Below, piece after piece: positions 1 through 64,000 of a stretch of DNA of 64,000 nucleotides. The notes under the pieces were generated by a model. It was not told the origin of the DNA and made no database searches. It saw only the letters and a program-made list of their open reading frames with translations. Position numbers and translations under genes: made by a program. Location: the NCBI GenBank assembly GCA_964017235.1, contig OZ024936.1, positions 10,144,496 to 10,208,495 on the forward strand, read 5' to 3'. This stretch comes from Sabellastarte sp. h YS-2021. Taxonomy: Eukaryota; Annelida; Polychaeta; Sabellida; Sabellidae. Each line of letters opens with the position of its first letter. Position 1 is the first letter of the stretch.

Positions 1-36
1 ACAAAGTACAGGTTCACAAGAAACAGTATTTTATTC

Positions 37-660
37 TTGACTGACATTCTTGAGCCACATTTGAAAAGGGCCACCCATCGTTCTTGTTCAGTTGATGTTC
101 ATTTGCAGGTCCTATCAGCCTTATACTTTCTTGCTAGTGGTTGTTTCCAAAGAATAACGGCTGACAGTAGAGATATCAACCTTTCACAAGATACAATCAG
201 CAGAGTTGTAAACTCATTTTGTCTGTCTTTGTGTTCCATGAAAAACAATTTTATTAAATTCCCCACCACACAGGACAAGATATTGCACAATGAGCAGCAT
301 TTTTTAAGAACCTCGAAATTACCAAATATTGTTGGATTAATAGATGGAACCCAAGTTCAAATCATTGCCCCAAGAGAGCAGGAAGAAATATATGTCAATC
401 GCCAGAATTACCATTCAATAAATGTGCAAGTAGTTTATTGTGGCCAAGTAGCCAGGATCAGTGCATGACAGCACCATCCTGAAGGAATCTCAATTGAAAC
501 TGTACTTTGATACCAGAGATCCAAATGACAAATGTATTCTACTGGGGGATTCTGGTTATGGATGTAGCAACTGGCTACTTACTCCATATAAGTATCTGTC
601 TGATGCAACAATGTTACGCTTTAACAAATGAGTATCTTGTTTCCCATTTTGTAATCCACA
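37..660 (+). pseudogene. PIF/Harbinger transposase relic (HARBI1-like DDE nuclease)
   Basis: The open segment 37-468 (143 codons) reads like the N-terminal and central part of a HARBI1-type transposase: a helix-turn-helix-like stretch, then 'VGLIDGTQVQI' with the first catalytic Asp, then 'YVNRQNYHSINVQVV'. Homology continues after the stop in another frame (about 446-630): 'PGSVHDSTILKES' and 'LLGDSGYGCSNWLLTPY', the second and third blocks of the DDE_4 domain. Between them some codons are missing, and a tag stop stands where family members usually have Trp in the 'AKWPGS' block. The family cuts and pastes DNA with 3-bp target duplications. This copy is broken by a small deletion, a frameshift and stops, and its 5' part lies at or beyond the window edge. 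The family assignment is firm; activity is excluded. Confidence 0.82.
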
Positions 661-827
661 GTTTTGCCTAACATACAGAACAGTTTTATTTATCCATGAG
701 TTTTCACAATACCATGTGTATTCCACATTTATGAGTAATAAAGTAAGCATTTCATATACATTACAAGAAATGCTATAAATTATTACCCAAAAAGGCTAAA
801 ATATTCTGTACTCAGTAGTTGTAAATT

Positions 828-1000
828 TCGGTGAGATCTCGTGTGACAGATAAAAAAACAGATCAAATATTTGATCTTTTCAGCTCAAGTGATCCCTGCT
901 TTGTGAATAGCTATTTGATCCACTGGCTCACTTGAAACTTTTTTCTCAAATTTGATCTGATCTTGATCTGATCTTAATCCTTGTTAGTGAATACCGCCCC
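828..1000. repeat. probable Harbinger-type element terminus
   Basis: The stretch is rich in GATCTGATC-like words, contains an imperfect inverted repeat (AAGTGATCC at about 899 and GGCTCACTTG at about 924), and ends in GTTAGTGAATACCGCCCC at 983-1000. The reverse complement, GGGGCGGTATTCACTAAC, resembles PIF/Harbinger termini. It may be the 3' end of the element whose transposase relic lies at 37-660. The partner terminus would be left of the window, so this is unproven. Confidence 0.4.
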
Positions 1001-2020
1001 TGGCAATGTATCATGAATTATTGGCTGGCACATTTCTACATTGTGGACATCTACAATTATTGTCACAATTCAAAGCATATAGGATTGATTGTTAAAACTA
1101 AGTACAAACATCAACTTAAAACAAGATATTACTGCTAACCTTCAGTTTTGACAACATTAAATTGACTGTTTTTACTATGTTTAATATCTACTAAGGAAGA
1201 GCCTCAAGTTCAACTGCGGACTCCAATATACAGCAAAGTAAGTATTCCCTAGGCATAGCTAGTTTCAGACCATTGAAATGCCAGATTTAAATAACCTGTG
1301 GGAGAGGCCCTGGTGAAGATATAAGAATGATTTAAGGTTGTGTTGAAAACTAGCAGGAGGCAGAATGCACATCATTTGGCCAATCACTCCAAACTGTGAC
1401 CCAGATTTTTCTGTCATGTTAAGATTTTGTTTAAATATCACATAACATTACCAAGAACAAATTATGAAGGTGTTACTGTAAGGCAGATATTATAATTATG
1501 TTTTTTTCAGAATATGTGCATAACTCCAGAACTATTCAGTAAACATGGGTAATATTCTCACGTAATGTCTGTTGGTTTGAACCATGACCGAGTCTTCCTG
1601 AAACACCATGTGAATGGAGTAAATTTTGAAATTGGTGTCATGCACATTTCAAGCATTAGTAGTTTTTTTTTAAAAGATTTTTAAACCTTTTCCCTAGGTT
1701 TACTGTCAGTCCATGCTCACAGCTGAAAAAATATTTCTAATATAAACTAAATTGGTGTGTAACTAAATCAACATGGGAAGTTTTAATCAGAATGGATGTA
1801 ACAACAAATATATGACAAATGTGTATTGACTGTTATACATGTATTTGTGAGAATACATTCTACATGTAAATTTTTGTGGTAGTTGTTGAGAAAGCATGGT
1901 ATATCATTTTCTGTTTCATGTTCAACTGAAATGTTATGGCTCACACTATTACCAAGTTAAGCACACTAAAATAATGATGTTACTCACTTTGTTTCTAAAG
2001 CATAAATTTTTTTAATTTTA
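1001..2020. other. AT-rich non-coding stretch
   Basis: No ORF with family resemblance, no clear repeat and no RNA gene was seen. It contains only T- and A-runs such as the T8 near 1663. Confidence 0.5.
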
Positions 2021-2279
2021 TTTATTTATTTTTTGTTCCCTGAGGAACAGACCCACCATTGTCTTGACCCAAAGAGAGGAGACACTGATCAGAGCATACA
2101 TGAAGTGAGCACCAGAGACTATATCTGCACATATAACCAGGACACTCACATCCACTATTTTTTCCGCAATGCCTGTACATATTGGATTAATAAAGTGAAT
2201 TATTGCTACACTAACATCTTTTGTGCTACTCCAGTACAACCCAATCCAAGGCACCCACAGATTTGTTTCTGATACACAT

Positions 2280-4265
2280 AACACAAACCACAACAAGAAC
2301 ACCACCCAAACTGACACTTCTACGGCTTACCAAGTAGGTGTAGTTAATTCATCTAACTATTCTTTATCTGAAGCAGAAATATCTCTGCTATCCAAATGTG
2401 TCAACTTCTGTCCATCTCCAGGTGAACCCAGGTGAACTCAGACAAGACCTTGACAATTTCCATCGAGATCTGAGATGCTATCATTTCTTCCACGCTGAAG
2501 ATAATAACACCAGAAACCACCCAGGTAACAGCACCAATACGCTACTCCACGGAACTGACCAGAAGGCTTCCTAAGTTAAAAAGCCTTCAAACACCACAGA
2601 CTCAAACATAAGTCACTGTGGCAACCCCGTTCCCTCCCACCATAGAAGGGATGATAATGTTTCATGAAACAGAAGAACCAAACATTAAACCGCAAGGTAG
2701 ACAACCTAACCAAATCTGAAAGACTAGCCATTAAGCAGTTATTCAACAATAAGGACATTACTATCAAACTGGCAGACAAGGGCTCAGCAGTGGTGATACA
2801 AGATACGACAGCTTAAATAGCAGAAGCACAATGCCAACTAAGCGGCAGGAACTTCTACTCATGACAAGCTTGTGACCTCACCCCGGTCCACGATGCCCTG
2901 GTAAAATAAGTACTTACAACAGACATGTAAGCCAGGGATGAAACTGATCAAAAGTGTTATGACTTCCTCCACCAGAAAGAACCCAAAGCCCCAAGGTTTT
3001 ATACTCTTCCCAAGATCCACAAAAAAACTCGATCCCCCTCCAGATCGACCAATCTTATTGCCAATGGTCAACCAAAGCCCCACAGAACGTATGTCATCTT
3101 TTGTAGATTACGTTCTCAAACCCACTATAACACATATACGATCCTTTTACAAAGACACCACACACTTCCTGCAAATACTTCAAGGCATACCACCTTTACC
3201 ACCTGACAGCTTTTTAGTAAAACTGGATGTCACTTCCCTATATACCAACATCCCTAACAAGGAAGATATCAGAGCTGCAGCCAAAAACCTAGCCAAATAC
3301 AGACGAGGGGCAAGGCACCACAACAATTAGTCTCTAATTCAACTGCTTGACCTAGTTCTAAATATGAACAAGTTTGAGTTCAATAGAGAACACTATCTCC
3401 AAATCTCAGGTACAGCCATGGGCACTCGAGTAGCACCATCTTTTGCCAATACTTTCATGGGCAACTTTGAAGACACCCATGTATACACCCACCGTATACA
3501 GCCACTTCTATGGCTACGGTTAATTGACAATATTTTTATGATATGGATGCACAATAAACCAAAAAAGACAATCTTTTTGCAATAACCACATATCAACCCA
3601 ATTTTGCTTGCATAAAAATCGCATAAAACCAGTCATTTAAAGAACTTGCACCACTTGACCAGATCCAATGATACCAAATATATATTTGACATAAATATTA
3701 CTTTGCTCATAGATGTAACCAAAACCTATGGGAGATGCTGGTACCTGCAAAGGTACAATACCCACCCAAACCTGGCAACATAAGCATTCAACCCCCAGCT
3801 ACCCACAAAGAAGTGCAGGTACTGTCCCTGCTTGAACACCACAGGCCGTATAACTTGCAGTACCACAAATCATTGGTACTCCTCCAAAATACAGGTTGAC
3901 TGCAAGAGCAGTAATCTTATTTACTGCATCACTTGCAAAAAAAATGTAAAATCCAATACATCGGACAAACAAAACGTTGACTCATAGACCGTTTCCAAGG
4001 CCATTTCTACAACATCAACAGCAAGAATCTCAAAGATACAATTGGACATCATATCAACCAGCGGGACCACAAAGATATTTCCAATATCGAACTACACATT
4101 GTGGATTTCATTCATGCACACCCAGAATCCCAAAAGGCTTCCAAAATACACCGGACCATTGAGAGGAATTGACAATACAGGATGCACTCTAATGCACATC
4201 AAGGCCTCAACATTCAGGACCAGCCTCGAGTGTCCAACTTCTCACTTGCCATATTCATAATATAT
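2280..4265 (+). pseudogene. Penelope-like retroelement relic (RT + GIY-YIG nuclease)
   Basis: Several frames carry Penelope-like polyprotein blocks in the right order. 'SLSEAEISLLSKCVNFCP' (2360-2415) is the conserved N-terminal block. 'IKLADKGSAVVI' (about 2765) follows. 'FYTLPKIHKKT' (about 2995-3030) is the RT entry. 'VKLDVTSLYTNIPNKED' (about 3217-3270) is the RT catalytic block A. 'ISGTAMGTRVAPSFANTFMG' (3397-3460) is the next. A Cys-rich linker (3800-3930) precedes a GIY-YIG-like domain in frame at 3955-4250 ('QYIGQTKR', 'IGHHINQRDHKDISNIELHI'). Known family biology: PLEs use this RT and nuclease for target-primed insertion. At least six stops and frameshifts show that the copy is dead. 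The usual flanking direct repeats were not identified. Confidence 0.85.
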
Positions 4266-5585
4266 TAACAGATAAGATGGACACTCAGTCATCCTGATCC
4301 ACATCACAAGATTAGTTCCATAGGTAACTTAAAACATCACGGGCCCCTGGGCCTGTCACACACCTGAACTCATAACCCCTATGTGCACATACCAGTAACA
4401 TAGGTGGAACCCACACCAGGTTAAGTGTCAGCAAACGCAAGTTGCATACAGGATCCCCAAACAACCCATTTGGGGTCTGTGGAAATACCCCATTTCACAC
4501 ATATCATTCAGTCACCTTAACACACACTAAAGCACCCCTATTGGCATCTGATGAGCCTCTCCGGTGAAACCGTGCAACCATCAGCACTCACAACCACACA
4601 CACATAGTTCTGATGTCAAAGCTATGTCACTTGTGATGTCACAGCCTTGAGGCCAGTCATAATGACACCAGTGTGTGACCTTTGCGGCGGACTGGCAGAC
4701 AACGACCGCCAACTCTGTCGTTGGGCCGAAATCTTACCATACAAGTGGGCCGCCGTGTCCTCCATTTTTTAAAAGGCAAAATCACATCATATTTTAAAAA
4801 TATATACAATATATTAGAAATGTAATCACATTTTTACTTTGAATTTATACCATATTTCTTGGAGGAAGTTGTCAGCCATTTACAGACGTAAACAAACACT
4901 TTCAACACGTGCGACCCGACTGCGCATGTGCGACCTAATTTTTCGACCAATCAGCTTTTGGCTTAAATATACCACAGACCTGAGTAAATAAATTCTACAT
5001 TTTTGTTCCTGTTTTATTTTTTTTAAATCACATAACTTTTTGAAAGATAGTTTAGCACGTATGTTTATTTCTAACTTTTTGAAAGATAGTTTATTGATAG
5101 TTTATAGATGTTTATTGGTAATTTACAGAGTGGATGACTGTGATTTGTATGCTTTATGTTTCATGAAAAGACAGTTTCAAGAGTGTTACCTTTTAAGCAG
5201 TTAAGAAAGAATGTAAAAATCTTCTTTTATAATTGCAAAAGTAAAACAATTGCAAAATGTTACAAGCTCTATCATAATAATACATTTTCATGGGAACAAT
5301 TCTAAAAGTTGCAAAAAAGGTAAAAATATTTGGGCAGACAACTTTTGTGAAGGGCAGACAACTTTTTTGAGTTCCTGGACCAATGGTCCAGGATGTTTTT
5401 AACACAAAAGTCCCACACTGAATGACCCTATATAGACTCCATTGTGATGTCCTCAAGTCATAGATTCCTGCAAATCTATTGGCTAACCACAACTTCACCA
5501 TTCAAAGTCAAAACAAGCACAGTCACCAAACAGTTAAGACGTGCATTGGAGTCCAAGTAATAATTTGCCATGTTAAAAGTTCATT
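4266..5585. other. non-coding flank of the Penelope relic
   Basis: No convincing coding region. A short inverted repeat (CCCCAAA and TTTGGGG, about 4453-4475) lies in the first part. 4680-4930 is CpG-richer than its surroundings (GCGGCGGACTGGC, CAACGACCGCC), and could be an element end or a promoter-like patch. The duplicated phrase GGGCAGACAACTTTT occurs at 5333 and 5351. Confidence 0.4.
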
Positions 5586-5587
5586 TT

Positions 5588-5865
5588 TGTTGTGATGCAT
5601 AGTATTGCTGAATAAGACAGTTGAGATTTTCCCACTGTTCATGTACAGTTTTCTCATCTGGATGGTCCTTGAGAAACTTGGCAACTGCTCTGTTGTGAAT
5701 GTAGGCACAATATACAAGTTTTGAATGAAATATTGTTTTTGGAAAGTGTCTTCCTTTTTGTTTTAGTTCTTCAAGTAAACATCAGCCACTGCGTCCACGG
5801 AATCTGCACTGGTATATCTTCCACCAGTGGAAGGTGGTCTAATTCTGACTTCATAAAAACGGTTT
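5588..5865 (-). pseudogene. coding relic, possibly RecQ-like helicase fragment
   Basis: Read on the minus strand, two overlapping frames look protein-coding. One follows a splice-acceptor-like tttcttactttcag (about 5866) and reads 'FYEVRIRPPSTGGRYTSADS' onward. The other runs on as 'EELKQKGRHFPKTI' and ends at a TGA near 5588. The junction needs a one-base frame change near 5778. 'ELK.KG..FPKTI' resembles motif IV of RecQ-type helicases, many decayed copies of which occur in invertebrate genomes. No other helicase motif is visible, so this is a weak guess. It could equally be an unrelated exon or transposon relic. Confidence 0.25.
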
Positions 5866-5869
5866 GTCC

Positions 5870-7210
5870 TGAAAGTAAGAAATCCCAATCTTTAGTTCTG
5901 AGACAAGCAATTCACGTATTATTTGCTGCATATTTAGTGTGGATCTTAAAGAACTTAACATTTATGTGAATGTAAGTAGGTTATAGGTATTTGAGGAAAT
6001 CTTTTGAAATAATTTGCGGAAATAGCAATGCAACAGGATGAAGAACCAATTTTTCACCACTTTCAGAACTTTTTTTTTTTTTTTTGTTTCACAATCAGAT
6101 TTCTGGCTTTTCAGAGAATTAGATTATTATTGGAATATTATGAAATTGGTCCATATGTATTTAAATTACTATGCAACAAATCAAGTTAAGTCTAAGTTAA
6201 TTTTTATATTAATTTAATGCTGCTTGTCTTAACATATAATCTCTATTTTCACACAGACTGCTAACTGTAGCAATGCAAGGTATTGTGACGTAATACTTAA
6301 GGTAGTCAGGCCTTGCAGAAAGGACATCTAATAATAATCATATATAAAGGAATGCAACAAATTCTTGAGACTCTGGGTAGATGATGAGAATAAGATCTGA
6401 TGAATACCACTGTCACTTGTCATATGTCAGTAATTCTTTTATAATTGATTTATACATATGTTTACTCAGAATTTAATGTCTGTATATTTTATTGAAAAGT
6501 GAACACAATAAAGATGGGGACACATTATTATTAAGGGGGTGCTGAAATTTTCCACTCTGACATTTCATACAACCACTATATAGCCCCAGAAAATTTGTAT
6601 TAGTGGTTTTACCAAAATTATTTTAATGTGTGTACAATTGTAGTTGTAATGTAGTGCAAAACTTCATTCACTAGAAGCATCCTACCAGTGAATGCCCGCC
6701 TCCCAGTAAATACCTACCTCGGCAATACACAATTGGTTCCCCCAGTAGGCTTAGCTGGTTTTTCCAGGAAAAATCATAGTTTTGTTTGGGTGCAGCAATA
6801 AATCAAAATTTCACACAACTGCATAAATCAAGTAATTTCCACTTTTGTAGTTTAATAACACTTAATACTATTACATTAACGCTCAAATATCATTCTAAAA
6901 TGACAAGGCTGTGTCCATGATTCTGATTGGCTAATCAAGAAAATATATTTCATTGGTTAAATCAGCATAACCTCACAGGTTTAAATTATCGCTAAAACAA
7001 CTGTTTTGGTGAATCTGATTGGCTAAAGATTGGAGGAAATATGGCTGTCCTGCCAAAAACTCCCTGCAATGTAAAATGTTTTTGTCATTAAAATGTGAAT
7101 AATAATAGTACACATACTATTTAAAAATTTGTTATGTTAGAATAGAAATAACCGATTCTGATTTCTGGGTTACAAGAGATTTTACAACGAATAGTAATAT
7201 TAGGATCACA
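5870..7210. other. AT-rich non-coding stretch
   Basis: No supported gene. It contains a T17-like run at about 6068 and the repeated phrase CTGATTGGCTAA (6921 and 7015). No element boundaries were recognised. Confidence 0.45.
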
Positions 7211-7226
7211 AAGGTGAAGCCTGAGT

Positions 7227-7725
7227 AAAGTAAAGTAAAGTAAAGTTAAAATTTAAAGTGCTAAACACCTTGGTGTTATGCAGCACCATTAAAATTAATA
7301 AATACATTAACTAAACAATGTGTACTACATGAAGAAATCTGACTAGTTACACATAGTAAAAAAGACATTAAGCAAACAATATTTGAATAAAACACAATAC
7401 AAGAAAAAGACTAGAGGAACGACAAATACAGACTACAAATACTTTTACTAAACAATATGTATAACATAATCAAATATAAAAAAATCATGACTAGAAATAC
7501 AGATTAAAACTAAACCAGAATATACAACTAACGGTACAGATACAATAAAACAGGTACAAACCATAAATAGAACAAATTCTAAAAAGGAGTAAAATAAAAG
7601 AAAACATCAATAAAATCTAGTCAAAGTTTGTGTTGTTCTGTGATATCACACCCCCATTTAGTCGCCTCTTACGACACGCAGGAGGGCACGTTGGGCCTAT
7701 TCTACTTCCCCGGACCCACAGGGGG
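7227..7725 (-). mobile_element. 499-bp retroelement: unknown head plus LINE-family tail, with 16-bp TSD
   Basis: The insertion is bracketed by perfect direct copies of AAGGTGAAGCCTGAGT at 7211-7226 and 7726-7741. Read on the minus strand it starts with a GC-rich head at about 7725-7625 (CCCCCTGTGGGTCCGGGG, GTCGTAAGAGGCGACTAAA). It continues with an AT-rich 3' region matching the tail of the neighbouring RNase-H LINE (8012-8450), including the AACACCAAGGTGTT-like block, and ends in tandem TTTAC repeats. It is either an internally deleted LINE (5' end joined to 3' UTR) or a SINE-like element borrowing the LINE tail. No coding capacity. Confidence 0.8.
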
Positions 7726-8011
7726 AAGGTGAAGCCTGAGTCATTCTAACAAATTATAAGTTGTGTTGTGGCTCATCATTGGTTATTTCTATAACAGCAT
7801 GATATAAATAGGAAGTAACCATACAAAAACAAATCCAGAGGGCACGCATTAGCGAGATTAAAAATTCAGCAGTGAGATTAAAAACTTAAGATACCAGTAA
7901 AGAATGATCAACTATTTTAAAAGTTCTCCTTATGTTTACATAATATTATGAAAATTACGGAACTGTTATTCCAGAATTGTATGAACCACTTTACTTTCGG
8001 AGGCTTTTGAC

Positions 8012-9445
8012 AAGTAAAGTAAAGTTAAAATTTAAGGTGCTTAAACACCTTGGTGTTATACAGTACCAATAAAATTAATAAATACCTTAAGTAAACAATA
8101 TATACAAACATCTACAAAAATATGAATAAAATACATGACTAGATGCACAGAATAGAATGTATGTATAACAAGATAAAATAAAATTTAAATGTGCAACAGA
8201 TTGCAAGATAAGTATTAGTGTAAAATAAAATAAATAAAAAACAAGAATACAAATATCACAAGAAAAGATGTACACAACTAGGAAAACCACAATAAATTAA
8301 CACAAAACACAGAATAAATTAATTCACTGAAATTTGAAGAATAGTCCACTTTCTTTCAAAAAAATACATATGCTTTTTACATTACCATTAAATAAATCTT
8401 TTAAGTAGCTTATATTTCTGTAGTATTTAATTCTTGTGTCACGTAGGTTGATACAGTGCAACAATATATGTTTCACTGTATTAGGTCAATGACATGGAAT
8501 CCACCAGGGCATATCTTCACCTTTCAACAGATAACTGTGTGTGAAATATGTGTGTCCTATATGGGCTTGAGTTATAACCTTTTCCTCCCTACGAGAATAG
8601 TTTATTATCAAGGCCACTTCTGTTTAAAAACACTATTTGTATTTACTTTCATGTCTGTATAGGGGACTTTCAAGTCTAAAACATTAATATTCAAGGCCTG
8701 TTTGGCAAGCTCATCTGCCTTTTCATTGCCTTTTATGCCTACGTGACTTGGAACCCAAGCTAAAACAACTTTCTTATTGACTGAACAACAATCATTAAAA
8801 AGCTTTAAAATATCTTGAATAAAAGGATGATCACAGTTGTTGCCATCAAGAGCTTGAAGACTAGATAAAGAGTCACAAAATATAATAAAACAATCCTCAT
8901 CACAGCTTTTAACTACATGTATATTAAAAGCCATTTTCAGAGCCTGTAGTTCAGGTGTGAATATACTAGCATTGCCAGGAAGTCTGACCTGGGCACTGAG
9001 GTTATTAGATGTAGCAGCTGCAACAACCCTGTTATCTGTTTTCGACCCATCAGTATAAATAGCCCTATAGTCAGTGTAATAGCTTTTTAACTCAGTAAAC
9101 TGGCTTTGAAAAAGACAATCATCACCAAGATGTTTCTTTTGATGGGTGAGATATAAGTCTATGTGAGGTTTCTGTACTTTCCAGGCTGGGTCATCTGGCA
9201 ATGACACAGTCTGAAATAGATCCAGCTGAGGACAGACAGCAGACAAATCTTCCTCTACATGATGCCCAAAAGATCTTATTGCAGATGGTTTCTTATCATA
9301 AAGATCATAAAACTGGGGGTTAAAAACAACATCGTAAGCTGGATTGTCAGTATTACTTCTCAATTTCAAACCATACTGAATACACAATATATCAAACCTT
9401 AAATACAAGGGTGGTTCATTTGCAGAGGCTTGTGATAAAGCTAAA
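8012..9445 (-). pseudogene. 5'-truncated RNase-H LINE (I/Nimb-like), C-terminal ORF2 fragment
   Basis: The 266-codon ORF at 9408-8608 encodes the C-terminal part of a LINE ORF2. An RT-to-RNase H linker ('DILCIQYGLKLRSNTDNPAY', conserved among I-group LINEs) is followed by an RNase H domain with 'IYTDGSKT' (first Asp), 'PELQALKMAF' (Glu), 'FIIFCDSLSSLQAL' (Asp) and 'AWVPSHVGIKGNEKADELAK' (last Asp). Coding similarity extends upstream to about 9445 (no start codon there). After the stop at 8608 it resumes in other frames, with a Cys/His motif remnant near 8500, then an AT-rich 3' UTR ending in AAAGT-type repeats at 8012-8025. The copy at 25273 is intact across the same region, so the stop here is a lesion. 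It was inserted as a truncated, dead copy. Confidence 0.85.
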
Positions 9446-9935
9446 CATGGTGAAAGTATGAAGAAAAAATCAAAAGAATATGGGATTCCAAGGAGGACAA
9501 CAAGAGATCATATAAGAGTCAAGGTGAAATACTTTGATAGCTATACTGTCTATCCCGAATGCTATCCACAGAGGAGGAGGCTGCTCTATTGGATTATATC
9601 AATTGCAGGAATTATCACAATTTGTCACTTTTGAGGAATAGTGGTTAGTGACATTTAATAAACCAAAATATATAATTACTGACTATATTACAATACTGTT
9701 GCTACATGAAGTGCTATTAAACTTCATTTAACAGATAATATTGCATAATGATGTTGTGCCTGTACTCCAGGACCTGTAAATTCCGCAATTACAACTTTAA
9801 CTGGTCAATTATTATTTTTCCTTTTGAGGACGTGCCAATTTCTAAAGGCATGAAATGATATTATACTTAAATGTACATTTCTCTTGCCACTTACATAATT
9901 AGAATGAGTTTGTTTTATCTTTTTTAACAAAGGAA
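9446..9935. other. stretch without recognised genes
   Basis: The first 190 bases have short open frames but no motif. The rest is AT-rich and non-coding. Confidence 0.4.
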
Positions 9936-9939
9936 ATAA

Positions 9940-10470
9940 GTGCAGAGGACCAGAAAGAATGCTAGTTTGTGAATTCAATTAGAAAAAAGGGCCATCTGAT
10001 AAATGGTTTAACTCACTCCAACAAAGGTATCCTGAACTTAAATCGGCAGTGCCTGAGACTATTGATTTGGCACATGTAGATCAATCCTGGGAAGATGTGA
10101 TTGATCTTTTTTTCAGTTTTATGGTGAGTTGAATAAGAGAAATAAGACATCTTCATCTTGCTGCATCTTTGAAGCAGTTAATATCTTATACTATAGAAGT
10201 GAAATTTGCAATTGGTGTAAATGTTAAAAATTAGTTATCAGAATTAACTATTTAGTACACTATATGTACATACTTTTATTTCACATAAATATCATAAATA
10301 AACCTTAACAAGTGAAAATGTTCTGTTTTCTTACAAAAAGGTGTTAAGAAACTACACTGAAAAAGCTGGTCATTGAGGATGCACCAGAAAGGATCTTCAC
10401 TGTGATAAAACTGGGTGAATATCCATATGCTGCAACAGGACAGAGGGCATATCACAAGAAAGGGCAGTCT
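9940..10470 (+). pseudogene. pogo/Tigger-like transposase relic
   Basis: Frame-broken coding traces read 'GPSDKWFNSLQQRYPELKSA' (about 9990-10050), resembling the end of a CENP-B-type DNA-binding domain ('W...F..R.PEL..R.PE'). They are followed by a short acidic/aromatic stretch ('WEDVIDLFFSFM'), then after about 200 bases 'APERIFTV.KLGE' (about 10381-10420), where pogo transposases have the first catalytic 'PERI.N.DETG'. The catalytic Asp is not present. Stops and a gap separate the blocks. The identification rests on a few conserved words only. Confidence 0.4.
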
Positions 10471-11034
10471 TTATACCAGTAAAAAGTAAGAAACTTTTCC
10501 ATGAAAAAAGTAACAATTTGTGATAGTGCTAGCCTGACTGAAACTTATTTCAAAGAGTCTTGGGATATTCAGTGCACAGAAATTTGGACAAACAATAATT
10601 GTAACCATACTGGTAGATATACCAATAAGTAACTCTTGTTTAAGAAATATCATGTGCTAAAAGGATGATCATTAAGCAGGGCTTACAAAACCTATATTTG
10701 TGTTGGCAAGACTTACTCAAAATAATCCTTTTGATGTTTCACGATACAGTACTTAATATTATACTTGCTACAGTCAGTGACCAATTTAAAAACTTGCTAT
10801 GCCGAAGCATTGGCCAGATACACAAAAGTCAGTGAAAAGGTATAGCTATCTCTTTATATTGATGCTGAAGGGCACAAATTTCCGAAAGATCATATTGGAT
10901 TTTCATATCCCTCTTCTGTTACCTCCTTTATTGAGATCTTTAAATATACCTCTACAACAGGAGACAGCACCTTATATTTCAATGACTCCCTGCTGTTTTG
11001 TGTGTTGCTTCAAACTTTCCTTGGGGCCACGGTG
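10471..11034. other. stretch without recognised genes
   Basis: AT-rich. The 120-codon ORF beginning at 10799 has no family resemblance, and its end runs into a dispersed repeat, so it is not annotated as a gene. Confidence 0.4.
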
Positions 11035-11385
11035 GTGTCAGCATTCAAAATTCCCGCCAACCTGCTGGTCTAAAACTGACAACTTCACTCGTGTGACTTG
11101 TGGACCTGTAACTTTAGCAAGTAGATTGTCTGTTTGTTCAGAAACATTCAAAATAAGATAAATTCGCATATATTTGCTTGTTTTTTCAACATATGTTTCA
11201 GGATTTAAGGCAGTAGCCATATTGTACAAAGTACTGTAATTTCTATTCTTATCTCTCTTCTGATTCAATCAGGCTGTCTTTCATTGGCCAATCAGAAGCT
11301 AGCTTTCAAAATTTAGCACTCAAGCACCACTGGCGAGTAGAACTGCAACTGTATTTGTATACCTGTGTTGGTATGTTTGGGTGTT
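11035..11385. repeat. dispersed repeat, copy A (partner at 61566-61890)
   Basis: About 330 bases match 61566-61890 in the same orientation with scattered differences. Shared blocks include TTCCCGCCAACC, TGACAACTT, GGACCTGTAACT, AACATTCAAAATAAGATA, GTAGCCATATTGTA, ACTCTCTTCTGATTCA and CCAATCAGAA.CTAGCTTTC. No terminal repeats or coding potential define its class. Confidence 0.75.
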
Positions 11386-11474
11386 AGTGCAGATTTCGGT
11401 CATTTCATTTACTGCACCAGATCTGCCTTTTTTATTTGTTGGCATTATTTTGGGTGATATGGAGACACTGGGAG

Positions 11475-12361
11475 TGCACTAAACCACCAAAAGAAAATTA
11501 AAGACTGAAGAGGAGAACCTGGAGGCAGACAAAGAGTATAACTGGCACAAAAGAAAGAAATTGTTTCAGACTTCTTGGAGTAAGGAATTTCCTTGGGCAC
11601 TATATGACGGTATATTGTCAACCAGTCATGTTACATTAAGTATTTCAAAGTTACCAGATAAAGGCATATTTCATACATATTCCAAGACTAATTAGTCACA
11701 TGGTGCAGCAATTTAAAGTGGTCAGTTTTGGTGGATCATGATATTATCCAGGAGCACATACTAGCAAGAGAGCATGTGAAAAACAGAAATAAGAAACCAG
11801 GAGGATCCATGGCCAAAAGCCAAATGTAAAACTGAAATGTGAAGCATGTGACAAACTCACAATTTGATTTAGAAATGTACATGAATTAGCAAAGAACAAT
11901 AGACCAATTTCAGATTTCAACTGGATGACACAATTGGATCAGAAGAAAGGACTTCATTTTGGGAAGGATAAAGCTTGCAGACAGTTTATTCGGGCTATAT
12001 CTGAAGTACAACTGAGGGATTTGAAGCAAAAAATTGAAGAAACCAAGTTTTCAACAGTTATTTCAGATGGGTCGGCTGATGTTCCCATCAAGCCGTGTAT
12101 TTGAGGTGGTGCACTAGAGGTATGGCAAGAATAAGCTTCTTATTAAAAGAGCATACAAAGGCAGATGCATAAGGAATAATGTGCTGCAATTAAGGCTCCG
12201 TTTAAATGTTTGTTGTGGTGACAAAGCAGTTTCAAATTACATCAGAAAAGTTGTAGCTTTTGCTACAGATGATGCTTCAGTCAATACAAGAAAACATCAT
12301 CTGTGGTGATGGGACAGTGTCTTGTGCATAGGCTTGTACTTGCACTAAAAGACACCTTTAA
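11475..12361 (+). pseudogene. hAT transposase relic (ZNF862/KIAA1586-like), 5' part
   Basis: Coding traces fit the hAT-derived ZNF862-like family. 'KKLFQTSWSKEFPWALYDG' (about 11548-11610) matches the N-terminal W..EFPW block. 'FRNVHELAKNNRPISDFNWM' (about 11868-11930), 'FSTVISDGSADVPIK' (about 12050-12090), 'VVAFATDDASVNTRKHH' (about 12250-12300) and 'MGQCLVHRLVLALKDTF' (12309-12360) match the transposase core. Stops such as the tga in 'GGAL' context near 12105 and frameshifts show decay. The reading frame is cut at 12361 by a MITE and continues at 12842. Confidence 0.75.
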
Positions 12362-12841
12362 CCCTTTCGCTACCATCTATGACGTCAAGCAGTCGACACT
12401 AATGTGTATTACAAGGTACCATGTCTGTCGACACAGGGTCGACGGCAATAATATTGATTTCTTCTTTCCCTTCAGTATACTGCAATACGTTTTCTTTGGT
12501 TCATCAGTATTAAAACGATTGCTTAAGTAAAATATATATATGTTATGCCATATTTTATAAAAAAATCACCATTTATACCTAATTTAACTGGTTTCTGTAA
12601 ATATTGCCGTATTTACCGCATATATCTCCATATACCTGCATATTGTTTACTCGTGGTTATATTTATTTGGGGAATTTTCCCATTCGACTTTCATCAATTC
12701 CTAATGAAATATACCGAAAAATACCGCAAATGAAGTGTATAAGGTAGTGAGTTAACATTTTACTTCATTGGCGTTTCTGACGTGATATGACGTCATATGG
12801 CTACAGTCCGGTGGAATAATGTTCCTTCAGTAGCGAAAGGG
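12362..12841. mobile_element. piggyBac-type MITE, 480 bp, TTAA target duplication
   Basis: The ends are perfect 12-bp inverted repeats, CCCTTTCGCTAC at 12362-12373 and GTAGCGAAAGGG at 12830-12841. They are flanked by TTAA at 12358-12361 and 12842-12845, as expected for piggyBac-superfamily transposition. The interior holds several TGACGTCA-like words and no transposase. It interrupts the hAT relic. Removing it with one TTAA restores the frame 'ALKDTFKKDKYYKF'. Confidence 0.9.
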
Positions 12842-12960
12842 TTAAGAAAGACAAGTACTACAAGTTTGTGACACTGTTAATAAATCTTTATACTTTCTAC
12901 CATAAATGTCCAGTTCAAAGATCAGAGCTTCCTTTGAAATAAGTAAATTAATAAAGGGTA
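12842..12960 (+). pseudogene. hAT transposase relic, 3' continuation
   Basis: Directly after the MITE the frame resumes with 'KKDKYYKFVTLLINLYTFYH' and 'KCPVQRSEL', which matches the block following 'ALKD' in ZNF862-like hAT proteins (L..LY.FYHNSP.Q..EL). It soon ends in stops. No C-terminal dimerisation region was seen further right. Confidence 0.7.
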
Positions 12961-13700
12961 TAAATACTCTGTAAACAAAATTTCTTTCAATTTAACAAAT
13001 CACTGCTGAAATAATGTAATATTTATGTATACTTGTACAATATAGCTAAATATATAATTTCACAAATACTATTAATGTCATTAGTCATTTCTAGCCTTTG
13101 TTCCAGTGTTCCCAGTTTCTGATCTGAAATACAATTTACACTTAAGATTCACCAATTATAATATTGTATTTTGATATTGTAGTTTTCATCCTCTAAGTCT
13201 AGTATGAAAAATAAATGTTTAAAATTACAGGGCTGTAACCTCTCTGGGTGTAGGTTTGAGTCCCACAAGTGACAATACTGAGGGCCTGTCTATGACCCTG
13301 GCTTTTGACTGGAATGCAAAATCCCCAACTTTGACCTTCAAAAGTTTATAATTTTACAATTATACTGCATTCAATTTTTTTTTTATTTTAGAGACAGAGG
13401 GCATATTGTCACAGTTGGGAGGCGAGTGTGTTACCAATGCATCTCAATGGTGTAGTTAATAAGCACTTTCAGAAACACTAGCAACGTCAACAAACATACA
13501 CCATTTACTTTTGCAATGTTGCATTAGTTTCATTTGCTCCATGATTTAACACATATGTCACAATCCATCCATAACTAACCATTACACCTTCAAGCTAATA
13601 ATAAGCATGAATCACTAGAACTGGAATACAAAATATACAATAAATTATTTTATTGAGTACCTTTTTAGGTGGAGTTCCTGGGACTGCCGTCACATACTAC
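12961..13700. other. stretch without recognised genes
   Basis: AT-rich. GGTTTGAGTCCC at 13252-13263 looks like a weak pol III B box, but no A box precedes it at a suitable distance. A T-rich tract lies near 13377. Confidence 0.4.
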
Positions 13701-14184
13701 TCATTTCCTGCAGCCATTAGATGTGGCAGTTTTTTGGCAACCACAAGAAAAAATACACGAAATATATGTAGCAGCTGGCAGAGCAGCCACAAGATGTAAA
13801 ATACCAAGATCCCTTTTCCCACCTGTGTAACATACTTGTGTCACACCAAAAATTACAAAAACTGTGGTGCAGGGAGCCTTCAGGAGAACCGGTTTGTGGC
13901 CATACAAACCTGATGCCAATGACAAATCCAAATATTGCCGGACGCGGTAAGTTCATTTGTGAAGCAATGCATGATAACAATTGACAGGTAGCACATATAT
14001 GGATGACAAAATATGCTAATCCTGTGGATAAACCTTGTAAATCTGTAAAATGTAAATCTGTAAGTGCAATAATTATTACGTTTGTCTGACTCCAGGAAGT
14101 TGAATGAAAAAATGAATACATATAGCCCATACTACTGAATAACTCATGAAATAGGACAGTCATATTTAATCTTAATATTTTCAT
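13701..14184 (-). other. unrecognised ORFs, possible transposon-protein relic
   Basis: Two overlapping minus-strand frames are open (155 codons from 14184, 76 codons from 13931). The shorter ends 'IFSCGCQKTATSNGCRK', resembling the start of a Cys-rich CXC-like motif found at the C-terminus of some transposon-associated proteins. The longer is hydrophobic and unrecognised. Neither has a neighbour that supports a function. This may be decay of a mobile element or chance. Confidence 0.2.
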
Positions 14185-14199
14185 TAATTACAAATAATT

Positions 14200-14400
14200 G
14201 ACACAGAAAAACCACTGTGGTTATTCAATAAGCTGGGTCTCAATTGAGACCCCTTCTGTGAAAACCATTTGAGACAAAGACTTAGCTGAGCCAAAAGGCT
14301 CAAATCTAAGCCTTTTGGCTCAGCTGAGACTGGGCTAAGTCTGAGACCTTTCTTGAAATCCACACCAGATCTTGTGACCTTTCCCCAAATACCGGGTTGA
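14200..14400. repeat. MITE-like inverted repeat with 17-bp perfect hairpin
   Basis: AGCTGAGCCAAAAGGCT (14284-14300) and its exact reverse complement (14309-14325) are separated by 8 bases. Outside the hairpin, GTCTCA/TGAGAC and CTTAGC/GCTAAG words continue as a looser inverted repeat (14238-14290 against 14326-14355). The wording resembles the 18085-18672 MITE, suggesting one family of Harbinger-like miniature elements. Confidence 0.6.
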
Positions 14401-15134
14401 TACAAGATCTATTTTTAGTAAGGTTAATCCCCAAATTGAGGTGGGATGTATAATCATTGGACTGGCTAGGTCATACACAGTAAAGAAAGAAGAATTTTCT
14501 TTTACATATCTTATCAGCTGACAAATTGCTGTTTTAAATCATTGCTTTGTCTGAATTTGAAACTACATATCTAAGTTCTAAATAATTAGCAACAAGGTTA
14601 ACTAAATGTAGAAGATTAGTATATGTATGATTTTGGTCTGCACAAGTGAAACGTTTCACAAAATTTTACAAATCCCATGGTGGACTAACTGAAAATGTTC
14701 CTTTTACAAATCATAAAAATAAATATTTTACAGTTCAAATGGTAGAATACATAATAGTACATGTGAAGAGTGAACAGGGTCAAAGTGTAATTTGATCACA
14801 TATTATTGAGTTACCTGTAAACATTTGCCTAAACTTCAAAATTAGAATTTAGTTCCATTGCAAAAAGTTGGGTGGGCAAAAAAATATCCCCCCCCCCCTC
14901 CCCCCAACTGCCCCCGCTGCCCTCCAGTTCCTACACCTATGGGTTAGTTATTTTAGTCCAACGATTACACAAACCATATCAGTTATATAATCAACCCCAT
15001 TTCTAGGAAGACCTGTGTGGTAAGCTAATTTGTACAATACTACATCAACATAACATTGGAACTGATGACACCATGAACTAATGCTACCCTTCGGGAGAGA
15101 TGTACAATAGATATTTCAAGTAAGATTCATCACT
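14401..15134. other. non-coding stretch downstream of the sulfotransferase gene
   Basis: No gene seen. A poly-C tract (C12 then CTC6) lies at about 14889-14907. Confidence 0.45.
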
Positions 15135-15140
15135 TTTATT
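15135..15140 (-). promoter_or_regulatory. candidate polyadenylation signal of the sulfotransferase gene
   Basis: TTTATT on the plus strand is AATAAA on the minus strand, 138 bases beyond the stop codon at 15278. Position and sequence fit, but AATAAA is frequent by chance in this AT-rich DNA. Confidence 0.35.
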
Positions 15141-15277
15141 CTCCAACTTCTACAGCAATGGAATAAGGCCACCAACAAATTGAATATACAGCTAAAACGT
15201 CGCTGTACTAAGCATGCTCTTCGAGCATTTAAATATTTAAATTTAAACAAATACATTTATACAAAATTAGGCCAATA

Positions 15278-16043
15278 TTATATTTGTAAATGATAGTCTG
15301 ATATGTCATAGTAATTTGAACATACACCATCTATTTGCTTTTTAATTTCTTCAGTCATTTCCCCTTTCCATGCCTCTGCTGTTTTGCTGGAATTCTTCCT
15401 GCTGGTTCCAAATCGTGCTTCCGAGTTGTTCTTGGAAAGAGTACTTTTTGTTAACCACCTTTTAACACCTGCTGGCACCGTTCTATTATTGACAAACCTG
15501 TAAACCAGCTCAGCATATTTTAGTGGCTCATGAGCTAAATCTTCATAATGTAGGCCAAAGAAACTTTGGGGATATAACTGTGACAGTTCATTTCTCAGAG
15601 TTATATCTTTGTGACCTCTTGCACAAAATCTTTCATTGTAACTTTGTACTCCTCTTAGATTGAAATCTGAAACTGTTAATCTGGACTGGAACTGAGCTCT
15701 TGGATCCCGCATGAGATGGATAAGACGGAAGTTGTCTGGGTGAATGTTCTGTCGGCTAAGCATTGCTTTGGCAGATTCCATTGTTGAGCGAACTGTCTTA
15801 AACACCCGTAAAGATTTACTTTTGCAGGTAGCTTCAAGCCTTGCGAGACATGTCACTTTACTTGCTTTGCTTCTTTGGCAGTTGACATAACCATTTAATG
15901 AATTACTTCTTGAAGTAGTTGTTTTGTCTATCTCTATCAGCTTTGTAAGTGATGTAAAATTACAGAGAAATAAACTTTCCCAGATTTGGCTGACATAATC
16001 ATCGTACAGCATATTATCTAGTGGTCGTGGATGGTTTAATAAT
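15278..16043 (-). CDS. carbohydrate 6-O-sulfotransferase, coding exon 3 (last)
   Basis: The exon starts after the acceptor ttttttccacag (AG at 16044-16045). Its first base completes the Lys codon begun in exon 2, and it runs 254 codons to a stop at 15278. It encodes most of the catalytic domain of a CHST1-7-type enzyme, which moves sulfate from PAPS to the 6-OH of Gal, GalNAc or GlcNAc in the Golgi. Visible landmarks are 'RVFKTVRSTME' (protein about 175-185), 'LIHLMRDPRAQFQSR' (about 203-217, the 3'-phosphate-binding motif with its Arg and Ser), and 'HYEDLAHEPLKYAELVYRF' (about 261-279), with the following W-containing helix 'GVKRWLTKST'. 'NNRT' and 'KNNS' offer N-glycosylation sites. The substrate cannot be told from sequence. 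The frame is open throughout. Confidence 0.9.
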
Positions 16044-17026
16044 CTGTGGAAAAAAAGACAACAAAAAAACCTTTAAATGTTACAGTACACATCTCCATGT
16101 TGGAATAAAACATAAATACATTTTCTAATTGTTTCAGATCAAAGGGATAAGTGTCTATGGTAAGATAATACCCCCTCCCCAATATTTATCATTTGGTGGG
16201 TGAGGGAGGGTAATGCAGATACACCAGTATTTTAGATAATAGGTCATTAAAGGTCTGAAAGAGTGTTTGGAAAAATTTGTTCCAACACATCAAGACAGCA
16301 TGTTTATACAGCCCCAAACAGTTACTGGGTATCACCTTCATGGTTCTGGATTCCAATCCTGGTGACTACCTTAAAAAGGAATGTTGATAGTTACATATTA
16401 ATTCCATTGGACCACATAGAATATTAAAAAAATCTGGTATGCCCTTTTTCCCCTGTATCGCCACAAAACACATCCTGGAAATCATATTAAACTCATCAAG
16501 GAAGTCGAGTACTCATACTCTGCTTTGTAAACTCTTTTTGGTGTAATTGAAAGTGATCTTTTTAAAAAAAAAAAAAAAAAATCCAGAGCATGAAGTGGAT
16601 CCTTCTCATAATTCAATCACTTCTACATTTATTCAGACCCTACCCACACAAAAGATCATGAAACACATGTTTATTAGTTTGGAGTAATCACAAACGCAGA
16701 GACAAACATGCAGATAAACAAATGCACCCAAAATCACAACCTCCTTGTTGGAGACAATACTATTTTGGATTTTAGGTCCTGCATGGAGGCCCCTTTACAA
16801 AAGAACATTTTTCAAACATGGGGTTTGATCATATAACTGCACTCTAATAGGGTTCAGGGCTACAATCTAGATTTTTGTTGGTGTGACTGGGATTTTCAAA
16901 AGATGAAAATAATTTTTTTACACATACCAGAAGAAAATATTTGTCACTGTATAATGGCAGGAAGCTACTACAATGGTAATAACCAAATATAAATAACCAG
17001 AGTAATTAGTAGTTCACAATTCATAT
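16044..17026 (-). other. intron 2 of the sulfotransferase gene, 3' portion
   Basis: The intron spans 16044-20897 (4,854 bases). This part is AT-rich with an A19-like run at about 16564 and no coding signal. The next entries describe the repeats that fill the rest. Confidence 0.6.
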
Positions 17027-17403
17027 CAATAGTATATCAATGTCTCTGATTTAACGATTACGATCTCTAATTTTTGGTTTTATGCGTCTTAGAGTCTGTC
17101 AATATATAGAGCTTGAGCGCTATAAAAGTACTATTAGGATTAGAATAGTAGAGCAAAATAAGTTCAATTAAACCAGAGCAATCAGAAGTTCAAAATTCAT
17201 GTCAATAGTAGAGCAAAATAAGTTCAATTAAACCAGAGCAATTAGAAGTTCACAATTCATATCAATAGTAGAGCAAAATAAGTTCAATTAAACCAGAGCA
17301 ATTAGAAGTTCACAATTCATATTCATATCAACAGTAGAGTAAAATAAGTTCAATGTAACCAGAGTAATTAGAAGTTTACAAATCATATCAACAGTACAGT
17401 AAA
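17027..17403. repeat. 60-bp tandem repeat in intron 2
   Basis: The unit is about 60 bases with the words AACCAGAGCAATTAGAAGTT, CACAATTCATATCAATAGTA and GAGCAAAATAAGTTCAATTA. Four or five close copies lie at 17139-17403, with a diverged copy at 17000-17040. Further diverged copies appear at 20224-20340, in the same orientation. Confidence 0.85.
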
Positions 17404-17744
17404 CAAGACCACTGCCACAGCATTTATCTCCCGCTGGGTATTAAGCAGAAATGCAGGTAGTCCGATCACAAAAAGGGGTTCAAAACAATAAATGAGATAA
17501 AAGGCCTTTTCAAAAACGATGACTCAACTGAACCATGAAGTGGGGGTTAAGGATTAAATTAAAAATTTTGATTCTTGCAAAAGATTTCGAGGACATGATT
17601 TCCTACAAGTTGTTTTCATATTTGAAGTCCTAGAACCAACTAGAATTGCATCAATTTGACGCAGTGCATCCCTAGATTCAGAAACGAGACATTTTTGTAC
17701 TCCGCAAATAGGCCTAACTTCCAGGGTCTAGAATATGGTTTTCG

Positions 17745-18030
17745 AGAAAATCAACATTTGCCATTTCCGGCATAATTCAAGATGGCAGCCAAAATTTTGA
17801 AAATAAAAAATTTTCAGACACATTATATCCAGGGTCTGTAGTACCCAAAGGACCTAAAATTTACAAGAGATAATAAACATTTTCGGTTTCTAGTAAAATT
17901 CAAGATGAGGGCGAGAATTCTGAAAATAAAAAGTTTTTGATTGGCATTATATACAGGGTCTATAGTACCCAAAGGTCCAAGATTTTTCTTGGAAATGGTT
18001 TTTGAGATAATCAACATTAATCAAAGGCTG
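17745..18030. repeat. tandem duplication, about 125-bp unit
   Basis: Two diverged copies carry the words TAAAATTCAAGATG / TAATTCAAGATGG, ATTTTGAAAATAAAAA, CATTATAT.CAGGGTCT and GTAGTACCCAAAGG (about 17768-17855 and 17893-17975). Similar AAAATTCAAGATGGC words occur in the satellites at 46.4 and 61 kb. Confidence 0.65.
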
Positions 18031-18041
18031 TTATTATTCTT

Positions 18042-19015
18042 CTAGCGGGAGCTGAAGCTATTGCTCAGCTATGCAATGAGCTACAGGCCTGGGCTTGTTT
18101 TCACGAAAGGTCTTAGCCTTAGCCAAGTCTTAGGCTTAAATCCAGTCTTAAAGTTAAGACTTTTGTCTCAGCTAAGTTTTGTCTTAAAACCGTATTCACA
18201 AAGAGTGATTTAGCTAAGTCCAAGATTACCATATAACCGCAGTCGTTTTCTGTGTCATGTGATCTTCTTTTCTATTCAAACTATACTATTGGTGACATAT
18301 AGCCTTCATTTAATGTATTTTATCTAGGGAAAAGTGCTGTTTTGAAATGGAAAACCATGTTACCACATATAAACTTCCCAAAGACTGCTTTAGTGACGTG
18401 TTCTGTATAATTATATTTTATTTACAGCCATTTCAAATTTTGAAGTGGAGAAAAGTTTATGGCAGCCATATTTAAGTCCTCTTTACAAAATTTAAGCCAA
18501 CTACCAACCAGTCTTAAAGTTGAGCCCTTGGCTAAACCTAAGACCGGTCTTAAATTCTTTGTGAATACCACTAAGCCTCAGACAAAAGTCTTAGCAGTTT
18601 TTGGGCAGAAACCTGAGAGTCTCAACTTTCAGCCTAAGCCCTGGCTAAGGTCTTTCATGAATACAGGCCCTAATCTGTAATTTGACTATGTTATAGCTGA
18701 CCTAAAATTAGGTTGATAACATATTTAAACAAAATACTTTAAATGCAATAGTTTTTAAGCTGCAAATGATTTACTCAACAGTGATAATCTTAAAATAGTT
18801 ATTGATCATCTTTGAAATGAGCTACAGGTCTACAATTTTACTTTGCTTTTGCTGACCCCAAATTAGGTTGATAACATTTTTCAACAAAACACTCTAAATG
18901 CAATAGTTTTCAAGTTACAAGTGATTTACTCAACAATGAGAACCTGAAAGTTGCTATTGCTCAGCTATGCAATGGGCTACAGCTCTATTACTATATTAAA
19001 GTTGACCCTAAAGAC
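18042..19015. repeat. about 150-bp tandem repeat interrupted by a MITE
   Basis: The words GCTATTGCTCAGCTATGCAA, GAGCTACAGG and AAATTAGGTTGATAACAT followed by AAATGCAATAGTTTT recur at about 18058, 18700-18840 and 18845-18990. The first unit is split at about 18087 by the miniature element at 18085-18672. Confidence 0.7.
18085..18672. mobile_element. Harbinger-like MITE with long imperfect inverted repeats
   Basis: The left end (GGGCTTGTTTTCACGAAAGG, TCTTAGCC...) and the reverse complement of the right end (GGGCCTGTATTCATGAAAGA, CCTTAGCC...) match over roughly 90 bases with indels. Both are rich in CTTAGCC and AAGTCTTAGG words. The central part holds no transposase. The exact target duplication could not be fixed (CCT is possible). 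'TATTCA.GAAAG' at the tip is the style of PIF/Harbinger ends. Confidence 0.75.
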
Positions 19016-19096
19016 CAACATAACTAAAAAAAATTTGAAGGGTTTAAAAATTGATTAGGGAAAGTATTTAACAACAAATATGTAAATGCAGTACCT

Positions 19097-20101
19097 TTAT
19101 GCAGGTGTTCGACTGGAGCTGACCGGTCAGTAACTAAGCATTTTTGGAGGGTCGGGACCAATGTTTTTATGGTCGGTTATAAGTTCCTGGCCTGTCGGGG
19201 AGAGTCGGTAAAATTTCAAACATTTTTTATTTTTCCTTGACCCTCCCCGACTCATATTCCCGAGCTAGGCTCCCCCCCGTAACCGGCTTGTCCTTGTCAC
19301 CTCACGTCTTGTCCTATGACTTCAAGGCTTGTCTGTAACCCTTCCAGGCTTGTCGTTATCACTTGCAGGCCTGTTGTAACATGAAGTCGGCTGGTCTTTT
19401 TTTAACTTAAGTACTGCTCAGTTGCCGTCCATTTCCAGCATGATGTGAGGTAAAAATATGATAAAAAATTATGTCAATAATGACAACAAAAAAAAACAAT
19501 GCAAGTGATCATAGTTTTGAAGTTAACAGATAGTGAAGGTCCACATGTATGCTTTAAGTAATTCAGAAACCTAAAAAGGTGTTTATTTTGTCACATAACA
19601 AATTCTCTGCATATTTCACCTGAGCAATTTTTTTTAAAAGTTAACAAACTATTTGGATCCAATCACAAGATGTTTCTCCTCACTGTAAAGACACTAGTTT
19701 AAGATTTGTGTATTGCATGACACGTCATCCTCTTTTTTCACAAAAATTCATCAAAATTGTAATGGCAATACTGACTGCATGTCTGGTCGTGGTGATTCTG
19801 TATATTTCTCAAGTCCTGTCTGTTTGTCAGTACGGATTGTCAGTACTTGATACAGCTTGTCTGTTATGGGTTTAGAGACTGTTGTAGAACTTCTATGACT
19901 GGCCGTGTAAAAAACATCCCCAACCCTATGTCTTGTCGGTATGCTCATCACGACCGGTCTGTAACTGTAGCGTCCTGTCGGGGATTTCATAACCGACTCA
20001 GAATTTTTGTGTCCTTTTTCCCACAATGCTACGACTTTCACAACCGACCCTAGGGTCGTAGGGTTGGTTAGAGGGTCGGCTCCAGTGGAACACCTGCATA
20101 A
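19097..20101. mobile_element. about 1-kb TIR element, non-autonomous
   Basis: The termini are inverted copies: TTATGCAGGTGTTCGACTGG at 19097 and the reverse complement of CCAGTGGAACACCTGCATAA ending at 20101, extending as GAGCYGACC. The interior contains many CGGTCGG/GGTCGG, CTTGTC and GACCGGTC words and a 125-codon minus-strand ORF made of them, which is not a recognisable transposase. No target duplication is clear. The superfamily is unknown. Confidence 0.75.
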
Positions 20102-20223
20102 CAGACACAACCCTGCATGCACCCACACACAGGATGTATTTCATAATCTCTCTCTGGGGTTTTGCTCGGCAGGAGATTATAGGTTCAATTTAAGTAGTGA
20201 CGTTATTAGAAATTTAACCAATG

Positions 20224-20345
20224 ATATCAGTAGTATAGTAAAATAACCAGAGTAATTAGAAGTACACAAACCATATCAATAGTATAGAAAAATTAGTTCG
20301 GTGTTTTCAGAATAATTAGAAATTTACAAACAAAATCAATGGTTT
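20224..20345. repeat. diverged copies of the 60-bp intronic repeat
   Basis: AACCAGAGTAATTAGAAGTA and CATATCAATAGTATAG repeat the 17027-17403 unit. The array seems to have been split by the material at 17404-20223, or seeded twice. Confidence 0.6.
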
Positions 20346-20897
20346 TAATCACACACACCAATGTATCCATATTAGGTAACGGTGTAAAGTTCTGTGAGCA
20401 ACTCGCTTCTGTGAAGACATCTTGTTTGAGCTGATATATCAGAATTACACCACAGACATTTACTTGAATTTTAATTACACCTGAGAGTTTTTCTTTTGTT
20501 AAAAGTGTTCAATATCTTTCACCATTGGCCTCTTTGTGATTTTGACGATATATATAAAAGTCTTTCCAGCACATTTCCAAAGAAACCCTTTTACATGTAT
20601 TTCAACTAAAATGATTATTAAAATAAAGAAACACACAATGAATACAGAAATGAAAAGTAATGATGTTACACAACATATGTAAAATTATAAATGAATTAAG
20701 AGATGTAATTGAAAACGGTTAATAGTCTCGTAAGTGTCCAATATTGGAAAATGATGGACTGTTTACGAGGTCCTGAAGGGACCAGTTACTTGGCCATTGA
20801 CCTATACAGAAAGGTGTAAACCTAGCATAAGCAAAATCTTTAAAAACAATCTCTACACCTGATGGAACTGGCTGAACTTCTAGAGAGAGATATTTAC
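20346..20897 (-). other. intron 2, 5' portion next to exon 2
   Basis: AT-rich intronic sequence with no repeat or gene seen. Confidence 0.5.
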
Positions 20898-21085
20898 TTA
20901 TGTTTTGCATGCAGCGGCTCATACATGTAGAAAGCATCATGGTTCTGATTGAATAAATCTCCCGTAAATGAAGATCCTGTTCTTGGGTTGGCAAATACCA
21001 CAACATATTGGAGTTTTCTACTTTGAATGTCAACTTTTTCAGTTGATTCAGACTTCTTCTTATCAGTGATTTCTTCAAAGATGAC
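20898..21085 (-). CDS. carbohydrate 6-O-sulfotransferase, coding exon 2
   Basis: This 188-bp exon lies between the acceptor ttattaattttag (AG at 21086-21087) and the donor GTAAAT (20892-20897). In the frame set by exon 1 it reads 62 codons plus two bases, including 'YVVVFANPRTGSSFTGDLFN' and 'FYMYEPLHAKH'. 'RTGSSF' is the 5'-phosphosulfate-binding loop and 'EPL' the following conserved block of GlcNAc/Gal/GalNAc 6-O-sulfotransferases. The split codon (AA|A, Lys) joins exon 3 exactly in phase. A 119-codon ORF in another frame over the same bases is a shadow. The N-terminal third is Lys/Glu-rich and fits the stem region. Confidence 0.92.
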
Positions 21086-21137
21086 CTAAAATTAATAACA
21101 ACAACTTCATTTTATTAGCTTTTTAAGTTTACTACTT

Positions 21138-21367
21138 TACTGCTACCCTGCATAAGTTGGCCGCAGTCATAAGTTGGCCACGGCTCATCTACAGGCTCCA
21201 GAAAGACAAACATGTTATTGTACACCAATGAAAACTGTTGCATATAATAAGTTTAACAATAATACATGATTTCAGAGTGTAGTAGGCCACTCGTGTTAAA
21301 TCCCTGTGAAGGTGCTGTGAGGGCGGCCAACTTATGACTGCGGCCAACTTATGCAGGGAAGCAGTAG
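21138..21367. mobile_element. MITE in intron 1 with 38-bp inverted repeats
   Basis: TACTGCTACCCTGCATAAGT with TGGCCGCAGTCATAAGTTGG at 21138-21178 is mirrored by the reverse complement at 21324-21367 (GCGGCCAACTTATGACTGCG, GCCAACTTATGCAGGGAAGC). Each arm contains the word AAGTTGGCC twice. It lies about 50 bases upstream of exon 2, in the intron. No coding capacity. Confidence 0.8.
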
Positions 21368-21454
21368 GGGATAAGAAGTTTAAATGAATTGGTTGGTTTT
21401 ATTGACACTTTTATTGGTAGTTTATGTTGTTTATTAGTGTTTGTCGTATTTTTC

Positions 21455-21592
21455 AATAAACCCTCCAAAGTTTTTGGAAATGCCAACATGGTGGACATGT
21501 GTGCTCAGTGGTTTCTAGTACACTTTGCGCCCATTTTATCAATTAACATTTATAATAATGTCAGCTAGAGAGTGAGCCACACTATCAGATTT
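21455..21592. repeat. dispersed repeat, copy 1 (partner at 23163-23300)
   Basis: About 135 bases match 23163-23300 at roughly 90% or better by eye (AATAAACCCTCCAAAGTTTT ... TTATAATAATGTCAGCTAGA). Both lie in intron 1, same orientation, 1.7 kb apart. Confidence 0.85.
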
Positions 21593-22661
21593 CTGTGTAA
21601 ATGCCAAATTGAAAAATAAGAAAAACTGTCTCTTGACTTTAATTTTCACAACAGTTCCTCGAGTCCCAGTAGATCAATTGAAAACCATTGGCAATCGAGG
21701 CAAAGTTTCAATTACTTGTCCTTATATGACCTTGGGAACAAACAACAAAGGTCAAGACAGCATTGCGGTTATAAATTTTATTCATACATTAATAGTACAT
21801 TTCTACACTAGTTGTATTTATAAACCCAGCAAATTTATTTAAGTGAAATAGGGTCACCTTACTTGAGGCACAGTTTTTGACTATCTTAACAAACAATAAG
21901 GAGGGAAGTTAAGGTTAAATTTAAGGTAAGAGTGACAATTTTGAAGATAATAAGAGAGTGCCTTATGGAAGGTGATCCTAAAATACTGATAAATTAAAGT
22001 GTACTCAAGCCCTACATGAGGGCATACAACCTAAACTTATGAAAGAGTACATTTTCACCCAACAGCAGATATGAACATCTTGTATAACAATTTAATTTTA
22101 AACTTGTGACTAGAACACATAAAATAATTAAAATTGACCGTTAACATGGACAATAGAAACTATTACAAGTGATTATGAACCATGCTACCTCTTAATTCCT
22201 AGCAGGGTAACAGTAGTTAACGCACTAGAATAAAGTTACTAAACGCTACTAAGCCAGTACAGTATTACAGTAATTAAAAGAACTTTATACATAGATGATA
22301 ACAGTTACTATTAATGATTATGGAAATTATTTGTGAAAATTTACTACTCTCATTTTCCTGGTGAGATAGCAATTGTTACTTCAAAGAATACAGTGAACAA
22401 CTGAGTCATAAATTGCTAAATAAGACTAAAGACAATTCGAAGTCATGACATTAACTACCAATTAATCATAGACCCAGCTATTATATTGGTTCTTGAAAAC
22501 AATAATTAGAGCAATGCAAAACTTTACATACTCTAAAACGCCATTATAGTGTGACAGTAGTAATACTGATTGCCATGCAACAAGCTAACAGCAGGACTGC
22601 TCCAGTTAAAATGTGAATAATTAGTGACTAGATAAATTGTAAAGCACAATATCCAATAGGG
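21593..22661 (-). other. intron 1 interior
   Basis: AT-rich, with no gene or clear repeat. Confidence 0.45.
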
Positions 22662-22848
22662 CAAACAAAAACATAAACTCCTGGTGGAGGTAAAACTATT
22701 GGTTAAAAGCCACTTCTTGGTGCAAATTACTCAGGGTAAATTTTTGTGATGGACTGTCAAGGACTCAAAAGAAAAAAAAGAAGAAAGCGAAAACAGAAAC
22801 AAAAAAAAAGATGAATACACCAGGAGTTTATGTTTTTGTGTGTTTGTT
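22662..22848. repeat. inverted-repeat miniature element in intron 1
   Basis: CAAACAAAAACATAAACTCC (22662-22681) continuing TGGTGGA, and its mirror CACCAGGAGTTTATGTTTTT at 22818-22837, form arms of about 25 bases around a 130-base, partly purine-rich centre (GAAAAAAAAGAAGAAAGCG). Probably a MITE. No flanking duplication was established. Confidence 0.6.
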
Positions 22849-23162
22849 TGTCTAGTTTGTCTGTCTGTTTATTGCTTTTAGATTACTCCAGAACTAATGA
22901 ACAGGTATTTATATAAATTTTCTATGGGTAGGTCCTGGCAAAAGGAGGAAATTATTAATTTTGGGGGAAAGAACTGGATCATTTATTTTGGATACAAAAA
23001 AATTATGAATTTTCAGGGGTCCCATTTTCAATGTATTTTTAATGACTTTGGCTTTCTTCTTGATATTTCTTCAACAGTAATGAACAAATTTTGATGTTAA
23101 ATTTTAGGAGGAAGGGGCTAGCCATGGGAAGAAGTGATTACATTTTAAGATTTTTCTGGATA

Positions 23163-23300
23163 CCAATAAACCCTCCAAAGTTTTTGGTAATGCTAACATG
23201 GTGGATGTGTGTGCTCAGTGGTTCCTGGTACACTTTGTGCCCATTTTATCAATTAACATTTATAATAATGTCAGCTAGAGAGTGAGCCATATTATCGTGA
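23163..23300. repeat. dispersed repeat, copy 2 (partner at 21455-21592)
   Basis: The same words as copy 1 with about a dozen differences (for example GTGGATGTGTG against GTGGACATGTG). Confidence 0.85.
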
Positions 23301-23927
23301 ACTCACAAAATACCCACAAAATATTTATTCAGTGTCCAGATGTGTGTGTTCAGGTATGTATGTGTCTCTCAGTAGGGAGAAATACATTGAAAATTAATTT
23401 ACATTTTATTGTCTTCCTTACAATACTTTAACACTTGCGAGGCTGGTCACATCGAGTTCAGCATTTTGCAATCTCTGAGTGCATCTTGTTTCTTACTTGA
23501 AATCTAAGAAATACTTGAAATCTAAGTTAGAAATGATCTAAGCATTGTTGTAGAATACGGCGCCAAATGTTGGTAGTTTGAACCCCATATTTGACCCTAT
23601 ATGGGAAAGTTGGATATGCAGAATCTACCAACTATTAGATTAATATAACCTACATAGTGTGTTGACAATAACGTTAACCCCAAATAAATCAAATTATATG
23701 AAGTACAACATAAATATTTATATTTAGTAATAAACGTAAATAAACCCCCCAAATGTGTTTGTGAAAGGATTAGTTTTACTGTGGTTTTTGATGTGTACAG
23801 CAGATTATACAAACTGAAGTTTTTTTATATCCATCCAAAAGGAGGTGGATTTCCAAAATTACATTGTATATATATCTATAAGGTCCAGTATAGACAACTT
23901 GCTGTTAAAATGAATTTTACTTCTCAC

Positions 23928-24026
23928 CTTCTCAATAGTGTCAATCCGTGGAAAATACATGATGACTATACAGAGAAATCCAACAGTAGCCAAAGCTAAT
24001 ATTCTTGTCTGAGAATTTTTTGACAT
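23928..24026 (-). CDS. carbohydrate 6-O-sulfotransferase, coding exon 1 (signal anchor)
   Basis: ATG at 24026 opens 33 codons ending in '...DTIEK', followed by the strong donor AAG|GTGAGAA (23921-23930). A short polar, basic N-terminus ('MSKNSQTR') is followed by about 16 hydrophobic residues ('ILALATVGFLCIVIMY'), a classical type II signal anchor for a Golgi enzyme. It ends in phase 0 and exon 2 begins in phase 0. With exons 2 and 3 the protein has about 350 residues, somewhat shorter than most vertebrate CHSTs (about 390-530). A cgttttag just upstream (24035-24042 region) could be an acceptor for a 5'-UTR exon. The exon was chosen for its donor, phase and topology; a longer N-terminus from another exon is possible. 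Confidence 0.75.
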
Positions 24027-25260
24027 CTTCGTATCTAAAACGAGTCAAACTTATGCTACTTATGAGTGTAATTCCTTAAATTATCAGCCAAAGTGACTGT
24101 AAAATAAAGTAATCCACTGTAATATTATCTATAATAGTTGCCTTTCAAAATGCACATCCAAATCTGTATCCAATCTGAAGAAATCTATTTACTTCTAATT
24201 AAGCATCGATAACACAGTAGAATTTTAATTATTATAATAATATTTTCACTTTTCGGGATTGGTTTCCAACAAATGCCTCTTTGCTCATGGAGTTTTATGA
24301 ATGCTCAGCTTTTCTAAGAAATCAATATGCAGCAGTCACAGATATGTAACCACTTGTTTATCAATAAAAACCATGTGCCAATATTGTCCATTTTCTATGT
24401 ACATTAGGAACAATTCACCCAATATATAATCCCTTACTATTGATCCAGTTTTCGTGTCCAGGCAGCAATGTATTGCTTTGATCAGACCAGTTTAGCAGGG
24501 GGAATTAATCCAATCTTATTTACCATGAATAAGCCATGTCTCTACATGTACTTTCATTTACCATTGTGACATTGCCATGTTCATAAAAGTAATCTTTGGC
24601 TTGGTGTGTGAGGCTGTTTTTTTTTGTGTGTTTTTAGAAGTGTCAGATAATCTATTGGGCCGTTAGGGCCAAGTGAACTGACTTATAACATGTCTGCTTC
24701 CTCAGACTTATAAGGCTAAAGCGAGCAGAAATTTGAAATGCACTGAATATCCATAAGAAAAAATTTAAAGCATCCAATAAATCTGAAGTCTGTTGTAACT
24801 AAAATAATCAAATTCCAAGTTTTCAAAATGATGAAAATTATATATTTTAGGGGGAATCTTTGAGTTTTAAGGCTGTTTCACAAACCTACAGAAACAGGAA
24901 TGGAAAAGTAATGTATATTTCAGAACAGAACTGTGGGGGCTTTGACACTTATGTAACACCAGAAACGACCTGTGATGTGTCTGTGTGTATTGACATGGAG
25001 AGTATATATATGCATATATTACACCCCATTCACGAAATTGCCTATCTCATGAAATGGTCAAGAGTTTTAACAATTTTATGAAATAGTCAACTCATTTTTT
25101 GGCCAGGTTAGGTGAGTGTTTACGTAGTATATAACATTCTTGCATATTTCACCAAATGGGCAGTTCAAAGTTCATGGATTTGGTGTAACACTGACTAGCA
25201 TGGCCTGTGAGCGGCCTGCTACATCAGTTTGCTTCACACCTTAATTTTATGGGTCTTTCT
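24027..25260. other. upstream region of the sulfotransferase gene
   Basis: No gene was recognised. A 5'-UTR exon and promoter are expected here but no TATA or CpG patch stands out. The 73-codon ORF at 24860 has no family resemblance. Confidence 0.4.
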
Positions 25261-25272
25261 TCTATAGTCAAC
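25261..25272. repeat. target-site duplication, left copy
   Basis: TCTATAGTCAAC, identical to 26540-26551, flanks the truncated LINE. Confidence 0.85.
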
Positions 25273-26539
25273 GTCATTGCCAGATGACCCACCTTGGACT
25301 ATACAGAAACCTCACATAGACTTATTCCTCACCCATCAAAAGAAACAACTTGGTGATGATTGTATGTTTCAAAGTCTATTTGCTGAGTTAAAAGGCTATT
25401 ACTCTGACCATAGGGCTATATATACTGATGGATCGAAAACAGAAAATAGGGTTGCTGCAGCTGCTACATCTGATGGCCTCAGTGCCCAGGTCAGACTTCC
25501 TGGCAATGCTAGTATATTCACAGCTGAATTACAGGCTCTTAAAATGGCTTTTAATATTGTAAAAAATTGTGATTGGGATCATTTTATCATATTTAGTGAC
25601 TCTTTATCTAGTCTTCAGGCTCTTGATAGTAACAACTGTGATCATCCTTTTATTCAAGATATTTTAAAACTTTTTAATGATTGTTTGTCAGTGAATAAGA
25701 AAGTGGTTTTAGCTTGGGTTCCTAGTCACGTAGGCATAAAGGGCAATGAAAAAGCAGATGAGCTTGCCAAACAGGCCTTGAATTTTAATGTTTTAGACTT
25801 GAAAGTCCCCTATACAGACTTGAGAGTGAATGTAAATAGTGTTTTTAAACAAAAGTGGCAAGCTCAATGGAATGAGTGTCCTGATAACAAACTATTCCAA
25901 ATAAACCCTACAGTAGGAGATTTTTATGTTTGGACGGGTTTATCTCGTAGGGAAGAAATAGTTATAACTCGAGCCCATATAGGACACACCTATTTCACGC
26001 ACAGTTATTTGTTGAAAGGTGAAGATATGCCCTGGTGCATTCCATGTCATTGTCCTGATACAGTGAAACATATACTATTAGACTGTATTGACCTACGTGA
26101 CACCAGAATAAAATATTATAGAGATATAAATACGATGGAAAAGCTATTTAATGAAAATGTTTACAATGTTATAAATTATTTAAAAGAATGTGGCCTGTTT
26201 AAAAAGTTTTAATTAAATTATTTTGTGTTTTGTCCTTCATGTTAATTTATTCTGTAATATCTAGTCTTGATTTGTGTTGTACTGTGATATTGATCTATAC
26301 TTTGTATTTTTACACTTTATTTTGTTTGTTGTTTATGTATTGTTGATTGTGATTTTTTACATTGTTTATTCTAGTCATTTTGTATAATCTTGTTTTTTGT
26401 TTGGTATTTTTGCTACTTTTTAATCATTTGTATATATATGTTTGTGAATATTAGTTAATGTATTTATAGTAGTTTTTATAGTGCAGTATAACACATTAGT
26501 GTTGTTGCACTAAAATTTTAAATATCTTATCTTATCTTA
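25273..26539 (+). mobile_element. 5'-truncated RNase-H LINE insertion with 12-bp TSD
   Basis: The insertion begins mid-ORF and ends in TTATC repeats, between perfect 12-bp direct repeats. It belongs to the same family as 8012-9445. After the stop at 26212 there is about 330 bases of T-rich 3' UTR ending GTTGCACTAAAATTTTAAAT then (ATCTT)n, the usual template-slippage tail of this LINE group. Confidence 0.92.
25274..26212 (+). pseudogene. LINE ORF2 C-terminal fragment: RNase H + Cys/His tail
   Basis: 312 codons stay open to the stop at 26212. The frame has no start Met, because the element is truncated at 'LPDDPPW'. RNase H motifs are complete: 'IYTDGSKT', 'AELQALKMAF', 'FIIFSDSLSSLQAL', 'AWVPSHVGIKGNEKADELAK'. 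They are followed by 'WTGLSRREEIVITRAHIGHT' and the terminal Cys/His motif 'CIPCHCPDTVKHILLDC', typical of I-group and related LINEs, where RNase H removes RNA from the RNA-DNA hybrid. No lesion is visible in the fragment. It is a truncated insertion and should not make a functional ORF2. Confidence 0.9.
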
Positions 26540-26551
26540 TCTATAGTCAAC
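26540..26551. repeat. target-site duplication, right copy
   Basis: TCTATAGTCAAC follows the TTATC tail directly. Confidence 0.85.
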
Positions 26552-27485
26552 CTTATTTACATAACAACCAACCACAAGGTGCTTGGGGTTCAATTTTGGA
26601 ACCCGATGGGGTGTAGCCATATTGAAACTAGGATTTGAAGAGTAAACAAGTGTATGCAACATTTAAATTCCCTCCTCCCTCCCTAACACATAGGGCTATG
26701 GTTGAGGTCAAATGAATTTGACCTTTTTTGGCGGTTTCAGGCTGACCCTGTACCCTCTCGATTTGACTTTGTAGCAATTCACGAATTTGTAGTACAACGT
26801 AGGGCCAGGCAGTTCCCTGGTAGCCCCCTCTCAAAAAATATGTCCTTCACTAACGTACGACTAGGTAGGAGCAGGCAGTACCCTGTTCCCCCTCTCGAAT
26901 ATGACTAATTCTGAGTAGTGTGCATTGTTAATATGAATTACACATGTATTACTGTGATATTTTACTACTTGAATTATGTGATGCTTGCACGAGTTGCATA
27001 TGTTTTACTGTGATGTACGAGTTACTTAATTTTCTCTGATATGTATTGTGTTTTTAAAACCTTTCAATTTCTTTGAAAACTTTTACCTTGTATAAAGAGT
27101 AACATGTAAATAAATTCCTCAAACCAGAACTTGACCTTCCCTTTGACCTTTCACATCTTCTTACATTTATCTGAACACAGGAAACTGATATATGTAATAA
27201 CTTCAACTTCAACAATTATTCTTTATATTTCCCCTCATAAATGGATTATTTCTATACTTTTTCTAAATGTATTACCTATTTAGTATTATGTGTGACCTGA
27301 AAATTGTATGGAGTTGTATGACAAGGTTATACAAATCTCATAGCCCCAGTAACTTTTTAAAATAAAATTCTTGTTTATTGACCCTAAAATCTAATTGGAT
27401 GACCTTTGAACTTAACTTTAAATATTCCCGCTTAAAAATTATTGCCACTCTTGAATAGGAAGTCAAGCTAGGCAGACGCCATTGC
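26552..27485. other. stretch without recognised genes
   Basis: The phrase AGGCAGT.CCCTG.T...CCCTCTC occurs twice (26805-26835 and 26873-26896), a minor duplication. The rest is AT-rich. Confidence 0.4.
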
Positions 27486-27499
27486 AAATTAATATGAAA

Positions 27500-30140
27500 T
27501 TTTAAGAGTTTGTTCTTTGGGTTGAAGAAGGAGAAAAAAATACAAAGTACTTTTTAAATTTAGAAAAAAAAAAACTACAATATATGTCATATAAAAAAAG
27601 ATTATTTGTGAAGGTAATACCGAAATAACTGATCCAAATGTAATTTTACAAAAGCAAAAAGGTTATTATGAAAATTTGTACAAGTCGAAATATATTAAAT
27701 CTGACAATTTAAGTAAGATCGAGCATTCTTTCTTAAACAATTCAAATATATCAAAACTATGTGAATTAGACAAAGCAATTTGTGAAAATCCGCTTGAAAA
27801 AGAAAATTATACAGCAGCTTTAAAAAACTTACAAATGATAAATCGCCAGGTAGTGATGTCTTAACATCTAACTTTTACAAATTTTTTTGGTCAGATATTA
27901 GTGATTTATTAATTGATAGCTACGATTATACTTTTCGTTTTAAAGAACTAACTCAAAAACAGAAAATAGCAATAATAGGACTTAAGAGTTCTCAAAATTG
28001 GAGGCCTGTGAGTTTACTCAATACAGACTATAAGATTCTGACTAAAGCATTAGCAATTTGACTACAAAATGTCATAGGACATTTAATTCATGAAGATCAA
28101 GTAGGATACATCAAGGGAAGGTTCTTTGGAGAGTTGATACGAACCATCGATGCTTTAATGGTTCTTGCAGAAAATGAACATATATCTGGTTTCATTACCC
28201 TGATTGACTTCGAGAAAGCTTTTGATAGCATAGAATGGCCATTTCTTTTCAAATGCTTAAACATTTTTAATTTTGGGGATAACTTTATCTCATGGATTAG
28301 AATTTTGTACACTAATATAAAATCATGTGTGGGGAATAATGGCTATTATTCAGATAAATTTGACGTCTTGAGATCAGACAGACAAGGTTGCCCCATATCA
28401 GCCCTACTATTTATTTTAGTCCCTGAAATTTTAACTATAAATGTAAGGGAAAATGATAAAATTAGAGGTATAACATGTAATAATAGAAGCTTCCAAATAA
28501 CACAACTAGCAGATGACACCACCTTATCTTTACCTGACTTAGAGTCAGCTGTCATTAGCATTCATTATTTCAAACATTTGCCTCAGTATCAGGTCTCACA
28601 TTGAATCTTGATAAAAGTGAAATAATCCCACTTGGTGAAAACGTTCATAAAAATATAACACTCGCACAAGAACTGAAAAAAATTACAATACAACATTGGA
28701 GCTTTTAAAACTTTAGGTATCTGGTTCGCCAATAAAAAGAGTGATAAAATTAGTCTAAACTTTGATGAAAAAATTAAAAAGATAGAGATTTTATTGAATG
28801 TTTGGTCAATGAGAGCTTTATCGTTAAAAGGCAAAGATACAATTCTAAACTATTTCATAATATCTCAAATGACTTTCTCATTTTCAGTTCTGTTTGTACC
28901 AGTATATATTTTACAAAAACTAGATAAACTAATATTCTCTTTTCTCTGGGATGGTAAAACTCCCAAGGTTAAGAGAGAAACTATGATTAACAATATTAAT
29001 GAAGGAGGATTAGGTATGCCAGATGTGTATTTGGTAAACAGTACAAGTAAAATATCATGGATAAAAAGACTAACTAATTAAAGAGATTGTAAATGGAAAA
29101 TATTAACACTCTGTATGCTTAACTTAAACCCTACCCACCTGTCACATAAGATACCAGAGACTTGGATCTCTCAGTGCAAAAGTGACTTTCATAAACAACT
29201 ATTAAAATAATTGTTTTTTTTTTAATATAAAGCCTGTTGGAGATACTGAAATATTAAATGAGTACATTTTCCACTCAAACTCAATTACCAAAGGAAATGC
29301 AGTCTTGTCAAACAGCAACCAAAATCTTTCTGTAAAAATTATGGATTTACTGAATCTAACAACAGGATTAATGTTAAATATAAATAAAATAAATGAAAAC
29401 TTAAATTGGAAACTGAATTGTTTCCAATATATGAGACTTAAAAGTGTAATTTCAAAAGTAATTGTTCATCTGACAAGAAACTTACCTGACAAGAAACTTA
29501 CCTTTTACTGATACAGATAGACTGAAGCGCCATACATCAAAATAAATTAAAACAATTATTAAGTAAAATATAAACCAGAGAAATATACCAAGAATTGGTC
29601 AGCAGGATATCAAAACCTCCAACTTCACTAAGTACTTGGATAAATATTTACCCTTTCTTAGAAACACATGAATGGCATATCACTTTTGCATTGCCCTATA
29701 AGATAGTACAAGAACCCTGTTTACAAAGCTTTCAATTTAAGATTATACATAGAATAATTAATTGTAATGATAACCTTTATAAATGGAATATACTAGATAG
29801 TCCCAAGTGCAGCGACTGCACATCAGTCGATACAATAGAACACACTTTTATTATTGTCGCATAAGCATAGAGTTTTGGAGAAAAGTATCACATGTAATTT
29901 ATGAAGTTTTAAATTTAAATATACATTTCACAGTTTGTGAGATCTTGTTAGGCTTAAGCACACATAAAAATTTCCAAACTAAATGTATGAATTTCTTGGT
30001 ATTGTGTGGTAAATGGTTCCTATACCAAAAAAGAGTTAAAAAAACGGTTATCTTCAATGAATATCTGGCTGTAATAAAATAAAAATTGAATGTCCTATAC
30101 ATGACACATAACACTGGAAATAAAATGGAAACCTTTAATA
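27500..30140 (+). pseudogene. L1/Tx1-like LINE ORF2 relic
   Basis: Coding blocks in L1/Tx1-like order occur in shifting frames: 'WVEEGEKNTKYFLNLEKK' (27517-27570); 'NWRPVSLLNTDYKILTKALA' (27998-28057); 'LIHEDQVGYIKGRF' (28085-28125); 'FITLIDFEKAFDSIEWPFLF' (28190-28250, RT block with Asp); 'RQGCPISALLF' (28380-28412); 'QLADDTTLSLPD' (28503-28538, catalytic box, usually FADD/YADD). Then come 'LNLDKSEIIPLG', 'WSMRALSLKGKDTILNYFII' (28803-28865) and 'FLWDGKTPKVKRETMINN' (28944-28998). The C-terminal domain lies at 29595-30080 with 'FQFKIIHRIINCNDNLYKWN', 'CSDCTSVDTIEHTF' and 'FLVLCGKWFLYQKR'. Several frameshifts and stops disable it. The endonuclease half is absent (5'-truncated). Confidence 0.88.
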
Positions 30141-31085
30141 AGTTGTATAGAGATCTGCTTAATTATTTGCAAAATTAAATTTCAGAATTAAGAAAGTCTT
30201 GCTGTTTGTGTATGTTTCTTGTCTATGTGTGAAATGTCCCTCAGTTCTACTCATTGGTGTATGCGTGTCCATGATACTTGTGCACTATGTGTCTGTCTTT
30301 AATATATATATCAAATATCACTACTTGTATGTGTTAAGTAAATTTAACTACAAAACTGTTTTATGGCTAACCAGGGTTGGGGTCAATTACTTTGCTCAAT
30401 TAAAATTACTTCTTCAATTACCAGTGGTCAATTACAAATACATTTATTACATATACATATTTATACATGTTGCATCAAATAACTTGGATAATTAATGATA
30501 AATTTCAATTATAATATACACAGTAAAATACTGTGGAACATTCATAGTGCTGAAACTGATATAAAACTGAAACCAAGATCAAATTAATGTACAGTCTGCA
30601 CCTTAGATACTATAGCCCAAAGTCATGATGTCAGACAGCATTCAAAATCACTAATATCTCAGTCAAATGTGATGCTAAAGTAAGCAACCTAAAATATGCA
30701 TGACAAGTTCCACATAGTCAATATACATATCAAAGCTGTAATACTGCTGTGAATATACATATTCTCTACCTATCACAGTCGTCTCACCACTGCAATTATT
30801 AGGGTTTATTGGGAATTCATGTCAACAGATGATATGCAATATGTCAGTAGCCAGTTGGGTTTATTTTTGTGGGTACAACCTATAAATATTCAAAGACTGT
30901 AATTTAATAGATTTTTTTTGTCTAGGAATGAAAACTTTCCAACTTTAGGTTATATACTTCGCAATGACAATTACATTATTAGTGCCTCTTGCCAATGAAA
31001 TAGCAATGTATTTTATTCTCTGCATCTAACACAAAAAGCATTATTTATTTAGGTCGTCCAAACTCAGATCCAAGCCATGGAGACT
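30141..31085. other. AT-rich stretch
   Basis: No gene seen. Hydrophobic short ORFs near 30200-30495 look like chance in T-rich sequence. Confidence 0.45.
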
Positions 31086-31089
31086 TTGT

Positions 31090-33490
31090 GCAATCTATAT
31101 TTTTGCAGGTAAAATTTGTACTCCTGAATCTTGTGAAGGATAAAAAGATATAAATCTACCAAAAATACATGTCACAAATGCCAGCAACTAGAATTTCAAA
31201 GTCCCAAAGGCACAAATCATTTATCAGAGGAAGATGAATTGAGTTCTGAAGAAATTGATGAACTCTGTCCTTTGTCATCAGAAAATGATGAAACCTGCAC
31301 ATCAGAAGAGAAAGTGTCTGAAGAAAGCTTAAAACTGTTTAAAGCAAGAATGTGAGAATGCCTCAGATCAAATTAAGTTCTTAGTTAAGACACAAAACTG
31401 TCTGTAAGATGCATATCTGAAAATGACATAAAATTTTAATACTATACAGAATTCACTGGGATGCTTTCATTAAAGCATCCAATTTCCTTGACAGAAATGA
31501 GGAAGATGGATCAATTTTCTTTCACCACAATTGTGAAACTCTGATCTAACATGTCCATTTAATTTCTAGCAGACCATACAGGCTATTCTGAAACAACAAT
31601 TATCAAAATATTATGGCACTGGACAAATCTAATGTTGAATAAGTTGTAATTTCTTGTCATATTAGAGACACTCTTTCAGTCCATTTCAAAGCAAAGTTCC
31701 CTTATTTAACAACTATAATTCATTGTATCAAAATCTTCATTGAATGACCAAAAAATTTAAAAGCAGGGGCTACAACATATTCTGATTACAAAAAAAATTA
31801 AGCATCAGAGATGCTGGTACCCCACAGCCTGGGAAAATAGTTTTCAACACCATGAGATATAGAAGTAGTGAAAGAGTACACATATTGGGATACTTTCAGA
31901 GTGGTGTCACCGTGTCAGTTTCCAAATAGTGTTTAAGTAGAGAAAATAACATCTAAGAAAGAAAGTGCACGTAAAGAATAAGTATTAATACGGGAAAATT
32001 CAGTAAACTAAAAATTATGAAACTTTGAGACTTTTCCCATTTCGATATTCATTTGTATGTACATACAAATATGAATGGATCATGAACTTTAAGCTAAATG
32101 CCAGTTATGTATGCTTATTCACTGCACTGAATAATTTATGGCAAAGGCAGAATACATGAACACAAAGTTTTTGTGGTTACTGGAGGTGTTACCAGCTTAC
32201 TAAATCATACAGTAGCAAATGAAATGGGTCTTGTAAAGTGAATACAAAATGTTTAAAACAAGGTTTTTGGTGATCTGTATGGATGTCACTGTAAGAGTTT
32301 GTCATTCCGTTCTGTACAAACATCCCCAGACTGTCCCCATACCTTTATTGAAAAATGTAAACGATGTACAGGAAAGGATGGAAAAGAACAATGTGGTTAC
32401 AAGGGTGATTGAACCCACTAATTGTATGCTCTCCTGGTACCTGTGATGAAAAAAATGGAAACATTACACATTGTATTGATCTTAAAATTGTTACAGTAAA
32501 TACATCTGTGAAGCCTGAATTGTGTTGATGATCAAGAAAATGCGAGCCATTGGCCAACTTCCTGTTGAAAACCAGGTTTTTGGAATGATCAACCATCTAG
32601 GGTGCTATCTTCCCGATCTAGCAAATGTTGAAAAACATCTTACTGACTTGTTTTAGTAATTTTGAACATATAATACATACAAAGGGATACAAGAATACAA
32701 AATACAAACAAATGCAACAGGACATATAACACAGAGTTACAAGAAAAAATGCTAAACACAAAAAATGCAGGATATCACTCCATTTTATAAACATCTCATT
32801 ATTGTAAAGGAAAATGTTTGGCTGCTGTGTGGACCTGTGATAAATTTTCAAGGTTGGGCTGGATTCATTTACCTTGCCACAGACCACAAGCCATTGGTCT
32901 GTCTGAACATGGGATGACACACCAATTACATGTCAGAGTCTGCTAATGTGAATGCTAAACTTCAATGTAAATGCTGCATATCCACCTAGGAAAACTTTGT
33001 TATCTACAGACACATTATCTAGGATTCCTGTTCATGGTGACTCTTGATATGCAGCCTTGAAGATGTTACCAGTTACATTGGTAGTAAATCTGCCAGCTGG
33101 CCTGCCTGTTGAGCCACAGAAAACCAACCAAGTACAATCAAGAAGCATGTACAGTCTTGTTGGCTTTCTACATGATAACATGATATTTCTAGTGCTGCTA
33201 AAGACTTCTTTATTATGCATGGACAAATGTCACAGCAAAATGGAATCGTATTATGTGGAAATGGGATTTTCATTCCCGCTTATTAACAACCTGAAATCTT
33301 GAATGAATAAAGTTAACAGTGGACAGCTGTTGGCCAAGAATAACTCAGTACATGAAAACTTTAATGGAACATTGTGAGCACTGCTATACACACTAAATCT
33401 CAAACACATATGAATCTCTAATGATGACTCCATTGAAAGAAAGTCCCTGGGAAAAAGTTGGAGCCAATCTCAACACACTCAAGTAGAGAG
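31090..33490 (+). pseudogene. Ty3/gypsy-type retrotransposon relic
   Basis: Scattered, frame-broken pol words appear in order. 'TVPIPLLKNVNDVQERMEKNNVVTRVIEPTN' region (32327-32425) matches the block just before the RT core (split here in frame). 'GNITHCIDLK' (about 32456) matches the RT entry. 'FGMINHLGCYLPDLANVEKHL' region (32579-32642) matches the RT-RNase H connection (LG..NYL..F.PNLS). 'ATDHKPLV' (about 32876) is the RNase H motif. 'SPWEKVGANL' (33441-33470) is the integrase entry motif. A 'CHKCQQLEF' fragment and an acidic stretch at 31160-31340 may be gag/protease remains. RT catalytic boxes are missing, so an internal deletion is inferred. No LTRs were found. Confidence 0.65.
31835..31965. 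repeat. dispersed repeat (partner at 59525-59660)
   Basis: CAACACCATGAGA.ATA, GATACTTTCA / GAGACTTTCA and GTAGAGAAAATAACAT recur at 59527-59642 with many differences. An old shared repeat. Confidence 0.5.
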
Positions 33491-34120
33491 AACTTAAATA
33501 ATTTTCCACAACAAACTGAATGTAACTTTCAGTGTAAAAAGTCCACTGGATGGAGCTGTCAAATCTATTATTGAAAAAGAAATTCCACTGAGGCCATAGC
33601 ATACATTTGTATATGAAATGTGGGCTTAAAATGTATAATCTACTTCAACATAGTCAGTGTAGTGAACTCTCATCTTTTTCAAACAATCCCCTGTACTTTG
33701 TTTCCCACTGATTTCTGATGTTCTTGATGTTGGAAGCAATCTCACCTACCAGATTACGCCAGAAATAAAGACTTAGTGTTCATACTAGAAAGGAGAAACA
33801 GAATGTCACTGCCCTGTACACCTCAAATTTATGGATGCATCTCTTCCCCTGGCCAACAGCCAGTGACCAACGAAAAATTCCAAAATATATTTTTAAAGTT
33901 TAACATCTAACATCAAACATAGAGGATCACAGGAAAGATTTTACTTAATAGCTATAAATGCATAGCGAACTGATACATTATGTTTGTTTTTCGATAATAA
34001 TCAACATAACAAAAAATTAAAATATTTTAATTTAGTGGAAAATTTGTGAATACCAAGTGAATGCTAGCTTAAACCTCAACAAGCTGACAGGTTCTGGAGG
34101 CAGTTTGTAATGCTCCTGGG
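33491..34120. other. stretch without recognised genes
   Basis: AT-rich. Possibly the 3' part of the gypsy relic, but no motif supports it. Confidence 0.35.
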
Positions 34121-34124
34121 TTGG

Positions 34125-34285
34125 TACTCACTAACATTCCTAATCTTAGTCATAAAATTAATGACATTCGTCTCAGTTAAGATAGATCGAAACTTGGTAT
34201 TTACAAAGTATGACCTAGCTAAGACAATTTTCGTAATCCTCTCTTAGTCTTAAACTTGCGAGAATTTGTAAAAACGCATTATAAC
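34125..34285. repeat. possible Harbinger-like terminus
   Basis: CTCAGTTAAGATAGATCGAA, GGTATTTACAAAGTATGACC and TAGCTAAGAC resemble the wording inside the 18085-18672 element (GTATTCACAAAGAGTGATTT AGCTAAG). CTCTTAGTCTTAAACTTGCG follows. A partner end was not found. Confidence 0.35.
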
Positions 34286-37200
34286 CAGAGATTTCATCAC
34301 ATGATGTAAACATTCTCGTCTACTTTTTGTGTCACGATGGATGAATTAAGTACAGTTGAGAAGAGTTCTGAACAAGAATTGGATAACAAATGCACATTGA
34401 AAACAATTTCTTTCACAAGGGAAACAAGGTAGAGAAAGAAGTTAAAATTGGCTTAGAGTTGAAAAGGAAATTTTAATGGAACAATGTATTAAACATCATA
34501 ATATTATCTGAGGAGCTTTGATAAAAAAGTGAATTATGGAGAAAAATTAGTAAGTAAATAAGTAAAAAACATTTGTCTAATAAAGTGCTGAAATTGACGT
34601 AAACATCCTCTATGGCGCCGATGTCCAAAAAGGGATAGTCCAGTTCCCAAAAAACAGAGGTCAGTATCCATAATAGAGTCTGATAGGGGAGATAGGCCTG
34701 TACAAACAAAATAAACCAAAGTGGCCACAACAAAAGAAGCATTGCTCAAGTGAAGATGTAAGTCAGGTATGGCCAGATACACAGCGACATGGATGATTGC
34801 TTATATTATAGTCCCGTCACATTATAATCACAACAAAGGTCAAAGGCATAATGTTAAATTATTCAATCAATCTGCATGGATAGAATTCAATGCATTTACG
34901 ATCAGACATGAACCTAAAATTACTGCATTTTGGCTGTTTCTGAGATGTTTTGTAATTTAAGAAAATCTAAGTAAAAAATTTCTTCCGATATTTAAGACTA
35001 ACCACATTCCCCATCCCCTAAATGGTGATTTCATTGACTACCTTAAGGAACTGAACATTGATTATGAAAGCATAACTTCTTATATAGTGAGCACTTTTCC
35101 ACATTTTGTGGCTATTATTGCACCAACTTTCATCAAATAAAAAGTATAAACAAGAAATAAAGTAACTAGTTACAAAGGGAAATTTATTTTTGTCTTGTTT
35201 TGAACTGCAACCCAATGAAAAACAGTCACTGCTCATTTCCAGTAGTATAATTTAATTTTGTGTTCTTTGTATAGTTTTTTTAATATTACAAAAGATTCAT
35301 GGCTGTTGGCATCTAGTGAAATCATTTCAATTGGTTCTTTTATTGAAGCTACAAATATGATATTTATATCAATTTGAAGGCATACTGTTATACTTTCTGA
35401 TGCTTTTATTTGAAGAAAGTGTACATTGTTATATATTAAAAATAAAATCATGTTTTCTTTGGAGAGCAATTTTTTGCAGTGTGCATTTCAAGTGTCTCAA
35501 CTGCTTGAATTTTTTGTTCTCAGGTCAAATCCGTATATATCTTTGAGCAAGCAATATCAGAATTAAGCAGCTATACCAAACTTTCTCAATACTTTTTAGG
35601 TATTATGCAATCATAGGGGCTATTCCAATGTGAACAAATATGATTGCAGCAAAGGTGCCAAAAAATGCATAACAGAGCAACTGAAATGCAGGACTCTCAT
35701 CTGAAGGGACAAACACAACAGGCAAAAAGTCCCACCTTTTAAAAAGATGGCCTCTGTCTGGAACTGAGAAAACTAAGAAACTGCTCTACCTCAAAAACCA
35801 TAGTAACTAACCTGATTTACAACATTCTCAATTTAACCAAGAAATGCAAATAAGTTTCTAAAATGTCAGCAAGGCAAAAAAAAAAAAAAAACCGGGGGGA
35901 AAAAAAACAAACTAACCAAACTAACGGGACCACCCCAAGACCGTATTGAGCTGTACATATTTCCAAGATAAACAAGAAGATATTTGGTCATGACTTAAAT
36001 GCTGCTCTAAACATAAGAGTGAAAAAAAGAACAAGAGTTTCCAAATTAGATTAATCCCTACCTTGAAATCATCTGCTGAAGTTTATTACCTCACTGTGAA
36101 TAACAAAGACCTTTGGACTCCAGAACTACAAGACATTAATATTTTCCAACTGATTATCAATAAACAATTTATCCATGATTGGAACAATTTATGCTAAGAA
36201 AACCAATTAGATTCAAAAGCAAAAGAAAAAACTGAATTTATTCTCTATGAGATACATTACTAGACGATATTGAGGAGTACATGTAAAGCTGAAAATTAAA
36301 GCAGTCAAAATATGATCTTAAGTGAGACCACCATCATTTATGACTACTTGATTTGACTCTAGCTCTAGAGCTGAATGTTGTTTTCACTCCATGCACACCA
36401 TACTGGTTGTAAGATCAACGTGAAGCTTGCAGAATTTCATTGCAGGAACACATTCACCAGGGATTGATTTTATATCATCTTTGTGAGTAATCACAAAACA
36501 GTGGAAACATATGGCCCAGCGGATGTGGCTGGAGAATTACCTGTAGCATATCAGACTGGCAAGCGACTGTTTGTTTTTAAGGTTCTCATATCACCTATCA
36601 CCTTCACACTGACATTTTCACATTTACTCATGTTATATTTGTGCAAACTCAAGTAGTGAACATTTTTATCTCCTTTTGGAACCTTAAATATTTTCCTTTG
36701 GTTACCTTTTTTACCACAACAGTTTTTTCTGTAGGATGTCCATAAATGCTTATAAGATTAGTTCTAAGACTAAGAATCTATGAACACAAAGTCTCTGTCA
36801 ATAAACCCAAGGATAACAGGATCACACCTGGAAAGGACATTCTGTTAGGAATATGTCGTCCTCAATCCTGGAATGGGGCACTCCCAAATACAACACTCCC
36901 ACGTAGTTTCACAGAAGGCGTGGGCAGTGGTGGATGTGGAAAATTGGAGCTGTACATCCAATTCGCATCAATCAATTTATCTAGCTGATTGTGTATTTTT
37001 GTCTCCCCTCGCACTCTAGAGACTTCTTGATCTTGTTGTTTTCTATATGCACATTCACTAGATTAGCAGAATATAATGTCCTACACTCTAACACAGCAAT
37101 TAGAAGACACTAGGGCATTACCCACATGATGCAGTAAGGATTCCCTCAAAAATAGGGAATTCCCTCATTATGCGACATTTGTGACGTAACAGCATTTATG

Positions 37201-37385
37201 ACATAACAACAGCCATTTCGTAAAACATAATCACGTCACAAATCAGGTTACCAGTTCATATTGTTACCTTGATCAAGGCTGGATATATGATTAATGTTTT
37301 TAATCAATAACTGATTACACTTGTGAAATCTGTGATTTAACATTATTAAAACATATTGTTTTGTATTTATAACACTATTAACAAT
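34286..37385. other. long stretch without recognised genes
   Basis: Mostly AT-rich. A potential start 'MDELSTVEKSSEQELDN' opens at 34337 but stops after about 30 codons. 35876-35917 is A16 CCGGGGGG A9. Short ORFs at 34473-34782 (minus) and 36746-36988 have no family resemblance. Decayed repeats probably fill this region, but I cannot name them. Confidence 0.4.
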
Positions 37386-37391
37386 ACAAAA

Positions 37392-38515
37392 ATGGACATT
37401 AAACTAAAATTTGTATGTGGGATTTGTGAAACAGCTTTCACAAAATAGTCCAGTTTAAAGAGGCATAAAACCAACCAACATTTAGGAGTAAGCTATAATT
37501 GTATCAACTGTACAAAAATATACAAATATACACTCCAAGAAATGTCTGCAACAAGACATTGATGACCAGAAAAACAAACACAGTACCAGTCACCAACCAT
37601 CTCCATCAAACCACCACACTGGGCACCAGTCACCACCCAGGCAAATAAAACCATTGACCGAAATGGTTATCAAGTGATATCATATCAAGTGATATCACTC
37701 ATATATACATGGACTTTACAGTTAGTGACTCAGAAGAAGATGATGCACAATCAACTTCTGACTCTGAAGACCTTGAAAGGACAACCCTGTGCTCCAAAAT
37801 GTGCAGAGAAGTTAACACAGATATATCTTGCCTACACATGGTAGATAAGTCAACATAACAAAGACCCTCTCATAATCCTCACCGCTGATGAGATCACTTA
37901 ACTCAAGGATGGACTGGCCATTGCTAGTTTTGAAAAATGCCCAAGGATATTTGTTGACAGAGTGGGAAGTGACATAATGATTGTGTTTTCTAAACCCAAT
38001 TTGGAAAGGGCCACTACCCCCACCTCACAAATTGGTCTTCTGAATTCCCTACCTGGATACTCTAAAAGCAGCCAGACCAAAGAACAGGTCTCCCAAAGGC
38101 TGAGACACAATCCCACCCAGACCCTGTAGTTAGCCCCACACGTGGCACTCGTGTAAAAAAATAACCAAGAGAGCTACCCCTCACCCATGGTATGCATCAC
38201 AGCCCTGTTTAAGGAAGATAACTCAAACACCACCTCAGTACAGTCAGAGACACTATCCTCAGATTTGTACCAACCAGGACTATCACCACTGCTGCCAGTA
38301 ACCAACTTACAGGGAAGATCAAAACTGAGATCACCCAGGGCCCGAATCTTGTTGACACTGATGCCTCACCAGAGACCGACAAGATGGACAATGACTTCTT
38401 AGAGCAATTATGCTCCAGGAAACCCACCAGGACAAGCTTATTCATACCAACATATTCTTATTCAACAATTTTCTACAATGTATTCATATATACTTCTGTC
38501 AAAAAGTGTGAATAA
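37392..38515 (+). pseudogene. C2H2 zinc-finger coding relic of unknown class
   Basis: From ATG 37392 the frame reads 'MDIKLKFVCGICETAFTK', a stop, then 'SSLKRHKTNQHLGVSYNCIN' and 'CTKIYKYTLQ'. This is one classical C2H2 finger (C..C.12.H...H) with a stop inside it, and a second, incomplete one. A Pro/Thr/Gln-rich stretch follows, then an acidic Ser-rich stretch near 37720-37780 ('VSDSEEDDAQSTSDSEDLER', partly frame-shifted). At 38306-38510 another open frame begins 'QLTGKIKTEITQGPNLVDTD' and runs to a TAA. The parts may belong to one decayed gene or element ORF1. Function unknown. Confidence 0.4.
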
Positions 38516-39544
38516 ACTGACCATGAACCAAGTAAAGTATATGGTGTTTCTCTTCATGTGCTCTATAATTGTAATTACATATGACCTACTTTACACTTAC
38601 AAGTAGTCCATAAATACACTTAGAGTTCACATACGTTGATATCAACATGTGCAACCATATGGTTGTATTCTCTGTCATGAAAAAGAAAAATTTAATACTT
38701 AGATGGGAACTAGGTCTAAATATAATGCCATCTGGTCATATAATTGTTAACTTGGGCCTAGTGTCCATATGCCAAGAATATAAGATATACCTAAACATGT
38801 AATACAGTCAATCACCGAAAATAAGAACGCCCGAAAATAAGAACTTGGCCCCCCCCCAAATGGCCTTACTAATTTTTACCAAAAATAAGAATGTGGGGCA
38901 AAATGGGCCTGCTAATTTTTACCAAAAATAAGAACGTCAAAATACCTCCATCCATTTCAAAGAACTTGTAAGAACAAAAAAAAAAAAAAAAAAAAAATGA
39001 CAGTAACATTCATGTGTCTAAAGAATCATATTAAACTGCACTTAATTTTTTATTATTTTCAGAATACTTTCAAGAAAAGTGTAAGGAATAATATTTTAAT
39101 TTTGAAATACAACAAGGAAAAACAAAATGCAAAGCAATTACAAGACATTTAGTATTGAAATTTGTTTATAAGCTTTTCAGGAAAAGTATCACAAATAATG
39201 TTTGAAATGTACTCAGGAAAAACCCTGCTTAAAAGGAAAAACCCTGCTTAAAAGAAAAAAAAGAAATGTTTTATTGAAATTATTCAATGCCCTTTTAAGA
39301 AGGGTGCAACAAAGAATTTGTTTGAAATATACTCAGGATAAAACTATATCAAAGATATCAAACTACATCAGTTATTGTTGCAAAGACCCACTTAACTTTT
39401 GATGTTTTGATTATATAAGTGTTAATACAATGTGGTGTGTTTCATCTCTAAATCCCTTACCTACTCACTCATGCTCAGGTGAAGTTCATCAAAACAACAT
39501 CACATAGTAGTAAGATAACTTAATTGATTGTAGGTAACCCCATA

Positions 39545-42500
39545 AAAGACTAATAATAATAATTCATTTATTCGTTAAGTTGCACAGTGATCATTAAAGC
39601 ATGTACAATAACACTTCAAACTGAACACAAAACACAGGAAAATAAAAACATGAGAACTTGAATGTACAGAAATGAGATCAACTATATATTTTTTTACATA
39701 TTATCTGAAAATAAGTCGCTCTAACTAGAGCTGAGGAAATCTATAATATGAGAGATGTTATTTTTGTCACAATCAGGAAGTAGAGCACAATCTCTCATTT
39801 CAATGAAATCATTAATAGTACCAGCTATAGCAATATCTTGTTCACTGGGAACCTTGAAGCATTCCATTCTGTTGTAACAATATAGCTGATATTTGTCTAA
39901 TGAATATTGTGAACTTAAGTAGTTTAGACTACAAGATACATCAGATTTACTCCCTCTCAAGACAAGGTTGTAACAGAGTCGAACAATACTATTTGGACTA
40001 GATTGACAATTCTGAAGAAACTTTAATTGTCGTCTGTGTAATTGCACATCAATATCAACATCGGCACAGAGTAGATGAATAAGGTTTGAATGTGTTCTAT
40101 TAGAAACCTGAAGAAGACGTCTGCAGCATTTACGCCAGGCAATATACACCTTTTCAGTGATACTGGAGTCAAAATTCCATAACTGACATCCATACAGTGC
40201 CATACAGTATGTTTTAAACAGAAAATACTTTAGCTCACTAGTAGCAGAATGGAATTTAAACATTAATGAATTAAATCTAGAATACATTGTATGAACAGCA
40301 TCAGTTACATATTTGTCACTTCTACAACTGTCCAGCAGGTTACCAAGATGTCTTTCCCATTTAGAGCTTTGAATATTTACATTGTTAAAAAAGATAGAGT
40401 TCTGTTCTACACTAGATTTACCCATAATAAGATATTTACATTTACTTGCATTAAAAATAATACTGTTTGTTTCTGCAAATTTATTGGCAATGTCTAACAT
40501 ACTGTTTAATGCATTCTTAGAAGGGGCTAACAGGATTATATCATCTGCATATCCCAGGGCACCTGTGAAGGTACACCCTATGTGGCACCCAAGTCTCTGT
40601 TGTGTGAAATGCTGAAACAAGCCATCAACATATATGGCAAATAAGGTTGGCGAAAGGACTCCCCCTTGTTTGACACCATTCTTTATAGTAAAGGGTTCAG
40701 AGAGTGTATTTATCCAATTGACACACATTATTTGATGTGTATACAGATTAAGAAGCAATCTAGTGACTACCGGGCACAGGCCACGATTACATAGAAGTTT
40801 GAACAAGGTAGCATATTGCACTCTATCAAATGCCTGAGAGGCATCTAGAAGCATGACATGAACATCAGTATTTTTATTGTTATAGTACTGTATAACTTCC
40901 CTCACAACAAATGAACACTGATTCGTAGAATGGTCCTTTTTAAAACCGAACTGCAGGTCACTAGTGTTGAGGGTGTGTTTATGCCTATTTAATATGCATA
41001 AGTCCAGCAACTTCAATAAAATACTACCCATGGCAATGGCACGATAATTTTTTGAGTCATTCAGAGATTTCCTTTTATCTTTCGGGATAGGAATCAGGAC
41101 AGATTCCAGGAGATCATCAGGCACAATGTTATGGGTGATCATATTACTAAGTAGTAAAGACAGCATCACATGCAGTCTATCATTCCCGTGTATCAGGTGA
41201 TCAGTGAAAAAACATTTGTGACCACCATGTTTGCCAGATTTCAACTGGTCTATGGCAAGTTTGACATCTTGGACACGAATATGATGATCATGATAGCATC
41301 TTTTTGTGAAGCAGCGTGAAGTTATTTCCTTTTCAACGTAATTTGTAAGATAATGCAAGTCACCTGTACTTGTTGGAACACTGCTGTAAAGCTTAGCATA
41401 CTTATCTCTAAATAAAGAAGCAATGTCGCTTCTGCCTTGTGTGTTGTCCATACTGACTGCTGGGGTGTTAGACTTTGAACAAAGTTTTCTGATGTTCTCC
41501 CATAATTGTATAGTATTGTTTGACCTAAGAGAGCTAGCGACATTAGTCATCACAATAGCATCCTGGTTTCTTTTCACCTGTTTGACTACTCTGTGATATT
41601 GAGCACGTGTTGATCGCCGTATATCAGCGACTAATCCATGATGAGGACAACCACAACTCTTCCAAATGTTGTGCCAAAAAATTGCTTTTTCATGGTACTC
41701 TTTGACCCATTTATTCCATCCAGGGATGATGTGCCTATTTCTTTGTGTGTTGGAAGAATATGGGATATTAGATTTTGAGGCAGTTAGACAGGCTGACACT
41801 ATATGATCATACAGTTCTTTAATGAGATTTCTGTGTGTCTTTTGAGTACACATTACATTATTACAAGATATGACACATTTAGAAATATTCTTTTGAGCTA
41901 GCAAGTAGTTCAAATCACTTTTGTATTTGTCCAGGTTTTCAACAGAGGCCCTCATCCACATTGGTTTGGGAATGTGCATGTTGTCGCCTTCACTCGCCGG
42001 AACATTTGTACATTTTATATCAAGATGCATGCTTATTGGAGAATGATCTGATGTATTATGACCTTCATGAGACACATAGTACTCAAGCACAGAGTCTTTT
42101 AACAGATTAGATACAAAGATATGATCTAACCATGAACGTTCACAGCAGGATTTACTTTCATATGTGTAATTGATAGGATCAGATGGGGGCACGATGCTCA
42201 GACCTTCCTTGGACAAAAAATCAGAAAGACATTTAGTATAAGTGGAAGCACCTCTTGAGAAGTCTGTGTTGAAATCTCCCCCAAGAATCACTGCATCATA
42301 TTTGTGAGAGTCACAGTAGCTAGATATTAGACTTAAGCAGAACAAAAAATCATCCCTATGAGAAGTGTCAGATTCACATGGCATGTAAACATTAAAGATA
42401 AGTAGGTGTTTCTGCTCTATTATTATGTTGATACCACTTATCCTCGAATTTGGGATGTTAATGGGAGTTACAGATGCATTTAGGTTGGACTTCCAAAGAA

Positions 42501-42662
42501 TTGCAGTTCCGCCAAATGGTCTACCAGTTAGTAACTTCTTTTTATCCATTCCAGAAGTGCCATGAATTTCACAATTTGCCATTACATTTTTGTAGATATC
42601 AAGATTGTCGCATAAGAGCCAATGTTCTTGAATCAACAGGATGTCTGATTTATCCAAGATAA
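39545..42662 (-). mobile_element. LINE insertion (endonuclease + RT), near-intact ORF2
   Basis: Minus-strand element: a 978-codon ORF followed by about 180 bases of 3' UTR and an ATTATT-repeat tail at 39551-39562. The 5' end is abrupt near 42662, within the endonuclease domain. No clear target duplication was found by eye. It sits inside the TIR element 38805-43475. Confidence 0.8.
39721..42657 (-). CDS. LINE ORF2: APE endonuclease (partial) + reverse transcriptase
   Basis: The 978-codon frame is free of stops. Endonuclease motifs: 'DILLIQEHWL' (residues 5-14), 'GGTAILW' (49-55), 'VILGGDFN' (123-130), 'SWLDHIF' (175-181), 'TSDHSPI' (202-208, catalytic His). RT: 'LIPIPK' (521-526), 'YRAIAMGSILLKLLD', 'DLQFGFKKDHST' (567-578), 'LLDASQAFDRV' (603-613, first Asp), 'GVKQGGVLSPTLFAIYVDGL' (661-680), 'GYADDIILLAP' (702-712, catalytic Asp pair). 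The style suits the CR1/L2/Rex1 side of the Jockey superfamily, but the clade is uncertain. The first 20-30 residues of the endonuclease, including the usual N-terminal Asn, are missing, and the listed start is TTG. This is a 5'-truncated but young copy, which is striking given that every other LINE here is riddled with stops. Confidence 0.85.
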   Translation of the reverse strand: MDKSDILLIQEHWLLCDNLDIYKNVMANCEIHGTSGMDKKKLLTGRPFGGTAILWKSNLNASVTPINIPNSRISGINIIIEQKHLLIFNVYMPCESDTSHRDDFLFCLSLISSYCDSHKYDAVILGGDFNTDFSRGASTYTKCLSDFLSKEGLSIVPPSDPINYTYESKSCCERSWLDHIFVSNLLKDSVLEYYVSHEGHNTSDHSPISMHLDIKCTNVPASEGDNMHIPKPMWMRASVENLDKYKSDLNYLLAQKNISKCVISCNNVMCTQKTHRNLIKELYDHIVSACLTASKSNIPYSSNTQRNRHIIPGWNKWVKEYHEKAIFWHNIWKSCGCPHHGLVADIRRSTRAQYHRVVKQVKRNQDAIVMTNVASSLRSNNTIQLWENIRKLCSKSNTPAVSMDNTQGRSDIASLFRDKYAKLYSSVPTSTGDLHYLTNYVEKEITSRCFTKRCYHDHHIRVQDVKLAIDQLKSGKHGGHKCFFTDHLIHGNDRLHVMLSLLLSNMITHNIVPDDLLESVLIPIPKDKRKSLNDSKNYRAIAMGSILLKLLDLCILNRHKHTLNTSDLQFGFKKDHSTNQCSFVVREVIQYYNNKNTDVHVMLLDASQAFDRVQYATLFKLLCNRGLCPVVTRLLLNLYTHQIMCVNWINTLSEPFTIKNGVKQGGVLSPTLFAIYVDGLFQHFTQQRLGCHIGCTFTGALGYADDIILLAPSKNALNSMLDIANKFAETNSIIFNASKCKYLIMGKSSVEQNSIFFNNVNIQSSKWERHLGNLLDSCRSDKYVTDAVHTMYSRFNSLMFKFHSATSELKYFLFKTYCMALYGCQLWNFDSSITEKVYIAWRKCCRRLLQVSNRTHSNLIHLLCADVDIDVQLHRRQLKFLQNCQSSPNSIVRLCYNLVLRGSKSDVSCSLNYLSSQYSLDKYQLYCYNRMECFKVPSEQDIAIAGTINDFIEMRDCALLPDCDKNNISHIIDFLSSS

Positions 42663-42773
42663 ATATAAAGTATAATGCAGGACAATGTTAATTGCAATCT
42701 GTCTTCATATTTCTGTATATATAGCAGGAACTAGTGAATACAGATCATAACATAAACTGAAAACAAAAAGTAT

Positions 42774-43245
42774 GTGGAAATTTGTGAAAAAAGTGATGGG
42801 TCTTCCTATGATTCTCCCCCATTTGTTAAAAACAAGCCTGGAAATACTTGTGATATTTGTGAGCAATTTGTGCCAGGTAATGCTGGGAGTTTAAAAGTGC
42901 ATAAATGGAAGCATCAGACACAGTCAAAAGGTCAGTCTGAAGGACAGTGGTGTAATGTGTGCAAAATCTTTGTCAAGGGAAACAAGGGCAACCTTTAAGT
43001 ACACACAGAGACAAAGCATAAAGACAAAGCCAAAAGTGACACTAATTCCAAAAACAAACAAATGCCAACACATCTTTGTGATTTATTTGAGTCTGATGAA
43101 GAGGAGGTGGAGTTTGAGGGATATACACAGGATGAAGTTGATCAGCTAGAGGCCTTGTTAAATTATGAGATGTGTGAGGAGTCTGATGCTGAGGAAAATA
43201 TACAAAATATATATATTTTGCAATTACAGTTATATTTTACAGTTT
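42774..43245 (+). pseudogene. C2H2-like two-finger ORF inside the TIR element
   Basis: The first frame (42774-42998) encodes 'CDICEQFVPGNAGSLKVHKW KH', with C..C.12.H...H spacing, then a second finger 'CNVCKIFVKGNKGNL', where a taa interrupts before 'VHTETKH'. The reading continues in frame to an acidic tail 'FESDEEEVEFEGYTQDEVDQ' and a stop at 43245, with AATAAA at 43246-43251. The fingers share a G-N-X-G-X-L pattern and so form an internal duplication. The upstream half of the gene, if any, lies beyond the nested LINE or is lost. It could be a DNA-binding domain captured by the transposon or the C-terminus of its own protein. Confidence 0.45.
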
Positions 43246-43285
43246 AAATAAAGGTGTTAAGTAACTTATTTGTTTGTAAATTTTA

Positions 43286-43408
43286 CCATAAATAAGAACG
43301 CGGGGGGGGGGGGGGGGGGGGGGCCTCAAAAGTGATGTATGGAAAATAAGAATGTGCCCCTGGGGGGGGGGGGGGCCAAAATGCCTGTATGGAAAATAAG
43401 AACGTGGC

Positions 43409-43441
<33 letters not shown>
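43286..43441. repeat. three poly-G tracts separated by AAAATAAGAA.G units
   Basis: G-runs of about 20, 14 and 30 bases lie at 43302-43323, 43361-43374 and 43410-43441, each preceded by AATAAGAACG-like words. They translate to polyproline on the minus strand, which explains the apparent ORFs there. Run lengths may be assembly artefacts. Confidence 0.85.
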
Positions 43442-43443
<2 letters not shown>

Positions 43444-43677
43444 TAAACATTCCACGTTCTTTCGGTGATTGACTGTAATAGCCCACATGATATGGCCTTT
43501 ATTAACTAGACATTTAACACAAGAGTAACACTAACATGTAGACTTACCCTCAGGCAACCTGTACCTAACCTTCTTATGTCTTTACAAGGCAATGGGTTTA
43601 AATGTTATATGAATCATAAACTGCCTGTATAAACCTCATACATATTAACACTCATGAATTTATAAATATGACCTAAA

Positions 43678-44263
43678 ATGAAAATTTTAATTACTTAAAT
43701 GTAGCTTTTATAAGCTACATGCTTACCAAGTGGAACTGAATGCTAACTCGGGAGGTCGCAGGTATCCGGCCAACGTCCAAGAAAAATAGACATTTAGTTT
43801 TGGCCGTAGCCTCAGGTTGTACTCTCATGGAACTCTTCTCAACTCTTCCTCCTTTTTTCGTTGGCCGCGTGATTTGGAAGCGTTTGCTTTGTGCATTCAT
43901 ATTTTACTTTGATTTCCCAGTTTTTATGTATTGTTGGTTATAACTTGGCTATTTTACCTTATTAATGATACACACTATTCTGTGAAACTTCCATTTTGAC
44001 AGGATAAGTATTTCTTTACTGTTTTGTGATTTGTGAGTTTTCTCGGTTCAGGTTTGTTTACGCATCTTTTATTAAAGTAAAAATGTCCTCCAATACCCAA
44101 AGAACAAACAAAGAGAAACCTTGATCTTTGAAGTGTTGACATTTCTGTCTTCCATTTGATAACCACAATTATTGTCCTTCCTGTAGGGAAGCAAATAGAG
44201 GCGATGATCCATGTGTTACTCTAGAATCTCCATGTGACATTTGCTCTGGTTACTCAGATGAAC
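43678..44263 (+). mobile_element. 586-bp DIRS fragment (terminus + gag start) flanked by 22-bp direct repeat
   Basis: It begins exactly with the DIRS terminal sequence TGAAAATTTTAATTACTTAA seen at 50116. It continues through an inverted-repeat-like region about 70-75% similar to 50157-50300 (CTTACCAAGTGG, CTGAATGCT, TTTTTCGTTG) and ends inside gag. The flanks are perfect 22-bp direct copies at 43656-43677 and 44264-44285, beginning GAATTTATAAATATGACC. Full DIRS elements do not create target duplications. Confidence 0.8.
44083..44263 (+). pseudogene. DIRS gag N-terminal fragment
   Basis: ATG 44083 opens a short frame; after one stop (44104) it resumes 'HFCLPFDNHNYCPSCREANR' and 'GDDPCVTLESPCDICSGYSD', plainly related to the gag N-terminus of the full DIRS copy ('HFCQPFDSHGYCPSCRDAGK', 'GDDLCVTKAGTCQICASF'). 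The Cys pattern is kept. It stops at the direct repeat. Confidence 0.8.
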
Positions 44264-44285
44264 GAATTTATAAATATGACCTAAA

Positions 44286-46015
44286 TAGGGTCTATATATC
44301 AAAAATAAGTGTCCACAAAGTTGACAAATTCATTGGAGTGACTGCAGAGCCAATTTACTTTTTCTTTGATTACAATTGCCATTTTGTGCCGCCAGCTATG
44401 CCTAAAGTGCAATAATAGCTAAAAGTCACTTCTTAAATCCAGCTTCATTTTAAAAGCTTTTTCAGATGTTTCAGTCTAAAATATATTTTTATTTATATTT
44501 ACATTTTGACAGAATGCTTACAATTAAAGTTATTTTTTTTTCTCCTCTGCTTTTTACTGATAACTTTCTTCTAATTGCTGCAAAACTGCACGATATGTCC
44601 TTTAAACCCTAAATCCTGAAACAATCACCAACCCTTCCTTTCAGGCAGCAGAAGCTGTGCAGCAGAAGATATAGAGAAATAGCTTCATCAAAACTGTGCA
44701 AAGAATAAGGACACATGTTGTGAGTGGCATGTATGTACTGAGCCTAGAAGAGACAGAGTTGTGCTGGTTGAATGTGGCTATTGTTGAGGTTGACTGTATA
44801 TTCTAAAACTCAAGAAAAATAGATATGTTACTGAACAACCTTGGTTAGTAATCACCATTAGAAAAAAAAAGGATAATAGATCCAAACGTGGCAGCTGTAT
44901 TAGCTCATACAGAAATCTATCCAGCTTAAAATGGAACCAAAACTCTTACTCTTTGAAAAAAATAGATCTTTGTGAAAAAAATGAAATCAGTTTTAATTCT
45001 GTAAGGAAGGTTTCACATGATAAACTTAATTTTCCAGCAAACACTAATTTTGTCTCCTGATGAGAGTTATGTAGCTGTTGTGAGAAATCATCAATTGAAC
45101 ACAGGGGTAGCACAAGTACATCACAATCAACTGAACACACTACAGCCTAAATTGTTTGGCAGTGAACAATTACCCATTTCTCCAAAGAGTGGTTCTCAAA
45201 TTTAAAAGACCTAATCCAAATCAGTAACGAATATGAACCAAAGCTGATATCAATGGCTTTGAATACAATATGCTGACTAAACCCATCCCCAAACACCCAC
45301 GCAAAAATTGTATCATAATCATAGGACACAAACGCAATCATGTCATAAAGAGACTTCCATGATAGTAATTCCTACCACCAGTACATCAGGAAAGATTTCC
45401 CCATTGACATGAGGAAATCCTATCAGGAGAGATCCCAAAAAGAATAGAGAGGGCATAAAACTGAACCCATAACCAATCGGCAATCTTGTAAGCTGTGAAT
45501 TATTTCACACCAAGCAGAAAGTAATAAGAAAGCCCTCAGTTCCTACAATTATAATTAACAGCAAAGATTTACATGTCCCAAAGGGAAACAGATGGGAATA
45601 CATCACCCAAAACAAAAGACATTCCTAAGTTTGTTACCACTTAATTAACATGATCATTGATTCTGTATCACACTTTTTATTCTAAACAATACAGTAACTA
45701 TTATAAAATAACACCCAATAAAATATACAAACTGGTGATTGTCTTGAGCTTAATGAACAAGTACTTCACCTTATAAACACATTCAATTATAAATACAGCA
45801 CTGTGGCTAGTCATTCATAGCAGGGCGTGAAAAAAAGCTGAAATAAAAAAAGGCGACTTAAAGTTTCTATTTGTCATTGTGTGACCCTTCACTTTAACAT
45901 ATTAAAGCACACTGCTTTAGTAAATCAAATTTCAACACAAGACATATGATCACAAAAACACACATAGCACTATGAACATCAAAACTAGAAATAGGACGCT
46001 AGAGTAGTTTTCTAA
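44286..46015. other. stretch without firmly recognised genes
   Basis: At 44870-45640 several short frames look like a decayed coding region ('SSYRNLSSLKW', 'FPIDMRKSYQERSQKE', 'HKTEPITNRQSCKL'), a pattern loosely like LINE ORF1 proteins, but too broken to name. The remainder is AT-rich. Confidence 0.3.
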
Positions 46016-46017
46016 AA

Positions 46018-46570
46018 TACCCTGTGGATCGAAAGTTTCAACGAAATCGCTCGATTTCGCACGTTTAAGAAGATAGAATCAAATTGTGTTTTACATTTTT
46101 TTTTTTTGTATTGTGTATTTATACTCAGCACAATATCCCCATATACTACAGGACTCAAAGCGCTATTTAACCAATCCGACTGCACAAGTACAGCCCCAAC
46201 TCACAAGTAACTGACATTCCCCTAACTGGAAGATAGAGGCTCAAGGATGACCATTTATCAACGTCCTTGAGGTTCTTTAGCCTGCCACTGGGGATAGGAC
46301 CCAATGACAGAGGACCGCCATTTTAAGTGGTCATCCGAGCCACTATGTATCTGCCTGTACCTGGGTTTGAACCCACGTCCTCTGAGTTCCTAGACAAGTG
46401 TGTTACCCGCTAGGCCACAGTGGCAGACTGTGAAAATTGGTGAAAATTCAAAATAGCAGCCATTTTTGGAAAAGTGTCAATAGTACATTACCTAGATACG
46501 CTGTGGGTCAAAAATTTCGACAAAATCGCTCTATCTCGCATGGTTTAGGAAATAGACATATTTATGTTTT
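46018..46570. repeat. satellite units of the 155-bp family, split by a SINE
   Basis: TACCCTGTGGATCGAAAGTT ... AAATCGCTCGATTTCGCACG (46019-46062) and AATTCAAAATAGCAGCCATT ... GCTGTGGGTCAAAAATTTCG ... AAATCGCTCTATCTCGCATG (46446-46542) are diverged units of the array at 60826-61366. The SINE at 46096-46426 lies between them. Confidence 0.7.
46096..46426 (-). mobile_element. tRNA-derived SINE, 331 bp
   Basis: On the minus strand it starts CTGCCACTGTGGCCTAGCGG, giving an A box (TGGCCTAGCGG, 46407-46417), then a B box GGTTCAAACCC (46363-46373) 33 bases after the A box, the spacing of pol III type 2 promoters. A tRNA-like head of about 75 bases is followed by a 180-base body and a tail with AAATAGCGCTTTGAG, AGTATAAATACACAATAC and A12. 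The tRNA of origin cannot be told. It is a retroposon, not a tRNA gene. Confidence 0.88.
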
Positions 46571-47275
46571 TTGCTATGTAGCTATTACTCTATTACTCAT
46601 TAAAGCTATTACCATCAACAACAAATAGCAAGCAAACAGTAGACCCTATGAACCTTTATACCAAATTTTACAAAGATGAGTTAAATATGTTTCCTTTAAA
46701 AGAGTGAAAACAGAAATGCAATTCAGAGTAGGCTCAAGTAGCAAAGCAGCTATTACTCAGATAGCTACAAAGCTATCATCAACCAAAAGCTATCCTGGCC
46801 AAACTATTGACCCAATTATCCTTTATATAAATTTTTGTGAAGCTAGAAAACATTGTTTCATTAAAATGTCCAGAAAAAAAGACAACTCAAATACCATAAT
46901 AGCTATATAGCACAGTAGCTATTACTCAGTTAGCTATAAAGGTATTATCACCAATACCAAGCAAGCTATTGACCAATCTATTGCTCATACCAAATTTGCA
47001 ATACCAAGCAAGCTATTGACCTAACTATTGGTCATACCAAATTTGGTAAAGATATGTCAAATATTTTTCCTTAAAATGCCCGGAAACAAAAGAAGTACAC
47101 AAAAGTAGCTAAGTAGCTATTACTCAGTTAGCTATAGAGCTATCTTCACCAAAAGCAATCCCATGCAAGCTATTGACCCAATAAACACCCATACCAAATT
47201 TGTAAAGATAGGATAAATACTTTTCCTTGAAATGACCGGAAACCAAGTGTGACAACAGACGGCGGAAAAAGCAAA
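46571..47275. repeat. 165-200-bp tandem repeat, about four units
   Basis: Each unit carries TAGCTATTACTCAGTTAGCTA, then TATC.TCACCAA.A..AAGC, GCAAGCTATTGACC.A, ATACCAAATTTGGTAAAGAT (in its best form), and CCTTAAAATG.CCGGAAAC. Units start near 46577, 46742, 46921 and 47104, with an internal duplication at 46975-47045. It ends in GACAACAGACGGCGG. Confidence 0.85.
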
Positions 47276-48415
47276 AATAATATGTCCACCCCCCAGTAGG
47301 GTGAACATAATTAGAACGGTAGAATGGTATAATTATCATAGTGTCATAAAATCTGATAAATCTGTTCACAAAACTGGCTGTTTCCTTTTTGCAATCCCTC
47401 TCTGAGATCGTTTTACTATCCCGAAAATTTTGGGAGTTCAATCTTTTTCATTGCAAACCATAATCATGCTTATCACGAGGGTCGCAATCCTATCTCATAG
47501 CTTTCTCCAACCATTGCAATGATTTCAAATGGTTTGAAATTATCATACACTTTTCCTGATAATTATCATATCATACGCATTTGTAAACCTTGTCACAAAC
47601 CTATTGCAAACCCAATACAAAGTGAATCTTTTAGGTTGTATGTTGATCTTAAAGCCATCTTTTCGATCATAACCAAGTGCCAATTCTGATATTGCACACT
47701 TTTTGCGTCATTTGAAAAGATCTGAAAATCAGCCAATAAGATTGTCTCCAAATATAATGAGCTTTTGCATAACAAATGTCTTATGGACAACAAACATCCC
47801 AACAAATGGGAGGCACTATGAAAGACTTTTTTAAAGAGAATAACATGAACAAGGCTGCCTTTGAATTTTGGTTTGAGAGTCAATATATGGGAAGTTAATA
47901 CACACTTAATAAGGCTAAGGTACACTTCATCTAACTGATAGGCAGAAGTGGCTGAAAAGAACTTTTCCTTCTTCAACCCCCACATTGTGTGACACTTCTC
48001 TTTCACGAGTGCTTTCAAGATTGCACATGAGGTCACAGTTTCGAGTCCACCTCAGATACTGCCCCATCAGAGGAGTCGGAACAGCCCATAGCCACAAACC
48101 GCATATCAGGGGAGTTGCCATCACTTAGTGGCGGACATAGGACAACCGAGGGGCCAAGGAAATTGGCAGGCTTCTCCCCTACCCCTTCCCAAGACCCACC
48201 TAGTACTTAAACATGTGCTATACTTACCATTACTGAGGTGAAGTTCTAATTAAAAATGCAGGAGAGACAAAAGACATTGGACTCTCTGGAAGACAAATCA
48301 GAGAGGATGTTATTCCAGAAAACTCAGAACGACCAAACAGTGGCCCAATTTGATTGGCTTTGATCAGAACTGAAGGATCTATCAACAAGGCAATTTTAAT
48401 AAGTAAATTAAATTT
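47276..48415. other. stretch without recognised genes
   Basis: A 147-codon minus-strand ORF (48036-47593) lies here. It has no recognisable motif and no supporting signals, so it is noted only. Confidence 0.35.
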
Positions 48416-48419
48416 TTAT

Positions 48420-50115
48420 AAGTTAATATCCTATCCAATGGACAATTGGTTTACCGGTCAGCGCGACCAGTTCCGCTAAACGCCAGAAAAAGACATCCTG
48501 TATATACTACCGGCAGGACCGGTCACAGAGTGTGCATTATAGCATCTTTTTTGTTTGGCGCATGGAGTGTGCAGATGTGTTTTCTACAGAGAGACGTTAT
48601 GAACTTTTAAGTATTTCTACATAATTCTACTAGTATTCTGATCATCCCCTGGACAGAAGATAGGCACTTGCGGCCACATGATGGTTTTGTTTCATGGCCA
48701 CAAGAAATGCATGAGATGCAGAGAGAAGGGAGTGAGTGACGATTCGTGTGTGAAGAATTTGATTCCCCTGCTAGTGCTACCCCCACTCTCGAGGATCCAT
48801 CAGAGCTCACGCTTTTGGGATGGGTACACAAGGAATCTGCCTCTGTTGAATCGTCTGCTAGCAAGAAGAAGATATTTGATGAATCGCCCAAGACTAGCAG
48901 TAAGAAGAAATCCAGCAGCAAACCAGGGTCTGATGAAATCAAAGACCTAGATGAGAAGTGGGCTGAACGTTTTGCCAGATTAGAAGCTATGCTGGTTTCC
49001 AAGATGTTTGCTGTGCCTGTAGAACCTGTGAAGAAACCCTCTTCAGTGGTTACCAGTGATCAGTCCTTTTTTTGATCCTGGAACCTCCACCAGTGGCTTA
49101 CCCGGTCAATCTCTCAAGCCATGGCCTGAATAATGCAGGACTTGTCTGAAACGGTTTTCATCAACATGGCAAACTTTACCCTTGTGCGTAGAGACAGTTA
49201 CCTGGAATGCTTGCATGCTAGTGTTAAACAAGATACTCTCTCTGCACTACGTACTGCTCCCATCTATTTGCAGTCGCTTTTCCCGGACCAGCTTCTTATT
49301 AAAGTTGAAGAAGAAGTGTCAAGAAGTGAAGAGAGGTATTCTTTTAGCCAGTCAACCAGGAAACCCGGTCAATTCCGCCCATAGGCTTCCAATGACAAGT
49401 CATCGCATCAACCGGACCGGAAGTCTTCTATTCCTGCTTGGAAGCAAATATGTGAACGCCAACAGGGAAAGAAAGGTCTTGGTAAGCCTTTAACCTTCTC
49501 ACAGAAACCGGCCATGGGTTCTAAACCACGTAAATGACAATTACTGTGTAAAATGTGTTACCGGACTGAAGGACTGTGCTTGTGTGTCCGGAAAGATAGG
49601 TTTGAACCCTTCACCAGTAATGGCCAAAAACTTGACCAGCAAGAGCGAGTCTGTAAATTTACTTGTAAACTCTTGTGTTGCAAATGATCATTCTGTCACC
49701 GAGTTGCCACAAAAGAAAGGCGTAATTCCCAATTACTGGATCAGCTCGTGAACAAAAATGCAGCAGAACAGGTAGCAACTCAAAAATCACTGGGGTTTTA
49801 CAACAGGCTTTTTTTGGTACCCAAACCTAACAAGCGGTTGAGACCTAACTTAGACCTGAGCACATTGAACACCTTCCTAAACACAGAGTTGTTCAAATTG
49901 AAGACACCAGAGACAATAAGAACCTCCCTAGGGGCAGGGGAGTGGGTTACCTCAATAGATTTCAAGGATGCATACTTCCACATACCAATTCACAGTCAGT
50001 CTAAGAAGTACATGCGTTTTCATGTCCAGGGTCAGTCCTACCATTAAAAAGCCCAACCCTATGGCCCGCCAACAGCACCCATAGAGTTCACAGTGGTGGC
50101 CAAAGAGATCAAACT
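48420..50115 (+). pseudogene. older DIRS-like element, 5' part (gag and RT start)
   Basis: The gag-like Cys block 'GHKKCMRCREKGVSDDSC' (48697-48750, one frame) continues in another frame as 'CEEFDSPASATPTLED...' (48746-49075), with Ser/Lys-rich and 'DEKWAERFARLEAMLVSKMF' stretches, then 'FTLVRRDSYLECLHASVKQD' (49161-49220). The RT begins at 49748: 'SLGFYNRLFLVPKPNKRLRP', 'LDLSTLNTFLNTELFKLKTP', 'WVTSIDFKDAYFHIPIH', then in a shifted frame 'YGPPTAPIEFTVVAKEIK', ending at 50115. Residue for residue this follows the RT of the inserted copy ('SLGFYSRLFLVPKPHQRWRP') but is clearly diverged. Multiple frameshifts show age. CCGGT-rich sequence at 48450-48530 may be its terminal repeat. Confidence 0.85.
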
Positions 50116-50156
50116 TGAAAATTTTAATTACTTAAATGTAGCTTTTATAAGCTACA

Positions 50157-50300
50157 AGCTTACCATGTGGGACTGAATGCTTTACTGGTTGCCGCGAGGC
50201 ACAGACGACCAACGCTCGAGAAAAACAAGCATGTAGTTGGTTCGGCCTCATAGGTTGTCGTGACGTCATCACTTCCTGTGTATCAGCCTCCTTTTCGTTG
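50157..50300. repeat. DIRS left inverted repeat (144 bp)
   Basis: By eye identical to the reverse complement of 56264-56407 over 144 bases, from AGCTTACCATGTGGG to CCTCCTTTTCGTTG. The 41 bases outside it (50116-50156) are not shared with the right end. Confidence 0.95.
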
Positions 50301-50359
50301 AGATTAAACCCATGTCCCCTCAGCTGTAATACAGCGGGGAGGTAGGGTGGGACTCTTCT

Positions 50360-50463
50360 CAGTCCCACATGGTAAGCTTGTAGCTTATAAAAGCTACATT
50401 TAAGTAATTAAAATTTTCAATTTTATTGCGCTACAATAGCTTACCATGTGGGACTGAATGCTG
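50360..50463. repeat. DIRS internal complementary region (circle-junction copy)
   Basis: 50360-50419 is the reverse complement of the left terminus (CAGTCCCACATGG ... TTAAAATTTTCA). 50420-50463 is the reverse complement of the right terminus (ATTTTATTGCGC ... GACTGAATGCT). The two meet at 50419/50420, exactly the head-to-tail junction that the replication model of DIRS requires as template. Confidence 0.93.
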
Positions 50464-50940
50464 AATTCAACCGCCCGGTGGCGGGATTACAGCTGAGACT
50501 GGAAGGTCTGAATGTTGTTTTTCTCGAATTGAGAGTAATAAAAAAATAGTTCCAAAAAATTTCCAGTCTGAGTCCCATTTACAGAGTCCCAATCCTGAAG
50601 GTCGGACTTGTAAAGAGCCAAAAACCTGATGAGAATACACAGTGTCGTACACTGTAGGGTGTTTGGAAGGAGGATTGTGTACCCGGAGTACACAGATAGG
50701 AAGAACCCCTAAGGGCTATGACGTCAGAAATGAGGTCAAGGTTCGAGAATTGCTATTTGCAACCTTATTTATAAGACAACCTTATGGTCCCAAGAATTTA
50801 AAGTTAATGTAAATTTAATATGTGAGACCTTACCTGTAACACCCTGATGAGGTAGCTTATACCTAGACCTGGGGAGACTCCTGAAGGCTTAGCTGTAGCG
50901 GACGTGCCCCCCCCCCCCCCTTTTCTTTCCGAAGAAGACA
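50464..50940 (-). other. DIRS 3' untranslated part
   Basis: Between the recombinase stop and the internal complementary region. It contains a C13 run at 50908-50920 and no motif. Confidence 0.6.
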
Positions 50941-52070
50941 TCACTGAGGAGAAGGGTCTAGGACCTGTTGAGCCGCTACTACTGGTCCCAGATACATGTT
51001 GTTGTCGTTGTCCGACCAAGTAAGGTCTTTTAGATAAAAATTGGTAAACGTGTTGTGAGCTTTCCAGTGACACGCTTGCATGATCTGGTCCACCGATACC
51101 CCACCGTAAAAAGCCTTAGAGGCTGCGAAGGCCCTAATGTCATGCGCTTTAACTTGGACTAAGTCCAAGGCTTGCTGGTCTGCTTGCTTATAACAAAGTA
51201 GAATGGTTTGTTTCAACCATGAAGAGAGAGTAGCGGGTCTGATATCTGAGGTATGTCCTTTCTTGAAGGAGATGAAAAGAAGAGACCGGGACCCTCTCAG
51301 GTCCTTGGTTCGGTCCAGATAGTACCTCAAAGCCCGTACAGGACACAAGGTCCTGTCTTCTTTGAATTGTCTATCTACAATGGTAGTCAAGGCAGGAATA
51401 GTCACCGGAGACACACTTTGAGAACCTTCTCTTGCTAGCTGGTTTTTGGCTATAAAATCTGATGAAGGGAACAAGGCTACCTTTTCCCATTGGCCTAGAT
51501 TAGATACTTTGTTTGCGACCCAGGCGTGGATTTCACTGCGGCGCTTGCCGGAGGCCAGAGCTAGCAAGAAAGCAGTCTTGAGAGTGAGATGTTTGAGGTC
51601 TGTGTCTTTCATAGGCTCAAAGGGCGCTTTTGTGAGCTCATTGAGGACAACAGATAGGTTCCACTGAGGAAGGTTTCTGGAACTCTTGGGGCGATCCCTG
51701 TGAAAACTGGAGAGCAACCTGTGAAGGTCCTCATTATGGGCAATATGCTGGGCCGTAGGGCCCAGAGTGTCAACAATAGCTGTCCTGTAACCATCAATGG
51801 TAGAGGGGCGCCTGTTTAGGTCTTGGTACAGATACATAAAGAAATCAGATTTGCTTCACAGATGGTGAGGAGAAATCCACCGAATTATCTCTGCACCATT
51901 TTTCAAATAGGGCCCACTTTGATTTGTAGATGTTCCTTGTTGAAGACCGCTGAGGTGCAGCAATTCTCTCTGCCACTTCCACAGAGAAGCCTTGTTCTTG
52001 GAGTTGTCCACTCCTAGAGACCAGGCGTGGAGGTTGAGGTGCTGCGGGGAGCTGTGGAACACGAAGTTGT
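50941..52070 (-). pseudogene. DIRS tyrosine recombinase (one frameshift)
   Basis: The integrase of DIRS elements, a lambda-type tyrosine recombinase. The N-terminal core-binding domain ('RSSTRNIYKSKWALFEKWCR') lies in the frame ending at 51845. The catalytic domain is in the frame from 51837 to 50941. A one-base loss near 51848 ('VKQI' to 'SDFFMYLYQ') separates them. Counting from Met 51837: catalytic Arg in 'GKRRSEIHA' (about 99-100), 'HDIRAF' with His232 and Arg235, 'CHWKAHNTFTNFYL' with His/Trp at 257-258 and the nucleophile Tyr268. All conserved positions are present. It overlaps the RT ORF end by about 200 bases, the usual DIRS arrangement. As it stands it would not give a full-length protein unless frameshifting occurs. 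Confidence 0.9.
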
Positions 52071-54132
52071 GGGACTGCTTGAGGAGTGTTGTCGACACCG
52101 GGAGTTGTAGAGGGATCTCTGTTGAGAGCTGCACTAGGTCCCAGAACCAGGGCATCCCTGGCCAGCCTGGGGCTATTAGTATGATCAGGCAGGTGCATTG
52201 CCTGATTTTTTGGATCACCCTGTAAAGGAGAGCCGTTGGAGGGTAAGCATAAGCAGTGAGACCCGTCCAGTCTATGTTTAGAGCATCTATGTCCCAGGCC
52301 TGGGGGTCTGGGATAGGAGACACGTACATAGGGAGCTTGTGGTTCAGATGAGTGGCAAAAAGGTCCACGTGGGGAGTGAACCACTTTCGGCAGATCTGTT
52401 TGAACACCTGTGGATGGAGTGACCATTCGGTCGACTGAACCTGGTTCGACCTGGAAAGTAGGTCAGCCATCACATTCAGGCACCCTGGAATGTGTCTGGC
52501 TTTCAAGATTATGTGATAGTGGTGGCACCAGGTCATGAGTCTCCACAGGAGTGCGCACATCTCCGCCGAGTGTGTTCCCCCTTGTTTGTTTATGTAAGCT
52601 ACCACAGTTGAGTTGTCCGTGGCAACTAGCACTGTTTGGTCCTGACACTGGTCTTTGAAGTGTCTCAAAGCCAGAAAGACAGCTTTCAACTCTAGGACGT
52701 TTATGTGAAGTCCTTTTTCCTGAGGTGACCACAGACCTTTTGTAGAACTTTGTTCTAAGTGAGCGCCCCAGCCTTCGTTTGAGGCGTCTGTAAAGAGTTG
52801 GATACTGTGGTCTTTGGGATGAAGGTCGGCGCCTATCATCACCTTTGCAGGATTCTGCCACCAGTCCAGATGAGCAGAAATGACTTCTGTCCAGGGAAGG
52901 AGGCTGTCCAGCGACTGAGGAAATTTCCAGTGCTCTTTCAGGTGAAACTGAAACGGTCTCATGTGAAGGCGTCCCTCCGGGACCATCTTCTCCGTTGAGG
53001 CTAGCAACCCAATTAGAGACATCAAACATCTTGCAGTCAAAACATGTTTCGACTTGAATCGTAGGATCAAATCCTGAAGTTTGAGCCATCTGTCTTGAGT
53101 GGGTTTTACAAGGGCTGAATCTAGGTGGTATTCGTAGCCCACGAACGAGAACACCTGAGTTGGTTTCAGTTCTGATTTCTCTTGGTTTAAGATCCATCCC
53201 AAGGACTGGGTGAGATCTACCACTGTCCGAGTGTTCACTAATGCTTCCTCCTGGGACTGAGACCTGATCAGCCAGTCGTCCAGGTATTGATGAAGTCTGA
53301 GTCCTCTGCTGAGGGCCATGAGCTTCACTTCTTTGACGACCATGGTGAATACCTGGGGGGCTGTGGCTAGTCCGAATGGGAGCGAGGTGAACTGGAACAC
53401 CTGTGACCTGTGGCAAAATCTTAGATACTTCCTTGAGTTTGGATGGATGGGGATGTGGAGGTAAGCGTCCGACAGGTCTATTGACGCTACCCATTCCCCC
53501 GGAATCAGAGAAGTCCTGATGGACTCTGGCGTTTCCATTTTGAACTTTTCTACGTGTAGAAAAGTGTTGAGCCTGCTTAGGTCTATTACTGGCCTCCACC
53601 TTTGGTGAGGCTTGGGTACAAGAAAGAGGCGACTGTAAAACCCGAGAGATTTTACATTTTCCACCCTTTCGATAGCGTTCTTTAACAGGAGAGACTGGAT
53701 GCAATCGGCCAAGGCTTGGTCTTTTTGAGGGGCCTTGTACTCTGACACAATCAGAGGAAATCTCATCAAGTTTGGCCTTGAGAGGAATGGCAGAACGTAG
53801 CCATTGGTGATGATATTTAACACGTTGGCTGAGCAATTGTTTGCGTGCCAGTCTCTCCTGAAAGAACGGAGGCGACCTCCTACTGGTGGATTGATTGAGG
53901 CTTGATAGGAGTCATTGGGAAGAGGGGTTTCCACGCCCTTTTCCTTTGTTGTGGGGTCGAAAACGACCCCTGGAGCCTCTGAAGTTTGGTTTTCCTCTAG
54001 AAGAGGGAAACGAATAGTTGCTGCTTTGGGAGGAATTGCCCCCAAAGGGGCGTTTCCTGTAGGAGCCTCTTCTCTTATTGTGGTGGGAACCACGAAAGGG
54101 CTTATTTTGGTAGGGTCCGAAACCCTGAGCAT
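51856..54132 (-). CDS. DIRS reverse transcriptase-RNase H polyprotein
   Basis: The 758-codon frame is open without lesions. RT: 'SLGFYSRLFLVPKPHQRWRP' (162-181), 'WVASIDLSDAYLHIPIHP' (214-231, first Asp), 'FTSLPFGLATAPQVFTMVVK' (248-267), 'LHQYLDDWLIRS' (280-291, catalytic YLDD). RNase H: 'IQLFTDASNEGWG' (444-456), 'NVLELKAVFLAL' (478-489), 'VLVATDNSTVVAYINKQGG' (501-519), 'HIPGCLNVMADLLSR' (547-561), so all four acidic residues are there. After it comes a Cys/His-poor tail with 'FATHLNHKLPMYVSPIPDPQ' and 'AWDIDALNIDW', conserved in DIRS. No methyltransferase domain was seen. The start Met at 54132 overlaps the gag end; the true start may lie elsewhere. Confidence 0.93.
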   Translation of the reverse strand: MLRVSDPTKISPFVVPTTIREEAPTGNAPLGAIPPKAATIRFPLLEENQTSEAPGVVFDPTTKEKGVETPLPNDSYQASINPPVGGRLRSFRRDWHANNCSANVLNIITNGYVLPFLSRPNLMRFPLIVSEYKAPQKDQALADCIQSLLLKNAIERVENVKSLGFYSRLFLVPKPHQRWRPVIDLSRLNTFLHVEKFKMETPESIRTSLIPGEWVASIDLSDAYLHIPIHPNSRKYLRFCHRSQVFQFTSLPFGLATAPQVFTMVVKEVKLMALSRGLRLHQYLDDWLIRSQSQEEALVNTRTVVDLTQSLGWILNQEKSELKPTQVFSFVGYEYHLDSALVKPTQDRWLKLQDLILRFKSKHVLTARCLMSLIGLLASTEKMVPEGRLHMRPFQFHLKEHWKFPQSLDSLLPWTEVISAHLDWWQNPAKVMIGADLHPKDHSIQLFTDASNEGWGAHLEQSSTKGLWSPQEKGLHINVLELKAVFLALRHFKDQCQDQTVLVATDNSTVVAYINKQGGTHSAEMCALLWRLMTWCHHYHIILKARHIPGCLNVMADLLSRSNQVQSTEWSLHPQVFKQICRKWFTPHVDLFATHLNHKLPMYVSPIPDPQAWDIDALNIDWTGLTAYAYPPTALLYRVIQKIRQCTCLIILIAPGWPGMPWFWDLVQLSTEIPLQLPVSTTLLKQSHNFVFHSSPQHLNLHAWSLGVDNSKNKASLWKWQRELLHLSGLQQGTSTNQSGPYLKNGAEIIRWISPHHL

Positions 54133-56001
54133 CTTTTGAGGTGCCTTTTTTGAGAAGGAAGTCCTCGCCTTCCTTCACTGACTGGGAGTTGAACAGGGAA
54201 CGAGTCCAGAGAGAGGAATTCCTGAGCTCTTGACGTCTGGTTTCCCCTAATTGTGGCTGCAGATGGGACATTTCGGCTTCGCGTCTAAGCAAGCCGGAAG
54301 TTGCCATTGTGTAAAGTTCCCTTTGTAAAATATGGGCAAGGGATTTGCTCAGGCAGGTTATGGCCTTATGTTGAATAGTGAGGGTCTTCTCCCAGAGATC
54401 AAAGTAGTCATAGGCCTCATCATAACCACGTTTTACTGCTTTTTCAGGGTCAGCACCTTTCCTGACCTGGGACTTGACCTTCTTGAAGGTTTCTTTTAGT
54501 CCATAACGACACCTCCTCATGGTAGAGTTGCAGGAGGAGGATGTCTTGGCAAAAGTGGTCGTGAAATTCAATGTGGTTAGATTGTACCTTGCCTGTTGTT
54601 CTAAGTCCTTGAGGACAGAGAGTGGGACCTTGCCTAAAGGGGCCCCCGAAGGTTTAGGAGATATACAGATCTTGGCAAAGTCTGCATTTAAATCTTGGAG
54701 TTTCTCCGAAAAACAAGGTTGTCCAACCTTGTACCACTTAGAAGTGGAAGGGGGGGCTTTGGGTATTTGCCCTCTGCCAGGTTTGCAGCCATAAGGTCAT
54801 TGTTGAATTTGTCAAAGGCATCTCTTATACCAGAGTTGAGGGGCAACATAGTTGATGGACCCGTAGGTCTCAGCTCTTGGACGGCCACCTCGTCATCGAT
54901 ACCTATGATAGCAGTAGCAGGTCTGGGGACTGAATCCCTCGGATCAGGTAATTTGAGGATACGTCGAAAAGTATCTACCTCCTCCGCATATTGATTTGGG
55001 ATGTCAGCCAGAGCCACATCCCTATAGTAGGGCGGATCAAGGTCAATTTGAGGATGTTCCTGATCATCAGAGGCCATTCTCTGGGGCTTGGGAGACCTGT
55101 GTCTACGTCTAGGGGACTGATCCTCCCCTGACGATGAGGGCAAATATGCGGACCTTGACTTATGTTTAGACTTGTCAGAGTGCTTTTTAGGTCTAGAATA
55201 TGAAGGGCGATCATGATCGGAATCAGATCCCGAACCTGAGATTGGAGCATGGCTAACCTTGTGAGTGGACGTCTTGGGGCGAACAGACTGTGTATGTTCG
55301 GAAGAGCTAAGACGAACGTCCGAACCTTGCTCGGCCTGAAGGCGAGGAGGAAGAGAAGGGCCATATTCAATATCCATGGGTTCTGAAGCACTGACAGAGG
55401 TCTGAGGTTCGGTGCGAACAGCCGAAGAGGCGATCTTATCAGCCAGCCCTTGTTGAGATTTTAGGAAATCTTCACGCATAGATTTAAGGGCATCATAGAT
55501 GTTGGCTTGAAAAACACCAAATTTCTGATCAAATTTGTGGTCCAAAGACTTTTCTACAGAAGAATGGACTTTATGATGTAAGGCTGTACTGGGAGTGGGA
55601 GGAACAGTACGCCCTGGTGTAGTAAGAGGCAAAGGATCGAAAGATAAGGGTCTGGGACGTGGAGGTGAAGTAAACAAATGATCGGCCGCAGCCTCAAGTT
55701 CGGCTTGCGATCCAGAAAACGATTCAAAAGAATCGCCAAGTACCTCGTCCCGATCTTTGTCCGATGCCTGTGAAGTGGGATGTTTTTTCTTGTATCGTCT
55801 TCTATTAGCAATTTTAGTGGACTGTTCGTCTGTGAAAGACGCACAGATTTGACAAGTACCAGCTTTTGTAACACACAGATCATCGCCCTTCCCTGCATCT
55901 CTGCAGGAGGGGCAATAGCCATGACTGTCGAATGGCTGACAGAAATGATTGCATTTGCTGGATCTGGGTTTATCTTTAGAAGACTGGTGGGCGGTGGCCA
56001 T
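53912..56001 (-). pseudogene. DIRS gag-like ORF (one frameshift)
   Basis: The first frame (56001-54688, 437 codons) starts 'MATAHQSSKDKPRSSKCNHF' with a Cys-rich block ('CPSCRDAGKGDDLCVTK', 'CQICASF'), then a Ser/Pro/Asp-rich central part with basic stretches. The frame goes out of register within a C7 run (54750-54756 on the plus strand, G7). Homologous reading continues in the second frame to 53912: 'MRRCRYGLKETFKKVKSQVR', a helical region, and a Gly/Arg/Ser-rich C-terminus ('FRGSRGRFRPHNKGKGRGNP') likely to bind nucleic acid. A one-base indel in a homopolymer may be a real mutation or a sequencing error. The end overlaps RT by about 220 bases. Confidence 0.85.
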
Positions 56002-56263
56002 GTTTTAATGCAATAAAATATGAAATACTCCGAACCGTAGATTCGAGCAGTACTAGTGTAGTGGCGAGCACACAACACGTGAATTAAGAAGACGTTAAAA
56101 AACTGACAAAATACAGCACCGGAAGTGCTGAAAATTGGGTATAAGATTCTATACGGCTAAATAAAGGAAAAGCCGAATTATGGACAAATGACAAACAATA
56201 TATCCAGAGATATAATAGAAAACAGCTTTGAAAACTTAGCAGAGCATCCAATATGGCGGCGAC

Positions 56264-56407
56264 CAACGAAAAGGAGGCTGATACACAGGAAGTGATGACG
56301 TCACGACAACCTATGAGGCCGAACCAACTACATGCTTGTTTTTCTCGAGCGTTGGTCGTCTGTGCCTCGCGGCAACCAGTAAAGCATTCAGTCCCACATG
56401 GTAAGCT
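56264..56407. repeat. DIRS right inverted repeat (144 bp)
   Basis: CAACGAAAAGGAGGCTGATA at 56264 to GGTAAGCT at 56407 mirrors 50157-50300. The 18 bases outside it (ATTGTAGCGCAATAAAAT, 56408-56425) are the unique right tip. Confidence 0.95.
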
Positions 56408-56425
56408 ATTGTAGCGCAATAAAAT

Positions 56426-56480
56426 GATGGCCTTACAGAGGGGTATAAGAATCCACCAGTACCTAGAAGACTGGTTGGTG
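56426..56480 (+). pseudogene. older DIRS element, RT continuation
   Basis: Directly after the inserted copy the host RT resumes 'MALQRGIRIHQYLEDWLVRA', matching 'LMALSRGLRLHQYLDDWLIR' of the inserted element (YLED replaces the catalytic YLDD). Homology fades after about 25 residues and an unrelated Gln-rich stretch follows, so the 3' part of the older element is missing. Confidence 0.88.
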
Positions 56481-57045
56481 AGAGCCACATCCTACAGCAG
56501 ATGCCGTAAACAGTTCAACAGCAGAAACAGCAACCAGTCAAACATCAGATGCAGCAACCAGTCCACCAGCAGATTAAGTCACTCCAAATTACTCCACAGC
56601 AACAGTAAAATCCACTACAAACACGCCACATGTCATCACCAGACTTTGTAACCATCTTACATAGCCTCATGCCAACTCCTATGGATTCAGCCTCAGTAGA
56701 CACCTCATTTTGGTCACTCATCTGTACCTTGTCTGACATGACCACAGGGAGGAAGAGCAGTAGATGACATTGCATGTCTGTTCAACACCCAGCTTTCGGC
56801 TGGAAGTTTCTAAGGCCCTTTGCAAGAGCAGCTCTATTGTTAAAAGACAAAAAAAATCCTCTCAAGTCGCAAACAAACCCAAACATACTTATTTAAGGAC
56901 ACATCCTGTGAATAACTTTCCAAAGAGAAACAGTTTCTCCCCACCTAAAAAAAATATTTAAAGGTTAAAGTGTTCCAACTCTTCCTTTTCTCTCTCATTA
57001 AAATATCAGGGAACATGGCCTATCCCCAAAACCCAAAATACAAAC
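56481..57045 (+). other. Gln-rich coding-like stretch and non-coding sequence
   Basis: In one frame 56495-56610 reads 'VQQQKQQPVKHQMQQPVHQQ' and onward, then 'SPDFVTILHSLMPTPMDSAS' at about 56637-56700. It looks like protein-coding but is not a DIRS domain I recognise. It may be gag-like sequence of another element. Confidence 0.3.
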
Positions 57046-57049
57046 AGTT

Positions 57050-57265
57050 AAAGTATCCATGGTTCAAACCTTGCCGCACACAAGTCCAAACAAGTTTAAT
57101 GGGTAAGGGTTCAAACCCTACTGCAGCTCCTTTATGCAATGTCTAAATAAGTTTAAAGTTGAATTTGGGGGGGTTCAAACCCCACCATAGCCCCAGTCTA
57201 CTTAAGTCCAAACAAGTTTCATTTTAAATGGGCAAGGGTTCAAACCCTGCCACACCTCTGTTATG
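57050..57265. repeat. tandem units with pol III B-box-like words
   Basis: Four copies of GGTTCAAACC-type words (57060, 57107, 57174, 57237), each followed by TGCCGCAC/TGCCACAC-like sequence, alternate with AAGTCCAAACAAGTTT or TTATGCAATGTC words at spacings of about 50-65 bases. The core equals a B box, but no A box accompanies them. Confidence 0.65.
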
Positions 57266-57269
57266 CAAT

Positions 57270-57277
57270 GTCAAAAT
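57270..57277. repeat. 8-bp target-site duplication, left
   Basis: GTCAAAAT, repeated at 57648-57655. Confidence 0.85.
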
Positions 57278-57647
57278 TAGGGCAGGGTCGGTAACACCGG
57301 TATCTCGGTATCGAGACCAATTCACTTCAACACCGTGGTGACACTTTACAGCCGGTATTTCGAATGTCAGTATATAATATTGTGAGAAAACGTCAAGTAT
57401 TAGAAACAAACCTCAAATTTGAAGAAATAACAAACTTTTATTGAGTATTTTCATATATTTTGACACTTTTATAGTGATTTCTGTCAGAACTTCAATGTTT
57501 TCTTTTCGCGAAACTTACTTCCGGTTGGTGGGCCTATTTGATTGGGGATATGCTAGAACGCTATTTCTTCTTTCGGTATCCCGGAATCGGTACGGTTTTA
57601 CACTGGCGAGATACCGAAATGAAAAATATGCTACCGACCCTGCCCTA
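57278..57647. mobile_element. hAT-type MITE, 370 bp
   Basis: Perfect 16-bp inverted repeats, TAGGGCAGGGTCGGTA (57278-57293) and TACCGACCCTGCCCTA (57632-57647), are followed inward by looser CGGTATCTCG / CGAGATACCG arms and flanked by an 8-bp duplication GTCAAAAT. The 8-bp duplication and short TIR define the hAT superfamily. No transposase inside; the 78-codon ORF over it is a shadow. Confidence 0.9.
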
Positions 57648-57655
57648 GTCAAAAT
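57648..57655. repeat. 8-bp target-site duplication, right
   Basis: GTCAAAAT. Confidence 0.85.
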
Positions 57656-57801
57656 AAGAATAAGATTAAAATTATAGTAAAATTAAATTTTCATTTCAAA
57701 TAGCACATATTTATTTTAATTGAAGAAATAGTGTCCATACAATATCACGCAAAAGGTATAACAAATATAGAATCTGTACATAAACATTATCATAAACACT
57801 A

Positions 57802-57841
57802 GCACTAAGTCCCAGTTGGTAGGCTACTGTAGCGCAATAAA
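57802..57841. repeat. DIRS right-terminus remnant
   Basis: AGTCCCAGTTGGTAGGCTAC TGTAGCGCAATAAAA resembles the right tip of the full DIRS copy (AGTCCCACATGGTAAGCTAT TGTAGCGCAATAAAA, 56390-56424). Nothing else of a DIRS element precedes it. Confidence 0.65.
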
Positions 57842-57844
57842 AGT

Positions 57845-59520
57845 ATGCTTTTTTAAAATTTATTGTCTTTCCTGTTACAATTTTAGAAAGTTACACTGTT
57901 TTCATATCTATACATTCCACTTACAGGCAGTTAGTTTTATTCAGAAGTTTTTCTTATCCTGCAAAAAAGCGAAGTGGCTTCTGTTACTTTACTTCCTAAC
58001 TGTTGAAATGCTAACTTTTTTCTTGTAAAAAAACCCCACCAAAGTTTATGAAAACAGACTTCTTAACTTGGCTGTAAAAGTTAGAAAGAATGGGCAGAAA
58101 ATATATGATAAAAGGATGCATGTGTACACTCTGTAGATCTCTATATGCTGACAATTGTGATGTTTCCAAAAGCACATATTTTTAGCAGTATTTTAAAAGT
58201 TCAAATACTTGTCTTCTACGCACAAGCATTCTTGGTCCCTTTGATTTTGACAGCATCGATTTCAACCCAAGACGAAGCCACTGTGCAGTCCAGGGTGAGT
58301 TTGACCTGGTTCGTCCTGTATGTAGAGCTCTAAATACAACAGAAAAACAAAGATAAAAATAATCACAAGTGTGGTGATTAGGTCACAGTGTAGAGTTTAC
58401 ATTCTGTAAATCTCAATTGTGTATGGCCTTATACTCTTATTGTGAATGAATGGTTACAACTGTATTTTACGACAGATTAGTGAGCTGCGTCATCAGAGGC
58501 TGGAGTTATTGTGTTACCATCCCCGTGAAGTACTTCTCGAGATGTACAACTGGATCTGTGCACCGGTGTATTGCACTTTCAGGGACCGTGGCGCATCTTG
58601 CTGTCTGGACGTGACGTCACGGTACATTCAGATGTGTTTTGAAGAAATCTAAAGTTTTCAAGATATTTCTACTATTTTACAAAGGAAAACAAAGTATTTG
58701 GACTAATATATTATATAAAAACACATTTTGTCTTCTTCTGTTGGCCAGCATTGTGGATAATGTAGATACTCTGAAGTGAACTTTGAACTTGTGACCGTGA
58801 GGTGTTTGTTGAGAAAGGTATCAGTACTATATTATATTGTGTATGCATTATATTGTGTAATATCCTTTTTTTCTACTTTCTACATCTCATAAAATTGTTC
58901 ATATATTTTTTCTTTAATCGCAGAAAATATTTTTTCAGGACCAGGGCCACAAGAAGAGACAACAAAAATTAAATAAGAATTCAGTAGAATTGTAACTATG
59001 TCATCAGCTTCAGTCATACATTGAAACACATGAAATTCGAAAACACACACATTAGGCTGAACGGGTATGAATAGTCAGCTGACTGGCGGCACTTGTGCAG
59101 ATCAAGACCATCCTTGAGAATGACGGATCCAAAGTGAAGCCCCACCGTGTTGAAAAATAAAACCCAGATCCAATGAATAGTTTTGACTTAAGTACATGGG
59201 AACAGAAACAAACAGACACAGATGCATAATTATATGAAGCTATCACTTTCCAAGTTTCAACTAGATCTCAGGAAATTCTAAATGTATCATTTTTGGTAAC
59301 CTATTCCTAAGATGCATATGCCCATATAATTTAATGCATTTTGCAAGATGGTATGTTTCTGTTTTATCTGCCGCCTCCCTTTATGTTTGCCATTTTATGG
59401 AAACATGGGAGTTCATTGTCTTATCTTGTGGAGTGTTAAGTCACTTTATGTCACAGGTCTTCTTCAGGACTTTTATATCCACAAAATAAAAAATAGTATC
59501 AGAAATGATTTCCAAAAATA
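57845..59520. other. stretch without recognised genes
   Basis: A 68-codon ORF at 58446-58652 is GC-richer than its surroundings (CATCAGAGGCTGGAG ... GGACGTGACGTCACGG). It could be an exon or an element, but no family is recognised. The rest is AT-rich. Confidence 0.35.
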
Positions 59521-59524
59521 CATT

Positions 59525-59660
59525 TCAACACCATGAGACATATAAGATTACGTGAAACAGTACCAATATCAGGAGACTTTCACAGCAAACGTTTTCAGTT
59601 ATGTGCAGGACCAAATAATGTCAGTAGAGAAAATAACATTTAGGACAGAAAATGTCTGAC
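59525..59660. repeat. dispersed repeat (partner at 31835-31965)
   Basis: See the partner; words shared are CAACACCATGAGA.ATA and GTAGAGAAAATAACATTTA. Confidence 0.5.
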
Positions 59661-59799
59661 AATTATGAAGCAGTAAAATTTATTAATTGAAGTATACCTG
59701 CCAAAAAAATAGTACAATTAAGTAAAAGTACATTTTAATAATCAGTTATCCAAATATCTTTGTCATAAGAGAAACCTGTCTTAATAATAGCAGGTGGGA

Positions 59800-60095
59800 C
59801 ACATTTTCGCACCATGACTTAGCATACCTACACTCCCCAACCAATAACCCATCCAAGAACCAACTTTCTATAGTTACAGTATCTGAGATATGGCCCAGAT
59901 AAGATTTTAAAGCAAGGTTACTCCCACAAGGACGTTGCTCACGTACACCTCCTAATGAATGTCCCTAACAAATAACAACTTACTACTATTTACAATTTCC
60001 GAGATCGAGCCCAGACAAGATTTTATAGGTCAAGGTCACTACGGCCAAGGTCACATCAAGGTAACACCATGACGTTGCACACCTTCACCCCCTAA
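59800..60095. repeat. about 130-bp tandem repeat, family shared with 63822-64000
   Basis: Two units carry GAGAT.GGCCCAGA.AAGATTTTA.AG, CAAGGTCACTACGGCCAAGG, ACCATGACGTTGCACACCTTC and CCCCCTAATCAAT-like words. Confidence 0.75.
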
Positions 60096-60825
60096 TCAAT
60101 ATCAGTGTTGATTCTAGGAATTTAAAAAGTGGGGGCGATCCCCCACCACTTCGAAAAATGTAGGGGACGGAGTAAAAATTGTGGGGGGCAAGTTCAAGAT
60201 CCAGTTTAAATCAAAGAAAAATATTTTTAAGGTTATTTAATCATTTTTAACAGTGGATTTCTGTATAGTACATGATCAAAGCCACTTGCCTAACCATTTT
60301 AGCTGAAGGCATGTCTTGCCTTTAATGGGTTCTTTAATATGAGTAATTTTTTTTCACATTTTTCCCTGGAATCCTGATCAAAGCCCTCCAGTTTAGGTTC
60401 ACCCATAGGAACAATACTGGTTTACAGCGAACGCCTGATTACCAGTGAACACCCACATATAATATTTCTCTGTTGGAGGTCATAGACAAATGGTTGTTTT
60501 TTTTTTGTAGGTCATTGGCAAATGCTTCTTATATTAAAGAAAATAGATGTTACTGCACTGGTATTTCCTGTTTGTGGTAAAATGGCCGATAAGAGAGATG
60601 CATTGTCAAAATATGTTACTTAAAAATATTTTTGTGCAAAAGTAAATATTAGTTGTTAATCTGGCCCAATAAAAACTAGAGGATCGCTCGCCAAAAAAAA
60701 AGAGATAATGTTTTTGCACAGCAAAAACAAAGTGTCCCGAAAAGGATATAAAGGTGAGTGCTAAAGTATTAGGAAAATCCTCTACCTTCTAGCCTTATAC
60801 TCTTGTGGCAACCAAAGTCAGCGTA
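60096..60825. other. stretch without recognised genes
   Basis: It contains GTGGGGGCGATCCCCCACCAC (a small palindrome at 60131) and a T9-like run; no coding signal. Confidence 0.4.
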
Positions 60826-61366
60826 GTCTGTTCTCTCTAGCACAGTTTTAAAGATATAATCATTTTGTGTTTGGTAATTTTTGCAAAAAATTTGAAAATT
60901 AAAAATGGCCGCCATTTTTGGCGAAACAAATTTTTTTGAAAATTAACATGGCTACTCTGCAGAGATACCCTGTGGGTCAAAAATTTCGTCAAAATCGTTC
61001 TATCTAGCATGGTTTTGAAGATATAAGCATTTTTGCAAAAAATTCGAAATTTCAAAATGGCCGCCAGTTTTGGCAAGACAAATTTTTTTTGACAATTGCC
61101 ATGGTTACTCTGCAGATACCCTGTGGGTCAAAAATTTTGTCAAAATCGCTCTATCTAGCACGGTTTTCAAGATATAAGCATTTTTGTGTTTTGCAATTTT
61201 TGCGAAAAATTCAAAATGGCCGCCATTTTTGGCGAGAATTTTTTTTTTGAAAATTGGCATGGATACTCTACAGAGATACCCTGTGGGTCAAAAATTTCCT
61301 CGAAATCACTCTATCTAGCACGGTTTTCGAGATATAAGCATTTTTGTGTTTTCCTTATTTGGAAAA
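60826..61366. repeat. 155-bp satellite array, about 3.5 units
   Basis: CTGTGGGTCAAAAATTT recurs at 60970, 61121 and 61281 (periods 151 and 160). Each unit also has AAAATCG.TCTATCTAGCA, GGTTTT.AAGATATAAGCATT, AAAATGGCCGCCATTTTTGG and GCATGG.TACTCTGCAGAGAT. The block AAAATGGCCGCCATTTT is a near-palindrome. Confidence 0.9.
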
Positions 61367-61565
61367 TTTGTAATGATTAATTAATCATTAATTACTCGGC
61401 CATTTCTTAACTAATCAATGCCAAAATATAATGATTTCCAGATTTTAATAGAATGAATGTATTTGCCAAGTTTCAGGTGAACTGATAAAATCCCTTTCAA
61501 GTTATCATCCGGACAAGCTTACCCAATGAAAAAAGACATTTTTGGATATGTGACCTCTCTGATGA
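61367..61565. other. spacer
   Basis: Short AT-rich spacer with ATTAATTAATCATTAAT; nothing else seen. Confidence 0.4.
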
Positions 61566-61890
61566 GCGTTCGCAATTCCCGCCAACCCGCCGGTCCGAAG
61601 CTGACAACTTTACTCGCGGACCTGTAACTCTAGCAACAAGACGGTCCGTTTGTCCAGAAATATTCAAAATAAGATATATTCCCATATATTCCCCCTCGTC
61701 TTTCAACATATTTTAGAGGATTTATGTCGGTAGCCATATTGTAAACAGTACTGTCATTGCTTTTCATAACTCTCTTCTGATTCATCGAGGCCGTCCACCA
61801 TTGACCAATCAGAATCTAGCTTTCAAAATCTAACACTCAAGGAAGAGCAGAATTGTAACTATATATTTGTATAAATGTCTTGGTTATTAT
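61566..61890. repeat. dispersed repeat, copy B (partner at 11035-11385)
   Basis: Shares TTCCCGCCAACC, GCTGACAACTTTACTCG, GGACCTGTAACT, ATTCAAAATAAGATA and ACTCTCTTCTGATTCA with copy A, and keeps more CpGs (CGCGGACC, GGTCCGTTTG), so it may be the younger copy. Confidence 0.75.
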
Positions 61891-61914
61891 CGTCTATAAT
61901 AATCTTCTTTATTT

Positions 61915-62025
61915 AGATGTCGACCCATGCCTGTCCCTGGACTCTCCCTTCTTGGACTCAAGCGCATTAGAGGATTTGTATCAATTTTGCGCTATATAAA
62001 TCCTATTATTATTATTATTATGTGT
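61915..62025 (+). repeat. SINE-like 3' end
   Basis: TTTTGCGCTATATAAATCCT followed by (ATT)6 at 61987-62021 is the usual 3' end of SINEs that share tails with CR1/L2-type LINEs. No pol III boxes were found upstream, so it is truncated or only a LINE tail. Confidence 0.5.
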
Positions 62026-62409
62026 GCTATATGAACAAACAATTTATTGAACTTAGATGAATTAATTATTTCTGTTCTATTTATTGTAAATGTGCTAACC
62101 ATATTTTTTTTTTTTTTTTTTTCCCAGAAAATTTGTGATAAGATTTGTGAGTGTTACGTATAATTATGAATTAACCAGTATACCTGCTGATATGTATCTA
62201 AGCTCCTCTTTTATTATGTGCAATGTGTAGTAATAAATAGGTATGGTATGAACATTATTGGAAAACCTTCTGTTTTAATGCATATACCCCTGAAAGAGGA
62301 ATTGACAGTATGGCAGAATTAACACCACCCGTGTACCAGATCTGTTACTTATTGACAGTACTTGTTGAATTTATTCTGTTTGGTTCTGAGAGTCAATGTC
62401 AGAAACTCC

Positions 62410-63055
62410 TTTCATTTTCCTGTCAATATTCTTGGAACTCTTCTTCCTGCTGACATTGTTAAAAACCTAGCCCTGTGGTTCGATGCTGACTTTTCGTTCT
62501 CAGAACAGTGAGAACACATTCAGAAGACTTGTAAAGACTGCTACTCATGAAAAAGCTGTCTTTGCTGCAAATGCCTTTGTTAGTAGTCATCTGGACTGTT
62601 GTAATTTTCTATTTAGAGGTTAGTCAAGCTTCAGTCAGCACAAGCTGCAGTGTATTCAGAATACTCTTGCACATACTGTCACAGTTCACAGAAAGTATGC
62701 TCATGTTACACCCATCCTGCCTGCCTGTCATTTAACGCTGCATGTTCACAACACAGATTTATAACCTTTTACACATTGGTTCTACCCTTGACTTTGGGCA
62801 AATGCTCCTACAGTACCAGGCATAGTCATCTTGATTGTCAATACCTGACAGCTCTTCCTTTCCACTAGTCACTCTATTTTTACAAGTCAAACACTTCGGC
62901 CATAGTTTTCCCCTCTGATGCTCCTCAGTTTTCAAGTGATTTTTGTGATCATTATTTACCAAGATTATTTACCTTGTGTATGTTTAGTTGCACTTGATGT
63001 AGATTAAGTGCTATAAAAGTCCACATTAGATCAGATTACTTTAAAACTTTATAAG
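62410..63055 (+). pseudogene. CR1/L2-like LINE ORF2 C-terminal relic
   Basis: Frame-broken words follow the end of Jockey-superfamily RTs: 'VKNLALWFDADFSFSEQ' (about 62460-62510, usually 'VKNLGVWFDSDFSF'); 'VSSHLDCCNFLFRG' (62583-62625); 'KLQCIQNTLAH' (62642-62677); 'RKYAHVTPILP' (62693-62722). A gap with stops and then a 3' region ending AGATTAAGTGCTATAAAAGT near 63022 complete it. 5'-truncated and inactive. Confidence 0.7.
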
Positions 63056-63820
63056 TACCAAGCTATCAGTTTGTCTGACCAGCAACTTTTCTCATGGACC
63101 AGTAAACTTTTGATGTTGCTGGTCCGGTGGACCAAGAACATTTTTCACTTAAGGTCAAACACTATCTCTGATTGGTTGAAATGTCACTGCAGCATATTCA
63201 AAAGAAATCCCCAAGGCTACTGCATAATTCTGCTAAATTTGAAAAGAATCCGCCAAACGGTTACAGAGTTATAAGGAAAAGGAGATGCGGAGCCAGCAGA
63301 GCCTGAATTTCTCCCATACACAAACCTTACAGGACGCTTAATAAAATCCTACTTTATGGAATTTAAAATCATCATATCATACCCGTAGATGGCTGTAGGG
63401 ACAGCACCAGCTTTGACTGATCCATTGTTGTTAAAATTCAGGCAACTGTCAATGTCCATTTACTTGCCTCCATTTAAAAAAAAATCATCCAGGTTATGCT
63501 TCATTTTATATTTTTAGTTGTTAATATGGCTAAATACTGCTTATATCACACAATATATTTGAGTTCTTTCGCGATCACGAAACCACATTGTCAACAAGCA
63601 TTATTCGCAACGCGTTTTGACGGAAAAATCAAAACCTCGACAAACTCTCGATCCGTGCGGTGTTTTACTTTTTCAGGTCTCTCATCTTTTCGCTTCATAT
63701 ATTTCCCACATTGCCTTATAAGAAACGCATTCTCATATAATTTTGATGCCGCAGACTCCAAGAAAATCCGCATTTGTTGGTGAATTAATGCGCGATCCCG
63801 CAAGATATGCGTCCTAGAAG
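63056..63820. other. stretch without recognised genes
   Basis: 63565-63840 is CpG-rich relative to its neighbours, with overlapping ORFs on both strands (91 codons minus, 63866-63591; 95 codons plus, 63496-63783). The minus one contains a helix-like 'RALIHQQMRIFLESAASKLY' run, but no family is recognised. Confidence 0.35.
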
Positions 63821-63821
63821 C

Positions 63822-64000
63822 AACACTGAATCTCCCTACCATGCAACAACTTCCTACACCATACATTTTCCGACATATAGCCCGAACAGGATTTTGAAAC
63901 TCAAGGTCACTATGGCAAGGTTAAAGGTCAAATCAAGGTCACACCATGACTTTGCACACCAACACCCCTAACCAATGTTCCTACCATGTATCAACTTCCT
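63822..64000. repeat. tandem-repeat family of 59800-60095, cut by the window edge
   Basis: CATGCAACAACTTCCT recurs as CATGTATCAACTTCCT after about 150 bases. Between them lie CCGACATATAGCCCGAACAG, CTCAAGGTCACTATGGCAAG and ACCATGACTTTGCACACCAA. Confidence 0.75.

Follow-up and report, generated by a model that had tools for sequence, protein, structure and literature searches.

The window, a stretch of 64,000 nucleotides, contains a young DIRS element inserted on the (−) strand into the reverse transcriptase (RT) gene of an older (+)-strand DIRS copy, as the original prediction held and as both the window sequence and copies elsewhere in the genome confirm (Table 1). The insert combines inverted terminal repeats, an internal complementary region (ICR) and an RT and RNase H reading frame, as DIRS1-like elements do. 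The ICR complements both termini, with 50359–50424 matching 50111–50176 at 98% and 50420–50462 matching 56383–56425 at 100%. Read on the reverse strand, it stores the circle junction GCGCAATAAAA/TTGAAAATTTT, whose arms and core take the form AAA-ATTGAAAA-TTT, and a circular DNA intermediate may be deduced from it.

The probable tyrosine recombinase ORF is out of frame with the preceding ORF. Its similarity to PDB sequences of Tre/Cre recombinase was not significant (E-value 0.17–1.3), and a single-sequence structure prediction reached a pLDDT of 35.8, too low for a fold; by eye, the frame carries an R..HxxR..H..Y arrangement, which we take to be the catalytic pattern of tyrosine recombinases. 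A DDE integrase had no Pfam match in the five ORFs scanned, a methyltransferase-like (MT) domain had none in the ORFs scanned with general Pfam models, and the 438-aa ORF in the gag position likewise gave no Pfam match.

Table 1. Features of the two nested DIRS elements, in window coordinates
Feature	Position	Strand	Basis
Older DIRS, left part	48390–50114	+	Terminal repeat, then degraded coding sequence up to the broken RT; homology to six loci
Older DIRS terminal repeat	48390–48538	+	Terminal repeat matches
Left target arm and first core base, AAA-C	50111–50114	+	Junction read; AAA at −4 to −2 is the sample preference
Inserted young DIRS, 6,310 bases	50116–56425 (= 50115–56424)	−	Junctions read; termini complementary to internal region
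Inverted terminal repeat, YR-side arm, 144 nt	50157–50300		100% complementary to 56264–56407
ICR	50359–50462		Complements both termini
Probable tyrosine recombinase, catalytic part, ORF of 304 aa	50941–51855	−	Phage_integrase PF00589, E-value 0.0022, under its curated cut-off (weak profile match)
RT and RNase H ORF, 772 aa	51856–54174	−	RVT_1, E-value 3.7e-18; RT_RNaseH, E-value 4.3e-07
Insert's own counterpart of the interrupted RT stretch	53266–53337	−	Without AAA/TTT arms (GAAGCTCATGGCCCTC)
Putative gag ORF, 438 aa	54688–56004	−	Assigned by position only
Inverted terminal repeat, gag-side arm, 144 nt	56264–56407		100% complementary to 50157–50300
Remaining target core TGATGGC and right arm CTT	56425–56434	+	Junction read; T at +8 to +10 is the sample preference
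Older DIRS, RT resumed, 67 bases	56426–56492	+	92.9–97.0% identity to 7/7 older-family copies over 42–67 bases

The RT gene of the older copy contains an in-frame TAA at 50045–50047 and matches RVT_1 below the cut-off (E-value 1.4e-05, positions 49688–50047). Near 49737, mostly ~290 bases are absent relative to most compared copies, as read from second, separated pieces in 31 of 39 other scored copies and in 5 of 6 loci of a further comparison. Past 56492, homology to the seven compared older-family copies ends. In their main matching pieces, older-family copies show 85–89% identity to the window copy, whereas the median difference between the insert and 28 other copies in the sample is 0.47% (range 0.2 to 23.6%, so that at least one sampled copy is aberrant); the proposed order of a younger element within an older one holds on these figures.

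Both junctions were re-read and lie where they had been placed. The left one reads ATCAAAC-T-TGAAAATTTT (~50108–50125) and the right one GCGCAATAAAA-T-GATGGCCTTAC (~56414–56436), with the boundary ambiguous by a single T that is common to element and target. Joined without the insert, the flanks of the older copy give ATCAAACTGATGGC, and an allele of the window site lacking the insert would be expected to read AAACTGATGG. The segment CAAACTGATGGC was unbroken in all six older-family copies first found. None of 11 further copies had an insert at the site: the segment was exact in seven, altered by one or two substitutions in L118 and L121 and affected by a small deletion in L119, while in L125 a deletion spans the site. 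Genome-wide, the uninterrupted target was matched 1,478 times with up to two mismatches (711 + 767), compared with 0 matches for a reversed-pattern control. The window insertion neither duplicated nor removed a base, and such duplication-free empty sites were seen at the older RT and at a second repeat. The claim of a duplication-free insertion is thereby borne out, and the search for what would contradict it, a target duplication or the junction in a copy without the insert, came out in its favor. The further claim, that joining the flanks restores the reading frame, is valid locally across the site and fails beyond it because the older gene was already broken by the TAA and the ~290-base gap.

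We then characterized the target in a sample of 40 places scored among 1,085 first-look candidates (window included), which were chosen without using their flanks and were each 99–100% identical over 361 bases. The gag-side end was read in 39 (one was aberrant), the YR-side end in 30 (it was not found in the other 10) and both ends in 30. Among these 30 two-junction insertions, the window included, the target is the palindrome AAA-N8-TTT, with A at −4, −3 and −2 in 25, 28 and 28 of 30, and T at +8, +9 and +10 in 27, 30 and 25 of 39 flanks. At least four of the six arm bases were present in 23 of 25 contexts, L098 being counted apart from the three further insertions that share its repeat. When 708 off-register positions of these flanks were scored, the figure was 9.9%, and on this control random or AT-rich insertion was rejected. 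A check used 26 right flanks from outside the sample (of 29 taken, 3 belonged to it already) and gave T at +8 to +10 in 65%, compared with 34% further out. These flanks come from a first right-flank set that was left out of the core statistics because its query held the window flank, which favors TGAT-like targets, and they were read for the check at their +8 to +10 columns. The core is biased toward T at +1 (29/39) and a purine at +3 (34/39) and is therefore not wholly free; a degree of homology to TTG may be of help. In at least one insertion (L098) the exchange took place one base off, and the flanks of L054 and L098 match a stretch of L006 that other reference sequences did not match.

The window site matches five of the six arm bases; its right arm is CTT, compared with TTT in many older copies, where the common form of the site is AAA-CTGATGGC-TTT. 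Scored with a weight matrix, the actual site does not stand out, being exceeded by 645 + 624 of 2 × 57,670 positions, and the site at six older loci by 5 to 23 of 6,000 positions. The ICR-encoded circle junction shares the AAA-N8-TTT form with the targets, and the ICR junction of the older family reads AAA-ATTGCAAA-TTT (L138). On the YR side of older-family elements, at least two A were found at −4 to −2 in 16 of 18 distinct flanks and all three in nine (20 flanks were taken, one duplicate was merged, and L151 was excluded, since the flank there is a gag-side end of the older family itself); the left arm alone was counted for this family, whose gag-side flanks were read in two copies. The suggestion that one DIRS family landed in the conserved RT motif of another stands insofar as the site is in the RT gene, but, judging from these sequences, the general AAA-N8-TTT palindrome explains the landing point better than the RT motif itself.

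Since the older RT carries an AAA-N8-TTT site in ~1,480 places, it offers a recurrent landing place. A second DIRS, 84% identical to the window insert, interrupts another older-family copy on contig C4 (~71387223–71393618), where both the nucleotide hit and the orientation are those of the window insertion. The window and C4 were the two occupied older-family sites found, searching from both ends, and diverged ones could be missed. Among 35 matches in the occupied-site search, the two exact ones were taken as these occupied sites and most others read as uninterrupted sequence; at C2:189099206 (L109), a DIRS end precedes a different flank. The left-junction search returned a weak third match with three mismatches at C18:23875600. 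A search of the older site for oppositely oriented insertions gave no exact match among the 100 matches listed of 468 (up to three mismatches), and 18 listed matches with one or two mismatches read like uninterrupted older sequence, which does not prove an orientation bias. A second repeat, with 150,535 matches at up to three mismatches, was entered at the same base in L069, L076 and L092, one base off in L098 and, by eye, in a variant form in L095.

We considered whether these elements instead home to other DIRS copies, as in Dictyostelium DIRS-1, with the arms having little weight. By raw count, three of the 40 insertions have DIRS sequence as their immediate target: that of the window, L050/L080 (within a related copy's ICR) and L130 (at an older-family end). 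For a fourth, L061, similarity to the older family is found at a distance of 194 bases. In L143 and L130, one DIRS end meets another precisely at the exchange point; these two are among 47 exact hybrid DIRS–DIRS junction strings (158 at up to one mismatch), which were not taken as an insertion count because some may be ICRs of other families. However, the other insertions, not seen in these DIRS families as far as short flanks and a limited reference set go, share the motif, other repeats were also entered, and only two of ~1,480 older-family sites were found occupied. We therefore regard homing as improbable.

Published work holds that 3 bp of the circle junction recombine with an identical 3 bp in the target (PMC3266345), and this identity might suffice for integration with the arms incidental. 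An identical 3-mer touches the exchange point in 14 of 30 insertions (AAT form in 11, ATT form in 3). In the remaining 16, the window included, there is no such 3-mer, and seven of the 30 share no base at all at this point (three of the seven in one repeat). Nor can the rule explain a right arm 8–10 bases away. The inserted family can do without 3 identical bases in circle and target; the rule was rejected for it on this sample, and its sufficiency is very improbable here. The circle core TTGAAA was found in none of 39 gag-side flanks, as in a one-sided exchange. With its many near-identical copies and many defined empty sites, the family allows its target rule to be resolved to the single base and the published model to be tested and amended as far as this family is concerned.

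The window and C4 nests could also stem from one nested insertion that was later duplicated, without recurrent targeting, and the similar divergence of their flanks (85.5% identity over 200 bases) and inserts (84.1% over 391 bases) would fit such an origin. However, the small distance of the window insert from its 28 copies elsewhere and its identical terminal repeat arms indicate that the window insertion happened recently, too late to have preceded a divergence of 15%, and the ends of the two inserts differ (GCGCAATAAAA compared with GCGTAATAAAA); a single duplicated nested locus was thus rejected as the source of the C4 site and is most unlikely. Fusion of repeat copies at a common AAA run during assembly is hardly credible either, even though the families are highly repetitive and the locus was judged from the assembly alone, since intact termini at both ends match the internal ICR copy, the joined flanks form a sequence found unbroken in well over a thousand places, and junctions built in this way are found at 30 sampled loci, most of which have unrelated flanks.

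In our preferred reading, which we hold with good confidence, a young, recently active DIRS entered an older, already broken DIRS when its recombinase paired the circle with an AAA-N8-TTT-like site and made a one-sided exchange. The element's circular DNA would present a junction of the form AAA-N8-TTT, which the tyrosine recombinase would pair with a similar genomic site. Strands would be exchanged on one side of the core, between the fourth base (AAAN) and the next, such that the element core stays at the YR-side junction and the target core at the gag-side junction with no base lost or duplicated. Recognition of the arms by the tyrosine recombinase, followed by exchange to one side of the core, is thus the most likely course. 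The sequence itself shows the nesting, the empty site, the lack of a duplication, the target palindrome with its match to the ICR-encoded circle junction, and the second hit on C4; that a circle is the intermediate, that the recombinase is the agent and that the arms serve as half-sites is what we infer. More widely, DIRS recombinases may use a short palindromic site with little core identity and a one-sided exchange, the junctions giving the impression that a single strand exchange had been retained; each insertion would leave two fresh target sites, because both new junctions keep the AAA-N8-TTT form, and clusters would follow. We put this extension forward tentatively, at slightly less than an even chance. 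If true, fresh sites alone would generate the DIRS-in-DIRS clusters known from other organisms.

The sites of bacterial tyrosine recombinases such as those of Cre or Tn916 consist of inverted arms around a 6–8 bp core, and Tn916-like integration has relaxed core homology. The DIRS target described here likewise has inverted arms flanking a core, but its visible arms span only ~3 bp, its enzyme is encoded by a retrotransposon and its core outcome is one-sided in the junctions read. With DIRS1-like elements as described by Piednoel et al. 2011 (PMC3266345), the insert shares the inverted terminal repeats, an ICR matching both termini, RT/RNase H, a probable tyrosine recombinase and the lack of a target duplication, and its termini are compatible with the ATT type, the most frequent there; it differs in its palindromic AAA-N8-TTT target and in the 16/30 insertions without 3-bp identity. 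The same source lists Ngaro and Viper as lacking an MT domain. Dictyostelium DIRS-1 also enters DIRS copies (PMC5633606 and PMC5006619, citing Cappello et al. 1984) and is said in these review passages to enter its own copies "without apparent sequence preference," whereas here the preference is clear and most sampled insertions were not seen in DIRS. Fish DIRS1 similarly inserts into pre-existing copies, which in zebrafish has been ascribed to target-site selection (cited in PMC5941688), and makes no target duplication; unlike here, no target motif was found in the sections of that article considered. Duplication-free insertion and DIRS-into-DIRS nesting are thus already described in PMC3266345, PMC5633606, PMC5006619 and PMC5941688, and in these papers the models of target choice and cutting derive from element ends. 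A DIRS target motif appeared in none of the titles and abstract openings listed in a literature search; the papers themselves cite two specialist reviews, Poulter and Goodwin 2005 and Poulter and Butler 2015. What goes further than the known nesting is why the insert landed where it did. The AAA-N8-TTT rule also offers an explanation of nested DIRS clusters that is simple and can be tested.

Searching the genome (1.79 Gb, 647 contigs) for the uninterrupted target revealed 1,478 matches at ≤2 mismatches and 0 for the reversed control, and this is the form that the flanks of the window insert restore once joined (ATCAAACTGATGGC). A young DIRS element nested in the RT gene of an older one had been the original prediction, and both the observation and its reading were right; comparison of the joined flanks with the uninterrupted copies likewise bore out the claim that the insertion neither duplicated nor removed target sequence (0 bases duplicated, 0 lost). 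The element is an ordinary DIRS, with 144-nt inverted terminal repeats whose arms are identical, a clear RT/RNase H ORF and a 304-aa ORF that looks like a tyrosine recombinase, judging from a weak profile match and by-eye reading. The latter lies out of frame relative to the preceding ORF, which may reflect either a break or a frame change like that discussed for DIRS-1 in a passage of PMC5006619.

Features of the nested elements and of the second occupied site (window positions, except the last row, on contig C4)
Feature	Position	Strand	Remark
Older DIRS copy, left part	~48390 to 50114		begins in terminal repeat
Older DIRS copy, resumed part	ending 56492		67 bases
Young DIRS element	50116-56425 (or 50115-56424)	minus	6,310 bases; one T shared between element and target
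Internal complementary region (ICR) of insert	50359-50462		complementary to both element ends
ORF of insert at gag position			assigned by position
C4 insert	about 71387223-71393618		

The receiving sequence is a member of a second DIRS family and was already broken before the insertion. It carries an in-frame TAA at 50045-50047, and near 49737 it lacks a stretch (mostly ~290 bases) present in most of the compared copies; one other copy of the family (C1:137367304) matches through without this stretch. At its left, gag-side end (48390-48538), the outer ~40 bases are YR-type and joined to a gag-type interior (compared with L138, L158 and L159, other copies of the family), as if the wrong half of the ICR had served to rebuild this end. 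Elsewhere in the window, a 988-aa ORF (39721-42687, minus strand) resembles, by eye, the endonuclease and reverse transcriptase of a non-LTR element.

Target preference was analyzed in a flank-blind sample of 40 places, the window copy included, scored out of 1,085 first-look candidates. Each of the 40 copies showed 99-100% identity (361 bases), and the window insert diverged from 28 other copies by a median of 0.47% (range 0.2 to 23.6%; 1.5 kb). The YR-side end was read at 30 places, the gag-side end at 39 and both at 30, among them the window. Where the YR-side end was missed (n = 10), nine of the fetched stretches contained no trace of an element end by four relaxed patterns, and the tenth (L072) held the ICR only. 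The gag-side end of L064 is aberrant: it is shortened, with GCTATTG joined to TGTTTTGCC, and this copy lies in the same repeat target as L043 and L057. Counting from the exchange point, A occupied -4, -3 and -2 of the left flank in 25, 28 and 28 of 30 cases, and T occupied +8, +9 and +10 of the right flank in 27, 30 and 25 of 39; the target of this family is therefore AAA-N8-TTT. After insertions with alike targets were merged into 25 contexts (L098 being kept separate from the three other insertions that share its repeat), at least four of the six arm bases matched in 23; among 708 off-register positions taken from these flanks, 9.9% matched as well as this. Similarly, 26 further copies from another search had T at +8 to +10 in 65%, versus 34% farther out. 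The ICR of the insert preserves a circle junction, AAA-ATTGAAAA-TTT, of the same form as the target.

According to the part of PMC3266345 that describes the model, integration is recombination of a 3-bp junction sequence with an identical genomic sequence. In our sample, an identical 3-mer in contact with the exchange point was absent from 16 of 30 insertions; the junction forms matched were AAT (11/30) and ATT (3/30). Seven of the 30, three of them in one repeat, shared no base there at all, and in these the exchange lay directly after AAAN. The circle core TTGAAA occurred in none of the 39 gag-side flanks, the nearest (5/6) being that of L130, an insertion that itself targeted a DIRS end, and the element core was kept in all 30 YR-side ends, which were located with a pattern that included the core and allowed 4 mismatches. 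Strand cuts symmetric about the palindrome would leave a 6-bp heteroduplex resolvable either way; the sample showed a single outcome. Either the cuts are placed otherwise, or the same one of the two outcomes is favoured because one strand exchange is retained every time.

The RT site of the older family fits this motif: its common forms read AAA-CTGATGGC-TTT, where positions -5, +1 and +3 hold C, T and A, bases also favoured in the sample. The right arm of the window copy is CTT (5/6 arm bases), and by a weight matrix built without it the window site is good, not exceptional (645 + 624 of 2 × 57,670 positions score above it); at six older loci, just 5 to 23 of 6,000 positions outscore the site. 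In the RT of the insert itself, the equivalent position (53266-53337) lacks the AAA/TTT arms. A short repeat, TCTCTAAATGCAAYAGTTTTCAAGTTATAA (150,535 matches at ≤3 mismatches on many contigs), is a recurrent target, where three sampled insertions share the identical base, another is displaced by one base and one more lies in a variant form of the repeat; its empty form likewise shows no duplication. The second family has its own circle junction of this form, AAA-ATTGCAAA-TTT (ICR of L138), and at least two A at -4 to -2 in 16 of 18 distinct YR-side flanks (all three in 9); its gag-side flanks were read in two copies, L158 and L159. A lone gag-type DIRS end at 57801-57842, 83-86% like that of the insert, is followed by GTATGCTTTTTT, which also fits the motif.

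Occupied copies of the older-family site were searched from both junction sides. Exact matches to AATAAAATGATGGCNTTACAGAGG numbered two, one in the window and the other on C4, and the left-junction search returned both again (0 and 1 mismatch) plus one further place at 3 mismatches. At the YR-side end (391 bases compared), the C4 and window inserts share 84.1% identity; their flanks share 85.5% (200 bases). Because the window insert is recent, these are independent insertions, in which two DIRS sublineages struck the same nucleotide in one and the same orientation. If 1,085 to 2,656 copies were scattered randomly over the genome, the expectation for a hit with that position and orientation in any of 1,480 older-family copies would be 0.0004 to 0.0011, a rough figure because the copy numbers are first-look candidate counts.

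Of the 40 sampled insertions, three fall directly within DIRS sequence and one more is near such sequence, a proportion that may or may not be higher than that of DIRS in the genome as a whole. At L130 and L143, the two examined among 47 exact genome-wide occurrences of hybrid DIRS-DIRS junction strings, elements of different families adjoin exactly at the exchange point; such insertions at the ends of other DIRS fit an expectation by which both new junctions would remain AAA-N8-TTT sites. The window case is ordinary in kind, but the copies around it yield a clear, testable target rule for a DIRS recombinase. In the titles, opening parts of abstracts and paper passages covered, a palindromic target was nowhere described for DIRS, and the novelty may be this rule. 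For Dictyostelium and zebrafish, nesting of one DIRS inside another is described in passages of PMC5633606, PMC5006619 and PMC5941688, and insertion without target duplication belongs to the published model as set out in PMC3266345. In contrast to Dictyostelium DIRS-1, which a passage of PMC5633606 describes as inserting 'without apparent sequence preference', the insert family here prefers AAA-N8-TTT.
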